Source: Phaeacidiphilus oryzae TH49 (GTDB lineage Bacteria; Actinomycetota; Actinomycetes; Streptomycetales; Streptomycetaceae). Taken from it: 64,000 bases of DNA. Shown piece by piece: positions 1 to 64,000 of this stretch; position 1 is the stretch's first letter, and each line of letters opens with the position of its first letter. The notes beneath the pieces are model-generated. The model ran no database searches. It worked only from the letters and a program-made list of their open reading frames with translations, and was not told the DNA's origin. The position numbers were made by a program, and so were the translations under genes. The stretch is from contig NZ_JQMQ01000005.1 in NCBI RefSeq assembly GCF_000744815.1, forward strand, positions 3,914,055-3,978,054. Direction: 5' to 3'.

Positions 1-504
1 CCCCCACGCCCCCACGCCCCCCTCCCCGGCTACGCCGGCGGCCTCGGCGGCACGCCCCCGAAGCCCGCGCAGCAGGGCGGGCAGACTCCCCGGGGCGGCC
101 AGACCCCCCAGGACCGGCGGCCCGGGCAGACCGGCCACCCCCGCCAGGAGCGCTGGGCCGACACCCCGCCGCAGGGCTCCCGTACCGACGCCGACTGGGC
201 GCGCGCGGCCCTGCCGCCGCTCCGCCCCGCCAGCGCGGTGGTCCCGCCCCAGCGCGGCCGTCCGCGCCGGGAGACCCTCGACACCGACCCGGAGTTCAGC
301 TTCTTCGCCCCCAAGGCCGCCGCGCCGGGCCCGGAGGAGGACCCGCTGACCGTGGAGGCCTGGGCGGCCCAGCAGGCCTACGAGTCGGTGCCGGAGCCGG
401 TGGAGGAGGCCCCCACGGCGGAGACCGAGGAGGTCTACGACCTCACCGCCGAGGACGACACCGAGAACATGGACGTCCGCGGCCTGCGCGCGCAGAGCGG
501 CTGA
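1..504 (+). CDS. C-terminal end of an unknown Pro/Gly/Gln-rich protein (partial)
   Basis: An open frame enters from the left edge and runs to TGA at 502-504, so the true start lies outside the window. The visible 167 residues are low complexity. A Pro/Gly/Gln/Arg-rich stretch covers about the first 75 residues, and the tail is acidic and rich in Glu, Asp and Ala. No fold, membrane segment or catalytic motif is visible. Such tails are often disordered extensions of regulatory or membrane-associated actinobacterial proteins, but nothing here identifies the family. It converges on the NuoD-like gene, with a hairpin at its stop codon. Confidence 0.6.
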   Translation, partial: PPRPHAPLPGYAGGLGGTPPKPAQQGGQTPRGGQTPQDRRPGQTGHPRQERWADTPPQGSRTDADWARAALPPLRPASAVVPPQRGRPRRETLDTDPEFSFFAPKAAAPGPEEDPLTVEAWAAQQAYESVPEPVEEAPTAETEEVYDLTAEDDTENMDVRGLRAQSG

Positions 505-520
505 CGGCCCGGCGGCCGTC
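503..520. terminator. Short hairpin between convergent genes
   Basis: GACGGCC at 503-509 and GGCCGTC at 514-520 form a perfect 7-bp stem with a 4-nt loop, overlapping the stop codon of the upstream partial gene and lying 10 bp from the stop of the NuoD-like gene. There is no U-run, as is usual in this GC range. It may act for either strand. Confidence 0.4.
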
Positions 521-529
521 CCCCGGCGG

Positions 530-1699
530 CTACTTGTCGATGTCCCCGACCACGAAGAACATCGACCCCAGGATCGCCACCATGTCCGCCACCAGCGTCC
601 CGGGCAGCACCTCGCTCAGCGCCTGGACGTTGTTGTACGAGGCCGAGCGCAGCTTCAGCCGCCACGGCGTCTTCTCGCCCCGCGAGACCAGGTAGTAGCC
701 GTTGATCCCGAGCGGGTTCTCGGTCCAGGAGTAGGTCTGCCCCTCGGGCGCCTTCAGCACCTTCGGCAGCCGCTGGTTGACCGGCCCCTGCGGCAGCTCG
801 TCCAGCCGGTCCAGGCAGGCGTCGGCCAGGTCCAGCGAGTTGTGGGTCTGCTCCAGCAGGCACTCGAACCGGGCCAGGCAGTCGCCCTCCTGACGGACCG
901 GCACCCGCAGCGCCGAGGCCAGCGCCGGGTCCCCGTACGCCAGGTACGGCTCGTCCCGGCGGAGGTCGAAGTCGACGCCGGAGGCGCGGGCGATCGGGCC
1001 GCTCACCCCGTACGCCCGGACGAGGTCGGCCGCGAGGACGCCGACGCCCCTGGTCCGCCCGCGGAAGATCTCGTTGCCCAGCACCAGCCGGTCGAAGACG
1101 TCCATCCGCCCGCGCACCGCCGCCACGGCCGAGCGGACCCGCCCGAGCCAGCCGTTGGGGAGGTCCTCCTTCAGCCCGCCGACCCGGTTGAACATGTAGT
1201 GCATCCGGCCGCCGGAGGCCTCCTCCATCACGTGCTGGAGCTGCTCGCGTTCGGCGAAGGCGTGGAAGATCGGGGTCATCCCGCCCAGTTCGAGCGGGTA
1301 CGAGCCGAGGAACATCAGGTGGTTGAGCACCCGGTTGAGCTCGGCGAGGAGGGTGCGGATCCAGGTGGCCCGCTCCGGGACCTCCATCCCGAGCATCCGC
1401 TCCACGGAGAGGACCACGCCGAGCTCGTTGGCGAAGGCGGAGAGCCAGTCGTGCCGGTTGGCCAGCATGATGATCTGCCGGTAGTCCCGGGCCTCGAAGA
1501 GCTTCTCGGCGCCCCGGTGCATATAGCCGATCACCGGCTCGGCCGCCGTGATCAGCTCGCCGTCCAGGCGCAGCCGGAGCCGCAGCACCCCGTGGGTGGA
1601 CGGGTGCTGCGGGCCGATGTTGAGCACCATGTCGCTGGTGCCCAGCTCGGTCTGCAGCTCGTTCGCCCCCGCGCCGATGCCGACGGTCGTCTCCCTCAT
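530..1699 (-). CDS. NADH-quinone oxidoreductase subunit D-like protein (stand-alone NuoD paralogue)
   Basis: A 389-residue protein of the 49-kDa/NuoD/Nqo4 family, normally the quinone-binding subunit of complex I. It keeps the [12 protein letters not shown] motif (quinone-site His36), HRGAEKL (61-67) and a full-length body ending in [21 protein letters not shown] at 1699 was chosen because it overlaps the TGA of the upstream methyltransferase gene (ATGA), implying translational coupling. No other nuo gene is nearby, so this is probably a paralogue of an operon-encoded NuoD. Oddly, aligning with Thermus Nqo4 residue by residue places Trp85 where the conserved quinone-binding Tyr (Tyr87 in Nqo4) should be. 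Arg62 sits at the site that NDUFAF7 dimethylates in human NDUFS2. Whether it still joins complex I is unknown. Confidence 0.85.
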
Positions 1700-2775
1700 G
1701 GGCACAGAGTCTGCCATTCCGGAAGGCCGGCCAGCCGCGCCGGTATCGCCATGTCCACACTCTGGATGGCCCAGCCGAAGCCGCCGAGGCCGGCCTGGTC
1801 GACCAGCTCGCCCGCCTCGCCCGCGGCGGCCAGCGCGGTGAGGTAGCCGGCGGGGTCGGTGGCGGCCATCGCCAGCGGGGGGCGCTCGGCGTGGACGCCG
1901 AGCGCGCGGAGGGCGGCGCGCTGCGTCGTCCACAGGCTGTGGACGGAGATCCCGGACTCCTTCGCCCGCTCCTCGGCCGCCGCCAGACAGGAGTCCAGCG
2001 CCACATGGCAGGTCAGATCGGACGTACCGTCAGGTACCGGGCGCACCTCCCGGCCCTCCCGATACCCGGTCAGCGTCCCGAAGGGCGGGCGCGCGCCGGC
2101 CGCGTGGGCGTAGTCCACGGCGACCGCGAGACCGCGCGGCAGCCGCGCCACCGCCGAGGCCCAGGCCCGGTCCCGGGGGCAGCCGATCTCCGCCCGAAAG
2201 CCCGGCTCGACCCCCTCGGCGCCGTCCGCCGCCGCCAGCGGCCACCAGCGGCGGAGCCACTCGGCGTCGGTCCCGGACACCGGATCGCCCAGCCGCTCCG
2301 CCCCGCTCTCCGGATCGACCAGCACATAGCGGGCCGTCCCCTCGCCGTCCACCTCGGCGATCTCCACCGGCACGTTGTCCAGCCACTCGTTGGCGAAGAG
2401 CAGCCCGGGCGCCTCCGCGGGGAACTCCGGTACCGCCTCCGCCCAGCCGATCCGCGGGTCCAGTCCGGCCGGCCGGTCCGCCAGTTCGACGCCGACCAGC
2501 CGCACCGAGTCCGGCAGCCGCCCGGCCAGCGCGGTCAGCAGCTCCCCCCGCCCGGCGCCGACGTCCACCACCGTCCCGGCGCCGATCAGCCTGGCCAGCC
2601 CGGCCACCGCGTCCGCGAACCGGGGGGAGGCGTGCACCGAGGTGCGGAAGTGCGCGGCCGGCCCCTCGGCCGAGCGGAAGAAGCCGCCCGGCCCGTACAG
2701 CGCCCGCTCCGCCGCCTCCGCCCACCCCAGCCAACGGCCGCCGCCCACCCCGGACCCCCTCGCCCTCGCCTGCAC
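1696..2775 (-). CDS. MidA/NDUFAF7-family SAM-dependent methyltransferase
   Basis: A 359-residue class I methyltransferase. SAM-binding motif I is VVDVGAGRG at 69-77. The acidic NEWLDNVPV segment at about 129-137 and a late [22 protein letters not shown] segment (in pieces) match the MidA/DUF185 family. In eukaryotes that family (NDUFAF7/MidA) is needed for complex I assembly and dimethylates an arginine of NDUFS2, the NuoD homologue. The gene overlaps the NuoD-like start by 4 bp, so enzyme and likely substrate are made from one transcript. GTG at 2775 has no strong Shine-Dalgarno sequence; an internal GTG at 2748 is possible. The substrate assignment is inference from family and context. Confidence 0.75.
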
Positions 2776-2782
2776 CGACCGT

Positions 2783-2829
2783 CGTACGCCGCCCGCCGTA
2801 CGGCCCGCCGGAAGCGGGCCCGCCGTACG
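2783..2829. promoter_or_regulatory. Three CGTACG boxes between divergent genes
   Basis: CGTACG occurs at 2783-2788, 2797-2802 and 2824-2829; the last two are part of a direct repeat of GCCCGCCGTACG. The boxes lie in the 160-bp spacer between the methyltransferase gene and the divergent sensor kinase. They could be binding sites for the adjacent response regulator; this is inference. Confidence 0.25.
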
Positions 2830-2921
2830 CTACTCCCGCCCGCGAGCCGCGAGCTTCTCCTCCGACCTGTGGAGTAGACGGATCGCCCTGGCGGGGGACC
2901 CGGGGAGCCCGTGGAGCTGCC

Positions 2922-2927
2922 TAACCT
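2922..2927 (+). promoter_or_regulatory. -10 box of leaderless sensor kinase gene
   Basis: TAACCT is followed by 7 bp and then GTG at 2935, the spacing expected when transcription starts at the start codon. This favours 2935 over the in-frame GTG at 2911, which would place the -10 box inside the gene. No clear -35. Confidence 0.45.
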
Positions 2928-2934
2928 TGACAGC

Positions 2935-4167
2935 GTGCAAACCCTCTACGGCTGGTTCCGCAGGCACCCCACCCTGGTCGACTCCGGGTGGGGCCTGCTC
3001 CTGCTGGTCCTGGCCGCCCTGGCGGGGCGGGGCGTCCGGCCAGGTGGGTACCACCTCTGGTCCGTCTACCTCGCCTTCTGCCTCGCCCTCGCCGTCCTCC
3101 TCAGCCTCCGCAGGCGGTGGCCGAACGCGGTGACCGCGGCCGCCGCCGCGCTCGGCCTCTTCCAGCTGGCCGCCGGCTTCCATCCGACCTCCGCCGACGT
3201 CGCCCTGCTGGCCATCGCCTACACGGCGGCCAACGTCGGACGTCCCTGGGCCTCCCGGCTGGCGCTCTTCGCGGGACTGCTGGCCGGGCCGCTCACGGCG
3301 CTGCGGTTCGAGATCGGCATCCCGCCGCAGCCGATGCTGGAACGCGCCCTCTTCGGGCTCTTCTTCTCCACCCCACTCGCGGCCTGCTGGGTGCTGGGCC
3401 GGCTGACCCGCACCCGGCGCGCCTACTACGCCCAACTCGAGGACCGCGCGGCCCGGTTGGAGCGCGAGCGGGACGCCCAGTCCAAGATCGCGGTGGCCGC
3501 GGAGCGGGCCCGGATCGCCCGCGAGCTCCACGACGTGGTCGCGCACAACGTCTCGGTGATGATCGTCCAGGCGGACGGCGCCGCGTACGTCCTGGACTCC
3601 TCGCCGGAGCAGGCCCGCAACGCGCTGGAGACCATCGCCTCCACCGGCCGCCAGGCGCTCGCCGAGATGCGGAGGCTCCTCGGCATCCTGCGGTCCTCCG
3701 ACGCGGGCGACGCGTATGTGCCGCAGCCCGGCGTCGAGCAGCTGCCCGAACTCATCGAGCAGGCCCGCACCTCCGGGCTGCCGGTGGTGCTGAGCGTCCA
3801 GGGGGAGCCGCGGGCGCTGCCGCGCGGGGTCGAGCTGACCGCGTACCGGATCGTCCAGGAGGCGCTGACCAACGTCCGCAAGCACGGCGGGCCCGGTGCC
3901 TCCGCCACCGTCCGGCTGGCCTTCGGCACCGACGGGCTCGACCTCGCGGTCGAGGACGACGGCCGCGGCAGCACCGCGGAGCTCGCCCGCGAGGGCGGCC
4001 GGGACGGCCTGGGCCACGGCCTGATCGGGATGCGCGAGCGGGTCGGCATGGTCGGCGGCAGCATCCGCGCGGAGCCGCTGCCCGGCGGCGGTTTCGGTAT
4101 CCTCGCCCGGCTGCCGCTGCAACCGGACGGCAGCCACCCCAGCCCCTCCCGCGGAGCCGCCTCGTGA
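2935..4167 (+). CDS. Sensor histidine kinase, HisKA_3/NarL-partner type
   Basis: A 410-residue membrane kinase. About five hydrophobic segments fill residues 17-160, followed by a short coiled segment and the dimerisation/phosphoacceptor helix ERARIARELHDVVAHNVSVM with His199. The C-terminal HATPase domain has the N-box-like IVQEALTNVRKHG, a DDGRG G1 box and a GHGLIGMRERV G2 region. GTG 2935 fits a start VQTLYGWFRRHPTLVDSGW typical of such kinases. Its stop overlaps the response regulator start (GTGA), so the pair is co-translated. The signal is unknown because there is no recognisable extracellular sensor domain. Confidence 0.88.
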   Translation: MQTLYGWFRRHPTLVDSGWGLLLLVLAALAGRGVRPGGYHLWSVYLAFCLALAVLLSLRRRWPNAVTAAAAALGLFQLAAGFHPTSADVALLAIAYTAANVGRPWASRLALFAGLLAGPLTALRFEIGIPPQPMLERALFGLFFSTPLAACWVLGRLTRTRRAYYAQLEDRAARLERERDAQSKIAVAAERARIARELHDVVAHNVSVMIVQADGAAYVLDSSPEQARNALETIASTGRQALAEMRRLLGILRSSDAGDAYVPQPGVEQLPELIEQARTSGLPVVLSVQGEPRALPRGVELTAYRIVQEALTNVRKHGGPGASATVRLAFGTDGLDLAVEDDGRGSTAELAREGGRDGLGHGLIGMRERVGMVGGSIRAEPLPGGGFGILARLPLQPDGSHPSPSRGAAS

Positions 4168-4832
4168 GTTCGATCCGGATCATGCTCGCCGACGACCAGG
4201 AGCTGCTGCGGACCGGCTTCCGCATGGTGCTGGAGGCGCAGCCGGACATCGACATCGTCGCCGAGGCGGGGGACGGCGTCCAGGCGATCGAGGAGGCCGC
4301 GCGCACCCCGGTCGACGTGATCCTGATGGACGTCCGGATGCCGCGGCTGGACGGCGTCGAGGCGACCCGGCGGATCTGCGCCGGGCCGGACGCGCCGAAG
4401 GTGCTCATCCTCACCACCTTCGACCTCGACGAGTACGCCTTCGCCGCGCTGAAGGCGGGGGCGGCGGGGTTCCTCCTCAAGGATGTGCCGCCGCTGGAGC
4501 TGGTGGCCGCGATCCGGGCCGTCCACTCCGGTGACGCGGTGGTCGCGCCGACCACCACCCGGCGGATGCTGGACAGCTTCGCGCGGGTGCTGCCGAGCGC
4601 GGCGGGCCCGGCGGAGCCGCCGGAGCTGGCCCGCCTCACCGACCGCGAGCGGGAGGTGCTGCTGCTGGTCGCCCAGGGCCTCTCCAACTCCGAGATCGCG
4701 GCCCGCCTCACCCTCTCCGAGGCCACCGTGAAGACCCATGTGGGCCGCATCCTCACCAAGCTGAACCTCCGCGACCGCGTCCAGGCGGTGGTACTCGCCT
4801 ACGAGACCGGCCTGGTCCGCGCGGGCGGCTAG
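4164..4832 (+). CDS. NarL/LuxR-type response regulator
   Basis: A 222-residue two-domain regulator. The receiver domain has the acidic pair Asp10-Asp11, phosphoacceptor Asp56 in LMDVRMP, and a GFLLKD switch lysine. The C-terminal LuxR/NarL helix-turn-helix follows (LTDREREVLLLVAQG, then SNSEIAARLTLSEATVKTHV). The GTG start overlaps the kinase stop by 4 bp. The partner is the upstream kinase; targets are not visible, although CGTACG boxes lie upstream of the pair. It ends convergently with the lyase gene at a shared hairpin. Confidence 0.9.
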   Translation: MSSIRIMLADDQELLRTGFRMVLEAQPDIDIVAEAGDGVQAIEEAARTPVDVILMDVRMPRLDGVEATRRICAGPDAPKVLILTTFDLDEYAFAALKAGAAGFLLKDVPPLELVAAIRAVHSGDAVVAPTTTRRMLDSFARVLPSAAGPAEPPELARLTDREREVLLLVAQGLSNSEIAARLTLSEATVKTHVGRILTKLNLRDRVQAVVLAYETGLVRAGG

Positions 4833-4851
4833 CACGCTCCGGGCGCTAGCC
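4827..4851. terminator. Bidirectional hairpin between convergent genes
   Basis: GGCTAGC (4827-4833) and GCTAGCC (4845-4851) form a 7-bp stem with an 11-nt loop. The stem contains the stop codons of both the response regulator (4830-4832) and the facing lyase gene (4846-4848). Confidence 0.35.
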
Positions 4852-5985
4852 CTCCCGCGCCTGCGCCAGGAAGCTCTGGAAGGTCTCCGCGATCTCCTCG
4901 CGGGACCACTCCGCGCCCGGCGCGGCCAGCGTGACCTCCGCGAAGGCGGAGACGCCCGGCAGGCCGCCGTCCCGCCACCCCCGGACGAACCCGACCCCGG
5001 TCTTCTCGACCAGCCGCAGCGCCGCCGCCTGCAGCCGCTCCGCCGCGAACGGCAGCCACAGCCGGAACTGGTGGGTGTGCGGAACCGAGGGCCACACGCC
5101 GCCGAAGGGCAGCCCCTCGGCGGCCAGCACCTCGCCGAACACCTCCGCCGCGACCCGCGCCCGCGCGACATAGGACCCCAGCCGGGGCAGCTCCCGCTCG
5201 ATGCCCGCCAGCGCCGCCAGCGCGGCCGGCCACTGCTCGAAGAGCTGGCCGCCGTACCGGTGCCGCCAGGTCTTCGCCTGCCCGATCAGCTCCTCGGACC
5301 CGGCCAGCGCCGCACCGCTGATCCCGCCGAGGGTCTTGTAGAAGGAGACGTACACGGAGTCCGCCAGCGCCGCGATCTCCGGCAGCTCGTGGCCCAGCCG
5401 GTCCACCGACTCCCACAGCCGCGCCCCGTCGAAGTGCACCACCGCGTCCCGCTCCCGCGCGGCGCCCACCACCTCGACGAGCTCGTCCCACTCCGGCAGC
5501 AGGAACCCGGCGTCCCGCAGCGGCAGCTCCAGCATCAGGGTGCCGAACGGCTCGGCGATCCCCCGGATCTCGTCCGCCGTCGGCTGCCGGGGCTCGGCGT
5601 TGGTGCGGACGCTCCGCAGCCCGCTCAGCCAGCTGTAGGCGAGCCGCTCGTGGACCTCCGGGTGGGCCAGCGGGTGCATCGCCACGATCGGGTTGCCGGT
5701 CCGCTCGGACCAGCACCGCAGGGCGACCTGCTGGGCCATCGTCCCGGTGGGGAAGAACGCCGCGGCCTCCGTCCCCAGCAGCCCCGCGACCCGCTTCTCC
5801 AGGGCGGCCACCACGCCGTTCCCGTACATGTCGGTCGGCTCGCCGAGGTCGTACGCGGCCTCGACCTCCGGTCCGGCGAGTTCGGCGATCCGGTCGCGCA
5901 GCGTGCGCGGCCTCACCCCGGAGAAGATCCGGTCGCAGCCGCGCCACGCCGTGGCCAGCCGCTCCTGCAGGTCCTGGTCGTCCAT
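4846..5985 (-). CDS. Threonine aldolase-like PLP enzyme (beta-eliminating lyase family)
   Basis: A 379-residue fold-type I PLP enzyme. HFDGARLWE near 185-192 is the classic segment of low-specificity threonine aldolases, and SFYKTLGG carries the Schiff-base Lys217. FFPTGTMAQQ (about 77-86) should bind the cofactor phosphate. The likely reaction is cleavage of L-threonine or a related beta-hydroxy amino acid to glycine plus aldehyde, but related lyases act on other substrates. ATG 5985 was chosen; GTG 6003 would add six residues with a GGAGG placed too close. The gene stands alone between the two-component system and the divergent cofactor operon. Confidence 0.8.
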   Translation of the reverse strand: MDDQDLQERLATAWRGCDRIFSGVRPRTLRDRIAELAGPEVEAAYDLGEPTDMYGNGVVAALEKRVAGLLGTEAAAFFPTGTMAQQVALRCWSERTGNPIVAMHPLAHPEVHERLAYSWLSGLRSVRTNAEPRQPTADEIRGIAEPFGTLMLELPLRDAGFLLPEWDELVEVVGAARERDAVVHFDGARLWESVDRLGHELPEIAALADSVYVSFYKTLGGISGAALAGSEELIGQAKTWRHRYGGQLFEQWPAALAALAGIERELPRLGSYVARARVAAEVFGEVLAAEGLPFGGVWPSVPHTHQFRLWLPFAAERLQAAALRLVEKTGVGFVRGWRDGGLPGVSAFAEVTLAAPGAEWSREEIAETFQSFLAQAREG

Positions 5986-6087
5986 GCCCCGATCATCTCG
6001 CACCCTCCACCTGGAGGAGCCGACTCGTTACCATGTCCGGGTACGTCCGGTACCCGCGAGGACTGGAACGGAAGTAGGTAGTACGAC

Positions 6088-7035
6088 GTGAGCGACGCGC
6101 AACCGCCCTTCGGCATGCCCGGCGACCCCTGGGACGCGGGCAGCCCGGAGGACCGCCCGGCCAGGATGGCCGTCGGCGTGATCGGCACCGGCCGGGTCGG
6201 CCCGGCGCTCGGCGCCGCCCTCCAGCAGGCCGGCCACCAGGTGGTGGCCGCCTCCGGGGTGTCCGAGGGCTCCCGCCGCCGGGCCGCGGAGCTGCTGCCC
6301 GGGGTGCGCCTGGTGACGCCGCCTCAGGTGATGGCCGCGGCCGACCTGGTGCTCCTCACGGTCCCCGACGACGTCCTCCCCGAGCTGGCCGCGGGGCTGG
6401 CCGCCACCGGCGCGGTCCGCCCCGGCCAGCTGGTGGCGCACACCTCGGGCGCGCACGGCATCGCGGTGCTCGCCCCGGTCGCCGAGGCCGGCGCGCTGCC
6501 GCTGGCCCTCCACCCGGCGATGACCTTCACCGGCACCACGGTGGACGTGGACCGCCTGGTCAGCTGCCCCTTCGGGGTGACCACGGTGCCGGAGTACCGG
6601 CCCATCGCGGAGGCCCTGGTGGTCGAGATGGGCGGCGACCCGGAGTGGATCCCGGAGTCCGCCCGCCCGCTCTACCACGCCGCTCTCGCGCACGGCTCCA
6701 ACCACCTGACCACCCTGGTGGCCCAGGCCGAGGACCTGCTGCGGGAGGCCGGCGTGGCCGAGCCCGGCCGGATGCTCGGCCCGCTGCTCGGGGCCGCCCT
6801 GGACAACGCCCTGCGCTCCGGCGACCGCGCCCTGACCGGCCCGGTCTCCCGCGGCGACGCGGGGACCGTCCGCGCCCACCTCGCGGAGCTCGCCCGGACC
6901 TCCCCGCAGGCGCTGGACAGCTACCGGGCGATGGCCAGGGCCACCACGGCCCGGGCGCTGTCCAACGGCATCCTCAAGGAGGACGCGGCGGCCCGGCTGC
7001 TGGACGCCCTCGGCGACGAAGGAGACGCATCGTGA
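6088..7035 (+). CDS. Rossmann-fold/DUF2520 oxidoreductase-like protein upstream of panC
   Basis: A 315-residue protein. After a 25-residue leader comes a dinucleotide-binding fold with [25 protein letters not shown] and the Pro-rich middle lead into an all-helical C-terminal DUF2520 domain containing [19 protein letters not shown]. The architecture resembles ketopantoate reductases and 6-phosphogluconate dehydrogenases. The stop overlaps the panC GTG by 4 bp, so it probably serves pantothenate synthesis. A DUF2520-type ketopantoate reductase (PanG) has been described in Francisella, as I recall; that makes this a candidate for the panE role. No panE or panB is visible here. The activity is inference. 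Confidence 0.75.
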
Positions 7036-8066
7036 CCATCGCGACGACCACCACCGCGACCACCGCCCCGGCCGGCACCGCGGCCGCCCCGGCGAGCCTC
7101 CCCGCGACCGGCGCCCCGGCGCTGGTCTCCGGCAAGGCCGAGCTCGCCGCCTGGAGCGCCGTCCACGACATCGTCGGCCGCCGGGCGGTGGTGATGACCA
7201 TGGGCGCCCTCCACGACGGCCACGCCGCCCTGATCCGCTCGGCCCGCGACTGGGCCGGCCCGGACGGCACCGTGCTGGTCACCGTCTTCGTCAACCCGCT
7301 GCAGTTCGGCGCAGGCGAGGACCTGGACCGCTACCCCCGCACCCTCGACGCCGACCTGCTGGTCTGCGCCCGGGAGGGCGCCGACGTGGTCTTCGCCCCC
7401 TCCGCCGAGGAGGTCTACCCCGGCGGGCAGCCGCAGGTCCGGCTCTCCGCCGGCCCGATGGGCGAGCACTACGAGGGCGCCAGCCGGCCCGGCCACTTCG
7501 ACGGGATGCTCACCGTCGTCGCCAAGCTGCTCCACCTGACCGCCCCGGACGCGGCCTTCTTCGGCGAGAAGGACGCCCAGCAGCTGGCCCTGGTCCGGCG
7601 GATGGTGCGGGACCTGAACTTCCCGGTGGAGATCGTCGGCGTGCCGACCGTGCGGGAGGCCGACGGGATGGCCCTGTCCTCGCGCAACGTCTACCTCTCC
7701 GAGGCCGAGCGGGTCTCCGCCCGCGAGCTCTCCCGGGCGCTGTTCGCCGGCCGCGAGGCCGCCCTGGCCGCCGGCCCGCTCGCCGCCGTCCGCGCCGCCC
7801 GCGCGGTGCTCGACGCCGCCGCCCGGGCCGAGCCGCCCGTCGTCCTGGACTACGTCGACCTGGTCGACCCGGCCGGGTTCACCCCGGTGACCTCGGACGC
7901 CTACACCGGCGAGGCGGTGCTCGCGGTCGCCGCCACGGTGGGCGCCACCCGGCTGATCGACAACGTCCGGTTGCGCTTCGACCCGGCCCCGGGGGCGCGG
8001 CCCGCCATCGCCGCCGACGGCGCCCCGGCGTACCGTGTCCGCAGCGAACGGGGGCCGGTCGGGTGA
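7032..8066 (+). CDS. panC: Pantothenate synthetase
   Basis: A 344-residue cytoplasmic enzyme joining pantoate and beta-alanine with ATP to give pantothenate. [13 protein letters not shown] carries the HxGH nucleotide motif. [19 protein letters not shown] binds pantoate, and [10 protein letters not shown] and [11 protein letters not shown] (the KMSKS-like segment) are all present. An unusual Ala/Thr/Pro-rich N-terminal extension of about 35 residues precedes the catalytic domain. The GTG start overlaps the upstream DUF2520 stop. nadB follows after a 74-bp gap, so CoA and NAD precursor genes are linked. Confidence 0.95.
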
Positions 8067-8140
8067 GCGAGCGGCGCCTCGGCGCGACCACCAGGCATCC
8101 GCGTTCGGCCGCGCATGCCGGAACCCGACGGAGCAGGCCC

Positions 8141-9817
8141 ATGGACGCCCAGATCCAGATGGAAGGCCGCCGGCAGGACGCCGGGCAGCCGCACCGCCTC
8201 GCCGCGCCGCCGCCCGGCTGGACGGCCCGTACCGACGTGGTGGTGGTCGGCTCCGGCGTCGCCGGACTGACCGCCGCCCTCCGGGTGCGGGCCGCGGGCC
8301 TGCGGGTCCTGCTGGTCACCAAGGCGCTGCTGGACGACGGCTCGACCCGCTGGGCGCAGGGCGGGGTGGCCGCCGCGCTGGGCGAGGGCGACACCCCTGA
8401 GCAGCACCTCCAGGACACCCTGGTCGCCGGCGCCGGAGTCTGCGTCGAGGACGCCGTTCGGGTGCTGGTCACCGAGGGCCCGGGCGCGGTCCGCCGGCTG
8501 ATCGCCACCGGCGCGGTCTTCGACACCGACGCCTCCGGCGGGATCGACCTGACCCGGGAGGGCGGCCACCACCGCCGCCGGATCGCGCACGCCGCGGACG
8601 CCACCGGCGCCGAGATATCCCGCGCCCTGGTCGCCGCGGTCCACCGGGACCCGGACGTCGAGCTGATCGAGCACGCCCTGGTGCTGGACCTGCTGACGGA
8701 CGCCCGGGGCCGGGCCGCCGGGGTGACCCTCCACGTCATGGGGGAGGGCCTGCGGGACGGCGTGGGCGCCGTCCACGCCCGCGCGGTGGTGCTGGCCACC
8801 GGCGGAATGGGCCAGCTGTACTCCTCCACCACCAACCCGGCGGTCTCCACCGGCGACGGCGTGGCGCTGGCCCTGCGGGCCGGCGCCGAGGTCACCGACC
8901 TGGAGTTCGTCCAGTTCCACCCGACCGTCCTCTGGCTCGGCCCGGACGCCGAGGGCCAGCAGCCGCTGGTCTCCGAGGCGGTCCGCGGCGAGGGCGCGAA
9001 GCTGGTGGACGCGGACGGCGTCCGCTTCATGGTGGGGCGGCACGAGCTGGCCGAGCTGGCCCCCCGGGACATCGTCGCCAAGGGCATCATGCGGCGGATG
9101 CGGGAGACCGGCGCCGAGCACATGTACCTGGACGGCACCGGCTTCGACCGGGAGCTGTGGGAGCGGCACTTCCCCACCATCCTGGCCTCCTGCCGCTCGC
9201 ACGGCATCGACCCGATGACCGAGCCGATCCCGGTCGCCCCGGCGGCCCACTACGCCTCCGGCGGCGTCCGCACCGACCTCCACGGCCGGACCAGCGTGGA
9301 CGGCCTCTACGCCTGCGGGGAGGCCGCCTGCACCGGCGTCCACGGCGCCAACCGGCTGGCCTCCAACTCCCTGCTGGAGGGCCTGGTCTACGCCGAGCGG
9401 ATCGCGGAGGACCTGGCCGAACGGCACCGGTCCGGCCGCCTCCCGCACCGCGAGCCGGTTGGCGACCCGGCCGCCGCCCGCACCGTCCCGCTGCTGGCGC
9501 CGGAGACCAGGGCGGAGGTCCAGCGGTTGATGACCCGGGGCGTCGGCGTGCTGCGGGAGGCCGGCGGAATGGCCGAGGCCGCCGACCGGCTGGCCGAGCT
9601 GCCCCCGGCCGACCTGGCCAAGGGCGAGCCGCCGCAGACCGAGACCTGGGAGGCCACCAACCTCCACCTGGTCGCCACCGCGCTCACCGCCGCCGCCCGG
9701 CTGCGCGAGGAGACCCGCGGCTGCCACTGGCGCGAGGACTTCCCGGACCGGGACGACCGGCGCTGGCGGCGCCATCTGGTCACCCGCCTCACCCCGGACG
9801 GGCTGTCCACCGCCTGA
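8141..9817 (+). CDS. nadB: L-aspartate oxidase
   Basis: A 558-residue FAD flavoenzyme oxidising L-aspartate to iminoaspartate, the first step of de novo NAD synthesis. It shows the FAD fold VVVVGSGVAGLTAALR, then STRWAQGGVAAALG, FVQFHPTVLW, and active-site segments including AAHYASGGVRTDLHG and ACTGVHGANRLASNSLLEG. ATG 8141 has a GGAG seven bases upstream and starts close to the domain. A GTG at 8063 overlapping the panC stop would add 26 residues that look non-coding, so it is less likely. Quinolinate synthase (nadA) is not in the window. nadC follows after 133 bp. Confidence 0.95.
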   Translation: MDAQIQMEGRRQDAGQPHRLAAPPPGWTARTDVVVVGSGVAGLTAALRVRAAGLRVLLVTKALLDDGSTRWAQGGVAAALGEGDTPEQHLQDTLVAGAGVCVEDAVRVLVTEGPGAVRRLIATGAVFDTDASGGIDLTREGGHHRRRIAHAADATGAEISRALVAAVHRDPDVELIEHALVLDLLTDARGRAAGVTLHVMGEGLRDGVGAVHARAVVLATGGMGQLYSSTTNPAVSTGDGVALALRAGAEVTDLEFVQFHPTVLWLGPDAEGQQPLVSEAVRGEGAKLVDADGVRFMVGRHELAELAPRDIVAKGIMRRMRETGAEHMYLDGTGFDRELWERHFPTILASCRSHGIDPMTEPIPVAPAAHYASGGVRTDLHGRTSVDGLYACGEAACTGVHGANRLASNSLLEGLVYAERIAEDLAERHRSGRLPHREPVGDPAAARTVPLLAPETRAEVQRLMTRGVGVLREAGGMAEAADRLAELPPADLAKGEPPQTETWEATNLHLVATALTAAARLREETRGCHWREDFPDRDDRRWRRHLVTRLTPDGLSTA

Positions 9818-9950
9818 CGGATCGCCCGCCGCCCCCGCGGCACCCCCGTCCTGCGGCACCCTCCCGCAGCACCGCCGTCCCGCAGCACCCCCGTCCCGCC
9901 CCGACAGACCCCCTCCCACCCCGTACGACCGACCGGAGTCAGGAAACGCC

Positions 9951-10946
9951 ATGAACGAGCAGCACCCCGACCTCACCCTCATCGGCGGCGGGGCCGGTGA
10001 CACCTGCGGCGCCGGCTGCGCCTGCGGCGGCTCCGGCGAGGCCGGCGAGGAGGCCCCGCCGTGCGGGCTGGACGCCGGCCTGCAGGAGCTGCTCCGGGCG
10101 GCCGGCCTCGACCCGGTCGAGGTCGAGGACATCGCGATGCTCGCGCTCACCGAGGACCTGGCCGGCGGGGAGGACGTCACCTCGGCCGCCACCGTCCCCG
10201 AGGACTCCGTCGCCACCGGCGACTTCACCGCCCGCCGGGCGGGCGTGGTGGCCGGGCTGCAGATCGCCGAGGCGGTGGTCTCCCTCCTCGCCGAGGAGGC
10301 CTTCGAGGTCGAGCGGCACGTCGCGGACGGGGACCGGGTGGAGGCCGGCCAGAAGCTCCTCTCGGTCACCACCACCACCCGCAACCTTCTCACCGCCGAG
10401 CGCACCTCCCTCAACCTCCTCTGCCACCTCTCCGGCATCGCCACCGCCACCCGCGCCTGGGCGGACGCGATCGAGGGCACCAAGGCCGCCGTCCGGGACA
10501 CCCGCAAGACCACCCCGGGCCTGCGCGCCCTGGAGAAGTACGCGGTGCGGGCCGGCGGCGGGGTCAACCACCGGATGTCGCTCTCCGACGCGGCCCTGGT
10601 CAAGGACAACCACGTGGTGGCCGTCGGCGGCAGCGTCGCCAAGGCGTTCCAGGCCGTCCGCGAGCGGTTCCCGGAGCTGCCGATCGAGGTCGAGGTGGAC
10701 CGGATCGACCAGATCGCCCCGGTGCTCGAGGCCGGCGCGGACCTGATCCTGCTGGACAACTTCACCGTCCCCGAGCTGCGCGAGGCGGTCGCCCTGGTGG
10801 CCGGCCGGGCCAGGCTGGAGGCCTCCGGCGGGCTGACCCTCGACGGGGCCCGCGAGGTCGCCGAGACCGGCGTCGACTATCTGGCGGTCGGGGCGCTCAC
10901 CCACTCGTCCCCGGTCCTGGACATCGGTCTCGACCTGCGCGGATAA
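9951..10946 (+). CDS. nadC: Nicotinate-nucleotide pyrophosphorylase (carboxylating)
   Basis: A 331-residue enzyme converting quinolinate and PRPP to nicotinate mononucleotide. The core has TARRAGVVAGLQIAEAV, ERTSLNLLCHLSGIATAT, DTRKTTPGLRALEKYAV, GGVNHRMSLSDAALVKDNH and LDNF. An N-terminal extension of about 40 residues contains four cysteines in the pattern CGAGCACGG...CG, absent from typical NadC cores and possibly metal-binding. GGAGTCAGG upstream of ATG 9951 is a reasonable ribosome-binding site. It follows nadB and precedes coaX. Confidence 0.95.
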   Translation: MNEQHPDLTLIGGGAGDTCGAGCACGGSGEAGEEAPPCGLDAGLQELLRAAGLDPVEVEDIAMLALTEDLAGGEDVTSAATVPEDSVATGDFTARRAGVVAGLQIAEAVVSLLAEEAFEVERHVADGDRVEAGQKLLSVTTTTRNLLTAERTSLNLLCHLSGIATATRAWADAIEGTKAAVRDTRKTTPGLRALEKYAVRAGGGVNHRMSLSDAALVKDNHVVAVGGSVAKAFQAVRERFPELPIEVEVDRIDQIAPVLEAGADLILLDNFTVPELREAVALVAGRARLEASGGLTLDGAREVAETGVDYLAVGALTHSSPVLDIGLDLRG

Positions 10947-11000
10947 TCCTCCAGCCCCGTTCACGCCCGCCACGACGAGAAGATGTAGGACCGCCAGGAC

Positions 11001-11786
11001 ATGCTGCTCACCATCGATGTCGGCAACACCCATACCGTCCTCGGCCTCTTCGACGGCGAGGAGATCGTGGAGCACTGGCGGATCTCCACCGACCCGCGGC
11101 GCACCGCCGACGAACTCGCCGTGGCCATCCAGGGCCTGATGGGGGCGCACCCCGTGCTGGAGGACGACGCGGTGGACGGCATCGCCGTCTGCTCCACCGT
11201 CCCCGCGGTCCTCCACGAGCTCCGCGAGGTCGCCCGCCGGTACTACGGAGACGTCCCGGCGGTGCTGGTCGAGCCGGGCGTGAAGACCGGCGTCCACGTC
11301 CTGATGGACAACCCCAAGGAGGTCGGCGCCGACCGGATCATCAACGCGCTGGCCGCCGCCCACCTCTACGGCGGGCCGTGCATCGTGGTCGACTTCGGCA
11401 CCGCCACCACCTTCGACGCGGTGAGCGAGCGCGGCGAGTACGTGGGCGGGGCGATCGCCCCCGGCATCGAGATCTCGGTGGACGCGCTGGGCGCGCGCGG
11501 CGCCCAGCTGCGCAAGATCGAACTGGCCCGCCCGCGCAGCGTGATCGGCAAGAACACGGTGGAGGCGATGCAGGCCGGCATCCTCTACGGCTTCGCCGGC
11601 CAGGTCGACGGGGTGGTGACGCGGATGGCCGCGGAGCTCGCCGACGACCCGGACGAGGTCCACGTGATCGCCACCGGCGGGCTGGCCCCCCTGGTCCTCG
11701 GCGAGGCCACCTGCATCGACGTCCACGAGCCCTGGCTGACGCTGATCGGTCTCCGACTGGTCTTCGAGCGCAACGCGGCGGCGTGA
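11001..11786 (+). CDS. coaX: Type III pantothenate kinase
   Basis: A 261-residue CoaX-type kinase that phosphorylates pantothenate, the first committed step to CoA. The ASKHA-fold motifs are in order: LTIDVGNTHTVLGLF (phosphate 1), the GADRIINALAA loop, VVDFGTATTFD (phosphate 2), and GGAIAPGIEIS. Length is typical. It lies 54 bp after nadC. With panC in the same run, the locus covers pantothenate synthesis and activation as well as NAD synthesis. Confidence 0.93.
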   Translation: MLLTIDVGNTHTVLGLFDGEEIVEHWRISTDPRRTADELAVAIQGLMGAHPVLEDDAVDGIAVCSTVPAVLHELREVARRYYGDVPAVLVEPGVKTGVHVLMDNPKEVGADRIINALAAAHLYGGPCIVVDFGTATTFDAVSERGEYVGGAIAPGIEISVDALGARGAQLRKIELARPRSVIGKNTVEAMQAGILYGFAGQVDGVVTRMAAELADDPDEVHVIATGGLAPLVLGEATCIDVHEPWLTLIGLRLVFERNAAA

Positions 11787-11835
11787 AAACCCCGGGCGAT
11801 CCGCGTGGTTCGTCCGATTTTCCGGTTTCGTTCCG

Positions 11836-11841
11836 TATGGT
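11836..11841 (+). promoter_or_regulatory. -10 box of a likely leaderless gene
   Basis: TATGGT is followed by CGACCC and ATG at 11848, so transcription probably begins at the start codon. The AT-richer stretch 11815-11835 precedes it. Confidence 0.4.
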
Positions 11842-11847
11842 CGACCC

Positions 11848-12771
11848 ATGCCTACGCCACACGGAGCCCGCGGCGGCATGGCCTTCAGCGCCGACGAACT
11901 GCGAGTGCTGCGACGAGCCCTCGCTGAGAACCTGCGCTCTCAGCTGCCGTCCCACGTCCTCCCCCCGACCCAGCGCACCGGGGCGCACGTACTGCCGCGC
12001 GACCCCGTCCGGGAGGCGGAGCGGCTGGAGGACGTCCAGGAGACGGCCCGTCTCGCCGAGTCGATCGAGGAGGCCGTCCGCGAGGGCGGCCGGCTGCGGG
12101 CCTTCCTGCTGGCGGAGCTGGTGCGCTACCGGGCGGCCCTCCCCGGCTCCGCCCCCGGCTATCTGGAGCGCCTGGAGGAGGCCGTCCACGACGGCTACGT
12201 CCCGGACGCCGAGGATCTGACCGCGCTCCGCCGGCTCGCCGCCCTGCCGTGCGGCCCGGAGGAGCGGGAGCGCCGCAACCGGCTCAGGTCGCTCTGCCAG
12301 TCGAACGCCGAGCCCGGCGTCCGCCGTCCCCTCCAGGGACGGGACCGGCCGGACCGGCCCGACCGGCCGGTGGTGCGGGCGGTGGTCTCCAAGTCCCGCC
12401 CCCACCGCGGTCTGGAACTGCTGATCGGGGGCGCCGCCGGTGGCGTCCCGGCAGCCGCACCCCTCGGAGGTACCCATCCGATGAACCCACGTGACGCCGC
12501 CGACCGCGCGGAGGACTCCGGCGAGTCCCCGGCCCAGGCGACCCCGCCGGCCGACGCTCCGCGCACCACTCCGCGCACCCCAGCGCGCACCGCGCCCGGC
12601 TCCGCCGCCTCCGCCGGGAGCGGCTCCGCCGGCGACCCCGCCCGGAGGCCCGCGCCGGGCTCCGCCGCGGACGGGGCGGACAAGCAGCGCCGCCGGGGCG
12701 TCCCCACCCCCGGCGACCTCTTCCCGGGCGGTGTGCGGCCCGGCGCCCATCTCCCCACCGGGACCGGCTGA
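11848..12771 (+). CDS. Conserved actinobacterial hypothetical protein
   Basis: 307 residues with no recognised domain. Residues about 10-155 are helical and charged, with heptad-like Leu/Ala patterns (LRRALAENLRSQL, then ESIEEAVREGGRLRAFLLAELVRY). The rest is a Pro/Ala/Ser/Thr-rich low-complexity tail ending GVPTPGDLFPGGVRPG. No signal peptide or membrane span is seen. The helical part could mediate protein interaction. It sits between coaX and lysS and ends at a strong terminator, so it is probably its own unit. Confidence 0.7.
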   Translation: MPTPHGARGGMAFSADELRVLRRALAENLRSQLPSHVLPPTQRTGAHVLPRDPVREAERLEDVQETARLAESIEEAVREGGRLRAFLLAELVRYRAALPGSAPGYLERLEEAVHDGYVPDAEDLTALRRLAALPCGPEERERRNRLRSLCQSNAEPGVRRPLQGRDRPDRPDRPVVRAVVSKSRPHRGLELLIGGAAGGVPAAAPLGGTHPMNPRDAADRAEDSGESPAQATPPADAPRTTPRTPARTAPGSAASAGSGSAGDPARRPAPGSAADGADKQRRRGVPTPGDLFPGGVRPGAHLPTGTG

Positions 12772-12810
12772 CCGGCCCCACGGCGCCGGTCGGGCGCCTG
12801 CTCGGCACCC

Positions 12811-12843
12811 CGCCGCGGCGGCCGGTATCCGGCCGCCGCGGCG
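12811..12843 (+). terminator. Perfect 15-bp hairpin terminator
   Basis: 12811-12825 pairs exactly with 12829-12843 around a TAT loop, 40 bp after the hypothetical gene and well upstream of lysS. It is an actinobacterial-type terminator without a U-tract. Confidence 0.65.
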
Positions 12844-12971
12844 CCGCGTCCACCCCCGTCCGGACCGCGGTTCGGAGGCAGCCCCCGAAGCAACGGCGGG
12901 TTGCTGGGAGAATGGCCGTGCGCGGATCGCGTCCGCGCCACCCGACCGCACAGAGAAGGACGAAAAGGACC

Positions 12972-14717
12972 GTGGCCCAGAGCACGAGCACGGAGGCCCA
13001 GGACTGGGTCTCCCGTTATGCGGACGATGTCATCGCCGAGTCCGAGCGTCGTGCCCCGGGGAAACCGGTCGTCGTCGCCTCGGGCCTGTCCCCGTCCGGC
13101 CCGATCCACCTCGGCAACCTCCGCGAGGTGATGACCCCGCACCTGGTCGCGGACGAGATCCGCCGCCGCGGGTACGAGGTGCGGCACCTGATCTCCTGGG
13201 ACGACTTCGACCGCTACCGCAAGGTCCCGGCCGGCGTCCCCGGCACCGACGAGTCCTGGGCCGAGCACATCGGCAAGCCGCTGACCTCGGTCCCGGCCCC
13301 GGCCGGCTCGCCCTACCCGAACTGGGCGGAGCACTTCAAGGCGGCCATGACCGAGGCCCTCGCGGCCCTCGGCGTGGAGTTCGACGGCATCAGCCAGACC
13401 GCGCAGTACACCTCGGGCGTGTACCGCGAGCAGATCCTCCACGCGATGCGGCACCGCGCCGACATCGACGCGATCCTCGCCCAGTACCGCACTAGGAAGG
13501 CGCCCCCGAAGCAGGCGCAGAAGCAGCAGAAGCCGGCCGACGAGTCCGAGCTGGCGGCCGCCGAGGGCTCCGGGGCGGCCGGCGAGGACGACGGCAGCGG
13601 CGGCGCCGGCGGCTACTACCCGTACAAGCCGTTCTGCGGGGAGTGCGGCAAGGACCTCACCACCGTCACCGCGTACGACGACGAGACGACGGAGCTCACC
13701 TACACCTGCACCCTGGACGGCTTCACCGAGACCGTCCGGCTGACCGAGTTCAACCGCGGAAAGCTGGTCTGGAAGGTCGACTGGCCGATGCGCTGGGCGT
13801 ACGAGGGCGTGGTCTTCGAGCCCTCCGGCGTCGACCACTCCTCGCCGGGGTCCTCGTTCCAGGTCGGCGGGCAGATCGTCGGCATCTTCGGCGGCGAGCA
13901 GCCGATCGGCCCGATGTACGCCTTCGTCGGCATCAGCGGGATGGCGAAGATGTCCTCCAGCAAGGGCGGGGTGCCCACCCCGCTGGACGCGCTGGAGATC
14001 ATGGAGCCGCAGATCCTGCGCTGGCTCTACGCCCGCCGGCGGCCCAACCAGTCCTTCAAGATCGCCTTCGACCAGGAGATCCAGCGGCTCTACGACGAGT
14101 GGGACAAGCTCGCCGCCAAGGTCGCCGACGGCAGCGCGCTGGCCGCGGACGTGGCCGCGTACCGCCGGGCGGTCGGCACCGCCGCCGGTGAGCTGCCGCG
14201 CACCGAGCGGCCGCTGCCGTACCGCACGCTGGCCTCGGTCGCCGACGTCACCGCCGGGGACGAGGCGCAGACCCTGCGCATCCTCTCCGAGCTCGACCCG
14301 GAGGACCCGGTCACGGACCTGGCGGTGGTCCGGCCCCGGCTGGACAAGGCCGAGGCGTGGATCAGCACCCACGTCCCCGCCGAGTCCCGCACCGTGGTCC
14401 GCTCCGAGCCGGACACCGAGACCCTGGCCGCGCTGGACGAGCAGGGCCGGGAGTCGATCCGGCTCCTCCTGGACGGCCTCGGCGAGCACTGGTCACTCGA
14501 TGGGCTGACGCACCTGGTGTACGGGGTGCCGAAGGTGCAGGCGGGCTTCCCGGCCGAGGCCGGGCCGAAGGAGCTGCCGCCGGAGATCAAGACGGCCCAG
14601 CGCTCCTTCTTCGCCCTCCTCTACCACCTGCTGGTCGGCCGGGACACCGGCCCGCGCCTGCCCACGCTGCTGCTCGCGGTGGGCGAGGAGCGGGTGCGCC
14701 GGCTGCTCGGCGGCTGA
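12972..14717 (+). CDS. lysS: Class I lysyl-tRNA synthetase
   Basis: A 581-residue class I (archaeal-type) LysRS, charging tRNA-Lys with lysine. The HIGH-type motif is SGPIHLGN at about 42-49, the KMSKS-type motif KMSSSKG near 327, and a zinc-ribbon-like FCGECGKDL lies between. A Lys/Gln/Gly-rich insertion (about 176-215) interrupts the catalytic domain just before that ribbon. GTG 12972 is preceded by AGAAGGACGAAAAGGA; an in-frame ATG at 12912 would add 20 Arg-rich residues and is less likely. Many actinomycetes carry this class alone or beside a class II enzyme. Confidence 0.92.
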   Translation: MAQSTSTEAQDWVSRYADDVIAESERRAPGKPVVVASGLSPSGPIHLGNLREVMTPHLVADEIRRRGYEVRHLISWDDFDRYRKVPAGVPGTDESWAEHIGKPLTSVPAPAGSPYPNWAEHFKAAMTEALAALGVEFDGISQTAQYTSGVYREQILHAMRHRADIDAILAQYRTRKAPPKQAQKQQKPADESELAAAEGSGAAGEDDGSGGAGGYYPYKPFCGECGKDLTTVTAYDDETTELTYTCTLDGFTETVRLTEFNRGKLVWKVDWPMRWAYEGVVFEPSGVDHSSPGSSFQVGGQIVGIFGGEQPIGPMYAFVGISGMAKMSSSKGGVPTPLDALEIMEPQILRWLYARRRPNQSFKIAFDQEIQRLYDEWDKLAAKVADGSALAADVAAYRRAVGTAAGELPRTERPLPYRTLASVADVTAGDEAQTLRILSELDPEDPVTDLAVVRPRLDKAEAWISTHVPAESRTVVRSEPDTETLAALDEQGRESIRLLLDGLGEHWSLDGLTHLVYGVPKVQAGFPAEAGPKELPPEIKTAQRSFFALLYHLLVGRDTGPRLPTLLLAVGEERVRRLLGG

Positions 14718-14735
14718 GCGCCCGCCGTCCGGCGC

Positions 14736-14780
14736 GAGACCGCCCCGGGCGCCCCGCTGCGGGGTGTCCGGGGCCGTCTC
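14736..14780 (+). terminator. Long hairpin after lysS
   Basis: 14742-14756 pairs with 14760-14774 over 15 positions (two G-U) around a CTG loop. GAGAC/GTCTC at the base extends it to 14736-14780 with one mismatch. Confidence 0.6.
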
Positions 14781-14859
14781 GGGTAGCCTCAGGCAGGGCC
14801 CGTTTCCGGCCCTCGCAGTCGATCGACGACGAATCCCGCACCCCCGAGGTGGTAACGGA

Positions 14860-15039
14860 ATGCAGTACTTGGAGGCGCTCACGCCGCCCGTGGTGATGGC
14901 CGTGGCCTTCGGTTTCCTCATCCGCACGATCTTCCGCAACCAGGGCGGGGCCAACGCCGCCAAGGAGGACGCCGCGGCCGAGGCGATCACCGTCGCCCAG
15001 CTCGCCGCGCTCGAGCAGCGGGACGGCGGCGCGGCGTAG
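14860..15039 (+). CDS. Small single-span membrane protein
   Basis: 59 residues. One hydrophobic helix (about residues 9-25, PPVVMAVAFGFLIRTIF) is followed by a basic RN and a polar Ala/Glu-rich cytoplasmic tail. GAGGTGGTAACGGA upstream gives a plausible ribosome-binding site for ATG 14860. Upstream in-frame codons look like leader, not protein. No family is recognised; a small inner-membrane protein of this form is common beside the BlaI-type gene in related genomes as far as I can recall. Confidence 0.6.
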   Translation: MQYLEALTPPVVMAVAFGFLIRTIFRNQGGANAAKEDAAAEAITVAQLAALEQRDGGAA

Positions 15040-15040
15040 C

Positions 15041-15092
15041 GGTATTTCCTCCGCCAGATGGTATTTCGGAGAGAGCGGCCTGCTTTGGCAGG
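15041..15092. promoter_or_regulatory. Direct repeats and a small hairpin upstream of the BlaI-type gene
   Basis: GGTATTTC occurs at 15041-15048 and 15060-15067, 19 bp apart (about two helical turns), and CCTGC-TTTG-GCAGG forms a hairpin at 15079-15092. The block is AT-rich for this genome and lies just upstream of the repressor gene, so it is a candidate autoregulatory operator. Confidence 0.35.
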
Positions 15093-15135
15093 TTTGTCCG
15101 GAGTTCTGTCGAGTACGGCGGAGGAAAAAACGTCC

Positions 15136-15621
15136 ATGGCGCGTCAACTCGGCGAACTCGAGAACGAGATCATGACCCGGGTGTGGCAGTGGAACCGCCC
15201 GGTGATGGTCCGAGAGGTTCTGGAGGACCTGCTCCGGGAGCGCGAGATCGCCTACACCACGGTGATGACGGTGATGGACAAGCTCTACCAGAAGGGCTGG
15301 CTGCGCCGGGACCGGGAAGGCCGTGCGTACCGGTACGAACCGGTGTCGACGCGGGAGGCGTACACCGCCGCGCTGATGAACGACGCCTGGGCGACCGCGG
15401 ACAACCCGGCGGCGGCCCTGGTGCACTTCTTCGGGATGATGACTCCGGAACAGCAGGAGTCCCTCCGCGACGCCCTTCGTGTGCTCTCTCCCGAGACCGA
15501 CTCGGATCAGACCGGCTCGGACGAGAGTGCTCCGGATAGCCCGGATACACCGGATAGTGCGGATACCGGCGTCGCCGGCGGCGCGGATAACGAGAAGCCG
15601 GAGACCGGCACTTCGCGATAG
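15136..15621 (+). CDS. BlaI/MecI/CopY-family transcriptional repressor
   Basis: 161 residues. The winged helix spans about residues 1-80: LGELENEIMTRVWQWNRPVMVREVLEDLL, then AYTTVMTVMDKLYQKGWLRRDREGRAYRYEPV. A dimerisation helix region with MMTPEQQESLRDALRVL follows. The acidic C-terminal tail comes from short DNA repeats of CCGGATA near 15530-15568. ATG 15136 has GGAGG 11 bases upstream. The usual BlaR/M56 membrane peptidase partner, which cleaves such repressors, is not adjacent, so the inducing route is unclear. Confidence 0.85.
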   Translation: MARQLGELENEIMTRVWQWNRPVMVREVLEDLLREREIAYTTVMTVMDKLYQKGWLRRDREGRAYRYEPVSTREAYTAALMNDAWATADNPAAALVHFFGMMTPEQQESLRDALRVLSPETDSDQTGSDESAPDSPDTPDSADTGVAGGADNEKPETGTSR

Positions 15622-15688
15622 CGTCGGCCCGATCGAACCCGCTTCGGGACTACGGGTGGGACTACGGGCCGGACCCGCGAGGAGACTG

Positions 15689-16192
15689 ATGGAGGTCACC
15701 ATCCGCCGTGCGCGGACGGCCGATGTGCGGCCCATCCGCGCGCTTGTGGACGGTTACGCCCGCGAACGCATCCTGCTCGACAAGCCGACCGTCACCCTCT
15801 TCGAGTCGGTGCAGGAGTTCTGGGTGGCGGAGCGCCGCGACACCGCCCAAGTAGTGGCTTGCGGCGCTCTCCATGTGATGTGGGAGGACCTCGCCGAAGT
15901 CCGCACTCTCGCCGTCCACTCCTCCTGCCGGGGGCACGGTATCGGCCACCGCATCCTCGATCAGCTGGTGGACGCCGCCCGTGCGCTCGGCGTCAACCGT
16001 ATTTTCTGCCTGACGTTCGAAGTCGACTTCTTCGGCAAACACGGCTTCAAGGAGATCGGCGGCGCCCCGGTCGAGCCCGGGGTGTACGAGGAGCTGCTCC
16101 GCTCCTACGATGAGGGCGTCGCCGAGTTCCTCGATCTCGAACGCGTGAAGCCGAACACCCTGGGCAACACCCGCATGCTCTTGCACCTCTGA
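15689..16192 (+). CDS. Amino-acid N-acetyltransferase (GNAT, ArgA-like)
   Basis: A 167-residue stand-alone GNAT domain. VTIRRARTADVRPIRALVDGYA starts the fold, EVRTLAVHSSCRGHGIGHRILDQLV holds the acetyl-CoA loop (RGHGIG), and IFCLTFEVDFFGKHGFKEI is typical of short N-acetylglutamate synthases. These make N-acetylglutamate for arginine synthesis without the kinase-like domain of classical ArgA. ATG 15689 has GAGGAG directly upstream. It lies between the BlaI-type gene and lsr2 on the same strand, but with separate-looking leaders. Confidence 0.82.
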   Translation: MEVTIRRARTADVRPIRALVDGYARERILLDKPTVTLFESVQEFWVAERRDTAQVVACGALHVMWEDLAEVRTLAVHSSCRGHGIGHRILDQLVDAARALGVNRIFCLTFEVDFFGKHGFKEIGGAPVEPGVYEELLRSYDEGVAEFLDLERVKPNTLGNTRMLLHL

Positions 16193-16261
16193 GGGAACGG
16201 GACGATCCGCCCCTTCTGACCGGCGACTCGCGAGCTCGGAGCGGGTCTCCGGGACGCTGAC

Positions 16262-16351
16262 CGCCCCGGGGTTTGAATTTTCGGCTGAAAAGCGGTTTCC
16301 TTTCCTCAGGTAATCCGCGATTTCGAGGGACCTTTAGAGGAAGGGAAGCCC
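16262..16351 (+). promoter_or_regulatory. AT-rich lsr2 upstream region
   Basis: This is one of the least GC-rich stretches in the window. It contains TTTTC-GGCT-GAAAA (16278-16291, perfect inverted repeat), runs of T and A, and GAGGAAGGGAAG just before the lsr2 GTG. Lsr2 prefers AT-rich DNA, so autoregulation through this tract is plausible. No clear -35/-10 pair is assigned. Confidence 0.35.
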
Positions 16352-16693
16352 GTGGCCCAGAAGGTTCAGGTACTTCTTGTCGACGATCTCGAGGGTGGCG
16401 AGGCGGACGAGACCGTGACGTTCGCTCTTGACGGGGTTGCCTACGAGATCGACCTCACCCATGAGAATGCCGGGAAGCTGCGCGAGCTCCTCCAGCCCTA
16501 CACCGAGAAGGGCCGCAAGCAGAGCGGCCGTATCGGCTCCGGGCGGAGTCGCGGCCGCGGCACCCGTTCTGTGGGCACCTCCCAGGACACCGCGAAGATC
16601 CGTGCCTGGGCGAAGGAGAACGGATACGAGGTCAACGACCGGGGCCGGGTCCCCGGCAATATCCGTGAGGCCTATGAGAAGGCCCACAGCTGA
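16352..16693 (+). CDS. lsr2: Lsr2 nucleoid-associated protein
   Basis: 113 residues. The N-terminal dimerisation domain (AQKVQVLLVDDLEGGEADETVTFALDG, read in two parts, about 2-58) is followed by a basic linker (SGRIGSGRSRGRGTRS) and the DNA-binding domain with the AT-hook-like RGR in VNDRGRVPGNIREAYEKAH. Lsr2 is the H-NS-like protein that bridges AT-rich DNA and silences acquired genes and specialised-metabolite clusters. GTG 16352 has AGGAAGGGAAG upstream. The 3' end overlaps the stop region of the opposite-strand gene by about 22 bp. Confidence 0.95.
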   Translation: MAQKVQVLLVDDLEGGEADETVTFALDGVAYEIDLTHENAGKLRELLQPYTEKGRKQSGRIGSGRSRGRGTRSVGTSQDTAKIRAWAKENGYEVNDRGRVPGNIREAYEKAHS

Positions 16694-17400
16694 GCGGCGC
16701 CTTGTAGAGCCAGAGCCGCCGTACCGCCGGCAGGGGCGGCGGGACCCCGCCGGGCGGGCTGCCGCCGGGCTTGCTGTGCCTGGGCCTGCTGGCCCCGGGG
16801 CTGCTGTGCCTGGGCCTGCTGTGCCTGGGCTTGCTGTCGCTGGGCGGGCAGCCGGTGGGCGGGCGGGCGGTGCACCGGCGTCCGTCCTACGGGCGCAGGC
16901 GCATGGAGGAGGGCGCGCGCCGTCGCCACGGCGAGTGCGTCCAGTAGCCGGTACAGGGTCTGGGTTCCCCCCAGGTCCAGACCCAGCGGAGGCCGGTCCT
17001 CGGCCGGCGGCCGCAGCCAGACCAGCGGTCCCGGAGCCGGATCGGCGGGCCCCGGCGCCAGCCGCCGGCCGCGCAGATCCAGCGGTACGCCGCCCCAGCC
17101 CAGCCAGTCCAGCAGGCCGGGCAGCTCGTCGGCGAGCCCCGGGGCCACGGCCAGCAGCAGCCGGCCCGCGGCCGGGGCGGCGGCGACCGGACCGGTCGGC
17201 CTGCCCCGGCGGACCCAGCCGGCCAGCGCCTCCAGACCGGGGCGCAACCGCACGTCGACGACGTCCGAGACGCCCTGGAGATCCGGGACGCCCCAGGCGC
17301 CCGGGATGTCCGAGGCGCCCGGCCGGACCGGCTGGACGTCTGCTGCTCTGCCCGGCGCTCCGGCCCCGGCGGGCCTGCCGGGCGGCTGCCCCGACTGCAT
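16672..17400 (-). CDS. SCO3374-family-like hypothetical protein
   Basis: 242 residues on the opposite strand between lsr2 and clpC, the position where streptomycetes carry a hypothetical gene (SCO3374 in my recollection). Residues about 45-165 look structured (LRPGLEALAGWVRRG, LLLAVAPGLADELPGLLDWLGWGGVPLDLRG, LGLDLGGTQTLYRLLDALAVA). The C-terminal third is a Gln/Ala repeat followed by Arg/Ala/Pro. No catalytic motif or membrane span is seen. ATG 17400 lacks a strong ribosome-binding site. The stop lies inside the end of lsr2, so the transcripts overlap tail to tail. Confidence 0.6.
   Translation of the reverse strand: MQSGQPPGRPAGAGAPGRAADVQPVRPGASDIPGAWGVPDLQGVSDVVDVRLRPGLEALAGWVRRGRPTGPVAAAPAAGRLLLAVAPGLADELPGLLDWLGWGGVPLDLRGRRLAPGPADPAPGPLVWLRPPAEDRPPLGLDLGGTQTLYRLLDALAVATARALLHAPAPVGRTPVHRPPAHRLPAQRQQAQAQQAQAQQPRGQQAQAQQARRQPARRGPAAPAGGTAALALQGAAQLWAFS
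16767..16850. repeat. Short tandem repeats encoding a Gln/Ala tract
   Basis: Imperfect units of GCTGTGCCTGGGC and GCTGTGCCTGGGCCT recur in register. On the minus strand they encode the QAQAQQ-type tract of the SCO3374-like protein. Such repeats can vary in number between strains. Confidence 0.6.
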
Positions 17401-17545
17401 GCCGTGTCCAACGCGCGGCGCGGGCTCCGGTTACTCCCCGTACCCCTCCCGGTCGCGGGTGGCGAACCGTCAGTTCCTTTCGCGCGTCGTCCGATTGAGG
17501 ACGTTCCCGGGGGACGGAGGGAGGACGGCTCGGGGTGCGCGCGGG

Positions 17546-17562
17546 GTTCACGTCGGGCGAAC
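17546..17562. promoter_or_regulatory. Candidate ClgR box 1 upstream of clpC
   Basis: GTTCAC-GTCGG-GCGAAC is a 17-bp inverted repeat with one mismatch, matching the GTTCGC-N5-GCG form reported for the protease-gene activator ClgR. It lies about 315 bp upstream of clpC, a known ClgR target in Streptomyces. Confidence 0.5.
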
Positions 17563-17611
17563 ATCCGCAGGGCTCCGGAACCGCATGGAAGACCCGCTCG
17601 GAGGGGTAGAA

Positions 17612-17788
17612 ATGCAGGTAGGTCCGGGTGCGCTGAGCGGCGTGTCGGGTACGGCGTTCGCCACGGGCGTAGCGGCACTGGCGTCATGCGGCTGGCCTGC
17701 GGGAACATCGTCCCCCAGCAACTGGTTGGAGCAGTTGTCGGCCGTCGCGGGGGACCGCTCGGCGGCGGGTAGTCGACGGTTGAAGTGA
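17612..17788 (+). CDS. Possible 58-residue small protein (doubtful)
   Basis: ATG 17612 follows GGAGGGGTAGAA, a good ribosome-binding site, and opens 58 codons in the clpC upstream region. The product is Ala/Gly/Ser-rich with one Cys and a weakly hydrophobic middle. Third-position GC is lower than in neighbouring genes, which argues against long-term coding, and a candidate ClgR box lies inside it. It may only be leader DNA. Confidence 0.2.
17656..17672. promoter_or_regulatory. Candidate ClgR box 2 upstream of clpC
   Basis: GTTCGC-CACGG-GCGTAG keeps GTTCGC-N5-GCG exactly and has two mismatches to a perfect palindrome. It is about 110 bp downstream of box 1 and 205 bp upstream of clpC. Confidence 0.45.
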
Positions 17789-17791
17789 GCT

Positions 17792-17808
17792 GTCCCGTCT
17801 CCCGGGAC
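17792..17808. promoter_or_regulatory. Inverted repeat over the presumed clpC promoter
   Basis: GTCCCG-TCTCC-CGGGAC is a perfect 6-bp-arm palindrome directly upstream of TAGCAT (17809-17814), a possible -10 box, 68 bp before clpC. It could be an operator or a 5'-leader hairpin. Confidence 0.35.
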
Positions 17809-17876
17809 TAGCATGCGGAAGGACAGGGAGGGGAGCGTCCCCACCACTGCCCGACCGCTCTGAGGAGCGATTAACG

Positions 17877-20408
<2,532 letters not shown>

Positions 20409-20437
20409 GCCGAGCCCTGACGGCCTGACCACGCCTC

Positions 20438-20481
20438 AACGGCCGCGCCCCCGACGGTTCTCCGTCGGGGGCGCGGCCGTT
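20438..20481. terminator. Perfect 20-bp hairpin terminator
   Basis: 20438-20457 and 20462-20481 are exact reverse complements around TTCT, starting 30 bp after clpC. It is symmetric and so could also stop transcripts from the opposing NACHT operon. Confidence 0.85.
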
Positions 20482-20591
20482 TCGCGCACGTCGTACGAGG
20501 TGGACGTGGTGGTGCGCGGGGCGGTGGGTCGGGACGCCGGGGGAGGTGGTGCTGGTCGGGCTGGAGCGGTTGTACAGGGGCGGTCAGCGGG

Positions 20592-20930
20592 TCAGGCGTC
20601 GTTGCGGCGGGGGGTGAAGAGGCGGGTGTCGCCTGGGTGGGGGTGGTGGATGTCCAGGGGGCCGGTCGGGGTGGTGGGGGTGAGGGTGAACGTGATGCGG
20701 TGGGTGGTGGCGGTGGCGCGGCGGGCCTCTGCCTCGGCGGTGAGGACCCAGGCCTTGAGGCCGCCCTTGGCGGAGCGGTCCTGGGTGAACTCCACGGCGA
20801 ACTCCATGGTGATCGGGCCGACCTCGAAGCGGAGGGGGGAGTCGCCGGCGGCCTCGGCCGCCGCGGTCAGCTGGTCGCGGACGGCGGCGACGGCTGTGGT
20901 GAGGTCGACGGCGGGGGGCTGCTCGGTCAC
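20592..20930 (-). CDS. Trypco2-type (trypsin-co-occurring) small protein
   Basis: 112 residues matching the Trypsin-co-occurring domain 2 pattern. A helical start (LTTAVAAVRDQLTAAAEAAGDS) is followed by beta strands LRFEVGPITMEFAVEFTQD, GGLKAWVLTAEAEA and ATTHRITFTLTP. The family is known only from association with trypsin-like/NACHT proteins in predicted bacterial conflict systems; its role is unknown. The GTG start overlaps the stop of the NACHT gene (GTGA), so it is the last gene of the same operon. It may be a sensor, adaptor or protease substrate, but none of this is shown. Confidence 0.7.
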   Translation of the reverse strand: MTEQPPAVDLTTAVAAVRDQLTAAAEAAGDSPLRFEVGPITMEFAVEFTQDRSAKGGLKAWVLTAEAEARRATATTHRITFTLTPTTPTGPLDIHHPHPGDTRLFTPRRNDA

Positions 20931-23900
20931 GGGGCGGGTTCCTTCACGCGGTGGGCGAGGGCGCTGATGGCGACGCCCGGCAGGGGGTCGCCGTCCGGGA
21001 CGTGTTCGGCGGGGAGGTCGAGCCGGCGGAGGCCGGGGTAGACCGCGGCCAGCGGGGCCAGGTCGGTGAGGCGGTGGGGGTTGAGCAGGGTCAGCCGCTG
21101 GACCTGGGGCAGTACGGGGGAGCGGGCGATCAGGTCGCCTCGTTCGACGAGCACTTCGAGGTGCCGGAGGCCGGGGAGCCGGGTGAGCGGGAGGCGGTCC
21201 GGGCCGGGCTCGATGGTCTCCCCGGGGAAGCGGAAGCGGCTGAGCCGGCGCTGCCGTTCGAGCCCGCGCAGCAGCGTCCGGGTGAGGGTGGCGGTGCCCA
21301 GGATCAGGTGGTCGAGGCCGGGCGGCAGGCCCTCCAGGGTGGTGGCCTCCTCGGGGAGGGCGTGGTTGAGGTTGAGGAAGCGCAGGCGGGTGAGCTTCGC
21401 CAGGACGTCGAGGCCGGTGACGCTGGTGTCCGCGGGGATCACCAGGCTGCGCAGGGCGCGGAGTTCGGCGAGCGGCCGCAGGTCGGTCCCGCCGCCGCAG
21501 GCGAGGAGGGCCAGCCGGTCCAGGCGCCGCGCCCTCCGCAGCAGGCCGAGGTCGAGCGGGTAGGGGTTGTCGGAGAGGTCCAGGGAGCGCAGGGCCGGGG
21601 TCGGCAGGTCGGCGAGGTCGGCGACCTCGATGCCGCCCTCGACGCGGACCCGTTCCCGACCGCCGAGCGAGGCGAGGAACGCCAGGTCGTCGGCGCAGTC
21701 GACGACGAAGAGCGGGACCGCCCCGGTCTCCGGGTCCGGGCCGCACCAGAGCCGGGCGATGATCTCGCGGGCGTACTGATCCTGGTCGAACTGAGCCCAG
21801 GAGGAGGCCAGTTGGGCACGGACCGCGATCGAGGGGTGCTGGGTGTAGCGGGCCAGCAGATGGATCGCCCGTTCCCGGCCGAGGGTGGTGGCGGTGGTGA
21901 CGACCGCGAGGGCCTGCTCGTCGGTGAGCCCGTCGGGGCCCGGGAGGAGGTCGAGGACGACCGGGCCGCAGCGGGCGAGGTCGCGGGCCTGCTGGGCGTC
22001 CCGGGGCGGGATCAGGGTGGCGGCCGCCCGCTCGACGCGCTCCCGGGTCTCGGGGGCGAGCGCGGTGGCGTGCTCCAGGCAGGCGGCGGCCACCAGATGG
22101 AGGCGATCGCGCAGCTCGGGGGGTTCCTCGGCGGCCCGGCGGAGGAGGCGGTCGAGGAGTTCCGCGCGCTCGTACGGACGGGCGTGGTGGACGGCCATCC
22201 GCAGGACGTCCCGCCACTGGTCGTCGTGGGCGTTGCGGACCAGCAGGCCGAGGTCGGCGTTGTCGATCAGGGACTGCGAGCCCAGGTAGTCCTGGAAGGT
22301 GCGGTGGACGAAGTCCACGCTGTCCGAGGTGGGCCGGCGCAGCAGGCCCGAGCGGAGCAGGAGGTGGTCGAGGATCGCGGGCGGCTCGGTGCCGTCCGGC
22401 AGGCGGAGGCTGGGGATCAGGTCGCCGATGATCCGCAGGGCGCGCCCGCTGGACATCTCGGCCTCGCCGTTGGTGATCAGCCAGTGGGCGAGGCGCTGGA
22501 GGAGCAGCGTCTGCTGGTGGAGGGTGAGGTCGAGGCCGCTGGTGACGGGGGTGATGGCCCGCTCGCGGTCGCGGCGGACCAGCAGCATCTCCAGGGCGGC
22601 GGCGTAGAGCTCCATCCGGTCGTCGGGGAGGAAGCCTCGGCGGTCCCGGTCGAGGGCGCACATCAGCGCGCACATCAGGGGGTTGGTGGCCAGCCGGCCG
22701 AGGTCCGGCTTGGCGGCGACGGCGGAGGTGAGGGCGTCGCGCAGGGCGTCGAGTCGGCCGTCGGGGGCGGCCGCCGCGTGCCAGCGGGCGATGAAGCGGG
22801 CGACGTCGGCGCGGCTCATCGGCTGGAGTTCGAGTTCGGTGAACTCCTGGGCGGCGAGCCAGCCTTCGCGGACCGCGGAGGGGCGGGTGGTGACGACGTA
22901 CCGGGCGTACGGGAAGGCGGCGAGGAGGTCGGCGAGCCAGGCGCGGGTGCGCTCGCGGTCGGCCTCCGGGACCTCGTCCACGCCGTCGATCAGCAGCAGC
23001 GCGCGGCCCTCGGTGAGGGCCCCGGTCACCCAGCCGGCCGCCTCGGGCAGCCCGGAGAGCGGTTTGGCCACGGCGCTCAGAAGCTCCTCGGGGGCGGGGA
23101 GTTCGGGCCGCCGGACCAGGGCGCGCAGCCGGAGCATCAGGGGCACGCAGTCGCCCAGGTCGGACAGCGGTTCCGGGAGCCGGCGCCGGGCGGTGGCCAC
23201 GGTCAGCCACTGGAGGAGGGTGGTCTTGCCGGAACCCGCGCTGCCGCGCAGCAGCACCCGGCTCCGCCCGGAGAGCGCCTGCTCGGCGCGGAGGGTGCTG
23301 GCGACCGGGAGGGAGGGGGCCGGATCGGGCTCGGGGTCCGGGCCGACCGGCTCCGGGCTGCGGTCGAGGAGTTCCAGCGACAGGTATCCGGCGTCCAGCG
23401 GCCAGGTCTCCTCGCCGATGCCGATCACGTTCAGCCGGCCGGCCTGGCGGGCGAGGTAGTCGCGGAGGCGGGAGTCGAAGTCCGCCGGGGCGGCGGGGCG
23501 CGGGAGGGGGACGCGGGCCGGGGCGTACCCGTGGCGGCGGCAGGCCGCGGTGAACTCCTCGTCCGCCAGGAGGGGTTCGAGCGGGCCCACCACCAGGCGG
23601 CTGTGCGCCCAGCCCGCCGGGTCCTCGCGGACCACCCCGGCGAGGAGGTCGCCCACCAGGACCGGGGCGCCGGACATCCCGGCCCATGGGGAGGTGCCGG
23701 GGCCGGTGGCGAGGGGAGGATGCTGGTCGCCCTCCAGGACGAGGGTGCCCCGGAGGGCCGAGGACAGGGGCTTGAGCCGGCCGGTGAACTCCTCGGTGTC
23801 GAGCGATCCGCGGGCGTCCCGGCCGACTCGGGGGAAGCCGACGGCCCGGGCCGGCCGGTCCTGGGCGTCCTCGGACCTGGCCCAGCCCTCGAACCGGCAG

Positions 23901-24127
23901 GAGCAGGCGGTCAGCGGCTCCGCGGCGGCCAGCAGGGCGATGTCCGTCCGCTCGTCGTGGACCCGGTGGACCACCCGGCAGGACTGCGGGCCGTTCCCGC
24001 CGGGGACGCTCACCTCGGCGGTGTCCCGGCCGGCCAGCACATGGGCGGCGGTGAGCACCAGTCGCGGGGTGAGGAGGCAGCCGCTCCCCTGCGGCGGGCC
24101 GAGTACGGCGGCGAGGTGCAGATCCAC
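20927..24127 (-). CDS. Trypsin-like protease / NACHT NTPase / leucine-rich repeat protein
   Basis: A 1066-residue STAND protein. A trypsin-like domain (1-205) has an intact triad: His29 in LTAAHVL, Asp62 in TDIALL, Ser152 in AGMSGAPV. The NACHT NTPase has Walker A GSAGSGKTT (Lys301), Walker B LLLIDGVDEVP (Asp381) and VVTTRPSA. A helical region leads to about eight leucine-rich repeats (about 840-1050, for example LRSLDLSDNPY). This is the layout of NLR-like bacterial immune receptors: LRR senses, NACHT oligomerises, protease acts. GTG 24127 has AGAGGA upstream. It lies 36 bp after the AbiEi-like gene and overlaps the Trypco2 gene. No signal peptide is seen; it should act in the cytoplasm. Confidence 0.88.
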   Translation of the reverse strand: MDLHLAAVLGPPQGSGCLLTPRLVLTAAHVLAGRDTAEVSVPGGNGPQSCRVVHRVHDERTDIALLAAAEPLTACSCRFEGWARSEDAQDRPARAVGFPRVGRDARGSLDTEEFTGRLKPLSSALRGTLVLEGDQHPPLATGPGTSPWAGMSGAPVLVGDLLAGVVREDPAGWAHSRLVVGPLEPLLADEEFTAACRRHGYAPARVPLPRPAAPADFDSRLRDYLARQAGRLNVIGIGEETWPLDAGYLSLELLDRSPEPVGPDPEPDPAPSLPVASTLRAEQALSGRSRVLLRGSAGSGKTTLLQWLTVATARRRLPEPLSDLGDCVPLMLRLRALVRRPELPAPEELLSAVAKPLSGLPEAAGWVTGALTEGRALLLIDGVDEVPEADRERTRAWLADLLAAFPYARYVVTTRPSAVREGWLAAQEFTELELQPMSRADVARFIARWHAAAAPDGRLDALRDALTSAVAAKPDLGRLATNPLMCALMCALDRDRRGFLPDDRMELYAAALEMLLVRRDRERAITPVTSGLDLTLHQQTLLLQRLAHWLITNGEAEMSSGRALRIIGDLIPSLRLPDGTEPPAILDHLLLRSGLLRRPTSDSVDFVHRTFQDYLGSQSLIDNADLGLLVRNAHDDQWRDVLRMAVHHARPYERAELLDRLLRRAAEEPPELRDRLHLVAAACLEHATALAPETRERVERAAATLIPPRDAQQARDLARCGPVVLDLLPGPDGLTDEQALAVVTTATTLGRERAIHLLARYTQHPSIAVRAQLASSWAQFDQDQYAREIIARLWCGPDPETGAVPLFVVDCADDLAFLASLGGRERVRVEGGIEVADLADLPTPALRSLDLSDNPYPLDLGLLRRARRLDRLALLACGGGTDLRPLAELRALRSLVIPADTSVTGLDVLAKLTRLRFLNLNHALPEEATTLEGLPPGLDHLILGTATLTRTLLRGLERQRRLSRFRFPGETIEPGPDRLPLTRLPGLRHLEVLVERGDLIARSPVLPQVQRLTLLNPHRLTDLAPLAAVYPGLRRLDLPAEHVPDGDPLPGVAISALAHRVKEPAP

Positions 24128-24163
24128 GCGCTTCCTCTGGTACGGAGGGTGATCGGGGCACCA

Positions 24164-25120
24164 TCATCCAGTCCCGGCAGGGGATTTGGCGAGCGCTTCG
24201 CGGACGCGGGCGGCGCAGCGGCCCGGGGTGAGGGCGTCGTTCCAGTGGAAGCGGAGGACGCGGCCGGCGGCGGGCGGAAGAGTGCGCGGCGCCCCCGGGC
24301 CGTCGACGAGGCCGAGGAGCGGCGGCCGGCCCGGGATCGCCGGCCCCCAGCGGAACGGGACGCGGGCGAGGATCCGCTCTCCGCCGGGCTGCCGCACCGG
24401 ATGGTCGAGGGAGTCGGGTGGGACGCCGCCGAGGACGCAGTCCCAGCGGATCCGGCTCTCCAGCGGCCCGGCCGAGCGGCCGTCGGCGTGGGGCAGCAGC
24501 CGCAGTGCCCGGGTCGCGGGCTCGCTGCGCCGGAAGGCCAGTGCCCGGGCCACGGCACCGAGTTCGGGCGGGCCGACGAGGTGGTGGTGGAGCGCCGAGT
24601 CGAGGAGGGCGAGCGCCTCCGGGGCGTGGAGGCGCAGCAGGAGGTCGGTCAGGGTGCGGACCGGCGAGGTGAGCGGCAGCCGCCCGAGGTGGACGATCTC
24701 GCCGGGCCGGAGGTCGGCCTGATGGACCAGCAACCGGCGGCCCGGCCGGGGGCGTTGGCCGCGCGGCACCACCACGTCCACCCAGGGCAGCCCGCGGGCC
24801 GGCCCGCCGAGTCCGTGGGCGCGGGCGGCGCTGCCGAGGGCGATCGTGCTCCGCGGGCCGCAGCGCAGGTGCGCCGCCCACAGTGCGGCCAGCAGCGGCG
24901 GACCGGTGTCGGCGTATCGCTCGGCGTCGACCAGCAGGACGCCGTACTCGAGCGGTCGCCACTGCCCGCGGCCGACCAGGGCGCGGATCCGGGCGTCGCC
25001 GAGCCCGCACTCCCACGCCTGGCGGCGGAGGAGCACGCCGCCCTGGGTGGCGGCGAGGGTGCGGGTGGCGCGGAGGGCGTCGGTGCCGGGGAGGCGGGCC
25101 GGGGGCGGGGTCGTCGTCAT
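24164..25120 (-). CDS. AbiEi-like/DUF559-like protein, first gene of the NACHT operon
   Basis: 318 residues. The N-terminal part resembles the winged-helix AbiEi-type antitoxin domain of actinobacteria (GGVLLRRQAWECGLGDARIRALVGRGQWRPLEYGVLLV, in pieces), then the usual ALGSAARAHGL core. The C-terminus resembles the DUF559/Vsr-like nuclease fold (ends LRFHWNDALTPGRCAARVREAL). The acidic residues expected in the RVDF and EVDG strands are replaced (VPF, LVDG), so it is probably not an active nuclease. It precedes the trypsin-NACHT-LRR gene by 36 bp on the same strand. It may regulate the operon or take part in defence; this is inference. Confidence 0.65.
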   Translation of the reverse strand: MTTTPPPARLPGTDALRATRTLAATQGGVLLRRQAWECGLGDARIRALVGRGQWRPLEYGVLLVDAERYADTGPPLLAALWAAHLRCGPRSTIALGSAARAHGLGGPARGLPWVDVVVPRGQRPRPGRRLLVHQADLRPGEIVHLGRLPLTSPVRTLTDLLLRLHAPEALALLDSALHHHLVGPPELGAVARALAFRRSEPATRALRLLPHADGRSAGPLESRIRWDCVLGGVPPDSLDHPVRQPGGERILARVPFRWGPAIPGRPPLLGLVDGPGAPRTLPPAAGRVLRFHWNDALTPGRCAARVREALAKSPAGTG

Positions 25121-25216
25121 GGCGGCAGCATGCCCGGCGGGGGGCCGAGTCCGCTGAACAGCCTGTGGATAACCGGTCCGACAACCCGACTTATCGAGAG
25201 CGGAGTTGACGCCCTA

Positions 25217-25838
25217 TCACTCGGACGGGGGCTGCCGGCCCGGCGGCGGGCCGATGGTGGCGGCCTCCGGGCCCAGTGCCCTCACATAGCGGGGGTGGGT
25301 CTGTGCCCAGCGCTGCCCGGGCCGGAAATCCGGCTTCCGGCCGTCGAGCGCGCAGCCGAGGTAGTCCAGGCACTCGTGCCAGCCGGCCGCGTTGCGGGCG
25401 CCGGTGCCGTGCTGCTCCAGGGTGTCGAGGAGGGTGAGGACGCTGGCGTCGGCGCCGTCCGCGGCCAGTTCGAGGCGGATGGTGTCGGTGCCCCAGGAGA
25501 ACTCCACCAGGGTCTCCGGCTCGAAGGCGAGGACCTCCCCGGTGAAGGCCGGGCCGCGGCCCTGCGGATCGCGGAAGGTGATCTCGGCGCCGGTCCGCCA
25601 GATGCCGGCGGGGTCGCCGTCGAGCCCTTCGATCCGCTGCGGGAACCACGCCGCGAGCTGCTCGGGGTCGGTGAGGGCGCGCCAGACGGCGTGCTGCGGG
25701 TGGCCGAGCCGGCGGGTGAAGCGGAGGCGGAAGGCGGTCCCGTCCGTCTCCAGGGTGCCGAGGTCGGCGCCGGCGGGGGTGGTCGGCGGGGGCGCCGGTG
25801 GGGGTGCCCGCGGCGGTGTCGGCGGGGGTGTCGGTCAT
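25217..25838 (-). pseudogene. SRPBCC (AHSA1-like) protein gene with an apparent frameshift
   Basis: The main frame, read down to TGA at 25217, encodes a clear SRPBCC/AHSA1 domain (FRLRFTRRLGHPQHAVWRAL, TDPEQLAAWFP, EPETLVEFSWG). That frame opens at a stop (25835-25837) and has no ATG or GTG before 25507, deep inside the domain. The natural start, ATG 25838, lies 5 bp after the arsR stop but in another frame (MTDTPADTAAGTPTGAP...). The frames would join if one G were removed from a G-run at 25775-25779 or 25788-25792. This is a mutation, a sequencing error, or slippage. Such proteins usually pair with ArsR regulators. Confidence 0.7.
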
Positions 25839-25843
25839 GTCGC

Positions 25844-26200
25844 TCAGGTCCGTTCGTCGCCTGCTTGGCTGTCGAGATGGGCTTCGAGGCGGTCCAGGCT
25901 GCTGCCCCAGGAGGCCCGGTACGGCGCCAGCCAGTCGTCCAGTTCCCGCAGCGGGGCCGGGTCCTGGGCCAGGCGGTAGTACCGCCGCTGGCGGTCCGTG
26001 CGGACGTCGACCAGCCGGGCCTCGCGCAGCACCCGCAGATGCTTGGAGACCGAGGGTTGGCTGACCCGCAGGGCGTCGGCCAGTTCGCCCACCGAGCGTT
26101 CGCCGTCCCGGACCAGCTCGAGTATCCGGCGGCGGCGGGGCTCGGCGAGCACCTCGAAGATCGAGGACGCCGGGAAGGTGGTCGTCACGCAGACAAGCAT
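25844..26200 (-). CDS. ArsR/SmtB-family repressor
   Basis: 118 residues with one winged helix: FEVLAEPRRRRILELVRDGERSVGELADAL, recognition helix SQPSVSKHLRVLREARLVDV, and wing RTDRQRRYYRL. The metal-binding ELCVCDL box of ArsR is absent, so it belongs to the metal-independent group that usually sits next to SRPBCC genes, as here (5-bp gap). ATG 26200 lies inside a near-perfect 36-bp palindrome, pointing to autoregulation. GTG 26188 is an alternative start. Confidence 0.85.
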   Translation of the reverse strand: MLVCVTTTFPASSIFEVLAEPRRRRILELVRDGERSVGELADALRVSQPSVSKHLRVLREARLVDVRTDRQRRYYRLAQDPAPLRELDDWLAPYRASWGSSLDRLEAHLDSQAGDERT

Positions 26201-26232
26201 GCCTTGACAGTTATATAACCGTCAAGGCATGC
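26197..26232. promoter_or_regulatory. 36-bp near-perfect palindrome over the arsR start
   Basis: The sequence is its own reverse complement at all but one symmetric pair (26209/26220). The arms read GCATGCCTTGAC and the AT-rich centre GTTATATAAC. On the minus strand TATAAC lies 9 bp before the arsR ATG and can serve as the -10 box. A dimeric repressor bound here would block the promoter and start codon together. Confidence 0.7.
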
Positions 26233-26276
26233 GGCAGGCGGTGAACGCGGCGGGGCCGGGCTGCTCCGCGGCGGGG

Positions 26277-27386
26277 TTACTCGGCAGCCGCCCCCGCCGC
26301 GATCGCCTCCGCGACCTCGGTCTTCCGGGCGTCCTCCTCGGCCGCGAAGCGCTCCGCGTCCAGCTTCTCGGCTATCTCCTCGTCCTGGGCCATCAGCAGG
26401 TCCAGGTTGGCGTCGCCCATCTCCAGGACGCCCATGTCCACATACGCGCGCTGGAGCTTCTCGCCCCACAGGCCGATGTCCTTGACGCAGGGCACGATCC
26501 GGGAGAACAGCAGCTTGCGGAACATCCCCATGTACTCGGAGGTGTTGGAGATCTCGTGCGCCTCGTCGGACGGGATGCCGAAGTCCTCCAGCACCTCGAC
26601 GCCCTTGATCCGGTCCCGCATCAGATAGCAGCCCTCGATCACGAACTCCTCGCGCTCCGCGAGCTCGGCCGAGCTGAGCTGCTTGTAGTAGTCGCGCAGC
26701 GCCATCCGGCCGAAGGCCACGTGCCGGGCCTCGTCCTGCATGACGTACGCCAGCAGCTGCTTGGGCAGCGGCTTGCTGGTGGTGTCCCGCAGCAGGCCGA
26801 AGGCGGCCAGTGCCAGGCCCTCGATCAGCACCTGCATCCCCAGGTACGGCATGTCCCAGCGGGAGTCCTTGAGGGTGTCGCCGAGGAGGGAGGCCAGCTG
26901 GTCGTTGATCGGGTAGAGCATCCCGATCTTGTCCTGGAGGAACTTGGCGTACAGCTCGGCGTGCCGGGCCTCGTCCATGGTCTGGGTCGCCGAGTAGAAC
27001 TTGGCGTCCAGGTCCGGGACGGACTCGACGATCCGGGCCGCGCAGATCATCGCGCCCTGCTCGCCGTGGAGGAACTGGCTGAACTGCCAGGAGGCGTAGT
27101 TGCGGCGCAGCTCGCCCTTGTCCTTCTCGGTGAGCTTGGGCCAGTACTTGGTTCCGTACAGGGCGAGGGACTCGTCCGGGATGCCCAGGGGGTCGTGCGG
27201 GTCCACCTCAAGGTCCCAGTCGATCCGCTTCTGGGCGTCCCACTGCTTGTCCTTGCCCTTCTGGTAGAGCGACAGCAGGCGGTCCCGCCCGTCGTCGTAC
27301 TCCCAGGTGAAGCGGGCGTCGCCGGAGGCGGGGACGTTCCAGGTCTCGGTGCCGGCCGGGTGGATGTACATGTCGTGCGTCGTCAT
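26277..27386 (-). CDS. Ferritin-like di-iron carboxylate protein
   Basis: A 369-residue helical protein. Its six candidate iron ligands follow the ribonucleotide-reductase R2/ferritin-like order: Glu109 (GEQ), Glu139-x2-His142 (DEARH), Glu189, Glu219-x2-His222 (DEARH). It could be an R2-like oxidase or a di-iron oxygenase; no reductase or substrate gene is adjacent, so the reaction is unknown. GGAGGAG seven bases before ATG 27386 is a strong ribosome-binding site. A TGACCAGTCA half-palindrome upstream and the neighbouring TetR gene suggest regulation. Confidence 0.75.
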   Translation of the reverse strand: MTTHDMYIHPAGTETWNVPASGDARFTWEYDDGRDRLLSLYQKGKDKQWDAQKRIDWDLEVDPHDPLGIPDESLALYGTKYWPKLTEKDKGELRRNYASWQFSQFLHGEQGAMICAARIVESVPDLDAKFYSATQTMDEARHAELYAKFLQDKIGMLYPINDQLASLLGDTLKDSRWDMPYLGMQVLIEGLALAAFGLLRDTTSKPLPKQLLAYVMQDEARHVAFGRMALRDYYKQLSSAELAEREEFVIEGCYLMRDRIKGVEVLEDFGIPSDEAHEISNTSEYMGMFRKLLFSRIVPCVKDIGLWGEKLQRAYVDMGVLEMGDANLDLLMAQDEEIAEKLDAERFAAEEDARKTEVAEAIAAGAAAE

Positions 27387-27450
27387 CTGCGGACTCCTCC
27401 GGGCAAGGCGAGCTGGCGCTACTCCGTTCGGAGCCTCACACGAGAGTTAC

Positions 27451-27460
27451 TGACCAGTCA
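27451..27460. promoter_or_regulatory. Candidate TetR-type operator upstream of the di-iron gene
   Basis: TGACCAGTCA lies in TTACTGACCAGTCAA, with TGAC/GTCA arms; read on the minus strand TTGACT at its edge could be a -35 element for the di-iron gene. An additional CTCCG-TT-CGGAG palindrome lies at 27422-27433. Confidence 0.35.
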
Positions 27461-27567
27461 ACGGTTGCTGCGGTACAAACACCGGGAATCTGTGTCAGGC
27501 CGGTGCCGGTCGTCCCGGGCGGTCCCCGGCCGCCGGCGGGGGGCGCCCGGGAGAAGCTGAAAGGACG

Positions 27568-28248
27568 TCAGGAGGCCTTGCCGGTACCGATGTTGGCGGC
27601 GATCTCCAGGGCGACGGCCAGGCCCGCGTGGTCGCGCCCGCCGCCCGCCCCGGCGTCGTCCTCCGGGCAGAACAGCCGGCCGGCGTTGAGGGCCATCAGC
27701 GCCATCGAGGCGCGGATCCGGTCCTCCAGGACGGCGTCCGGCCCGTGCAGCAGCTCCACCAGCCGGATCATCCGCTGCTTGAACTGCGGGGCGAGGTCCA
27801 ACTCCCGTACCACGGAGCGGTTCTCGTGGAAGAAGCGGAGGAGGGCGCGGCCGCGCTCGGCCATCCCCGCGGAGAGCCGGCGCAGCAGTTCGGCGCGGAA
27901 CTCCGGGTCACCGGTGTGCCCGGCGGACCAGGCGATGGCCTCGTCGATCGGCGCCGAGAGCGACTCCACCAGCCCGGAGACCAGCTCCTCCTTGCTGCGG
28001 AAGTGGTAGTACAGCGCGGCCTTGGTGACGCCCAGGCGGTCGGCGATCTCGCGCAGCGAGGTCTGCTCGTAGCCGTGCTGGACGAAGAGTTCGAGTGCGA
28101 CCTCCAGCGCGCGGGCGCGGGTGTCGGTGCGCGGGGTGCGCGGCGGCGCCGAGCGCGGGGACGCCGAGCGCGGGGGCGGAGGGACCGGGACGGTGCCGGC
28201 GGCGGTGGCGGCGGGGCTCTCGACCTGACGAGCCGGGGTGGCGGTCAT
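27568..28248 (-). CDS. TetR-family regulator
   Basis: 226 residues. After a Pro/Ala-rich 45-residue leader comes the TetR helix-turn-helix (RALEVALELFVQHGYEQTSLREIADRLGVTKAALYYHF, in parts) and a ligand-binding helical domain (ELVSGLVESLSAPIDEAIAW...). ATG 28248 starts 5 bp after the mutY stop, so it is probably translated from the mutY transcript, an odd pairing of repair enzyme and regulator. The ligand is unknown. The di-iron gene downstream, with a TGACCAGTCA box, is a possible target. Confidence 0.85.
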   Translation of the reverse strand: MTATPARQVESPAATAAGTVPVPPPPRSASPRSAPPRTPRTDTRARALEVALELFVQHGYEQTSLREIADRLGVTKAALYYHFRSKEELVSGLVESLSAPIDEAIAWSAGHTGDPEFRAELLRRLSAGMAERGRALLRFFHENRSVVRELDLAPQFKQRMIRLVELLHGPDAVLEDRIRASMALMALNAGRLFCPEDDAGAGGGRDHAGLAVALEIAANIGTGKAS

Positions 28249-28253
28249 CCCGC

Positions 28254-29222
28254 TCACCCTACCGGCGGTCCCTGGGGCAGCCGGTAGACCCCGGGACGCA
28301 CCGGTTCCACCAGTCCGTCCGCGACCAGACCGTCCAGCGCCCGGGCGCGCTGCACCGGATCGTGCCAGACCGCGTCCAGATCGGCCTGCGGCACCTCGCC
28401 GTCCCCGGCCACCTCGCGGAGGACGGCCAGCAGCCGGCCGCGCACCTGCCGGTCGGTGCCGGCGTACGTCTGGCCGCGGCGCGGCGGGCCCTGGTGCGCC
28501 GGGCGGCCCGCCTGCCGCCAGGCGCAGCGGTCGGCGATCGGGCAGCGCTCGCAGGCGGGGTTGCGGGCGGTGCACACCAGTGCGCCCAACTCCATGACGG
28601 CGACCGCCCAGCGGGCCGCCGTCGGGGCATCCGCCGGGAGGAGCTCGCGGGCGGTGCGGCGCTCGGCGGCGGTGGTCGCGTTGGCCGGGTACTCGACGCC
28701 GTCCTCGATCCGGGCGAAGACCCGGCGGACGTTGGTGTCCAGCACGGCGTGCCGCTGGCGGAAGGCGAAGGAGGCCACCGCGGCCGCGGTGTACTCGCCG
28801 ATCCCGGGGAGGGCCAGCAGTTCGGCGTGGTCCTCGGGGACCCGGCCGCCGTGCCGCTCGGTCATCGCGGTGGCGGCGGCGTGCAGCCGCAGGGCGCGCC
28901 TCGGGTAGCCGAGCCGGCCCCAGGCGCGGACGGCCTCACCGGGGGGTTCGGCGGCGAGCGCGGCCGGGGTCGGCCAGCGCTCCACCCAGGCGAGGTACAT
29001 CGGCAGCACCCGGTTGACCGGGGTCTGCTGCAGCATGAACTCGCTGACCATGATCTCCCAGGGGCTCGCCTCCGGCCGCCGCCAGGGCAGGTCGCGGGCG
29101 TTGTGCCGGTACCAGTCGAGGACGGTCCGGTGGAGGGCGGCGCGCTCGGGGGCGTTCCGCGCGGGGGCGGCCGCGGGGGCGGCGGAGGGGGCGGGGGCGT
29201 CGGGGGCCGGGGAGACGTTCAT
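28254..29222 (-). CDS. mutY: A/G-specific adenine glycosylase
   Basis: A 322-residue base-excision enzyme removing adenine opposite 8-oxoguanine. The HhH-GPD core has SEFMLQQTPVNRV (catalytic Glu61), LPGIGEYTAAAVASFAF and the catalytic Asp in AVLDTNVRRV. The 4Fe-4S cluster is Cys-x6-Cys-x2-Cys-x5-Cys in CTARNPACERCPIADRC. The C-terminal region is short (about 85 residues after the cluster), so the usual NUDIX-like 8-oxoG-reading domain is reduced, as in other actinobacterial MutY. The TetR gene follows 5 bp downstream. Confidence 0.93.
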   Translation of the reverse strand: MNVSPAPDAPAPSAAPAAAPARNAPERAALHRTVLDWYRHNARDLPWRRPEASPWEIMVSEFMLQQTPVNRVLPMYLAWVERWPTPAALAAEPPGEAVRAWGRLGYPRRALRLHAAATAMTERHGGRVPEDHAELLALPGIGEYTAAAVASFAFRQRHAVLDTNVRRVFARIEDGVEYPANATTAAERRTARELLPADAPTAARWAVAVMELGALVCTARNPACERCPIADRCAWRQAGRPAHQGPPRRGQTYAGTDRQVRGRLLAVLREVAGDGEVPQADLDAVWHDPVQRARALDGLVADGLVEPVRPGVYRLPQGPPVG

Positions 29223-29349
29223 GGCCCGGCCATTCTCGCACCCCGCAGACGGGCGAAAGGAGTTGGGCCGAGCGGCGGCAAAAGGTGATCATGTGAAAGA
29301 AGAGGTCTCCGGTACGGCGGTGTTGCCCAGAGAGGCTGGTGATCTCTCG

Positions 29350-29355
29350 TAAGGT
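29350..29355 (+). promoter_or_regulatory. -10 box of a leaderless gene
   Basis: TAAGGT, then TTGCGC, then GTG at 29362. The spacing supports GTG 29362 as start and transcription initiation at the codon. Confidence 0.45.
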
Positions 29356-29361
29356 TTGCGC

Positions 29362-30198
29362 GTGCCTTCTCTGCGTCATCCCGTCGGACCCCTGCCGTCC
29401 GCCATCTACTGGCGGCGGCGCCTCGTCGTGGCTGTGGTCGCCCTCGCGGTGATCGCGCTGGTGGTATGGCTGTTGGTGAGCCCAGGCGGTGGTGGCGGCG
29501 GAGGCCACAGCGGTGCGGCGCCGACCGCCCCGGCGAGCTCGATCGGCCCCTCGGGTGGCGGCGGGTCCAACGACGGGGCCTCCGGGACGCCCGGCGGGGG
29601 CGCCTCCGGCACGCCGGGCCCGGGGAGTTCGGCCTCGGGGAGTGCCGGAGCCGGGGGGACTTCGGGGGGATCCGGTGGCGGTGCCTCCGGGGGCGGCGGG
29701 CAGGTCAGCGTCAGCGGCGGGTCCTCGGGCGGCGGCGCCGGCGGCAAGGGCGGCGTGCCGGTCAACACCGGTTCCGTGATGGCGCTTCCGGCCTGTGCGG
29801 CGTCCGATCTGGGGCTGGTGCTGGACGGGGACCGGAGCACCTACGCGGCCGGGCAGAACCCGGTCTTCCGGCTGACGGTCAAGAACACCGGCGCCGCGGA
29901 CTGCCGGATCGACGTGGGGCGGACGGCCGCGGTCGTCACCATCAGCAGCGCCTCCCAGCACCATGTGTGGTCGTCGGGGGACTGCGCGTCGGACAAGACG
30001 GCCCAGTGGGTCGAGGCGGTCGCCGGGGGATCGGTGACGGTCAGCTACGACTGGGGGCGGGTGCACTCCTCGCCGGGGTGCCCGAGCGAGACCAACGGGT
30101 TCATCGCGGGGGGCGGGACGTTCGTCGCGCAGGCGTCGCTGAGCGGCGTCTCGAACCAGCCGCAGTGGCAGTTCCGGCTGGTGGCGGCGGGGTCGTAG
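29362..30198 (+). CDS. Membrane-anchored protein with Gly/Ser-rich stalk and Ig-like domain
   Basis: 278 residues. A basic N-terminus (WRRR) precedes one transmembrane helix (VVAVVALAVIALVVWLLV, about 21-38), then about 95 residues of Gly/Ser/Ala-rich stalk. The C-terminal beta domain of about 140 residues (PVFRLTVKNTGAADCRIDVGRT) has five cysteines that could form disulfides outside the cell. It looks like a surface-exposed immunoglobulin-like (intracellular-proteinase-inhibitor or DUF4232-like) domain. It is convergent with disA and divergent from mutY. The function is unknown. Confidence 0.72.
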   Translation: MPSLRHPVGPLPSAIYWRRRLVVAVVALAVIALVVWLLVSPGGGGGGGHSGAAPTAPASSIGPSGGGGSNDGASGTPGGGASGTPGPGSSASGSAGAGGTSGGSGGGASGGGGQVSVSGGSSGGGAGGKGGVPVNTGSVMALPACAASDLGLVLDGDRSTYAAGQNPVFRLTVKNTGAADCRIDVGRTAAVVTISSASQHHVWSSGDCASDKTAQWVEAVAGGSVTVSYDWGRVHSSPGCPSETNGFIAGGGTFVAQASLSGVSNQPQWQFRLVAAGS

Positions 30199-30202
30199 CC
30201 GT

Positions 30203-30237
30203 CCGGGGGCGCCCCGGGCGAGCCCCGGTGCGCCCGG
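30203..30237. terminator. Imperfect hairpin between convergent genes
   Basis: CCGGG...CGC...CCGGG at 30203-30219 pairs with CCGG...GCG...CCCGG at 30223-30237 with a two-base bulge and one mismatch. It lies just after the Ig-like gene and before the disA stop. Confidence 0.35.
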
Positions 30238-30283
30238 TGAGCCCGCAGGGCTTCATCAAGGCGCGCCGCGGGCGGGGCCCGAC

Positions 30284-31393
30284 TCAGACGTAGCGTTCCA
30301 GAATGCTGGATTCCGCCAGGCGGGAGAGGCCCTCGCGGACGGAGCGGGCTCTCGCCTCGCCCACGCCGTCGACCGTCTGGAGGTCGTCGACGCTGGCCGC
30401 CAGCAGCTTCTGCAGGCCGCCGAAGTGGTCGACCAGGCGGTCGATCACGGTGTTCGGCAGCCGGGGGACCTTCGCCAGCAGGCGGAAGCCGCGCGGGCTG
30501 ACCGCCGCGTCCAGCGCCTCCGGCGTGCCGGGATGGCCCAGGGCCCGCGCGACCGTCTGGAGTTCCAGCAGCTCGGTGTGGGTGAGCTGGTTGAGGAGCG
30601 ACAGCACGTCCTGCACCGTCCGGCCGCGCTTCGCGGCCCGCTCCGGGAAGTAGTCGCGGGCGACCAGTTCGCGCTCCGGCTCCACCCCCGCGATCAGCTC
30701 GTCGAGCTGGAGGGAGAGCAGCCGGCCGTCCGTGCCCAGCTCCACCACGTACTCGGCGATCTCGCCGGCGATCCGGCGGACCATCTCCAGCCGCTGCGCC
30801 ACCGCCGCGACGTCGCGCACCGTGACCAGGTCCTCGATCTCCAGAGCGGAGAGGGTGCCGGTGACCTCGTCGAGCCGCAGCTTGTACCGCTCAAGGGTGG
30901 CCAGGGCCTGGTTGGCCCGGGAGAGGATGGCGGCGCTGTCCTCCAGGACCCGGCGGCTGCCGTTGACGTACAGCGCGATCAGCCGCATCGACTGGCTGAC
31001 CGAGATGACCGGGTAGCCGGTCTGCTTGTTGACCCGCTCCGCGGTGCGGTGCCTGGTGCCGGTCTCCTCGGTGGGGATGTCCGCGTCCGGGACCAGCTGC
31101 ACCCCGGCTCGGACGATCTTGGTGATGTCCTGGTCCAGCACCACGGCGCCGTCCAGCTTGCAGAGCTCGCGCAGGCGGGTCGCAGAGAACTCGACGTCCA
31201 GGACGAAGCCGCCGGTGCACAGTTCCTCGACGAGGGGGTCGAAGCCGAGCACCACCAGCCCGCCGGTGTTCCCCCGGAGTACTCGTTCGAGCCCGTCCCG
31301 GAGTGGGGTGCCGGGAGCGACGGCGCTGAGGGAGGCCCGGAGCAGGGACTCCTCCTCGCGGGAGGACTTCTCCGCCCGTTCGTTGGCTGCCAC
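30284..31393 (-). CDS. disA: Diadenylate cyclase DisA (DNA integrity scanning protein)
   Basis: A 369-residue protein making c-di-AMP from two ATP. The DAC domain carries DGA (81-83, in [11 protein letters not shown]) and RHR (114-116, in [11 protein letters not shown]), both needed for catalysis. A helical linker and a C-terminal helix-hairpin-helix domain ([35 protein letters not shown], in parts) bind branched DNA. GTG 31393 has GGAGGAT upstream. radA lies 123 bp upstream on the same strand, the same pairing seen in Bacillus, linking c-di-AMP to DNA repair. Confidence 0.95.
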
Positions 31394-31516
31394 GGGGATC
31401 CTCCGGTCGGTTTCGCGTACCGGCCAAATCTTACCTTCGGGGGGTCTTCGGATGCTCTCCGCGGGGTTGCGGGTTTTGCTCCTTCCCGCAAGGGCCCCGT
31501 CGCCACCCGGATAGCC

Positions 31517-33064
31517 TCACTCCGGATCCAGCGGTTCCCAGCCTTCCATCAACTCGTCCGCGGTGTCGGGGATATGGGGAAACGGCGGCACGTCCTCGCG
31601 GCGGGCGCCGCCATTCGGCCGATCACCGCGACCACGCGGCGGTTCGTCCGGCGTGTTCGCCTCGGCCGCGGATCTGCGGCGCGGCCGGCCGGAGCGGCCG
31701 CGGCCCGGGATCGCGTTCAGCGCCTCGGCGATGTTGGACACCTCGACCACCCGCATCCCCTTGGGCGCCTTTCCGGAGTCCGGCGGCACCAGGGCGTGGG
31801 TGAAGCCGAGCCGGGCCGCCTCGGCCAGCCGCCGCTGCACCCCCGAGACCCGGCGCACCTCTCCGGCCAGGCCGACCTCGCCGACCGCGACCAGCTCGGG
31901 CGGCAGCGGGGCGTTCGCCGCCGAGCTGGCCACCGCCAGGGCCACCGCGAGGTCGGCGGCCGGCTCGGTGAGCTTCACCCCGCCGACCGTCGCCGCGTAG
32001 ATGTCCTGCTTGCCCAGCCGGATCCCGCCGTGCCGCTCGACCACGGCCAGGATCATCGCGATCCGCGGCGAGTCCAGCCCGGAGGTGGTGCGCCGGGGGG
32101 AGGGGATCGCGGACTCCACCATCAGCGCCTGCACCTCCGTCACCAGGGGACGGCGGCCCTCCAGGGTGACGGTGAGGCAGGTGCCGGGGACCGGGGTCGA
32201 ACGGCGGGTGAGGAAGAGCCCGGAGGGGTCGGCGAGGCCGGTGATCCCCTGGTCGTGGAGCTCGAAGCAGCCGACCTCGTCGGTCGCCCCGTAGCGGTTC
32301 TTGACGCCGCGGACCAGCCGCAGCCGGTTGTGCCGGTCCCCCTCGAACTGCAGCACCACGTCCACCAGGTGCTCCAGCAGCCGCGGCCCGGCGATGTTGC
32401 CGTCCTTGGTGACATGGCCGACCAGCAGGGTGGCCATGCCGCGGGTCTTGGACTCGCGGATCAGCGCCGCCGCCACCTCGCGGATCTGCGAGGGGCCGCC
32501 CGGGGCGCTGTCCAGCTGGGCCGAGGCGATGGTCTGCACCGAGTCGAGGACCAGCAGCGCCGGGTTCACCTGCTCGATATGGCCGAGGCAGGTGGCCAGA
32601 TCGGTCTCGGCGGCCAGGTAGAGGTGCGGGGAGAGGGCGCCGATCCGGTCCGCGCGCAGCCGCACCTGGGCCGCCGACTCCTCGCCGGTGAGGTAGAGGG
32701 TCGGCCGCCCCTCCCCGGCCGCCCGGGCCGCCACGTCCAGCAGCAGCGTCGACTTGCCCACCCCTGGCTCGCCCGCGAGGAGCACCACCGCGCCCGGCAC
32801 CAGGCCGCCGCCGAGCACCCGGTCCAGCTCGCCGACGGTGGTCGGCCGGGCGGCCGCGACCCGCGCGTCCACCTGCTGGATCGGGCGGGCCGGCGCGGTC
32901 ACCGGCTGGGCGGCGGTACGCACCGCGGTGGGCGCGCCGACCTCCTCGACCGTGCCCCAGGACTGGCACTCCGGGCAGCGGCCGACCCACTTGGGCGGGG
33001 TGGTTCCGCACTCCGTGCAGCGGAAGCCCGCGCGCGGCGCTTTGGACGACGATCGACTTGCCAT
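31517..33064 (-). CDS. radA: DNA repair protein RadA
   Basis: A 515-residue recombination helicase-like protein. It has an N-terminal C4 zinc finger (Cys16, Cys19, Cys30, Cys33), a RecA-like core with Walker A GEPGVGKS (about 101-108), the RadA-specific KNRYG motif (about 255), and a Lon-protease-like C-terminal domain. An Arg-rich and then acidic tail of about 60 residues is specific to actinobacteria. ATG 33064 is preceded by TAGCGT and seven bases, suggesting a leaderless transcript. A longer upstream frame has no support. Confidence 0.95.
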   Translation of the reverse strand: MASRSSSKAPRAGFRCTECGTTPPKWVGRCPECQSWGTVEEVGAPTAVRTAAQPVTAPARPIQQVDARVAAARPTTVGELDRVLGGGLVPGAVVLLAGEPGVGKSTLLLDVAARAAGEGRPTLYLTGEESAAQVRLRADRIGALSPHLYLAAETDLATCLGHIEQVNPALLVLDSVQTIASAQLDSAPGGPSQIREVAAALIRESKTRGMATLLVGHVTKDGNIAGPRLLEHLVDVVLQFEGDRHNRLRLVRGVKNRYGATDEVGCFELHDQGITGLADPSGLFLTRRSTPVPGTCLTVTLEGRRPLVTEVQALMVESAIPSPRRTTSGLDSPRIAMILAVVERHGGIRLGKQDIYAATVGGVKLTEPAADLAVALAVASSAANAPLPPELVAVGEVGLAGEVRRVSGVQRRLAEAARLGFTHALVPPDSGKAPKGMRVVEVSNIAEALNAIPGRGRSGRPRRRSAAEANTPDEPPRGRGDRPNGGARREDVPPFPHIPDTADELMEGWEPLDPE

Positions 33065-33071
33065 GCGCCAG

Positions 33072-33077
33072 ACGCTA
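33072..33077 (-). promoter_or_regulatory. -10 box of leaderless radA
   Basis: On the minus strand TAGCGT is followed by CTGGCGC and the radA ATG (33064). Confidence 0.45.
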
Positions 33078-33203
33078 CCCCGGGCCTCTGACAACCGGCC
33101 CGGGGCCGGCCCCCGCCCACCGGGCCCTCGGCCCCCCGCCCGCCCGGTCACCCGATCGGGGGAGCGGGGGGCGAAAGCCCGGTGGGTGCGGGGCGCACCC
33201 TCA

Positions 33204-33209
33204 TAACGT
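33204..33209 (+). promoter_or_regulatory. -10 box of the BACON-domain gene
   Basis: TAACGT, eight bases, then ATG 33218. It supports 33218 over the in-frame GTG at 33182, which lies upstream of the box. Confidence 0.4.
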
Positions 33210-33217
33210 GTGCGCCC

Positions 33218-35005
33218 ATGCGGTTGGTGACGCGCGCCGCGCACGGCGGAGACCCCGGCTCAGGCGCGGGCGACAGGCTCGACAGGGGTCTCCTGACGCA
33301 CGCCGACGGGCTCTACACCTATTGCCTCTCGGTGCTCTGCGACGCCGACGAGGCGCTCGCCGCGCTCCGGACGGTCCGTCAGCTGGCCCACCGGCACCGG
33401 CGGAAGCTCCGCCGCGCCGACCTCCTCCGGGCCTGGCTCTACGCGCTGGCCCGGCAGGTCTGCCTGACCTGGCTGGAGCAGCGCCCGATGGGCGTGCGGG
33501 ACGCCGGCCCGCGGGCGCAGGAGGCCCGGCAGCGGGCCCAACTCGCCCTGCTGGTCTGGCCGGAGGCCGCGGGCACCAGCTCCGAGCAGCGCGAGGCGCT
33601 GGAGCTGGCGCTCCGGCACGGCCTGCCGCCGGAGGAGCTCGCCGCCGTCCTCGGCCTCTCCGAGCAGTCCGCCCGGCGGCTGGTCACCCAGGCGGTCTGC
33701 GAGGTCGAGCGGACCAGGGCGGCGCTGACCGTACTGGCCTCCGGCGCCTGCCCGGTGCTGGCCAGGCTCGGCGGCGGGGCGGCCGCCGCGCACGGTCTCG
33801 CGCCCCGGCCCTCGGCGCTCGGCCCGACGCTCCGCGGCGAGCTGGTGCGGCACGTCGACGAGTGCCCGACCTGCCGGGGCAGCGCCGAGCAGGCCACGGC
33901 GGACGGCCCCTGGCCGGGCACGGCCCGGCCGCCGGGGACGCTGCCGCTGGTCGCGGCGCCGGTCGAGGCCCTGTTCGGGGGGCCGGCCGAGTCCGGTCCC
34001 GATACGGCGGGGGCGGCCGCGGCCGCCGGCGCCTTCCCCGGCGGCGAATCGTCCGGCAGCGCCTCCCCCGGCAGCGCCTCCCCCGGCGGCCTGCCGTCCG
34101 AGGGCGCGCCCGTCGGCGGCGTCGAGCCGCGGTTCGACCGCGAGGGCTTCCCGGTGCAGCGGGCGCGGAACCCGGAGCGCGGCGCGGTGCTGCGGCACCG
34201 GGCGGTGATGACCACGGCGGTGGCCGCGGTGGTCGCGGCCCCGGCGCTGGCCCTCTGGGCCGCGCAGCGCGAGGAGCCGCAGCGGGTGGCGACCACCGGC
34301 CAGGACGTGCCGGTCGGCCCGAGCGCCTCCGCCTCCGGGCTCGACCCCGCTTCGGAGACTGCGCGGGCGACGCTGCCCCCGTCCGTCGGCTCGACGCCCG
34401 AGCCGGACGGCTCCGCGGACGGGGCCTCCGCCACCCCGCGGGCCTCCGGCTCGAACGGCGCGCGTCCCCCGGCGAAGGCCGGCCGGCTCTCCGTCGGCTA
34501 CCAGGAGGCCTTCGGCCGCACCATGCTGACGATCGCCAACACGGGCTCGGGCAAGGCGAGTTGGTGGGCCGTCGCGGACGCCCCCTGGCTGCGGCTGAGC
34601 CGCTCCTCCGGGGTGCTGGCGCCCGGAGAACGGGTGCTGGTGCTGATCACCGCCGACGAGAGCCGGGAGCCGCAGCACGCGTGGACGGCGCGGGTCTCGG
34701 TGCAGCCGTCGACCGCGATCGTCCCGGTCTCCGGGCCGGGCCGGGAGCGCGGGCCCGGGCAGGACGCCGGCCCTGGTCCCGGCCCGGCCCGGCCGCAGAC
34801 CCGCGACTGGGGCGGGGCGGACGACCGGGACCGCTACGACGCCGACGGAGGCGGCGGCTCCACCCGCGCGATCCCCGCGGACTACCGCGGAGGCGGCGGC
34901 CGCCACCGGGCCCACCGGAGGGACGGCGACGGCGACGGCGGAGGCTGGGGCCGGCGCGGGGGCTACGGAGGTGGCCGCGGCGGAGACGGCGACCGCCGGG
35001 ACTAG
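33218..35005 (+). CDS. Sigma-like / zinc-finger / transmembrane / BACON-domain fusion protein
   Basis: 595 residues with an unusual order. Residues about 25-165 resemble a degenerate ECF sigma factor: a region-2-like helix (HADGLYTYCLSVLCDADEALAAL) and a region-4-like helix-turn-helix (LPPEELAAVLGLSEQSARRLV). Next is an anti-sigma-type HxxxCxxC motif (HVDECPTC, about 211). A Ser/Pro/Gly linker and a transmembrane helix (about 330-350) follow, then a BACON-like beta domain (about 425-515) facing outside, and an Arg/Gly/Asp tail. This reads as a membrane-tethered transcription regulator or a remnant of a sigma/anti-sigma fusion. It is divergent from radA. Whether it still binds RNA polymerase is unknown. 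Confidence 0.7.
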   Translation: MRLVTRAAHGGDPGSGAGDRLDRGLLTHADGLYTYCLSVLCDADEALAALRTVRQLAHRHRRKLRRADLLRAWLYALARQVCLTWLEQRPMGVRDAGPRAQEARQRAQLALLVWPEAAGTSSEQREALELALRHGLPPEELAAVLGLSEQSARRLVTQAVCEVERTRAALTVLASGACPVLARLGGGAAAAHGLAPRPSALGPTLRGELVRHVDECPTCRGSAEQATADGPWPGTARPPGTLPLVAAPVEALFGGPAESGPDTAGAAAAAGAFPGGESSGSASPGSASPGGLPSEGAPVGGVEPRFDREGFPVQRARNPERGAVLRHRAVMTTAVAAVVAAPALALWAAQREEPQRVATTGQDVPVGPSASASGLDPASETARATLPPSVGSTPEPDGSADGASATPRASGSNGARPPAKAGRLSVGYQEAFGRTMLTIANTGSGKASWWAVADAPWLRLSRSSGVLAPGERVLVLITADESREPQHAWTARVSVQPSTAIVPVSGPGRERGPGQDAGPGPGPARPQTRDWGGADDRDRYDADGGGGSTRAIPADYRGGGGRHRAHRRDGDGDGGGWGRRGGYGGGRGGDGDRRD

Positions 35006-35054
35006 GAGGCCGTCCCCACCCCGGCCTGCCGGCCTTCCGCCTGCCGCCGGCCGG

Positions 35055-35879
35055 TCAGGACGGGTCCGCCGGATGCGGGGCGATGCCGCTCCCCGCCTCG
35101 GCGCAGAGCCGCGCCAGCTCCTGGTACGCGGGCTCGCCCATCATCTCGATCAGCTCGGGCCGGTAGCTGACGTACACCGGGTCCGGGGCGCCGTGGGCGT
35201 CCGGGGAGCTGGTGCACCACCACTGCAGGTCGTGGCCGCCGGGGCCCCAGCCGCGGCGGTCGTACTCGCCGATGGTGACCTGGAGGTACTTGGTCTCGTC
35301 CGGCCGCTCGATCCACTCGTACGAGCGACGCACCGGCAGCTGCCAGCAGACGTCCGGCTTGGTCTCCAGCGGCTCCTGTCCCTCGTTCAGGGCCAGGGTG
35401 TGGAGGGCGCAGCCCTCGCCGCCGGGGAAGCCGGGACGGTTGAGGAAGAGGCAGGCGCCGTCGACCCGGCGGGTCTGCCGCTCGCCGTCCGGGCCGAGCT
35501 CGCTGATCCGCTCCGGGTCCAGGTCGTCGCCGTCCGGGGTGACCGCACGCTGCCGGAACTGCCACGCGTCGTCGGTGAGCCGGCGGGCGTGCTCCAGCAC
35601 CCGCGCCTCGTCGTCCTCGTCGGACCAGTGGGCGCCGAGGGTGCAGCAGCCGTCGGAGCCGCGGCCGGGCTCGATGCCGTGGCAGCCCCGGCCGAAGACG
35701 CAGGTCCAGTGCGAGTTCAGCCAGGTGAGGTCGCAGCGGAAGACCTGCTCCTCGTCCGCCGGGTCCTGGAACTCCACCCAGGCCCGGGGGAAGTCCAGGC
35801 CCACCTCGCGCTTGCGCGCTGCGGCGGCCGCCTTCCGCGCGGCCCGGCCACTCATGATCGTCACGTCTACGGGTGCCAC
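35055..35879 (-). CDS. Cysteine-rich conserved hypothetical protein
   Basis: 274 residues, cytoplasmic. At least eight cysteines occur in patterns such as [33 protein letters not shown] and DVCWQLPVR, suggesting a metal or iron-sulfur site similar to YkgJ/DUF3109-type proteins, but the family is not certain. Early Lys/Arg/Ala-rich residues precede [29 protein letters not shown] 35879 is preceded by TACGCT and six bases, favouring a leaderless start; ATG 35924 is a longer alternative. It is divergent from the heme oxygenase gene. Confidence 0.6.
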
Positions 35880-35962
35880 GGCGCCAGCGTAAGGCGTTCG
35901 CCCGTGAACGGGTGCTCTTGCCATGGGTGTCAGCGGTATGCGTTACTTTTTCCGACAGGTTG

Positions 35963-35977
35963 CCGACACTGTGTCGG
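35963..35977. promoter_or_regulatory. CCGACAC-T-GTGTCGG palindrome upstream of heme oxygenase
   Basis: Seven-base perfect arms around a single base, 26 bp before the heme oxygenase ATG. A third CCGACA copy lies at 35952-35957. It is a candidate operator for an iron- or heme-responsive regulator; the class of regulator is unknown. Confidence 0.4.
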
Positions 35978-36003
35978 GAACTGCCCAGAGTGGAGGACCA
36001 CCC

Positions 36004-36666
36004 ATGACGGCTGTCGCCCCCGAGGGCTTCGCCGCGCGCCTGCGCGCCGGCACCCGCGCCGAGCACGAGGCCGCCGAGTCCTCCCCGTTCATGGCCAACC
36101 TCCTGGACGGCCGCCTCGGCCGCACCGCGTACGCCGAGCTCAGCGCTCAGCTCTGGTTCGTCTACCGCGCGCTGGAGGAGTCCGGCGAGCGCCTCGCGGA
36201 CCATCCGGTGGTCGGCCCGCTGATCGACCCGGCGCTCTTCCGCACCCCCGCGCTGGAGTCCGACCTCGCCCATCTCCTCGGTCCCGGCTGGCGCTCCGGG
36301 CTCGTGCCGCTCCCCGCCGCGCGGGCCTACGCGGACCGGATCCGCGAGGTCGCGGTCGACTGGCCGGCCGGCTACGCGGCCCACCACTACACCCGCTACC
36401 TCGGCGACCTGGCCGGCGGCCAGGTGATCCGCAGCGTGGCCGAGCGCACCTGGGGCTTCCGGCACAAGGGCGACGGGGTGCGGTTCTACGTCTTCGACCG
36501 GGTGCCGAATCCGGCCGAGTTCCGCCGCGCCTACCGCGCCCGGCTGGACGCGCTGCCGCTGGACGAGGTCGCCCAGCGCCGGGTGGCCGAGGAGGCCGCC
36601 CACGCCTTCCGGCTCAACCGCGCGCTCTTCCGCGAGCTCGACGGCCGGTTTCCGCTGTCGGCGTAG
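36004..36666 (+). CDS. Biliverdin-producing heme oxygenase
   Basis: A 220-residue helical protein of the HO-1/HmuO family that opens heme to biliverdin, releasing iron and CO. Proximal heme ligand His21 lies in RAEHEAAESS, the distal helix is YLGDLAGGQVI, and a basic patch (RHKGDGVRFY) is present. ATG 36004 has GGAGG at good spacing. An upstream CCGACAC palindrome may regulate it. It is probably used for iron recovery; no heme transporter is adjacent. Confidence 0.92.
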   Translation: MTAVAPEGFAARLRAGTRAEHEAAESSPFMANLLDGRLGRTAYAELSAQLWFVYRALEESGERLADHPVVGPLIDPALFRTPALESDLAHLLGPGWRSGLVPLPAARAYADRIREVAVDWPAGYAAHHYTRYLGDLAGGQVIRSVAERTWGFRHKGDGVRFYVFDRVPNPAEFRRAYRARLDALPLDEVAQRRVAEEAAHAFRLNRALFRELDGRFPLSA

Positions 36667-36718
36667 CCGGGCGGGGCCCGGAACCGCCCTCCGGCCCAGG
36701 TCGTCGCCGTGGGGCGGG

Positions 36719-36724
36719 TAGCGT
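36719..36724 (+). promoter_or_regulatory. -10 box of the Ppx/GppA gene
   Basis: TAGCGT, eight bases, then ATG 36733; this supports a leaderless start. Confidence 0.4.
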
Positions 36725-36732
36725 GGGATGAC

Positions 36733-37698
36733 ATGCGACTCGGAGTGCTCGACGTGGGGTCCAACACGGTTCACTTCCTCGTGGTGGACGCCCATCTCGG
36801 GGCCGCCCCCCTGCCCGCCTACTCCCACAAGGACGAGCTCAGGCTGGCGGAGCACCTCGACGACCGGGGCCGGATCGCCGACTCCGGGGTCGAGCGGCTG
36901 GTGGCCACCGTGCGTACCGCCCTCCGCGTGGCCGAGGACACCGGCGTCGAGGACATCCTCCCCTTCGCCACCTCGGCGGTGCGGGAGGCCGAGAACGGGG
37001 ACGACGTCCTGAAGCGGGTGCTCCGGGAGACCGGGGTGGAGCTGCGGGTGCTCTCCGGGGAGGACGAGGCCCGGCTGACCTTCCTGGCCGCCCGCCGCTG
37101 GTTCGGCTGGTCCTCCCGGAAGCTGCTCCTCTTCGACATAGGCGGCGGCTCGCTGGAGGCCGCCTGCGGTCTGGACGAGGAGCCGGACGCGGTGGCCTCG
37201 CTGCCGCTCGGCGCCGGCCGGCTGACCGCCGAACGGCTGCCCGGCGACCCGCCGGACGCGGAGGCGATACGCGCCCTGCGCCGGCACGTCCGGGCCAGGA
37301 TCGCCACCATCGTCCCCGAGTTCGCCCGGCTCGGCCCGCCCGACCACGCGGTGGGCAGTTCCAAGACCTTCAAGCAGCTGGCCCGGCTGACCGGCGCCGC
37401 CCGGGAGGCCGAGGGCCCGTACGTCCGGCGCCGGCTGACCAGGGACGACCTGGCCGAATGGCTGCCCCGGCTGGCCGGGATGACGGTCCGCCGGCGGGCC
37501 GAGCTGCCGGGCGTCTCGCCCGGCCGGGCCGGCCAGCTGCTGGCCGGCGCCCTGGTCGCGGACGGGGTGATGGACCTGTTCGGGGTGGCCGAGCTGGACA
37601 CCTGCCCCTGGGCGCTGCGGGAGGGCGTGATCCTGCGCCGGCTGGACCGGATGCGGGACGGGACCGGCGAGCCGGCCCGGGTGCCGCCGCCGCAGTGA
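36733..37698 (+). CDS. Ppx/GppA phosphatase family protein
   Basis: A 321-residue ASKHA-fold phosphohydrolase acting on polyphosphate or pppGpp. [17 protein letters not shown] starts the first phosphate loop, [12 protein letters not shown] and [11 protein letters not shown] follow, and [14 protein letters not shown] is the second phosphate loop. Short length (no C-terminal HD domain) is usual in actinobacteria. ATG 36733 starts directly at the domain. It lies 66 bp after the heme oxygenase gene and 82 bp before the sugar isomerase, each with its own -10 box. Confidence 0.9.
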
Positions 37699-37767
37699 CC
37701 GGCGCGCATCGACCGGTTCACGTCACCCCTGCGACGTGGGGGTGTCCCGAACCGCAGGCACCGCGCC

Positions 37768-37773
37768 TACGCT
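37768..37773 (+). promoter_or_regulatory. -10 box of the sugar isomerase gene
   Basis: TACGCT, seven bases, then GTG 37781. It argues against the in-frame GTG at 37736 upstream of the box. Confidence 0.45.
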
Positions 37774-37780
37774 GTGTCCC

Positions 37781-38728
37781 GTGGCGGAGCAAGTGAGACC
37801 AGCCGACCAGACCCCCGGATCGACCGGCGCCCGGCAGCGGGCGCGCGAGGCGCGCGAGGCGCACGAGGCGCGCGAGGCGCACGACGCGCGCCAGGAGCGC
37901 GAGGGGCGCGTCGCCCGCGTGCCGGACGCCAGAGTGGCGCTGTCCACCGCCTCGGTCTACCCGGAGAACACCGAGGCGGCCTTCGAGATCGCCGGCCGCC
38001 TCGGCTACGACGGTGTCGAGGTCATGGTGTGGACCGATCCGATCAGCCAGGACATCGACCGGCTGCGCGAGCTCTCCGACTTCCACCAGGTGCCGATCCT
38101 CGCCGTCCACGCGCCCTGCCTGCTGATCACCCAGCGGGTCTGGGGCACCGACCCGTGGGCCAAGCTGGTCAAGGCGCGGTCCGCCGCCGAGCGGCTGGGC
38201 GCCTCCACCGTCGTCGTCCACCCGCCGTTCCGCTGGCAGCGCCAGTACGCCCGGGACTTCGTGCTGGGGATCCAGCGGATGGGCGGGGAGACCGACGTCC
38301 GCTTCGCGGTGGAGAACATGTACCCGTGGCGGTACCGCGACCGCGAGGTCGCCGCGTACGCCCCGGCCTGGGACCCGACCGGCGAGGACTATCCGCACTT
38401 CACCGTCGACCTCTCGCATGTCGCCACCTCCCGCACGGACGCGCTGGCGATGGTCGACCGGATGGGCGACCGGCTGGCCCACGTCCACCTCGCCGACGGG
38501 TCGGGCTCCGCCAAGGACGAGCACCTGATCCCCGGCCGCGGCACCCAGCCCTGCGCCGAGCTGCTGGAGCGACTGGCCGCCAACGGCTTCGACGGCCACG
38601 TCGTCCTGGAGGTCAACACCCGCCGCGCCCCGGGCCCTGTGGAGCGCGAGGCCGACCTCGCCGAGGCCCTCGCCTTCACCCGCCTCAACCTCGCTGCGGC
38701 GGCCTCGGAACTCTCCGGAACCCAGTGA
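37781..38728 (+). CDS. Sugar phosphate isomerase/epimerase (xylose-isomerase-like TIM barrel)
   Basis: 315 residues. After a charged Arg/Glu/Ala/His leader of about 45 residues comes an AP-endonuclease-2/xylose-isomerase TIM barrel. [31 protein letters not shown] opens it, then [26 protein letters not shown] (metal Glu), [19 protein letters not shown] and VVLEVNTR (metal Glu). The usual metal ligands appear conserved. The substrate is unknown. The leader is encoded by tandem 9-bp repeats. Confidence 0.85.
37842..37889 (+). repeat. Tandem 9-bp repeat (GCGCGAGGC units)
   Basis: About five units of GCGCGAGGC or GCACGAGGC in a row encode repeated Arg-Glu-Ala/His-Glu-Ala triplets near the N-terminus of the sugar isomerase. 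Length may differ between strains. Confidence 0.65.
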
Positions 38729-38879
38729 GCACCCTCGGTGAGACTCTCCCGGCTCGGTGCCGAAGTCCACTGAAATTCCTCGTGGATCTGCTCAAATCCG
38801 TTGGACGGAAGGGTAGTTGGTGAGTACTCAGTAGCTCAGCGCTCGAAGGTCCGCGCCTGCCGGGGGAGGGAGAGGCCGG

Positions 38880-40352
38880 ATGGAGACGTACTACTACTTC
38901 CTCAGCTACACCCGCCGACATCAGGACGGGTATGTGGCGAGGTTCCACGCCGACCTGTCGGATCGGCTCGCCGACCGGCTGCGGTTACCGGACCCGCACC
39001 GGGTCGGCTTCCGCGACGTCCACGAGATCCACGCCGGGATGAGGTGGCGGGAGGAACTGGAACAGGCGCTCCGCTCCTGCCGCTGCTTCGTCCCGCTCTA
39101 CTCCGCCGAGTACTTCGACAGCGCCTACTGCGGGCGGGAGTGGGCGGTCTTCCTGCGGCGGCTGCGCACCTACGAGGCACTGGAGAACATCCGGCCCAAC
39201 CTGGTGGTCCCGGTGCTGTGGCGGCCGGTGCCGGAGATCCCCCGCGCGGTCGAGGGGATCCAGTACGTCGACGACGGCTTCCCGGTGCTCTACCGCGAGC
39301 GCGGAATGGAGTACCTGGTCCGCCGCGCCCGGGCGACGGACGTCTACGAGGCGGCGCTCGAGCGCATCGCCGACCGGATCGTGGCCGAGTGCGGCCGCCA
39401 TCTGCTGCCGCCCTGCGAGCCCTTCTCCATCGAGCAGGTCACCGGCACCTTCGGCGAGCTGGTGCTGCGGAACGGTTCCGCGGCGGCCGGATCCGGGGCG
39501 TCCGGCGGAACGGGCGGAGCCGTGGCCGAGACCGGGCGGCGCGGCCATGTGACCTTCCTGCTGGCCGCGGCGACCCGCGGCAACCCGCCCCCGGGCCACC
39601 CCGACCCGGACCCCGAGCACGCCGGACCTGCGTCCTGCTACGGATCCGATCCGCTGGACTGGAACCCGTACAGCCACGGGCGGGCGCGGCCGGACGAGCC
39701 GGCTCCGGAGGCGCCCGCGGAACACGGCAGGGCGCACGGGCAGCCGCACGAGCCCCCCCTCTCCACCCACGCCCAGCAGGTGGTCTCCGGCAACCGCTTC
39801 TCCAGCGCCGTCGACGTGGTCGACGAGTGGCTGGTCGACCGGGTGGCCAAGGCCCGCCGCAACCACCAGGTGGTGGTCGTCCTGGTGGACCCCTGGTCGG
39901 CGCGGATGGCCGAGTACGGCGACGCCCTGCGCGGTCTCGACGCCAGGCTGGAGCCGGCCAGCGGCGTGCTGCTGCCCGCCCACGGCGACCCGGAGGAGGC
40001 CCCCCACGAGGCCGAGAAGCTCTCCGTGGACATCGGCGAGACCTTCCCCAACAACCTGGCCCTGCCGGTCAACCCGCGCTTCCAGTACGCGGTTCCGCGC
40101 GAGCACTTCGGGCGGCGGCTGATGGAGATGGTGGCCGCCGCGCAGAGCGCGCTGGCCCGGCTCGCCAACCCCCGCGCCGACCTGCGCGGTTCCGTGCCCC
40201 CGCCGTTCCGGCCGGAGCGGCCGCCCGGCGCCCTCCCCGCCACCCCGGGGGCCGGCCCCGGCTGCGCCGCCGACCGCCCGCACCGCCGCGGTGGCCGCAG
40301 GACCCGCGGAGCCGGGGCCGAACCGCCCGCCCTCCCAGGGGAGTTCCTATGA
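38880..40352 (+). CDS. fxsC: TIR-like protein FxsC
   Basis: 490 residues. The N-terminal TIR-like domain (about 1-140) has YYFLSYTRRH, FRDVHEIHAG, SCRCFVPLYSAEYF and YCGREW with Glu87 at the position of the TIR NADase glutamate. A Gly/Ala linker leads to the FxsC C-terminal domain (about 220-420) with HVTFLLAAATRGN, DWNPYSH, VVVVLVDPWSARM and PREHFGRRLMEM. The tail is Pro/Arg-rich. FxsC belongs to the FxSxx-COOH system, a predicted peptide-modification or signalling system of actinobacteria. ATG 38880 has GGGGGAGGGAGAGG upstream; the stop overlaps the fxsT start (ATGA). Confidence 0.8.
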   Translation: METYYYFLSYTRRHQDGYVARFHADLSDRLADRLRLPDPHRVGFRDVHEIHAGMRWREELEQALRSCRCFVPLYSAEYFDSAYCGREWAVFLRRLRTYEALENIRPNLVVPVLWRPVPEIPRAVEGIQYVDDGFPVLYRERGMEYLVRRARATDVYEAALERIADRIVAECGRHLLPPCEPFSIEQVTGTFGELVLRNGSAAAGSGASGGTGGAVAETGRRGHVTFLLAAATRGNPPPGHPDPDPEHAGPASCYGSDPLDWNPYSHGRARPDEPAPEAPAEHGRAHGQPHEPPLSTHAQQVVSGNRFSSAVDVVDEWLVDRVAKARRNHQVVVVLVDPWSARMAEYGDALRGLDARLEPASGVLLPAHGDPEEAPHEAEKLSVDIGETFPNNLALPVNPRFQYAVPREHFGRRLMEMVAAAQSALARLANPRADLRGSVPPPFRPERPPGALPATPGAGPGCAADRPHRRGGRRTRGAGAEPPALPGEFL

Positions 40353-43300
40353 CCGCCCGCCCGGGGACCGTCGTCACCTTCTACTCGTTCAAGGGCGGCA
40401 CCGGCCGCACCATGGCGGTGGCCAACATCGGCTGGCTGCTGGCCGCCCGCGGGTACCGGGTGGCGGTGGTCGACTGGGACCTGGAGGCGCCCGGGCTGCA
40501 CCGCTACTTCCACCCGCTGCTCGACGACCCCGAACTGGTCTCCACCTGGGGCGTATTGGACCTGCTGCGGGACTACGTCGCGGCGGCCCTCGCCCTGGAC
40601 AGCCCCGTCCAGCGGGCCGCCGGGCGCGGGCCGGGCGGGCTGGGCGGCCGGGACCGGGTGGCGGCCTGGGTGCGGGACTACCTGGACGACCGCTTCGGCG
40701 ACTACGGCGCCGCGGTGCGCTTCGACTTCGGCTCCGGCACCGGCTCCGGGCACGGCACCGGCCCTGGCTCGGGCAGCCTCGACCTGCTGCCGGCCGGGCT
40801 GCAGGACGACACCTATCCGACCGCGGTCAACACCTTCGACTGGTTCAGCTTCCAGGACGCCCTGGCCGGCGGCCTGCTGCTGGACGCCCTGCGCGAACGG
40901 CTGCGCGCCGACTACGACTTCACCCTGATCGACAGCCGCACCGGCTGGAACGACTCCTCCGGGGCCTGCCTGGTGGTGCTGCCGGACACGGTCGTCGACT
41001 GCTTCAGCCTGAACACCCAGTCCATAGCCGGCGCCGAGCAGGCCGCCCGGGCGGTGCGGGAGCGGTCGGTGGGCCGCCGCATCCAGGTGCTGCCGGCCGC
41101 GCTCCGGGTCGAGGACGCCGAGCAGCGCAAGGTGGAGGCCGGACGCGACCTCGCCCGGGCGCTCTTCGCCCCCCACCTCGCGTCGATGTCCGCCGAGGAG
41201 ACCGACCGGTACTGGGCCGACATGGAGGTCCCGTACAAGCCCTTCTACGCCTACGAGGAGATCCCCGCCGTCGTCGGCGACCGGCCGCTGCTGGAGAACA
41301 GCCTGCTCGCCGCGTACGCCAGGATGGCCGACCGGATCGCCGGGTCCAGGGCGCCGGGCGGGCCGCCGCAGCTGCCCGAGCGGCAGCGCCGCGAACTCCT
41401 GGCCCGCTACGAGCGGTTGCCGGTCTCCCAGCCCTCGGCCGCCCTGATCAGCTACGCGGCCCCGGACCGGCTGTGGGCGGAGTGGATCCGCCGGCAGTTG
41501 CACCTCCTCGGCTTCCGGCCCCGACTCGCCCCGGCAGGACGGGCGTTGCCGCCGCCGGAGGCCGCGGTCGAGGGCGGCCCGGCACCGGCCGCGCCGCTGG
41601 TGCTCACCCTCCTCAGCGCCGCCCACCCGGGCCCGGACGGCCCGGACGGCGCGGACGGCCCGGATCGGCCGGACCGCCGGGACAGGCCGCGCGCGGCCGT
41701 GCCGGAACGGCGGGCGGTGGTGCGGATCGGCGACGTCCCGGTGCCGCGGGCGCTGGAGGGCGCGCCGCTGGTCGACATGGTGGGCCTGGCCGGCCCGGAG
41801 GAGGCCAGGGACGCCCTGGTCGCCGGGGTCGGCCGGCCGGTACGCCCGGAGCGGGGCCAGCGCTCCGAGGAGCCCGCCGGCTGGTCCAGGACCGCCCGCT
41901 ACCCCGGCTCCGTGCCGGCGGTGTGGCGGGTGCCCACCCGGAACCCCGGGTTCACCGGCCGGGAGGAGCTGCTGGACCGGATCCGCACGGCCCTGGCCGG
42001 CGGCTCCGAGCCGGGCGGCGCGGCCCCGTGCGTGCTGTGCGGCCTCGGCGGGGTCGGCAAGACCCAGGCCGCCCTGGAGTACGCCCACCGGTTCCGCGCC
42101 GACTACGACGCGGTGTGGTGGGTGTCGGCCGAGGACACCGGGCTGCTCGCGCACCATCTCGCCGGGCTCGGCGGCGACCTGGGGCTGCCCGCGGACGGCG
42201 ACGTGGGCGCGCTCGCCGGTGCGGTCCGCGAGGCGCTCCGCCGCGGCGAGCCGTACCGCCGCTGGCTGCTCATCCTGGACAACGCCGAGCAGCCGGGACT
42301 GATCGCCCCCTATCTGCCGGCCGGCGGCGGCCACGTCCTGATCACCTCGCGGGACCGGGCGGACTGGGACGCCGCCGCCCGGATCGACGTCGACGTCTTC
42401 TCCCGCGAGGAGAGCACCGGCATGCTCCGCCGGGAGAACCCGGAGCTCTCCGAGTACGACGCCGCCCGGATCGCCAAGGAGCTCGGCGACCTGCCGCTGG
42501 CCGTCCGGCACGCGGCCGCCTGGCTGCGCAACACCGGCGAGTCCGCCGACACCTACCTGGACAAGCTCGACGTCCAGGTGGGCGGGATGGCGGTCAGCGA
42601 CCCGGAGGGCAGCGAGGACCGGTCGATGGCCGCGGCCTGGCTGCTCACCTGGAACCGGATCGGCGAGGAGATGCCGGCGGCCGGCGAACTCCTGCTGCTG
42701 CTGGCCTTCCTGGGGCCGGACCCGGTGCCCGCCTGGCTGGCCCGCTCGGACCGGATGCGGCAGCGGCTGCTCCGCTACGACCCGCAGCTCGGCGAGCCCG
42801 ACATGGTCGGCAAGGTCTTCCGCGAGATCAGCAAGTACGAGGGCGTCCGGATGGACGGGCTGGGCGGCGGCATCACCATGCACCGGCTGGTGCAGGCGGT
42901 GCTGCGCCGGCAGGTCGAGCCGGAGCGCTGGCCGGAGTTCCGGGCGGCGGTGCACGGGGTGCTCGCCGCCGCCAATCCGCGCAACCCCGACCAGCCCGGC
43001 ACCTGGGTCCGCTACTCGGCGCTGCTGCCCCACCTGTGGCCGACCCGCGCCGAGCGCAGCGCCGACCCGGAGGTGCGGCAGTGGATCGCGGACACCGTCC
43101 GCTACCTGTGGCGGCGCGGGGACCACCGGGCGGTGCGGGACGCCGCCGAGCGGATCCTCGCCGAGTGGCAGCCGCGCTTCGGCCCCGACGACCGGCTGGT
43201 GCTGATGATCCGCAACCAGCTGGCCAACGCCCTGCGGGCGGGCGGCGAACTGGAGGAGGCCCACCGGATCGACGCCGACGTCCTCCGCCGCTGCCGGGAC

Positions 43301-44395
43301 ACCCTCGGCGAGCACCACCTGGACACCCTCACCGCGGCCGGCAGCCTGGCCGCCTCGCTCCGCGCGGCCGGCCGCTACGGCGAGGCCCGGCACTTCGACC
43401 GGAGCGCCTTCGACACCAGCCGGGAGGTCTTCGGCGAGGACCACCCCCGCACCCTGATGCTGGCCAGCAATCTCGCGCTGTCCCGCTTCCTCCTCGGCGA
43501 GTACTACAGCGCCCGGGACCTCGACCGGGAGACCAGGGACCGGATGGTCGCGGTCTTCGGCGCCGACCACCCCTCCACCCTCCTGTCCGCCCGCAACTAC
43601 GCCCGCGACCTCCACGAGACGGGGGAGGCGGAGGCCGCCGTCCGGCTCCTCCAGACCACCCTGCGGGCCTTCCGGTCCGGCCTGGGCGAGTCCCACGACG
43701 ACACCCTGCGGACGGCGAAGGTGCTGGCCACGGCGCTGCGCAAGACCGGGCGGTACGAGAGCTCGGAGGCGCTCAGCCGGGAGACCCTGGCCCAGTACCG
43801 GGCGGTCCGCGGCGAGCACCATCCGGAGACCCTGGCCTGCGCCTGCAACCTGGCCTGCGACCTGGCCGCGCTCGGCCACCCGCGGGAGGCCCGCGCGCTG
43901 GCCCGGGAGACCGCGGCGGCCTGCGCCGGCACCACCGGCCGGGACCATCCGCTGACCCGCGGCTGCATCACCAACCTCGCCGTCTACCAGCGGCTGTGCG
44001 GGGAGCCGGAGGCGGCGGCCCGGCTGACCGCGGAGCTCCTCCCCGGCTACCGCGCCGAGCTCGGCGGCAACCATCCGATCACGCTGGCCTGCGCGGTGGA
44101 CCATGCCGCGAACCTCGCCGAGTCCGGGGCCGGCGAGGAGGCGGTGGCGCTCGGCCGGGAGGCGCTGGACGGCTATCTGGCGACCCTCGGCGAGGGGCAT
44201 CCGGCGGCGGTGGTCTGCGCCTGGAACCTGGCCCTCGACCTGGAGGCGGCGGGCCGCACCGACGAGGCCCGGGAGCTCCGGCACGCGACGGAGGGGTCGG
44301 CGCTGCGCGCCTTCGGCGTCGGGCACCCGCTGGTCTCGGAGGTGATGAGCAGCGGACGCCGGCTGCACGCGGACATCGAGCCGCCGCTGATCTGA
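40349..44395 (+). CDS. fxsT: FxSxx-COOH system tetratricopeptide repeat protein FxsT
   Basis: 1348 residues. (1) ParA/MinD-like ATPase (1-320) with KGGTGRT (Lys15, Arg20 where Lys is usual), DWDLEAPG and [11 protein letters not shown]. (2) A degenerate TIR-like domain (about 365-490: [18 protein letters not shown]). (3) NB-ARC-type STAND NTPase with Walker A GLGGVGKT (565-572), Walker [10 protein letters not shown] and HVLITSRD. (4) Eight to nine 42-residue TPRs (about 965-1340) with the G-x-x-HP-x-T signature of kinesin-light-chain-type repeats. The start overlaps fxsC by 4 bp. The architecture is that of an NLR-like receptor. No FxsA peptide or radical-SAM FxsB is adjacent. Confidence 0.82.
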
Positions 44396-44537
44396 GGCGC
44401 GGGGGCGGCCCGGGGACGGCGCTTGCCGGGGCATCGCGGAGGGCCGGCGTCCGTACCGGAATGCGGACAGGGTGTCCAAGTTGTGGGCGGGGCGGCGTAG
44501 GGTCGGGAGACCGCACCGCACGAAGGAGTTGAGCACC

Positions 44538-46388
44538 GTGCCAGAGCTGAGGTCCCGCACCGTCACCCACGGACGCAACATGGCGGGCGCCCGCGCCCTC
44601 ATGAGGGCCTCGGGCGTAGCCGGCGCCGACATCGGCCGGAAGCCGATCATCGCCGTGGCCAACTCCTTCACCGAGTTCGTCCCCGGCCACACCCACCTCT
44701 CCCCGGTGGGCCGGATCGTCTCCGAGGCCGTCTCCGAGGCCGGCGGGATCCCGCGGGAGTTCAACACCATCGCGGTGGACGACGGCATCGCCATGGGCCA
44801 CGGCGGGATGCTCTACTCGCTGCCCTCCCGCGACCTGATCGCGGACTCGGTCGAGTACATGGTGAATGCCCACTGCGCGGACGCGCTGGTCTGCATCTCC
44901 AACTGCGACAAGATCACGCCGGGGATGCTGATGGCCGCGATGCGGCTGAACATCCCGACCATCTTCGTCTCCGGCGGCCCGATGGAGTCCGGGCAGGCGA
45001 CCCTGGTCGACGGCACCGTCCGCAAGCTGGACCTGATCACCGCGATCGCGGAGTCCGCCAACGACGCGGTCTCCGACGAGGACATCAGCCGGATCGAGGA
45101 GAACGCCTGCCCGACCTGCGGCTCCTGCTCCGGGATGTTCACCGCCAACTCGATGAACTGCCTGACCGAGGCGATCGGGCTGGCCCTGCCGGGCAACGGC
45201 ACCACCCTCGCCACCCACACCGCCCGCAAGGCGCTGTACCAGGAGGCCGGGCGGCAGATCCTCAAGCTGGTGGACCGCTACTACGGCCAGGACGACTCCA
45301 CCGTCCTGCCGCGCAGCATCGGCTCCCGGGCCGCGTTCGAGAACGCGATGGCCCTGGACATCGCCATGGGCGGCTCCACCAACACCATCCTCCACCTGCT
45401 GGCGGCGGCCCAGGAGGCCGAACTCGACTTCACCATGGGGGACATCGACGCCCTCTCGCGCCGGCTGCCCTGCCTGTGCAAGGTCGCGCCGAACGGCTCC
45501 TACTACGTCGAGGACGTCCACCGGGCGGGCGGCATCCCCGGCATCCTCGGCGAGCTGTACCGGGCCGGGCTGCTGAACGAGGACGTCACGACCGTCCACT
45601 CGGACTCGCTCGCCGACTGGCTGAAGCGGTGGGACGTCCGCGGCGGCTCCCCGTCGCCTGAGGCCGTCGAGCTGTTCCACGCGGCCCCCGGCTGCAAGCG
45701 GTCCGCGGAGGCCTTCAGCCAGTCCGAGCGCTGGGACTCGCTGGACCTGGACGCCGAGCGGGGCTGCATCCGCGACATCGGGCACGCCTACTCCACCGAG
45801 GGCGGCCTGGCCGTCCTCCACGGCAACCTGGCCGAGAACGGCTGCGTGGTGAAGACGGCCGGCGTGGACGAGTCCATCTGGGAGTTCACCGGGCCGGCCG
45901 TGGTCTGCGAGTCCCAGGACGAGGCCGTCGAGCGGATCCTCAACAAGGAGGTCGGCGAGGGCGACGTCGTCGTCATCCGGTACGAGGGTCCCAAGGGCGG
46001 CCCGGGGATGCAGGAGATGCTCTACCCCACCTCGTTCCTCAAGGGCCGGGGCCTCGGCAAGGCCTGCGCGCTGATCACCGACGGCCGGTTCTCCGGCGGC
46101 ACCTCGGGCCTCTCGATCGGCCACATGTCGCCGGAGGCGGCGGCGGGCGGGACGATCGCGCTGGTCCGGGACGGCGACCGGATCACGATCTCGATCCCGG
46201 AGCGGAGGATCTGCCTGGAGGTCCCGGAGGCCGAGCTGGCCGAGCGGCGGGCCGCGCTGGAGGCGGGCACCGGGTACCGGCCGGCCAACCGGCAGCGGCA
46301 GGTCTCGGCGGCGCTGCGGGCCTACGCGGCGATGGCCACCTCGGCGGACAAGGGCGCGGTGCGGGACGTCTCCCAGCTGGAGCGCTGA
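44538..46388 (+). CDS. ilvD: Dihydroxy-acid dehydratase
   Basis: A 616-residue Fe-S enzyme of valine, leucine and isoleucine synthesis. The cluster cysteines lie in [12 protein letters not shown] and [18 protein letters not shown], and [21 protein letters not shown] is the C-terminal substrate region. The length equals E. coli IlvD. GTG 44538 has AAGGAG ten bases upstream; the in-frame ATG at 44472 would add 22 Arg-rich residues and is unlikely. No other ilv genes or leader-peptide attenuator are nearby. Confidence 0.96.
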
Positions 46389-46420
46389 GCGCGGCGGCGG
46401 GGGTGGGCACCGGGCGCGCG

Positions 46421-46426
46421 CATAAT
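46421..46426 (+). promoter_or_regulatory. -10 box of a leaderless membrane-protein gene
   Basis: CATAAT (5 of 6 to TATAAT), six bases, GTG 46433. It is one of the clearest leaderless signals in the window. Confidence 0.5.
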
Positions 46427-46432
46427 CGAGGT

Positions 46433-46957
46433 GTGTCCGAGAAGCCCATCCCCGCGCAGAGTCCCGTACCGGCCGACGGTTCGCCGCAGCCCGAACCGCT
46501 GAGGTGGTTCGGTGTGAGCTGGGCCGCGCGGGGCGGGGAGTACTGGGCGCGGCGGGTCGCGGTGGCGGTCGGCGCCCTGGTCGCGCTGGTGGCCGGCGGG
46601 CTGCTGATGCGGCTGGGCGTGCAGGGGGTGTTCCTGGCCGGGTCCGGGACGATCGTCGATGTGCTGCTGGTGCTCGCGGTGGCGATCTGCTCGCTGGCCG
46701 CGGCGGCGCGGACCTGGCGGCTGCTGAGCGTCGGCAAGGACGCGTTGACCGGGTGGATGGCCGACGAGGGGCAGCTAAGGGTGATGCTGGTCATCGGGTT
46801 CGTGGGGTCGCTGGCCGCGTATTTCGTCCGCTCGCTGTTCGAGGCGCCGGGGGAGGGCGCGGCGCGGGCGCGCTGGGACGCGGCGAAGACCCGGGCCACG
46901 CTGGCGCGGACCCGCCCGAAGGGCGGTGGCGCGAAGCGCAGGAAGGCCCGGCGCTGA
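46433..46957 (+). CDS. Integral membrane protein of unknown function
   Basis: 174 residues. Three hydrophobic helices: VAVAVGALVALVAGGLLM (about 43-60), TIVDVLLVLAVAICSLAAAA (about 74-93) and VMLVIGFVGSLAAYFV (about 115-130). These are followed by a basic Lys/Arg tail (KGGGAKRRKARR), probably cytoplasmic. No domain is recognised. GTG 46433 is fixed by the -10 box. It ends at a long palindrome shared with the convergent membrane gene. Confidence 0.65.
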   Translation: MSEKPIPAQSPVPADGSPQPEPLRWFGVSWAARGGEYWARRVAVAVGALVALVAGGLLMRLGVQGVFLAGSGTIVDVLLVLAVAICSLAAAARTWRLLSVGKDALTGWMADEGQLRVMLVIGFVGSLAAYFVRSLFEAPGEGAARARWDAAKTRATLARTRPKGGGAKRRKARR

Positions 46958-46993
46958 GGCTCTTCCCGAGGCTTTTCCCGCAGGGCGGGTTCA

Positions 46994-47025
46994 GGGGCGT
47001 GGGGAACCGCGGTTCCCCGCGCCCC
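46994..47025. terminator. 32-bp palindrome, terminator and copy of a dispersed Streptomyces repeat
   Basis: 16-bp arms with a single mismatch (GGGGCG...AACCG / CGGTT...CGCCCC). The core GCGGGGAAC/GTTCCCCGC is shared with 62469-62488 and 62576-62595. It sits between convergent genes, so it probably terminates both. Confidence 0.6.
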
Positions 47026-47058
47026 TTCGCCTGCGCCCTCGGCGCTGCGCTCGGGGCG

Positions 47059-47508
47059 TCACGCCTTCCGGCGGGCGCCGGCGACCGAGCCGACCACGCC
47101 GACGACCGCGGCGAGGATCGCGGCCTGCCAGATGCCGGTCCAGAGCGCGCCGGCCAGGCTGGCGGAGCTGAGGAAGAAGTGGGTGAGGGCGTCGGTGACG
47201 AAGAACGCCCCCGCCGGGGCCAGCGCGACCTGCCACGGGTGCTCGCCGGCCCAGCGGCGCAGCCGCCGGTCCCCGCCGCCCCGGCCGGCCACCGAGCCGA
47301 CCCCGCCGACCAGGAAGAACAGGAAGAGGGCGATGCCGACCGGCCCGGCCAGCAGGCTGGTCGACCAGTGCATGGTGACCACGTCCACCCCGAGTGCCGC
47401 CGCACCGCCGATCACACCGGTCACCCCCGCCGTCTTCCACGGCCCCAGAGTGGCCGAGGCGACGGCGAGCTGCCCGGATTCGCGACGCGATACGTCCTTG
47501 CTTGTCAT
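47059..47508 (-). CDS. Small integral membrane protein of unknown function
   Basis: 149 residues with about four hydrophobic segments: TAGVTGVIGGAAALGVDVV, LLAGPVGIALFLFFLVGGVGSV, a segment within VALAPAGAFFVTDALTHFFL, and AAILAAVVGVVGSVAG. A basic RRKA end is cytoplasmic. No family is recognised. ATG 47508 sits behind GTGAAGG. It diverges from the proline dehydrogenase gene. Confidence 0.62.
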   Translation of the reverse strand: MTSKDVSRRESGQLAVASATLGPWKTAGVTGVIGGAAALGVDVVTMHWSTSLLAGPVGIALFLFFLVGGVGSVAGRGGGDRRLRRWAGEHPWQVALAPAGAFFVTDALTHFFLSSASLAGALWTGIWQAAILAAVVGVVGSVAGARRKA

Positions 47509-47612
47509 ACCTTCACGGTGCGCCCACCGCACATTCCGGTGCCATAGGGGGCGACCCTGATTTTTCCCGAACATGCTCCTCCTGACGGAGGATCAGCCCG
47601 CCGCCGCCCGCC

Positions 47613-47618
47613 TAGGCT
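47613..47618 (+). promoter_or_regulatory. -10 box of leaderless proline dehydrogenase gene
   Basis: TAGGCT, seven bases, GTG 47626. Confidence 0.45.
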
Positions 47619-47625
47619 GGACGGC

Positions 47626-48468
47626 GTGATTCGCGCCCTGCCCGCCCCGCTCGCGCGCCGCTACCTGCCCGGCGAGGACCGGGCCGCCGCGCTGCGCGCC
47701 GCCGATCCGCTGATCGCGCGCGGGCTGCACGTCAGCTTCGACCTGCTGGCCGGACCGGTCCGGGACCGGGCCCGCGCGGCCGGCGTACGGGACGACTATC
47801 TGGCGCTGCTGGCCGAGCTCTCCGCCGGGGGCCTCGGCCCGCGTGCGGAGGTGTCGTTCACGCTGGGCGCGCTGGGCCGGTTCAGCGGCCCGGACGGCGA
47901 CCGGATCGCCCTGGAGAACGCCCGTGCGCTGTGCGCCGCGGCGCAGGCGGCCGGCGCGCTGGCCACCGTGGACGCCCAGGACCACCGCAGCACCGACGCC
48001 GTCCTGGACGCGGTCGCCGAGCTGCGCGCCGACTACCCGTGGGCGGGCGTCGCCGTCCAGGCCAACCTCCGCCGTACCGAGGCCGACTGCCGCGAGCTGC
48101 TCCACGCCGGGTCGCGGGTGCGGCTGGTGAAGGGCGCCTACCGGGAGCCGCCCGGGGTGGCCTTCGTCCGCCGGAGCGAGGTGGACCGGTCGTATGTGCG
48201 CTGCCTGCGGCTGCTGATGGAGGGCCGGGGGCACCCCATGGTCGCCACCCACGACCCCCGGCTGATCGCGATCGCCGGGGCGCTCGCCGTCCGCTCGGAC
48301 CGGCCGCAGGGGAGCTACGAGTTCCAGCTGCTCTACGGGGTCGCCGGGGGCGAGGAGGACCGGCTGGCGCGGGCCGGCGAGTCGGTCCGGGTGTGGATCC
48401 CTTACGGGCCGGGCGGGGCCGGCTATCTGCGGCAACGGCTGCGGGGCGGGCTGCGGCGCCTGTTGTGA
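47626..48468 (+). CDS. Proline dehydrogenase-family protein
   Basis: A 280-residue FAD TIM-barrel of the monofunctional ProDH family, oxidising L-proline to pyrroline-5-carboxylate. Matching segments are ALATVDAQDH, AVQANLRRTEADCRELL, RVRLVKGAYREP, RSEVDRSYVRCLRLLMEG, HPMVATHDPRLI, SYEFQLLYG and VRVWIPYG. It begins about 20 residues later than typical actinobacterial homologues, so the first helix is short. The usual P5C dehydrogenase gene is not adjacent; proC, the reverse-direction enzyme, is 12 kb away. Confidence 0.85.
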   Translation: MIRALPAPLARRYLPGEDRAAALRAADPLIARGLHVSFDLLAGPVRDRARAAGVRDDYLALLAELSAGGLGPRAEVSFTLGALGRFSGPDGDRIALENARALCAAAQAAGALATVDAQDHRSTDAVLDAVAELRADYPWAGVAVQANLRRTEADCRELLHAGSRVRLVKGAYREPPGVAFVRRSEVDRSYVRCLRLLMEGRGHPMVATHDPRLIAIAGALAVRSDRPQGSYEFQLLYGVAGGEEDRLARAGESVRVWIPYGPGGAGYLRQRLRGGLRRLL

Positions 48469-48551
48469 CGCCCGGCGGCCGAAGCGCCGGGCGGGGTGCG
48501 GATCGTGGACGGGGTCTGGTGCGGCGGCCTGCGGCGGTGTACGAACGTTTC

Positions 48552-49844
48552 ATGCCGAACGATTCCTCCCCCTCGACCGGCCTCGCCGAGCGGCTCGCCG
48601 TCGGACTCCAGGCTCTCCTCCCCGACCTGTACGACGCCTACCGCGACTTCCACGCCCACCCCGAACTCTCCATGGCCGAGCACCGTACGGCCCGCATCGT
48701 CGCCGAACGGCTGCGCGCCCAGGGCGGCTGGGAGGTCACCGAGGGCGTGGGCGGCACCGGTGTGGTCGGCGTCCTCCGCAACGGCGAGGGCCCGACCGTA
48801 CTGCTCCGCGCCGACATGGACGCGCTGCCGATCCGGGAGGCCACCGGGCTGCCGCACGCCTCCACCGACACCGCGGTGAACCCCGACGGCGAGACCGTGC
48901 CGACCATGCACGCCTGCGGCCACGACATCCACGTCACCTGCCTCCTCGGCGCGGCCCAGCTGCTGGCCGCCCACCGGGAGGACTGGTCGGGCACCGTGCT
49001 GGCGGTCTTCCAGCCGGGCGAGGAGACCGCGGCCGGCGCCCGGGCGATGCTGGACGACGGCTTCCTGGACCGCTTCCCGCGGCCGGACGTCTCGCTCGGC
49101 CAGCATGTCGGACCGCAGCCGACCGGCGTGGTCGCGGTCCGGCCCGGGCCGGTGATGGCGGCCGCGGACAGCTTCCGGATCCGGCTCTTCGGCCGCGGCG
49201 GGCACGGGTCGAGCCCGCAGCAGACGGTGGACCCGGTGGTGATGGCGGCCAGCACCGTGCTCCGGCTGCAGGGGGTGGTCTCGCGGGAGATCGCGGCCAC
49301 CGACTCGGCGGTGGTGACGGTCGGTTCGCTGCGGGCCGGCTTCAAGGAGAACATCATCCCGGACGACGCCGAACTCAAGGTCAACGTACGGTCGTTCGAC
49401 CCGGAGGTGCGGGAGCGGGTGCTGGCCGCGATCAAGCGGATCGTGAACGGCGAGGCGCAGGCCTCGGGGGCGCCCAAGGACCCCGAGTTCAGCCCGCTCA
49501 ACGCCTTCCCGCTGACGGTCAACTCGGACCGGGCGACCGCGCGGGTGATGGCGGCGCTGGGCGCGCAGCAGGACATCCACGTCCACGAGATGCGCCACCC
49601 GCTGCCCGGCAGTGAGGACTTCGGGGCGTTCGGCACCGCGGCCGGCTGCCCGTCCGTCTTCTGGTTCTTCGGCGGCTCGGACCCCGGGCTGTGGTCGGAC
49701 CCCCGGCAGGGCGAGAAGGACAACCTTCCGGCGGGCGTGGCCGGCAACCACTCCCCGCACTTCGCCCCGCTCGCCGATCCGGCGGTCCCGCAGGGCGTGC
49801 GGCATCTGCTGCACGCCGCCGCGGAGTGGCTGGCCGAGGGGTGA
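48552..49844 (+). CDS. M20-family amidohydrolase
   Basis: A 430-residue zinc amidohydrolase of the M20D type (hippurate or N-acyl-amino-acid hydrolases). DAYRDFHAHPELSMAEHRTA opens the domain, then VLLRADMDALPI, MHACGHDIHVT (metal and catalytic residues) and AVFQPGEETAAGARAML with the catalytic Glu pair. A dimerisation domain contains FGRGGHGSSPQQTVDPV, and PGSEDFGAF gives the late metal ligand. ATG 48552 starts just before the domain. It hydrolyses an unknown N-acyl substrate and may belong to the catabolic island that begins with the facing gene. Confidence 0.88.
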   Translation: MPNDSSPSTGLAERLAVGLQALLPDLYDAYRDFHAHPELSMAEHRTARIVAERLRAQGGWEVTEGVGGTGVVGVLRNGEGPTVLLRADMDALPIREATGLPHASTDTAVNPDGETVPTMHACGHDIHVTCLLGAAQLLAAHREDWSGTVLAVFQPGEETAAGARAMLDDGFLDRFPRPDVSLGQHVGPQPTGVVAVRPGPVMAAADSFRIRLFGRGGHGSSPQQTVDPVVMAASTVLRLQGVVSREIAATDSAVVTVGSLRAGFKENIIPDDAELKVNVRSFDPEVRERVLAAIKRIVNGEAQASGAPKDPEFSPLNAFPLTVNSDRATARVMAALGAQQDIHVHEMRHPLPGSEDFGAFGTAAGCPSVFWFFGGSDPGLWSDPRQGEKDNLPAGVAGNHSPHFAPLADPAVPQGVRHLLHAAAEWLAEG

Positions 49845-49910
49845 CGGCCGGGGGCTGAGGAGCCGGGGGCTGAGCGGCAGCGGGACCGGCCGACCGGGAC
49901 TGACGGGCCG

Positions 49911-50363
49911 TCAGTTCGCGGCGCTGCCGGCGATCTTGGACTCGAAGGCGGCCAGCGCCGCGGCGCCGACCGCCTTGTCCTGCTCGCCGTTCCCGCCGCT
50001 CACCCCCACCCCGCCGACCACCTGGCCCTGGTGGACGATCGGGAAGCCGCCGACGAAGACCGCGAACCGGCCCGGGTGGGTCTGCTGGATGCCGAAGGCC
50101 TCGTTGCCGGGCAGCGCGGGGCCGTTCGGCGGCTCGTTGAAGAGATGGGTGGCCCGCTGGTGGCCGGCGGCCGTGAAGGCCTTGGCGATGGCGATCTCCA
50201 CGCCGGTCAGCCGGGCTCCGGTCATCCTGTGCAGGGCGATCGGGTGCGCCCCCTCGTCGGAGATGCAGAGGGTCTCCCGGACGCCGATCCGCTCGGCCTC
50301 CGCCTCGGCGGCCTCCAGCATGATCAGGGCATCGGCGAGGGTCAACCGGTAGACGGTGTGCAT
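49911..50363 (-). CDS. GlcG/HbpS-family protein
   Basis: A 150-residue single-domain protein. LTLADALIMLEAAEAEAERIG, CISDEGAHPIALHRMTGA, AIAKAFTAAGHQRAT and GGFPIVHQGQVVGGVGVSG match the GlcG/HbpS fold, whose members bind heme or accompany oxidative catabolic enzymes. There is no signal peptide, unlike secreted HbpS. Its ATG shares one base with the aldehyde dehydrogenase stop (TGATG), so the two are translated together. It is perhaps an accessory to that enzyme. Confidence 0.82.
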   Translation of the reverse strand: MHTVYRLTLADALIMLEAAEAEAERIGVRETLCISDEGAHPIALHRMTGARLTGVEIAIAKAFTAAGHQRATHLFNEPPNGPALPGNEAFGIQQTHPGRFAVFVGGFPIVHQGQVVGGVGVSGGNGEQDKAVGAAALAAFESKIAGSAAN

Positions 50364-51820
50364 CAGTTCTCCCTCGGGGTGAGGTAGTCGCAGTAGACGG
50401 TCTTGGTGTCGGTGACGAAGTCCAGGGCGCCGCGTCCTCCCTCGGGGAAGGCGCCCGAACTGGACGCCCCCCAGCCGCCGAAGGGCGGGGCGACGCCGTT
50501 CCCGGTGGTGCGCTCGTTGACCTTGACGATCCCGCAGCGGGCCGCGCGGAGGAAGCGGCCGCCGGTGCCCAGGTCGCGGGTGTGGACGGCGGTGACCAGC
50601 CGGTGGTCGTCGCCGTTGATCTCGGTCAGGGCCGCCTCGACCCCGTCCACCGGGAGGACGGAGAGCAGCGGCCCGAAGACCTCCCCGGTGTTCACCGGGT
50701 GCTTGGCCGGGACGCCGGTGAGGACGGTCGGCCGCACCCAGTGCCCGGACGGGTCGGCGGCGGCGGACAGGGTGCCCTGGCCGGCCACCGAGGCGCCGGC
50801 GTCCAGCGCCGAGTCCAGCAGCGCGGTGAGCCGCTCCCGCTGGGCCGCGGTCGCCGCCGGGCCGACCGAGGAGCCGGCCTCCAGGCCGGGCCCCGCCACC
50901 AGGGCGGCGGCCCGCTCGCCGAGGAGGGCGGTGAACTCGGCCAGTACCGGGCGCTCCACCAGCACCCGGTCGGTGCCGGTGCAGACCTGGCCGGTGAGGC
51001 CGAAGGCGCCGGCCGCCACCTCCTCGGCGGCGTGCGCCAGGTCGGCGTCGGCGCAGACCAGCACCGTGTTGTGGCCGCCGAGTTCGAACTGCAGCCGGGC
51101 CCACGGGTGGGCGGTGCGGCGCAGCACGGCGCCGACCGCGTCCGAGCCGGTGAAGCTCACCGCCCGGGTCTCCGGGGCGCCGACCAGCGCCGCCATCGCG
51201 TCCGCCGAGTCGCCCTGCACCACCTGGAGGACGTCCTCCGGGACGCCCGCCCGATGGCAGGCCCCGGCCAGGAAGGCGCCGCAGGCCGCGGCGACCGGGG
51301 ACGGCTTGAGGATCACGGCGTTGCCCGCCGCCAGGGCCGGGGCGATCTTCCTCGCGGCGAGCGAGACCGGGAAGTTCCACGGGGTGACGGCGACCACCAC
51401 GCCGAGCGGCACCCGCAGCGTCCAGGCCGCGGAGCGGGACTCGGCCGGGTAGGTGGTGCCCTCCACCAGGAAGGCGAGCTGGGCCGCCAGCCTGAACTGC
51501 TCGGCGGTCTTGGCGACCTCGCCGCGGGCGGCGCCGATCACCTTGCCCTCCTCCCGGCAGATCAGCCGGGCCAGTTCCTCCGCCTCGGCGGTCAGCACTC
51601 CGGCCGCCGCGTCCAGCGCCCGGGCCCGGGCGCCGGCCGGCAGCCGCGCCCAGTCCGCCGAGGCGGCGTGGGCCGTGCGGACGGCGGCCGCGGCCTCCTC
51701 CGGGGTGGCCGCCGGGAACTCGGCCACCACCTCGGCCGGCGCGGAGGGATCGGTGGAGACGACGGGTGAGGTCTGGTGCGCAAGGGGGTTGCTGGACAAG
51801 GATGCCTCCCGGGTGTTCAT
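50363..51820 (-). CDS. NAD(P)-dependent aldehyde dehydrogenase
   Basis: A 485-residue ALDH superfamily enzyme. It has AVTPWNFPVSLAARKIAPAL (oxyanion Asn), KPSPVA, FTGSDAVG (cofactor loop), FELGGHN with the general-base Glu, GLTGQVCTGTDRV with the catalytic Cys, and EVFGPLLSV. The substrate is unknown; relatives oxidise benzaldehydes, semialdehydes and betaine aldehyde. ATG 51820 is used, although its ribosome-binding site is weak. It is divergent from the PucR gene across 102 bp containing GTGCAC motifs and is coupled to the GlcG/HbpS gene. Confidence 0.88.
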   Translation of the reverse strand: MNTREASLSSNPLAHQTSPVVSTDPSAPAEVVAEFPAATPEEAAAAVRTAHAASADWARLPAGARARALDAAAGVLTAEAEELARLICREEGKVIGAARGEVAKTAEQFRLAAQLAFLVEGTTYPAESRSAAWTLRVPLGVVVAVTPWNFPVSLAARKIAPALAAGNAVILKPSPVAAACGAFLAGACHRAGVPEDVLQVVQGDSADAMAALVGAPETRAVSFTGSDAVGAVLRRTAHPWARLQFELGGHNTVLVCADADLAHAAEEVAAGAFGLTGQVCTGTDRVLVERPVLAEFTALLGERAAALVAGPGLEAGSSVGPAATAAQRERLTALLDSALDAGASVAGQGTLSAAADPSGHWVRPTVLTGVPAKHPVNTGEVFGPLLSVLPVDGVEAALTEINGDDHRLVTAVHTRDLGTGGRFLRAARCGIVKVNERTTGNGVAPPFGGWGASSSGAFPEGGRGALDFVTDTKTVYCDYLTPREN

Positions 51821-51884
51821 CCGTCGGCTGGACCGCGTGCGTTGCCTGCACAGCAGTCTTGGCCCCGGGACACCGGTCGGCCTC

Positions 51885-51897
51885 GTGCACATTGCAC
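51885..51897. promoter_or_regulatory. GTGCAC-ATT-GCAC motif between pucR-type and aldehyde dehydrogenase genes
   Basis: GTGCAC and GCAC lie in the shared divergent spacer, and CTGCACAG is found at 51847-51854. They resemble the TGTGCAC sites upstream of the transporter and HDO genes, so they are candidate binding sites of the PucR-type regulator. Confidence 0.4.
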
Positions 51898-51922
51898 CTT
51901 CGCTGCAGGAGGATATGGGCAG

Positions 51923-53806
51923 ATGGCACACGAAGAACGGTGTCCGAAAGCTTTCGGCGGGCCTGCGGCGGGCGAGGAGTCCGGGCCCGGGACCGACTCA
52001 GACGCCGGCTCCGGCGGCGGTCCCGGCTCCGGTTCCGGTTCCGGCTCCGGTTATCCGGAGTCCGAGCTGACGGTCGGCGCGCTGCTGGCCGAGCCGATGC
52101 TGCGCGGGCGGCTGCTGGGCGGCGAGAAGGGCCTGGGGCGGACGGTCGCCTGGTGCCTGCCGCTCTCCGAGGTGGCCGCCGTGCGGCCGGCCGGCGACGG
52201 CGACCTGACCGGGACCGCGGTCTACCTCCCGGCCGTCGAGCTGGCCGGCCACGACCGGGCCCGCGCCCTCCTCCAGGACCTGGCCCGGCGCGGCTCACCG
52301 GTGGTCTTCGCCCGCCCCCGGGCCGGCGGCACGGTCAGCCTGGGCCCGGCCGCCCTCGCCGCGGACGACATAGGGCTGCCGCTGGTCGGGCTGCCCCCCG
52401 AGGTGGACTACGGCGGGGTCGGCCGGCTGGTGGCGGTGAAGGCCCTGGCCGCGACCGCCCATGTGCTGGAGTACGGGGTGCGGGTGCACCGCATCCTCGG
52501 CGAGGTCTTCGCCACCGGCTCCGGGCTGCCGGCGCTGGCAGCGGCGATGTCCACGCTGGCCGCGACCGCGGTGCTGATCACCGACGACGGCGGCGAGGTG
52601 CTGGCCACCGCGGGCTCCGGCGGCACCCCCCGGCTGGACCCCGAGGTGGCCCGCGAACTGGCCGCCCAGGTGCACGCCCGGCTGGGCGGCCCCCCGCCGG
52701 AGGACGAGCGGCAGCGCCCGGCGCGCCATCCGGCCGCCTGCGACCTGCTGCTCACCACCGCCCCCTGGGGCGACGCGGCGGGCGGCGACGCCGTCCAGGC
52801 GGTGGCGGCCCCGGTCCGGGTGGCCGGCGAGCTCTACGGGGCGGTCGTCCTGGTGGAGCCCCGGCTGCCGGCGGACACCCACGACCTCGCCCAGCACCGG
52901 GTGATCGTCGAGCAGGCGGCGCCGCTGGTCGCCTCGGAACTGCTGCGCCAGCGCTCGGTGACCGAGGCGGAGGAGCGCGCCCGGGACGACTTCCTGGACA
53001 GCCTGGTGCACGGCAGGTTCGCCGACGTCCACGCGCTGGAGGCGCGTTCGCGGCACTACCGGTTCGACGCGGCGGCCCGGCACGTGGTCTTCGTGGTCGC
53101 CGCGCCCGGCATCGACCCCGGACGGTCGCAGCAGCTGCTGCGGACCGTGGTCCGCGGCCGGGCGGAGACCGCGGACGGCTTCACCATGGCCGGGTTCGTC
53201 GGCCGGCTGCTGGTGGTGGTGCGCGAACTGCCCGCCTCCGACGCGCGTTCGCGGTACGACGTCCAGGTGGAGAGCGCCGAGATCCAGCGCTTCGGCCGGC
53301 AGGTCCAGCGCGCGGTGCGGGAACGGGTCGACGGGGAGATCCAGATCACCCACGGGCGGGGCGCGCCGGGGGCGGCCGGGGTGGCCGCGGGCTACCGGGA
53401 GGCGCGGATCGTCCTGGAGCTGTCCCAGCGGGTGGACGTCCCGGAGGTGTGCGGCTACGAGCGGCTGCGGGTGTTCGCGGCGATAGAGGAGGCCGCGGCC
53501 AGCAAGCCCGGCCGGGAGTTCGCCCGCGAGGTGCTCGAACCGCTGCGCAAGCTGGACGGCCAGACCGGCGACCTGGAGCGGGTGGTGCTGGCGTACATCG
53601 CCGAGTCGGGGAACCTGAACGCGGCCGCGCGGCGGCTCCAGCTGCACCGCAACACCATGCTCTACAAGCTGGAGCGGGCCTCGCGGGCGCTGGGGATGGA
53701 CGTCCGCTCGGCCGAGACCCAGTTCACCGTCTGGCTGGCGTACCGCATCCACACCCTGAACGACTCCCTGCGCGCGCTGGACGCGGAGCTGGCGCCGCCG
53801 GCGTAG
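51923..53806 (+). CDS. PucR-family transcriptional regulator
   Basis: 627 residues. A Gly/Ser-rich leader (to about 45) precedes the N-terminal PucR ligand-sensing domain (ELTVGALLAEPMLRGRLLGG, VYLPAVELAGHD), then a long middle region with a CdaR/GGDEF-like domain, and the C-terminal PucR-type helix-turn-helix (VVLAYIAESGNLNAAARRLQLHRNTMLYKLERA, in parts). Such regulators respond to small catabolic substrates, classically purines. ATG 51923 has AGGAGG. It is divergent from the aldehyde dehydrogenase operon and is the likely controller of the island. Confidence 0.88.
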   Translation: MAHEERCPKAFGGPAAGEESGPGTDSDAGSGGGPGSGSGSGSGYPESELTVGALLAEPMLRGRLLGGEKGLGRTVAWCLPLSEVAAVRPAGDGDLTGTAVYLPAVELAGHDRARALLQDLARRGSPVVFARPRAGGTVSLGPAALAADDIGLPLVGLPPEVDYGGVGRLVAVKALAATAHVLEYGVRVHRILGEVFATGSGLPALAAAMSTLAATAVLITDDGGEVLATAGSGGTPRLDPEVARELAAQVHARLGGPPPEDERQRPARHPAACDLLLTTAPWGDAAGGDAVQAVAAPVRVAGELYGAVVLVEPRLPADTHDLAQHRVIVEQAAPLVASELLRQRSVTEAEERARDDFLDSLVHGRFADVHALEARSRHYRFDAAARHVVFVVAAPGIDPGRSQQLLRTVVRGRAETADGFTMAGFVGRLLVVVRELPASDARSRYDVQVESAEIQRFGRQVQRAVRERVDGEIQITHGRGAPGAAGVAAGYREARIVLELSQRVDVPEVCGYERLRVFAAIEEAAASKPGREFAREVLEPLRKLDGQTGDLERVVLAYIAESGNLNAAARRLQLHRNTMLYKLERASRALGMDVRSAETQFTVWLAYRIHTLNDSLRALDAELAPPA

Positions 53807-53818
53807 GGGGCGGGGGGC

Positions 53819-54250
53819 TCAGTCGACGCCGGCGGTGAGTTCCACCTCCACCGGCGCGCCGGAGGGCAGCGCGCGGACGCCGATCGCGCTGCGGACGGGG
53901 AGCCGGCCGAACTCCGCCCGCAGGACCTCGGAGGCGCCGTCGGCGACCGCCGAGAGCTCCTCGAAGCCCTCCACGCAGGCCACATAGACGGTCAGCCGCA
54001 GGCACCGGCGGAGCCGGCCGCCCTCGCCGACCGCGTTCAGCGCCGCCGCCACCGCGTTCCGCGCGGCGATGCCCGCGGCCCGGCGGGCGGTCGGCAGGTC
54101 GACGTCGCCGCCGACGAGCCCGCGTACCGCGAGCCGGCCGTCGATCCGCGGCGTCATCCCCGCGGTCAGCACCAGACCGCCGTCCACCACCGCGGCCTGG
54201 TACGCCCCCTGCGGCTGCGGGGCGGCCGGTCGTCCGCCGGGCTCAGCCAC
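53819..54250 (-). CDS. RidA-family protein
   Basis: A 143-residue RidA/YjgF trimer-forming protein. It has the family segments YQAAVVDGGLVLTAG, DLPTARRAAGIAARNAVAAL, CLRLTVYVACVEGF and LPVRSAIGVRALPSGAPVEVE, including the catalytic-type Arg in VRSAIG. RidA hydrolyses reactive enamine/imine intermediates; catabolic paralogues deaminate 2-aminoacrylate-like products. The GTG start overlaps the GGT-family stop by 8 bp, so the two act together. Confidence 0.88.
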   Translation of the reverse strand: MAEPGGRPAAPQPQGAYQAAVVDGGLVLTAGMTPRIDGRLAVRGLVGGDVDLPTARRAAGIAARNAVAAALNAVGEGGRLRRCLRLTVYVACVEGFEELSAVADGASEVLRAEFGRLPVRSAIGVRALPSGAPVEVELTAGVD

Positions 54251-55883
54251 CGAGGGCCACCCCCTCCTGGCGGGAGTCGGCGCCGCCGGACAGGCAGCCC
54301 CGCTCGTGGTCGGCGGAGACGACCAGCGCGCTGCCGCCGCCCTCCCAGGGGCCGGTGACCCGGACCCGGTGGCCGCGGGCCCGCAGCCCGTCCAGCGCCT
54401 CCGCGCCGAGCCGCGACTCGCAGCGCAGCTCCTCGGGCTGCCCGAGGACGTCGGCGTCGCTGCCGGGGTGGACGGTGAAACGCGGGGCGTCCACCGCGGA
54501 CTGCGGGTCGGCGCCGTGGTCCAGGAGGTGGGAGAGCAGTTGGGTGTTCCACTGCACCTGGCCGTCGCCGCCCGGCGTGTTGCCGACGTGGGCGAGCCGG
54601 CCGGCCGGGTCGGTGGCGATCCAGGCGTTCAGGGTGTGCAGCGGCCGGCGCCGCGGCCGGACCTCGTTGGGGTGCCCGGGGATCAGGTAACTCCCGCGTC
54701 CCAGACGGTTGTTGAGGATCACCCCGGTGCCCGGCACGGTGGTCGCGGAGCCGAAGGTGAAGGCCAGCGAGTGGATCAGGCTGACCGCCCGGCCCTCCGC
54801 GTCCACCGCCACCGCCGAGGTGGTGTCGCCGTCCGCGGGGCCGGCCAGCCCGGCCGGTACGGCGTCGGCGGCGATCCGCTCCCGGGCGCGGGCCACCGCG
54901 GCCGGGGTCAGCGTCTCCCTCCAGGCCTCGGTGTCGCTTCCGCAGCGCTCCACCCGGTCGGCGAAGGCCAGCCGGGCCGCCGAGGCCAGCAGGTGGACGG
55001 CCTCGGCGCCCAGCCGGGGGAGCCCGTCCAGCAAACCGTCGCAGACCGCGGCCTGCTGGAGGACCATCCAGCCGGGGGTGGGCGGCGGGGTCTGGTGGAC
55101 GGTGTGGCCCCGGTAGCGGCCGCGCAGCGCGGGCCGCGCCGCGATCCGTCCGCTGAGCTCCCACTCCGCGCCGTCGAACGGGGCGCCGGCCTCGCGCAGC
55201 GCGGCCACCGCCCGCTCGGCGAACCAGCCGGTGTGGAAGGCCGCCGGGTCCTCGGCCAGCCTCCTGATGGTCGCGGCCAGTTCGGGCTGCGGCAGGCGCT
55301 CGCCGACGGCCGGCGCCCGGCCGCCGGGCAGCAGGGCGCGGGCCGCGCCCTCGTCCCGGCGCAGCGCCGCCTGGTGGCCGAGGACGTCGGCCCGGGTCTT
55401 GGCGGTGGAGGGCAGTCCGGTCTCGGCGGCGCGGGCCGCGGGCGCCCACAGCGCGGGCAGTTCCCGCGAACCGCCGGCGGCGTGCAGCGCAGCCAGGGCG
55501 CCCACGGCGCCGGGCACCGCGACCGACAGCGGTCCGGTCAGCGGGACGGCGGACAGTCCGCGTCCACGGTAGAAGCCGGGGTCGCCGCCGTCCGGTCCGT
55601 AGCCGGAACCGGACACCGTCCACACCCGGCCGCCGGGTTCGCGGACCACGGCGAAGGCGTCGCCGCCCACCCCGCACTGGCCGGGCAGGGCGATCCAGGA
55701 CACGGCCGCCATCGCCAGCGCGGCGTCCACCGCGTTGCCGCCCTCGGCCAGTACCCGCGCCCCGGCGAAGGACACCGCCGGGTGGCTCGCCACCGCCATG
55801 CCGCCGGCGCTGAGCACCGGCGGCCGGTCCGGCGCCGCCTGGAGGCCGGTGCCTCCGTACGCATCGCTCTTCGGTGAGTTCAC
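54243..55883 (-). CDS. Gamma-glutamyltransferase-family Ntn hydrolase, cytoplasmic
   Basis: A 546-residue self-cleaving Ntn hydrolase. GGMAVASHPAVSFAGARVLAEGGNAVDAALAMAAV (in parts) opens it. The processing site is DGDTTSAVAVD, with Thr354 the expected new N-terminal nucleophile, then NNRLGRGSYL and NTPGGDGQVQWNTQLLSHLLD. GTG 55883 gives no signal peptide, unlike glutathione-degrading periplasmic GGT, so it is closer to cytoplasmic GGT-like amidohydrolases such as the oxamate hydrolase HpxW. With RidA it may act on an amide or gamma-glutamyl intermediate of the island pathway; the substrate is unknown. Confidence 0.82.
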   Translation of the reverse strand: MNSPKSDAYGGTGLQAAPDRPPVLSAGGMAVASHPAVSFAGARVLAEGGNAVDAALAMAAVSWIALPGQCGVGGDAFAVVREPGGRVWTVSGSGYGPDGGDPGFYRGRGLSAVPLTGPLSVAVPGAVGALAALHAAGGSRELPALWAPAARAAETGLPSTAKTRADVLGHQAALRRDEGAARALLPGGRAPAVGERLPQPELAATIRRLAEDPAAFHTGWFAERAVAALREAGAPFDGAEWELSGRIAARPALRGRYRGHTVHQTPPPTPGWMVLQQAAVCDGLLDGLPRLGAEAVHLLASAARLAFADRVERCGSDTEAWRETLTPAAVARARERIAADAVPAGLAGPADGDTTSAVAVDAEGRAVSLIHSLAFTFGSATTVPGTGVILNNRLGRGSYLIPGHPNEVRPRRRPLHTLNAWIATDPAGRLAHVGNTPGGDGQVQWNTQLLSHLLDHGADPQSAVDAPRFTVHPGSDADVLGQPEELRCESRLGAEALDGLRARGHRVRVTGPWEGGGSALVVSADHERGCLSGGADSRQEGVALGG

Positions 55884-56040
55884 CCGGCCGAGTCTGGTGG
55901 CCGGCCCGGACGCCCGGCCATGTGCAGGGTCTCCTGAGAACGGCCGCTCCTCTGGGCGGTCGGCACATCGGCGGCCCGGCACCGCACCCGTCGTCGCCGG
56001 AGTGAAACAGCCCGGAAACGCCGGGGAAGATCGAAGAACA

Positions 56041-56073
56041 TTGTGCACAACTAGGCTTGCCAGCCCTGTGCAC
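56041..56073. promoter_or_regulatory. TTGTGCACAA palindrome, TAGGCT and second TGTGCAC before the transporter
   Basis: TTGTGCACAA (56041-56050) is a perfect 10-bp palindrome directly upstream of TAGGCT (56052-56057), a likely -10 box. TGTGCAC repeats at 56067-56073. The placement fits an operator controlling the transporter. Confidence 0.5.
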
Positions 56074-56142
56074 CCTGAGGCTTTGACTCGGCCACGCGGC
56101 TGGAGAGCATGCCGCTCATTCATCGAACATGGGAGTGCGGAC

Positions 56143-57765
56143 ATGCATCTGACTGCTGCGCACTGGATATACCTCGCCGGGGTCGTGGTGATCATCGGCG
56201 TGATGATCGCCCGCAAGAACGTCGTGGTCCCGGCGGTGGTCGCGACCTTCCTGACCGCCTGGGTCTACACCGGGAGCCTGGTACGGGGACTCTCGTCCAT
56301 CTTCAACGCGGGGATGACGGCGGCCTCCGAGCTCTTCGACATCTTCCTCATCATCGCGCTGATCACCGCCCTCCTCGGCGCGCTCCGCGCGATGGGCGCC
56401 GAGCGGCGGATGGTCCGGCCGTTCCAGGGGCTGATGCGCAACGGCCGGACGGCCTTCTTCGTCCTGGCCGCCGTCACGTATCTGATCAGCCTCTTCTTCT
56501 GGCCCACCCCGGCGGTTCCGCTGATCGGCGCGATCCTGCTGCCGGCCGCCATCCGGGCCGGGCTGCCGGCCGTCGGGGCCGCCGCGGCCATCGCGATCGC
56601 CGGTCAGGGGATGGCCCTGTCCAGCGACTACATCATCCAGGTGGCGCCGGGGCTGTCCGCCAAGGCGGCCGGGGTGTCCACCGGTTCGGTGGCGGACAAG
56701 GCGATGGTGCTCTCCCTGGTGACCGGAGCGGTCGCGCTGGCCTTCGTCTACTGGCGCACCCGGCGCTCCATCCGGCCGCTGGACGCGGACAACCTGCTGC
56801 GCTGGGAGAGCGCCGCGGAGGAGAGCGAGACGGTCGTGGCCGGGGCCGCCGGCTCCCGCGCCGCGGGCTCGCGCACCCTCGCGGCGGTGGCCGCCACCAC
56901 CGACACGACCACCACCACCGGGGGCGCGGGGACCGGAACCGATGCCGACGCCCCGGAGCCGACCGCCGCGCCCCCCGGCGCCGAAGCGGGCACCCTCGGC
57001 GGCGGCGCCGTCGCGTCCGTCGCTGCCGCCGGCGGCGGTCCGGAGGACGGTCGACACGCGGGCCGGGCCAAGATCTTCGCCGTGCTGGTGCCGCTCTGCT
57101 TCGCCGCCCTCGTGGTCTACATGCTGCTCGGCAAGTTCACCACCCTGGTGCCGGCCACCCAGGGCTCCGACGCCGCCGCCCTGGTCGGCGGCGTGGCCAC
57201 CCTGCTGCTCTTCGCGGCCTCGCTCAGCCGGGACGGCGCGCAGGGGCTCAGCACCTCCGCCTCGCACCTGGTGGACGGCCTGGTCTTCGCCTTCAAGGCG
57301 ATGGGCGTGGTGATCCCGATCGCCGGCTTCTTCTTCCTCGGCAACTCGGACTACGCCGCCACCATCCTCGGGCTGGACCCGCACGCCAAGCCGCCCGCGC
57401 TGCTCTTCGACCTGGTGGCGGCCGGGCAGCAGTACATCCCGCACAACGCCCTGATCCTGTCCGTCTCGATCCTGCTGATCGGCATGGTCACCGGGCTGGA
57501 GGGCTCCGGCTTCTCCGGCCTGCCGATGACCGGCTCGCTGGCAGGCGCGCTCGGCCCGGCCGCCCATGTGAGCCCGTCGGCGCTGGCCGCCCTCGGCCAG
57601 ATGGGCTCGGTGTGGACCGGCGGCGGCGTCCTGATCGCCTGGTCCTCGCTGCTCGCCGTGGCCGGGGTGGCGCGGGTCCAGGTGGAGACCCTGGTCAGGT
57701 ACTGCTTCGTACCGGTGCTGGTCGGCCTGGCGGCGGCGGTGCTGGTCTCGGTGCTGGCCTTCTGA
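56143..57765 (+). CDS. Multi-span transporter (ion transporter superfamily type)
   Basis: 540 residues with about 11-12 membrane helices split into two halves. The first half contains IYLAGVVVIIGVMIARKNVVVPAVVATFL (in parts), SELFDIFLIIALITALLGAL and FFVLAAVTYLISLFF. The second begins AKIFAVLVPLCFAALVVYMLLG. A Thr/Ala/Gly-rich cytoplasmic loop (about 235-305) joins the halves. Repeated P/G-rich re-entrant-like segments (WPTPAVPLIGAILLPAA and GLEGSGFSGLPMTGSLAG) resemble DcuC/GntP-type carriers of organic anions. ATG 56143 has GGGAG. It probably imports the island substrate. Confidence 0.7.
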   Translation: MHLTAAHWIYLAGVVVIIGVMIARKNVVVPAVVATFLTAWVYTGSLVRGLSSIFNAGMTAASELFDIFLIIALITALLGALRAMGAERRMVRPFQGLMRNGRTAFFVLAAVTYLISLFFWPTPAVPLIGAILLPAAIRAGLPAVGAAAAIAIAGQGMALSSDYIIQVAPGLSAKAAGVSTGSVADKAMVLSLVTGAVALAFVYWRTRRSIRPLDADNLLRWESAAEESETVVAGAAGSRAAGSRTLAAVAATTDTTTTTGGAGTGTDADAPEPTAAPPGAEAGTLGGGAVASVAAAGGGPEDGRHAGRAKIFAVLVPLCFAALVVYMLLGKFTTLVPATQGSDAAALVGGVATLLLFAASLSRDGAQGLSTSASHLVDGLVFAFKAMGVVIPIAGFFFLGNSDYAATILGLDPHAKPPALLFDLVAAGQQYIPHNALILSVSILLIGMVTGLEGSGFSGLPMTGSLAGALGPAAHVSPSALAALGQMGSVWTGGGVLIAWSSLLAVAGVARVQVETLVRYCFVPVLVGLAAAVLVSVLAF

Positions 57766-57822
57766 CCCGCCGGGCGGGACCCCCGGGGCTTCGGCATTCC
57801 GCACATACATCGGGATCTGGGC

Positions 57823-57867
57823 TGTGCACTCCGTCCGTGCTGAACACCCCTGGGGCGCGCCTACGTT
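57823..57867 (+). promoter_or_regulatory. TGTGCAC motif and -10 box upstream of the HDO operon
   Basis: TGTGCAC at 57823-57829 lies 32 bp before TACGTT (57862-57867), a plausible -10 box about 53 bp from the HDO start. The motif matches the two sites before the transporter. Confidence 0.4.
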
Positions 57868-57920
57868 GTGGATGCGCCCGGGAAACCGCGCGCCCCGGCA
57901 ACCACGGAAGGAGGACGACG

Positions 57921-58643
57921 GTGACCGAGCTGTTGTCCAAGGACGCGTTCCGCAGCGCCCTGGAGGAGGCGATCAAGGGCCGCGAGGCGAAGAACGCCTC
58001 GTTCAGCCAGGCGTGGGCGGAGGGCCGGCTCAAGCGCGAGCACTTCGCCCGCTGGGCGGAGAACCACTACCACTACGTCGGCCCCTTCGCCGACTACCTC
58101 GGCTACATCTACGGCAACACCCCCGACGAGTGCACCGGCGCCAAGGACTTCACCCTGCAGAACATGTACGAGGAGGAGCTGGCCGACATCCGGCACACCG
58201 AGCTCCTCATCCGCTTCGCGGAGGCCTGCGGCACCACCCGGGAGCGGGTGCAGGACCCCTCCAACATGAACGCGGTCACCCGCGGCCTGCAGTCCTGGTG
58301 CTACGCGGTCGCCATGCGCGAGCACTTCGTGGTGGCCACCGCGGCGCTGGTGGTCGGCCTGGAGTCGCAGGTGCCGAGCATCTACCGGAAGCAGATCGTC
58401 CCGCTGCGCGAGTCCTACGGCTTCTCCGAGGACGAGATCGAGTTCTTCGACCTCCACATCACCTCGGACGTGGTGCACGGCGAGCGCGGCTACCAGATCG
58501 TCCTCGACCACGCCGACACCCCGGCCCTCCAGCAGCGCTGCCTCCAGTTCGTGCGCTGGGGAGCCGAGATGCGGTTCTCCTACACCCAGGCCCTCTACGA
58601 CCAGTACGTCCGACCTGACGAACTGCAGACCGCCGCCGCCTGA
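57921..58643 (+). CDS. Heme-oxygenase-like di-iron oxygenase (HDO/PqqC-TenA-like)
   Basis: A 240-residue all-helical protein of the PqqC/TenA/CADD fold. The full HDO iron-ligand set is visible: Glu85, His92 (EELADIRH, spacing 7), Glu148 (GLESQ), then His179-x3-Asp183-x2-His186 (LHITSDVVHG). The spacing closely parallels CADD, a pABA-forming di-iron enzyme, and UndA/SznF-type oxygenases, as opposed to cofactorless PqqC. GTG 57921 has GGAAGGAGG. It is the first gene of a cassette with a Rieske ferredoxin and a reductase that could supply electrons. The substrate is unknown. Confidence 0.78.
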   Translation: MTELLSKDAFRSALEEAIKGREAKNASFSQAWAEGRLKREHFARWAENHYHYVGPFADYLGYIYGNTPDECTGAKDFTLQNMYEEELADIRHTELLIRFAEACGTTRERVQDPSNMNAVTRGLQSWCYAVAMREHFVVATAALVVGLESQVPSIYRKQIVPLRESYGFSEDEIEFFDLHITSDVVHGERGYQIVLDHADTPALQQRCLQFVRWGAEMRFSYTQALYDQYVRPDELQTAAA

Positions 58644-58722
58644 GCGCGCGGTGCCGCAACCCGCCCGCCGCGGGCCGCGCAGGCCCGCGGCGGGCACCCA
58701 ACCGCCTACGGAGGGGGAGAAG

Positions 58723-59112
58723 ATGACGGATCCGCAGTGGGCGCGGGTCGCCGAGCTGGCCGAGTTCGGCCGCCGCGGGAAGAAGCTGGTCACCGTCGGG
58801 TCGGAGCGGATCGCGCTCTTCGCCCACGGCGGCGAGGTGTTCGCGTTCCAGGACGCCTGCGTCCACAAGGACCGGCCGCTCTCCCGGGGGACCCTCCTCA
58901 ACGGGCGGGTCGTCTGCCCCGGCCACCAGTGGGCCTTCGACCTGCGCACCGGACAGGCCGAGGACCGGGCGGAGTGCCAGCCGACCTATCCGGTCCGGGT
59001 GGAGGACGGCCAGGTCTGGGTGCTGGTACGGCAGCCCGCCGCCTCCGCCTCCGCCTCGTCCGCCTCCGCCGCCCCGTCCGCCCTCCCCGCCGCCGATCTC
59101 GTCCAGGAGTGA
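58723..59112 (+). CDS. Rieske [2Fe-2S] ferredoxin
   Basis: A 129-residue soluble Rieske protein. The cluster motifs are CVHKDRPL (Cys-x-His) and CPGHQWAFD (Cys-x2-His), in the small NirD/BphF-like fold, followed by an Ala/Ser-rich tail. ATG 58723 is preceded by GAGGGGGAGAAG. It lies 80 bp after the HDO gene and 5 bp before the reductase gene. It probably shuttles electrons from the reductase to the HDO enzyme. Confidence 0.9.
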   Translation: MTDPQWARVAELAEFGRRGKKLVTVGSERIALFAHGGEVFAFQDACVHKDRPLSRGTLLNGRVVCPGHQWAFDLRTGQAEDRAECQPTYPVRVEDGQVWVLVRQPAASASASSASAAPSALPAADLVQE

Positions 59113-59117
59113 GCCCA

Positions 59118-60872
59118 GTGCAGACCCACCCCGGCCCCAGCGGCGGGCCCCGAACCTTCGTCGCCGTGGGCGCCGGACAGGCGGCCGCCTCGGCCGCCCG
59201 CACCCTGCGCCGCCAGGGCTACGACGGCCGGATCGTCCTCGTCGGCGACGAGCCCCACGCCCCTTACCAGCGGCCCCCGTTGAGCAAGGAGTACCTGGCG
59301 GACGGCCCGGCCGGGACGGAACTCGCGCTGCTCTCCGGGCGGTGGTGCGAGGAGAACGCGGTCGAACTCCGGCTGGGCACCCCGGCCGTGCGGATCGACC
59401 GGGCCGCCGGGGCGGTCGAACTGGCCGACGGCGAACGGATCGCGGGCGACCGCTTCCTCCTCGCCACCGGCGCCCGGCCCCGCCGGCTGCCGGGCGTCGA
59501 GGGCGAGCGGATCATCCATCTCCGCCGGATCGAGGACGCCGAGCGGCTGCGCGGCTTCCTCCGGCCCGGCGCCCGGATCGCCGTCATCGGCGCCGGGTTC
59601 ATCGGCTCCGAGCTCGCCTCCGCGGTACTGGACGCGGGCGGGCAGCCGGTGGTGGTCGAGCGCGCGGAAGCGCCCCTGGAGCGGCAGCTCGGACGGCGGT
59701 TCGGCGGCGTCTGCGCGGAGATCCAGCGGGCGGCCGGGGTGGAGCTGCACACCGGGGAGGCCCTGAGCTCGGTCCGGGAGACCGGCCGCGGTGTCCTGGT
59801 GACCACCGACAGCGGGCTGTGCGTCGAGGCGGACGCCCTGGTGGTGGCGGTCGGCGCGGTCCCCGACACCGCCCTCGCCGAGGCCTCGGGACTGGACGTC
59901 GGCGACGGCGTCCTGGTCGACGAGCGGCTGCGGACGAGCGATCCGCGGATCTGGGCGGCGGGGGACGCGGCCGCGCAGTGGCACCCCCTGTACGGCCGCC
60001 GGATCCGCACCGAGCACGTCGACAACGCCGACCGGCAGGGCGCCACCGTGGCGCGGAACGTCCTCGGCGGCGCGGTGGTCCACGACGACCCGCTGTGGTC
60101 CTGGTCCGACCAGTTCGGGCTCAACCTCCAGCACTGCGGGCACGCGGAGCGCTGGGACCGGATCGTGGTCCGCGGCTCGGTCGAGGAGCGCGACTTCGTC
60201 GCCTTCTACCTGGACGAGGGGCGGCTGCGGGCCGCCTTCGGGATGGAGCGCGGCGGCGAGGTGCTGGCCGCCAAGGAGCTGATCGCCCTCGGCGCCCGCC
60301 CGGATCCGGCGGCGCTCGCCGACGAGGACGTCGAACTCGACGAACTGGCCGGCCCGGAGGTGCCGGTGGTCTTCCCGGTGCCGCCCGGCGGCCGGGAGGC
60401 GGGCCCGCCGGCGGGCGGCCCGGCGGACGGGCCCGCGGGCGGCCCGGCGGACGAGCCCGCGGGCGGCCCGGCGGACGGTCCGGCGGAGGGCCCGGCGGAC
60501 GCCCCCGAGCGGGAGTACGTCCGGGTGGCCCGCTCCGGCCAGGTGCCGGAGGGCGTCGTACGCCGGTTCCACGTGGGCGAGTTGGAGCTCGCGGTGACCC
60601 GGTACGGCGGACGGGCGTACGCCAGCTCCAACTACTGCACCCACCTCGACTGCCTCCTCTCCTCGGGCCGACCGACCCGGGAGGGCCTCCTCTGCTCCTG
60701 CCACGGCAGCGTCTTCGACTACGCCACCGGCGAGCCGCTCAGCCCGCCCGCGCGGCTGCCCATCCGGGTCTTCCCGGTCCGCGAGGTGGACGGCGAGATC
60801 CTCGTCGGGCTGATCCCCGGCGAGCCGCTGCCGGGACCGCGCAGCCGGCGCGGGGCGGCCGCCCCGCGCTAG
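59118..60872 (+). CDS. FAD ferredoxin reductase fused to a C-terminal Rieske domain
   Basis: 584 residues. The reductase (about 10-410) has FVAVGAGQAAASAARTL (FAD), YQRPPLSKEYL, IAVIGAGFIGSELASAV (NAD(P)H), RTSDPRIWAAGDAA and WSDQFGLNLQHCG, the rubredoxin/BphA4-type layout. A Gly/Ala/Pro linker (about 425-470) encoded by 24-bp tandem repeats joins a second Rieske domain (about 475-575) with YCTHLDCLLS and CSCHGSVFD. GTG 59118 has AGGAG at 8 bases; GTG 59109 overlaps the previous stop. The cassette thus has two Rieske centres, one free and one tethered. Confidence 0.87.
   Translation: MQTHPGPSGGPRTFVAVGAGQAAASAARTLRRQGYDGRIVLVGDEPHAPYQRPPLSKEYLADGPAGTELALLSGRWCEENAVELRLGTPAVRIDRAAGAVELADGERIAGDRFLLATGARPRRLPGVEGERIIHLRRIEDAERLRGFLRPGARIAVIGAGFIGSELASAVLDAGGQPVVVERAEAPLERQLGRRFGGVCAEIQRAAGVELHTGEALSSVRETGRGVLVTTDSGLCVEADALVVAVGAVPDTALAEASGLDVGDGVLVDERLRTSDPRIWAAGDAAAQWHPLYGRRIRTEHVDNADRQGATVARNVLGGAVVHDDPLWSWSDQFGLNLQHCGHAERWDRIVVRGSVEERDFVAFYLDEGRLRAAFGMERGGEVLAAKELIALGARPDPAALADEDVELDELAGPEVPVVFPVPPGGREAGPPAGGPADGPAGGPADEPAGGPADGPAEGPADAPEREYVRVARSGQVPEGVVRRFHVGELELAVTRYGGRAYASSNYCTHLDCLLSSGRPTREGLLCSCHGSVFDYATGEPLSPPARLPIRVFPVREVDGEILVGLIPGEPLPGPRSRRGAAAPR
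60413..60500 (+). repeat. 24-bp tandem repeat encoding a Gly/Ala/Pro linker
   Basis: GGGCGGCCCGGCGGAC starts at 60413, 60437 and 60461, followed by degenerate copies, giving an exact 24-bp period. The linker length between reductase and Rieske domain may vary between strains. Confidence 0.75.
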
Positions 60873-60944
60873 CCGCCGGCCCCGTCCGGGCGGATGCGAG
60901 GATGGCGGGGTCAACGCGATCCCAGCCGAGAGGTGAGCCACCCC

Positions 60945-61754
60945 ATGACGCGACGAGTCGCCGTACTCGGAACCGGGAAGATCGGCGAGGCCCTGCTCTC
61001 CGGGATGCTGCGGGCCGGCAAGGACCCCGCGGATCTCCTGGTCACCGCCCGACGCCCGGAGCGCGCCGCCGAGTTGAGGAGGAGGCACGGGGTGGAGGCG
61101 GTCTCCAACCGGGAGGCCGCCAAGGCCGCCGACACCCTCATCCTCACCGTCAAGCCGCAGGACATGGGCGCCCTGCTGGAGGAGCTGGCCCCGCACGTCC
61201 CGGCCGAGACGCTGGTGATCTCGGGTGCGGCGGGGGTGCCCACCGAGTGGTTCGAGGAGCGGCTCGCCCCCGGCACCCCGGTGGTGCGGGTGATGACCAA
61301 CACCCCGGTCCTGGTCGACCAGGCGATGAGCGCGATCTCGGCGGGCGCCCACGCCGGGCCGGAGCACATCGCACGCACCGAGGAGATCTTCTCCCCGGTG
61401 GGCAAGACCATCGTGGTCCCGGAGTCGCAGCAGGACGCGGTGACCGCGCTGTCCGGCTCCGGGCCGGCGTACTTCTACTTCCTGGTGGAGGCGATGACCG
61501 ACGCCGGGATCCTGCTGGGGCTGCCCCGGTCCACCGCCCACGACCTGATCGTGCAGGCGGCCGTCGGGGCCTCGGTGATGCTGCGGGACTCCGGGGAGCA
61601 CCCGGTCAAGCTGCGGGAGGCGGTGACCTCGCCGGCCGGGACGACCATCTCCGCGATCCGCGAGCTGGAGAACCACGGCGTGCGGGCCGCCCTGCTGGCC
61701 GCCCTGGAGGCGGCCCGGGACCGCTCGCGGGAGCTGGCCTCCGGCGGCAGATAG
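60945..61754 (+). CDS. proC: Pyrroline-5-carboxylate reductase
   Basis: A 269-residue enzyme, last step of proline synthesis. NAD(P)H fold VAVLGTGKIGEALLSGML, then LTVKPQDM, VVRVMTNTPVLV and the C-terminal signature region from GSGPAYFYFLVEAM to VKLREAVTSPAGTTISAI. ATG 60945 has GAGAGGTGAG upstream; the in-frame ATG at 60894 is not needed. It is separated by 72 bp from the preceding reductase gene and is probably a core gene at the island border. Confidence 0.95.
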   Translation: MTRRVAVLGTGKIGEALLSGMLRAGKDPADLLVTARRPERAAELRRRHGVEAVSNREAAKAADTLILTVKPQDMGALLEELAPHVPAETLVISGAAGVPTEWFEERLAPGTPVVRVMTNTPVLVDQAMSAISAGAHAGPEHIARTEEIFSPVGKTIVVPESQQDAVTALSGSGPAYFYFLVEAMTDAGILLGLPRSTAHDLIVQAAVGASVMLRDSGEHPVKLREAVTSPAGTTISAIRELENHGVRAALLAALEAARDRSRELASGGR

Positions 61755-61770
61755 CCTCGGGCCCCGGCCG

Positions 61771-61776
61771 TAGAGT
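61771..61776 (+). promoter_or_regulatory. -10 box of the leaderless HAD gene
   Basis: TAGAGT, seven bases, GTG 61784. Confidence 0.45.
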
Positions 61777-61783
61777 TGATCGT

Positions 61784-62440
61784 GTGCGCTACGAACTGGT
61801 GATCTTCGACAACGACGGTGTGCTCGTCGACAGCGAGCCGATCGCGAACCGGACGCTGGCCGGCTACCTCACCGAGCTCGGCTACCCGACCACCTACGAG
61901 GACTCGATCCGCGACTTCATGGGGACGGCGGCGCACACCGTCCACGACGTGATCGGCGCGCGGTTCGACGGCGCGCTGCTGCCGGACGGCTTCGACGAGC
62001 TGTTCCACGCCCGGGTCTTCGACGTCTTCCAGACCCAGCTGACGGCGGTGCCGGGGGCGGAGGAGGTGCTCAAGGCCGTGCGGGCGGCGGGGGTTCCGTA
62101 CTGCGTCGCCTCCTCGGCCACGCATGAGTGGATCAGGACCGCGCATCGGCTGACGGGGCTCTCGGATTTCTTCGACGACCGGCGGATCTTCAGCGCGGAG
62201 GACGTGGGGCGGGGGAAGCCGGCGCCGGACCTCTTCCTGCGGGCGGCGGCGGAGATGGGCGCTACGCCGGAGCGCTGCGCGGTCGTCGAGGACTCCCCCG
62301 CGGGGGTGGCCGCGGCGCGGGCGGCGGGGATGGACGTCTTCGGCTACACCGCGCTGACGCCGGCGGCGAAGCTGGCCGCGGCGACGTCCCGCTTCCCCAC
62401 GATGGCGGAGCTGCCACCACTGCTGGGCCTGGCCCACTGA
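61784..62440 (+). CDS. HAD-family hydrolase (beta-phosphoglucomutase-like)
   Basis: A 218-residue HAD phosphatase. Motif I FDNDGVLVDSEP has nucleophile Asp9 and acid/base Asp11. An alpha-helical cap follows, then motif II CVASSATHEWI, the motif III lysine in GRGKPAPDLF and the motif IV acids in VVEDSPAGV. It resembles phosphoglycolate phosphatases, beta-phosphoglucomutases and related sugar phosphatases; the substrate cannot be named. GTG 61784 is set by the -10 box. Confidence 0.87.
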   Translation: MRYELVIFDNDGVLVDSEPIANRTLAGYLTELGYPTTYEDSIRDFMGTAAHTVHDVIGARFDGALLPDGFDELFHARVFDVFQTQLTAVPGAEEVLKAVRAAGVPYCVASSATHEWIRTAHRLTGLSDFFDDRRIFSAEDVGRGKPAPDLFLRAAAEMGATPERCAVVEDSPAGVAAARAAGMDVFGYTALTPAAKLAAATSRFPTMAELPPLLGLAH

Positions 62441-62449
62441 CCGCCCCGC

Positions 62450-62466
62450 GATTCGCGCAGCGAATC
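62450..62466 (+). terminator. Hairpin after the HAD gene
   Basis: GATTCG-CGCAG-CGAATC, a 6-bp stem 9 bp after the stop codon. Confidence 0.4.
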
Positions 62467-62468
62467 AA

Positions 62469-62595
62469 GGGGCGCGGGGAACCGCGCGCCCGGCCAGTGA
62501 CCTGCCGCACTCGGCAGCGGAGTCCGGGTTGCGAGCCGGTGGCGGTGGCCGGGTGCGGCGCCGTAGTCGGCTGGGCGCGCAGTTCCCCGCGCCCC
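62469..62595. repeat. Paired dispersed repeat (GGGGCGCGGGGAAC type)
   Basis: GGGGCGCGGGGAACCGCGCG (62469-62488) and its near-perfect reverse complement (62576-62595, one mismatch) flank 87 bp of otherwise gene-free DNA. This is a familiar intergenic repeat of streptomycetes and shares its core with 46994-47025. The rest of the 62441-62776 gap holds further GC hairpins (for example GCCC-TTC-GGGC near 62605) and TAGTCT (62713-62718) as a possible -10 box; no gene is seen. Confidence 0.65.
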
Positions 62596-62776
62596 TGGAT
62601 TCGCCCTTCGGGCTTCCACCCGGGGCTGCTCGGCGGGGTCGGGGCGGCAGCCCCGGGAAACAGGAAGGGGCGGGGTAGGGGAAGACCCCTTCCGCCTGCG
62701 GGCGTCAGCGCCTAGTCTCCCGGGAACGCGGGTACCAACCGGTAGCCGCATCGTCGTGGGGGGAGCGCTCACGCAC

Positions 62777-63988
62777 GTGGAGAGTCGTCTGCGGGCCGCT
62801 CGCGCCGCCCTCGCCGTGAGTTTCCTCGGGCAGGGCGCGATCTTCGCGCTCCTCGTGACGAGGATCCCCGCCATCCAGCGGCAGTACGGGATCAGCGACG
62901 GCCAACTGCCGATATTCCTCGCGGCCGTTCCGATCCTGGCCGGGGTCGGATCGGTCTGCTCCGAGCAGGTGGTGAAGCGGACCACCCCGCGCGCGGTCCT
63001 CCGCGTGGTCCAGCCGGTGGTCTGCCTGACCCTGCTGGGCGTCGGCGCCGGCGGCAGCAGCCTCTGGGCCCTGGCGATCTCCCTCGCCGCCTTCGGTCTC
63101 TTCACCGGCGGCCTGGACGCCTCGATGAACATGCTCGGGGTCGGGCTGCAGCGCCGTTACGGGCGCCCGATCATGACCGGCTTCCATGCCGCGTTCAGCC
63201 TCGGCGGGATCGTCGGCGCCTCGCTGGCCTGGGTGGACGCCCACTACCACCTCTCGCTCTCCGCGGTCTTCACCCCCGCCGCACTGGTGGTCGCCGCCGC
63301 CGTGCTGATCGCCGGCCGCTGGTACGCCGGCCCGGCCGAGCTCGGCTCGGCGGTCGCGGAGGCCGCCGCGCAGGCCGCCCGCACGGTGCCGTGGAAGCCG
63401 CTGCTGCCGCTCTGCCTGGCGATGTGCTTCGCGTACATCGGGGACGCCACCGTCTCCAACTGGAGCGCCAAGTACCTCTCCGACGGGCTGCACTCCTCCG
63501 ACCAGCTCTCCACCCTCCCGTACAACGCGTACATGGTGGTGATGCTGGTGGCCCGGGCGCTGGGCGACGGGCGGGTGCGGCGCTGGGGGCCCGTGCGGGT
63601 GGTCCTCGCCGGGACCGTGGTCTGCACCCTCGGCTTCGTGCTGGTGGTCTGCGCGCCGGGGGCCTGGTTCGCGATCCTCGGCTTCGCCGTGGTCGGGCTC
63701 GGCATCAGCGTGGTGGTGCCGCAGGTCTTCGCGGCCGGCGGCCGGCGGGTGCCGTGGGCATCGGACGCCGCGGTGGCCCGGCTCAACATCTTCAACTACG
63801 CGGGTTTCCTGGTCGGTTCGCCGCTGGTCGGCGCGCTGGCCGACGCCATGGGCTACCGGCTGGCGATGCTGGTGCCGACCGCGATGCTGCTCTCCCTGGT
63901 GCTGGTGGTGCGGTCGTTCGGCGCGGGGCCGGCCGCCCGGCCGGCCGCGGAGAGCGGCGCCGTGCAACCGGTCCCGTCCGAGACCTGA
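62777..63988 (+). CDS. MFS transporter
   Basis: 403 residues with about 12 transmembrane helices in two six-helix halves separated near residue 195. Segments: AALAVSFLGQGAIFALLVTRIPAIQ, FGLFTGGLDASMNMLGVGL, FHAAFSLGGIVGASLAW, then MCFAYIGDATVSNWSAKYLSDGL, FAILGFAVVGLGISVVVPQVF and FNYAGFLVGSPLVGALADAMGYR (each read in part). It resembles the YfkF/YwoG-like or fucose-permease-like exporters of actinobacteria. GTG 62777 has GGGGGGAG upstream; GTG 62756 is an alternative. The substrate is unknown. Confidence 0.85.
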   Translation: MESRLRAARAALAVSFLGQGAIFALLVTRIPAIQRQYGISDGQLPIFLAAVPILAGVGSVCSEQVVKRTTPRAVLRVVQPVVCLTLLGVGAGGSSLWALAISLAAFGLFTGGLDASMNMLGVGLQRRYGRPIMTGFHAAFSLGGIVGASLAWVDAHYHLSLSAVFTPAALVVAAAVLIAGRWYAGPAELGSAVAEAAAQAARTVPWKPLLPLCLAMCFAYIGDATVSNWSAKYLSDGLHSSDQLSTLPYNAYMVVMLVARALGDGRVRRWGPVRVVLAGTVVCTLGFVLVVCAPGAWFAILGFAVVGLGISVVVPQVFAAGGRRVPWASDAAVARLNIFNYAGFLVGSPLVGALADAMGYRLAMLVPTAMLLSLVLVVRSFGAGPAARPAAESGAVQPVPSET

Positions 63989-64000
63989 GCCGCGCCCCCG

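Follow-up and report, generated by a model that had tools for sequence, protein, structure and literature searches.

Bacterial proteins that combine a NACHT domain with leucine-rich repeats (LRRs) in one chain are already known and have been called bona fide bacterial NLRs (PMC12169576, in the text available). In the STAND system Avs1, a trypsin-like protease cleaves its partner upon infection; the available text of that report also describes, for Avs1, Hachiman and Lamassu, a separate partner gene that typically lies immediately upstream of the protease-fused gene, and partner cleavage has been demonstrated for Hachiman and Avs1 (PMC12799240). LypABC of Caulobacter is an NLR-like protease system that serves gene transfer agent release, and according to the accessible part of the report its lysis requires the trypsin-like serine (PMC13236601). 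Trypco2 takes its name from the trypsin-like peptidases found in VMAP ternary systems (Kaur 2020, PMC7159879, available portion). We found no experimental test of Trypco2 function in the literature searched, whose accessible parts present it as a named trypsin partner.

We analyzed a window of 64,000 nucleotides from Phaeacidiphilus oryzae TH49, in which a trypsin-NACHT-LRR receptor gene is followed by a Trypco2 gene (Table 1). We propose that these two genes form an innate-immune receptor module, consisting of an NLR-type receptor with an oligomerisation-fired protease and its dedicated partner Trypco2, kept in a slot beside clpC, and we give this reading a probability of about two in three. 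The preliminary description of the locus had reported three minus-strand genes, the first of them AbiEi-like; their reading frames, coordinates and spacing were confirmed, with a gap of exactly 36 bp between the AbiEi-like and receptor genes and an overlap of exactly 4 bp between the receptor stop and the GTG start of Trypco2. The 3' end of this operon faces, tail to tail, a Clp ATPase gene that we take to be clpC, whose product matches Clp ATPase models, all below the model cut-offs. The preliminary description had not mentioned this location. No earlier description of a trypsin-NACHT-LRR receptor with Trypco2 was found in the literature searched; a trypsin-LRR member may be present in the survey of Kibby 2023.

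Table 1. Features of the receptor locus, in window positions.
Feature	Position	Strand	Remarks
AbiEi-like gene	24164-25120	minus	318 aa; judged a neighbour, outside the system
Trypsin-NACHT-LRR receptor gene	20927-24127	minus	1066 aa; ORF and Pfam
Trypsin-like protease domain, residues 1-182	23582-24127	minus	Trypsin_2 E 3.7e-9, residues 14-157
Catalytic His29 codon	24041-24043	minus	invariant 26/26
Catalytic Asp62 codon	23942-23944	minus	invariant 26/26
Catalytic Ser152 codon	23672-23674	minus	invariant 26/26
NACHT domain, residues 290-452	22772-23260	minus	PF05729 E 1.3e-26
Walker A GSAGSGKT, residues 295-302	23222-23245	minus	K301 invariant 26/26
Walker B region ALLLIDGVDE, residues 376-385	22973-23002	minus	D381, D384, E385 invariant 26/26
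Post-NACHT helical region, residues 461-800	21728-22747	minus	model secondary structure; NLR alignments, residues 212-1066
Leucine-rich repeats, residues 806-1040, fast-evolving	21008-21712	minus	LRR_4 and strand-helix pattern of the model
Trypco2 gene	20592-20930	minus	112 aa, GTG start; PF19631 E 8.1e-29, residues 8-85
clpC	17877-20408	plus	landmark beside receptors, no system component

The NACHT and Trypsin_2 matches of the receptor are both above the Pfam cut-off, and the LRR_4 match (E 1.4e-5) is slightly under it (25.6 against 27 bits). The AlphaFold2 model of the receptor (mean pLDDT 80.9, pTM 0.61) resembles V8 and Deg proteases over residues 1-205 (Z about 17-18, rmsd about 2.7-3.0 A) and SDS22 over residues 804-1066 (Z 17.4), and the LRR part also gave internalin matches at E 0.001 and weaker. 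The top PDB matches of the model were NLRC4 (E 4.6e-22), NOD2 and NLRP3; when Foldseek's match list was re-examined by VIA-align, residues 212-1066 scored Z 28.5 with NLRP3, 28.1 with NLRC4 and 26.3 with NOD2. The helical region after NACHT is presumably WHD/HD2-like, and Pfam returned no death-fold domain in the receptor. The catalytic and Walker residues listed in Table 1 are identical throughout an alignment of the window receptor with 25 of 30 trypsin-receptor frames (four short frames and L166 were omitted), eight rows of which (L138-L141, L144, L147, L203 and L215) have no Trypco2 in cis; in four named relatives the protein stops short of the LRR. The receptor shows two features of a bacterial NLR, a NACHT NTPase bearing both Walker motifs and C-terminal LRRs. 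The intact triad, the Walker motifs, the terminal repeats and the overall reading of an NLR-like receptor whose effector is a protease, all put forward in the preliminary description, are borne out by these matches.

The animal proteins NLRC4, NLRP3 and NOD2, the best structural matches, share the order NACHT, helical part and LRR, but animal NLRs recruit a protease, whereas the window receptor has one built in; we do not claim homology of the whole chain. The bNACHT proteins share a central NACHT, an N-terminal effector and a C-terminal sensor, although they carry SNaCT, or nuclease and NCH1 domains, in place of trypsin and LRR (PMC12169576, as far as available). As in AVAST type 1 and Lamassu, a trypsin-like protease is fused to a defence protein, and the protease part of the receptor matches LmuA (E 4.5e-8) and Avs1b (E 4.3e-5). 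However, the full-length Avs1b NCBIfam model gave 15.2 bits against a cut-off of 1500 bits; AVAST type 1 has an MBL nuclease partner, whereas the window receptor has Trypco2 with no such nuclease seen adjoining, and the upstream gene is AbiEi-like instead of an Avs1a nuclease. We therefore rejected membership of AVAST type 1, and also of LmuA or EruA, where the matches are partial and the NCBIfam scores far under cut-off. LypABC (CARD-NLR) likewise joins a trypsin-like peptidase with an NLR-like ATPase, but unlike the window receptor it comprises three proteins, with a CARD-like domain, TPR-like repeats and an ATPase of a distinct clade, and the term 'trypco' is absent from the main text of its report as available (PMC13236601). 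VMAP ternary systems, according to the accessible text, combine Trypco2 with trypsin as the window does, around a core of VMAP, vWA and MoxR rather than a NACHT-LRR receptor (PMC7159879). None of these three came up when the receptor, Trypco2, AbiEi-like, AHSA1, ArsR and AurF-like genes were compared with Pfam, and on its other flank the operon borders the Clp ATPase; membership of this group was also rejected.

The Trypco2 protein scored 100.1 bits against a Pfam cut-off of 24.2, and its gene adjoins a trypsin-like peptidase with an intact triad. We surveyed 200 Streptomycetaceae genomes, scoring three candidates per genome, and obtained at least 145 receptors, of which 62 with trypsin and 81 without were compared (two with intermediate match starts were excluded). 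A same-strand Trypco2 gene was found within 1.4 kb of at least 57 of the 62 trypsin receptors (55 among the matches listed, with G001 and G089 added) versus two of the 81 others among the matches listed, some of which could adjoin further Trypco2 matches; both of these two stand in tandem with a trypsin receptor. Trypco2 occurred somewhere in all 53 genomes with a trypsin receptor versus 73 of the 147 others (Fisher test, kinship ignored). Among the named loci, which are the best 80 of 489 matches, the Trypco2 HMM matched 18 of 35 trypsin loci and none of the 45 others. It is absent in cis from the remaining 17, and for solitary trypsin receptors Trypco2 was found elsewhere in all 15 of their genomes; a trypsin receptor whose triad is intact occurs in G232 (locus L215), a genome with no Trypco2 match at all. 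In an independent-pairs test of effector against Trypco2, three to four of four pairs agreed and none was opposite, a number of pairs that cannot reach significance.

We also sampled 20 evenly spaced places from at least 80 where Trypco2 lies away from receptors and from listed clpC genes. According to a six-frame table, a trypsin-like frame adjoins on the same strand in 15 and stands next door on the opposite strand in three, and two, L227 (marginal, antisense) and L234, have no convincing trypsin neighbour. With the marginal L227 included, the count of trypsin neighbours becomes 19 of 20. These results uphold the earlier identification of the last gene as Trypco2 and as the receptor's partner; the added remark limiting known Trypco2 occurrences to such contexts was too narrow, given its naming in VMAP ternary systems (PMC7159879, accessible part). 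No Trypco2 match at E<=0.001 was found in 50,697 phage records. A fold assignment was dropped because the Trypco2 model is weak (mean pLDDT 68.5, pTM 0.35) and a PDB search gave nothing at E 0.001 or better.

Next, we considered the genomic position of the receptors. Within the 104 receptors from genomes with a listed clpC (41 of the 145, from genomes where none was listed, were omitted), 59 related receptors lie within 20 kb of clpC among the matches listed, and all 59 are downstream of clpC and convergent with it. The other 45 are not near clpC, 27 of them being on another contig, where draft assembly may hide closeness. Counted by genome, 53 of the 150 in which clpC is listed have a receptor next to it. 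Vertical descent accounts for part of the clpC linkage. No title in the literature searched concerned NACHT receptors beside clpC in Streptomyces.

At this site the effector on the NACHT core is either trypsin or the helical domain NNH1. A NACHT-core tree requires five changes between them; this was a quick tree with SH-aLRT only and a long-branch warning for L159_1, L192_1 and the window. The clpC-adjacent receptors of Wenjunlia tyrosinilytica (trypsin, with Trypco2) and W. vitaminophila (NNH1, without Trypco2) are sisters. Median pair identity was 0.48 in the LRR versus 0.82 in the core. This comparison kept 21 pairs in which core identity exceeds 72% and the LRR alignment spans 180 columns or more; the pairs overlap in their sequences and do not count as independent. 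A seemingly stronger case of LRR exchange, between L148 and L149, was dropped, as both proteins end before the LRR. Receptors (P0002-like, E<=1e-30) were found in 14 of 72,556 plasmid records, and these matches all fall short of 80% query coverage.

Based on these results, we suggest that the LRR end would recognise a trigger, for which a molecule made or disturbed by a phage is the likeliest candidate. The NACHT ATPase would thereupon oligomerise. The clustered N-terminal proteases would then switch on and cleave a target, with growth arrest or cell death as the presumed outcome, and the module would probably act in phage defence. Trypco2 would be the dedicated partner of the trypsin effector, perhaps serving as a brake or holdase, a role that we prefer only slightly over that of a substrate or cofactor. 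The 3' end of clpC is likely, within this reading, to be a chromosomal slot where streptomycetes keep and vary NLRs, exchanging the effector (trypsin with Trypco2, or NNH1) and diversifying the LRR. The fuller version, in which one NACHT-core lineage stays in the slot and Trypco2 is a brake that also acts in trans, so that a cell would tolerate a trypsin receptor only if it bears Trypco2, we put forward more tentatively, as less likely than not. Nothing places the module in a defence island or a mobile setting, which we count against our explanation. The same holds for the 17 trypsin loci that lack Trypco2 in cis, the G232 receptor, the two sampled Trypco2 genes with no convincing trypsin neighbour, the four shortened relatives and the eight clpC-side Trypco2 genes described below.

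The preliminary description had treated all three genes as one system, and the AbiEi-like protein might then be a regulator of the receptor or a protease-activated nuclease. Its gene has the same strand and the short gap in its favour, and nuclease-protease pairs occur in other defence systems (PMC12799240, available text), but its distribution and position led us to reject it as a component, and this explanation seems to us very improbable. Homologues (E<=1e-10) occur in 12 of the 200 genomes and adjoin a P0002-like receptor only in that of the window, in none of the other 11; none was found at E<=1e-5 in the best 80 of 489 loci (flanks up to 6 kb, some ended by contig limits). In G002, G018 and G045 the homologue lies directly 3' of an aurF-like gene, with four or five called genes between it and Trypco2 (by a home-made caller that missed some genes). 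The co-occurrence check suggested earlier, run here on Streptomycetaceae, thus upholds the receptor-Trypco2 link and not the AbiEi-like one, although co-transcription in this one genome is possible. The reading of this protein as an AbiEi-type antitoxin with a degenerate DUF559 tail is the weakest of the three gene identities, with mixed matches for its first part (PADLOC AbiEi clear at E 4.4e-16; Pfam AbiEi_4 below cut-off at E 0.017) and no DUF559 match at E<=1 for its second. The AbiEii toxin partner of AbiE toxin-antitoxin systems (PF08843) has no match in the window genome at E<=0.001. A fixed chromosomal site would also suit a housekeeping or developmental regulator, and the module could be a developmental or stress switch for cell death or proteolysis, possibly tied to ClpC and without a role in phage defence. 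The recurrent place beside clpC and the LypABC precedent (PMC13236601, accessible part) speak for this, whereas the patchy distribution, the exchange of effectors, gene decay and the rapid divergence of the LRR resemble what is seen in immune genes and the convergent neighbours share no promoter; we regard it as improbable. It is an even question whether the clpC link is functionally silent, reflecting a merely tolerant site or shared descent, which would be compatible with our explanation: genomes without such a receptor carry other genes at the clpC 3' end, but the orientation is uniform and the adjacency label changes nine times on the NACHT tree.

A closer contender, which we still consider unlikely, concerns the role of Trypco2, which could be a substrate, pro-effector or relay cleaved by the activated protease, as Avs1b cleaves the Avs1a pro-nuclease. 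The partner genes of Avs1, Hachiman and Lamassu lie upstream of the protease fusions (PMC12799240, in the text at hand), and Trypco2 is likewise upstream in 51 of the 54 places where it adjoins a related receptor. However, Trypco2 is small, and its weak model matches no solved fold. Moreover, eight fetched loci have a Trypco2 gene no more than 3.2 kb from clpC with no intact receptor beside it, and these genes keep open frames with pairwise dN/dS of 0.12-0.80, which one would not expect of a remnant that was useless or toxic.

Streptomycetes provide a natural control, as kindred NACHT cores beside clpC bear either trypsin and Trypco2 or NNH1 without Trypco2. Since sister cores exist with and without Trypco2, its role is directly testable with sister genes. 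If the fuller version is true, the clpC slot behaves much like a resistance-gene locus. A fixed and readily located slot would allow streptomycete NLRs to be surveyed and tested systematically, as with plant resistance loci. The module would also offer simple bacterial models of animal-like NACHT-helical-LRR receptors. In the window, Trypco2 lies 3' of the receptor, which is the minority order; it is not unique, as L160, L161, L165 and L168 have the same order. The window Trypco2 clusters with its L168 counterpart (bootstrap 96, SH-aLRT 95), the window row being a long branch.

The three minus-strand genes placed here by the preliminary description are present, with a 36-bp gap between the AbiEi-like and receptor genes and a 4-bp overlap between the receptor and Trypco2 genes, and Pfam upholds the identification of the last gene as Trypco2.

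Genes of the candidate operon in the window (host genome 7.8 Mb)
Gene	Position	Strand	Remarks
AbiEi-like gene	24164-25120	-	first of three same-strand genes
Receptor gene (trypsin-NACHT-LRR)	20927-24127	-	Pfam NACHT 1.3e-26, Trypsin_2 3.7e-9
Trypco2 gene	20592-20930	-	Pfam Trypco2 8.1e-29

The LRR_4 match of the receptor (1.4e-5) was slightly below the Pfam cut-off, and AbiEi_4 matched the AbiEi-like protein below the cut-off in Pfam (0.017) versus 4.4e-16 in PADLOC. The preliminary description named an intact protease triad together with NACHT Walker A and B motifs; in the alignment of 26 trypsin receptors, the triad and ATPase residues are the same in every row. The next gene past Trypco2, read from the other strand, encodes a Clp ATPase, and we take it to be clpC. 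Mechanical open frames of 1755 and 1530 aa (20951-26218, plus strand; 20592-25184, minus strand) also span the operon; such very long frames arise because the G+C content is about 76%, and we did not take them as genes. Next to the operon, an AHSA1-domain frame (25217-25838, minus strand, E 1.3e-13) has no ATG, GTG or TTG start before 25507, and the ATG at 25838 opens a different frame; a frameshift, an unusual start or a sequence error are the alternatives.

The evidence best supports an NLR-type receptor in which the LRRs would sense a trigger and leave the NACHT domain free to oligomerise; the oligomers would bring the trypsin-like proteases together, and Trypco2 would be the dedicated partner of the protease. 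From family knowledge, the trigger may be phage and the outcome cell death. An AlphaFold2 model built on the alignment of 26 trypsin receptors (mean pLDDT 80.9, pTM 0.61) predicted the order protease, NACHT, long helical part and LRRs, and its top solved-structure matches in Foldseek were NLRC4, NOD2 and NLRP3. Across residues 212-1066, VIA-align, a re-alignment of Foldseek's own list with no independent search, gave Z-scores of 28.5 for NLRP3, 28.1 for NLRC4 and 26.3 for NOD2; the rmsd values were large (10.8 to 17.9 Å). The NLRP3 NACHT crystal structure aligned with model residues 215-730 at 3.6 Å across 413 residues, and residues 1-205 matched V8 and Deg proteases at Z of about 17-18.

We then screened 200 Streptomycetaceae genomes for the receptor (E<=1e-60) and obtained at least 145 matches in at least 96 genomes. 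The match begins within the trypsin part in 62 cases, past it in 81 and at an intermediate point in two. Among the Trypco2 matches listed, Trypco2 adjoined 54 of the 62 trypsin receptors under a 700-bp rule and 55 under a 1.4-kb rule; adjacent copies in two further genomes (G001 and G089) bring the total to 57, and the remaining five have Trypco2 elsewhere in the same genome. Among non-trypsin receptors, 2/81 adjoin a listed Trypco2 whichever rule is applied, and each of the two stands in tandem with a trypsin receptor; the contrast supports the proposal that Trypco2 is the receptor's partner. Trypco2 occurred in 53/53 genomes with a trypsin receptor versus 73/147 others (Fisher 1.3e-13, ignoring kinship). 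At one locus (L136, genome G150) three genes stand in a row: one for a trypsin-NACHT-LRR receptor, a listed Trypco2, and another trypsin gene whose 1439-aa product also has a weak NACHT and TPRs.

The 80 loci from named relatives held 88 NACHT units, comprising 36 with trypsin, 41 with the helical domain NNH1 at the N-terminus (PF22733, 1.8e-36 to 8.1e-56 in three proteins tested) and 11 others. Trypco2 stood beside 19/36 trypsin units versus 0/52 others, and its HMM, run on whole loci, matched 18/35 trypsin loci and 0/45 others. The 17 trypsin loci lacking it comprise two tandem copies (L203, L215) and 15 receptors of one clade, from S. netropsis, S. hiroshimensis, S. cinnamoneus, related species and a record that bears the title Streptosporangium nondiastaticum. 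No clpC was found within the fetched flanks of this clade, and several of six inspected loci lie near genes that are presumably alanine-racemase-like. Trypco2 occurs elsewhere in the genome for all 15 and for L203; the L215 genome gave no Trypco2 match anywhere. Four solitary trypsin-NACHT proteins (L142, L148, L149, L157; 852-875 aa) stop just ahead of the LRR, and a Streptomyces jietaisiensis plasmid (NZ_CP108340.1, 53638-56061) matches the receptor across its trypsin and NACHT portion (residues 7-793).

A quick NACHT-core tree of 89 rows including the window, without bootstraps and with long-branch warnings, needed five trypsin/NNH1 changes; starred branches alone forced four for the NNH1 label and five for the trypsin label. 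The cleanest case of effector exchange is a pair of sister receptors beside clpC, with trypsin and Trypco2 in Wenjunlia tyrosinilytica and with NNH1 and no Trypco2 in W. vitaminophila. Effector and Trypco2 agreed in three to four of four independent pairs and were opposed in none, n=4 being too few for significance.

Both effector types occupy the clpC site. In the 150 genomes with a listed clpC, 59 of 104 receptors (39 trypsin, 19 non-trypsin, one intermediate; 53 genomes) lay within 20 kb, all 59 downstream of clpC and convergent with it; 18 were farther away on the same contig and 27 on another contig. In the named set, clpC was convergent within 9 kb for 42 of 61 assessable units, 27 being not assessable, and these 42 carried N-terminal trypsin in 12 and NNH1 in 30. 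The clpC label changed nine times on the tree, and shared descent accounts for part of the linkage. Trypsin with Trypco2 (PMC7159879) and NACHT plus LRR in bacteria (PMC12169576) are already known; in the literature searched we found no description of a NACHT-LRR core that carries the trypsin-Trypco2 unit, of the trypsin/NNH1 exchange or of the clpC slot.

In 21 receptor pairs with core identity >72% and an LRR alignment of 180 columns or more, the LRR was the most divergent part, its median identity being 0.48 against 0.78 for trypsin and 0.82 for the core. Between the receptors of L140 and L144, identity is 93% in the core and 52% in the LRR; their dS is also higher in the LRR (0.57 versus 0.17-0.33), so that replacement of the module and diversifying selection are equally likely.

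The three-gene system that included the AbiEi-like gene did not survive the co-occurrence analysis. Homologues (E<=1e-10) occur in 12/200 family genomes; in G002, G018 and G045 they lie about 90 bp from an aurF-like gene and 6.5-7.6 kb from Trypco2, with four or five called genes between, and in the other eight relatives no receptor homologue is nearby. None was found in the 80 named loci (E<=1e-5), and the search for AbiEii in the window genome gave no match. We therefore rejected the gene as a system part; mere neighbourhood is the best reading, although a single transcript with the receptor is possible in the window.

In eight fetched loci (L118-L125), 0.2-3.2 kb from clpC, the Trypco2 gene is open and no intact receptor accompanies it, L122 retaining receptor debris, and in L126 (about 6227-8243) Trypco2 still stands in front of a clpC-side trypsin-NACHT receptor broken into frames. 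Thus Trypco2 can outlast its receptor, and pairwise dN/dS among the eight genes (0.12-0.80, 28 pairs) hints at constraint; the opposite case, a genome with a trypsin receptor but no Trypco2, occurred once (L215). This asymmetry would best suit a brake, and fits less well a cofactor or a substrate of the receptor protease. Our preference for the brake is weak, since Avs1 and Hachiman offer a direct precedent for a substrate (PMC12799240).

Elsewhere in the window, two plus-strand genes that overlap by 4 bp (38880-44395) encode first an FxsC TIR-like protein and then a KGGVGR ATPase/FxSxx-COOH TPR protein; this pair is a separate NTPase-TPR system.
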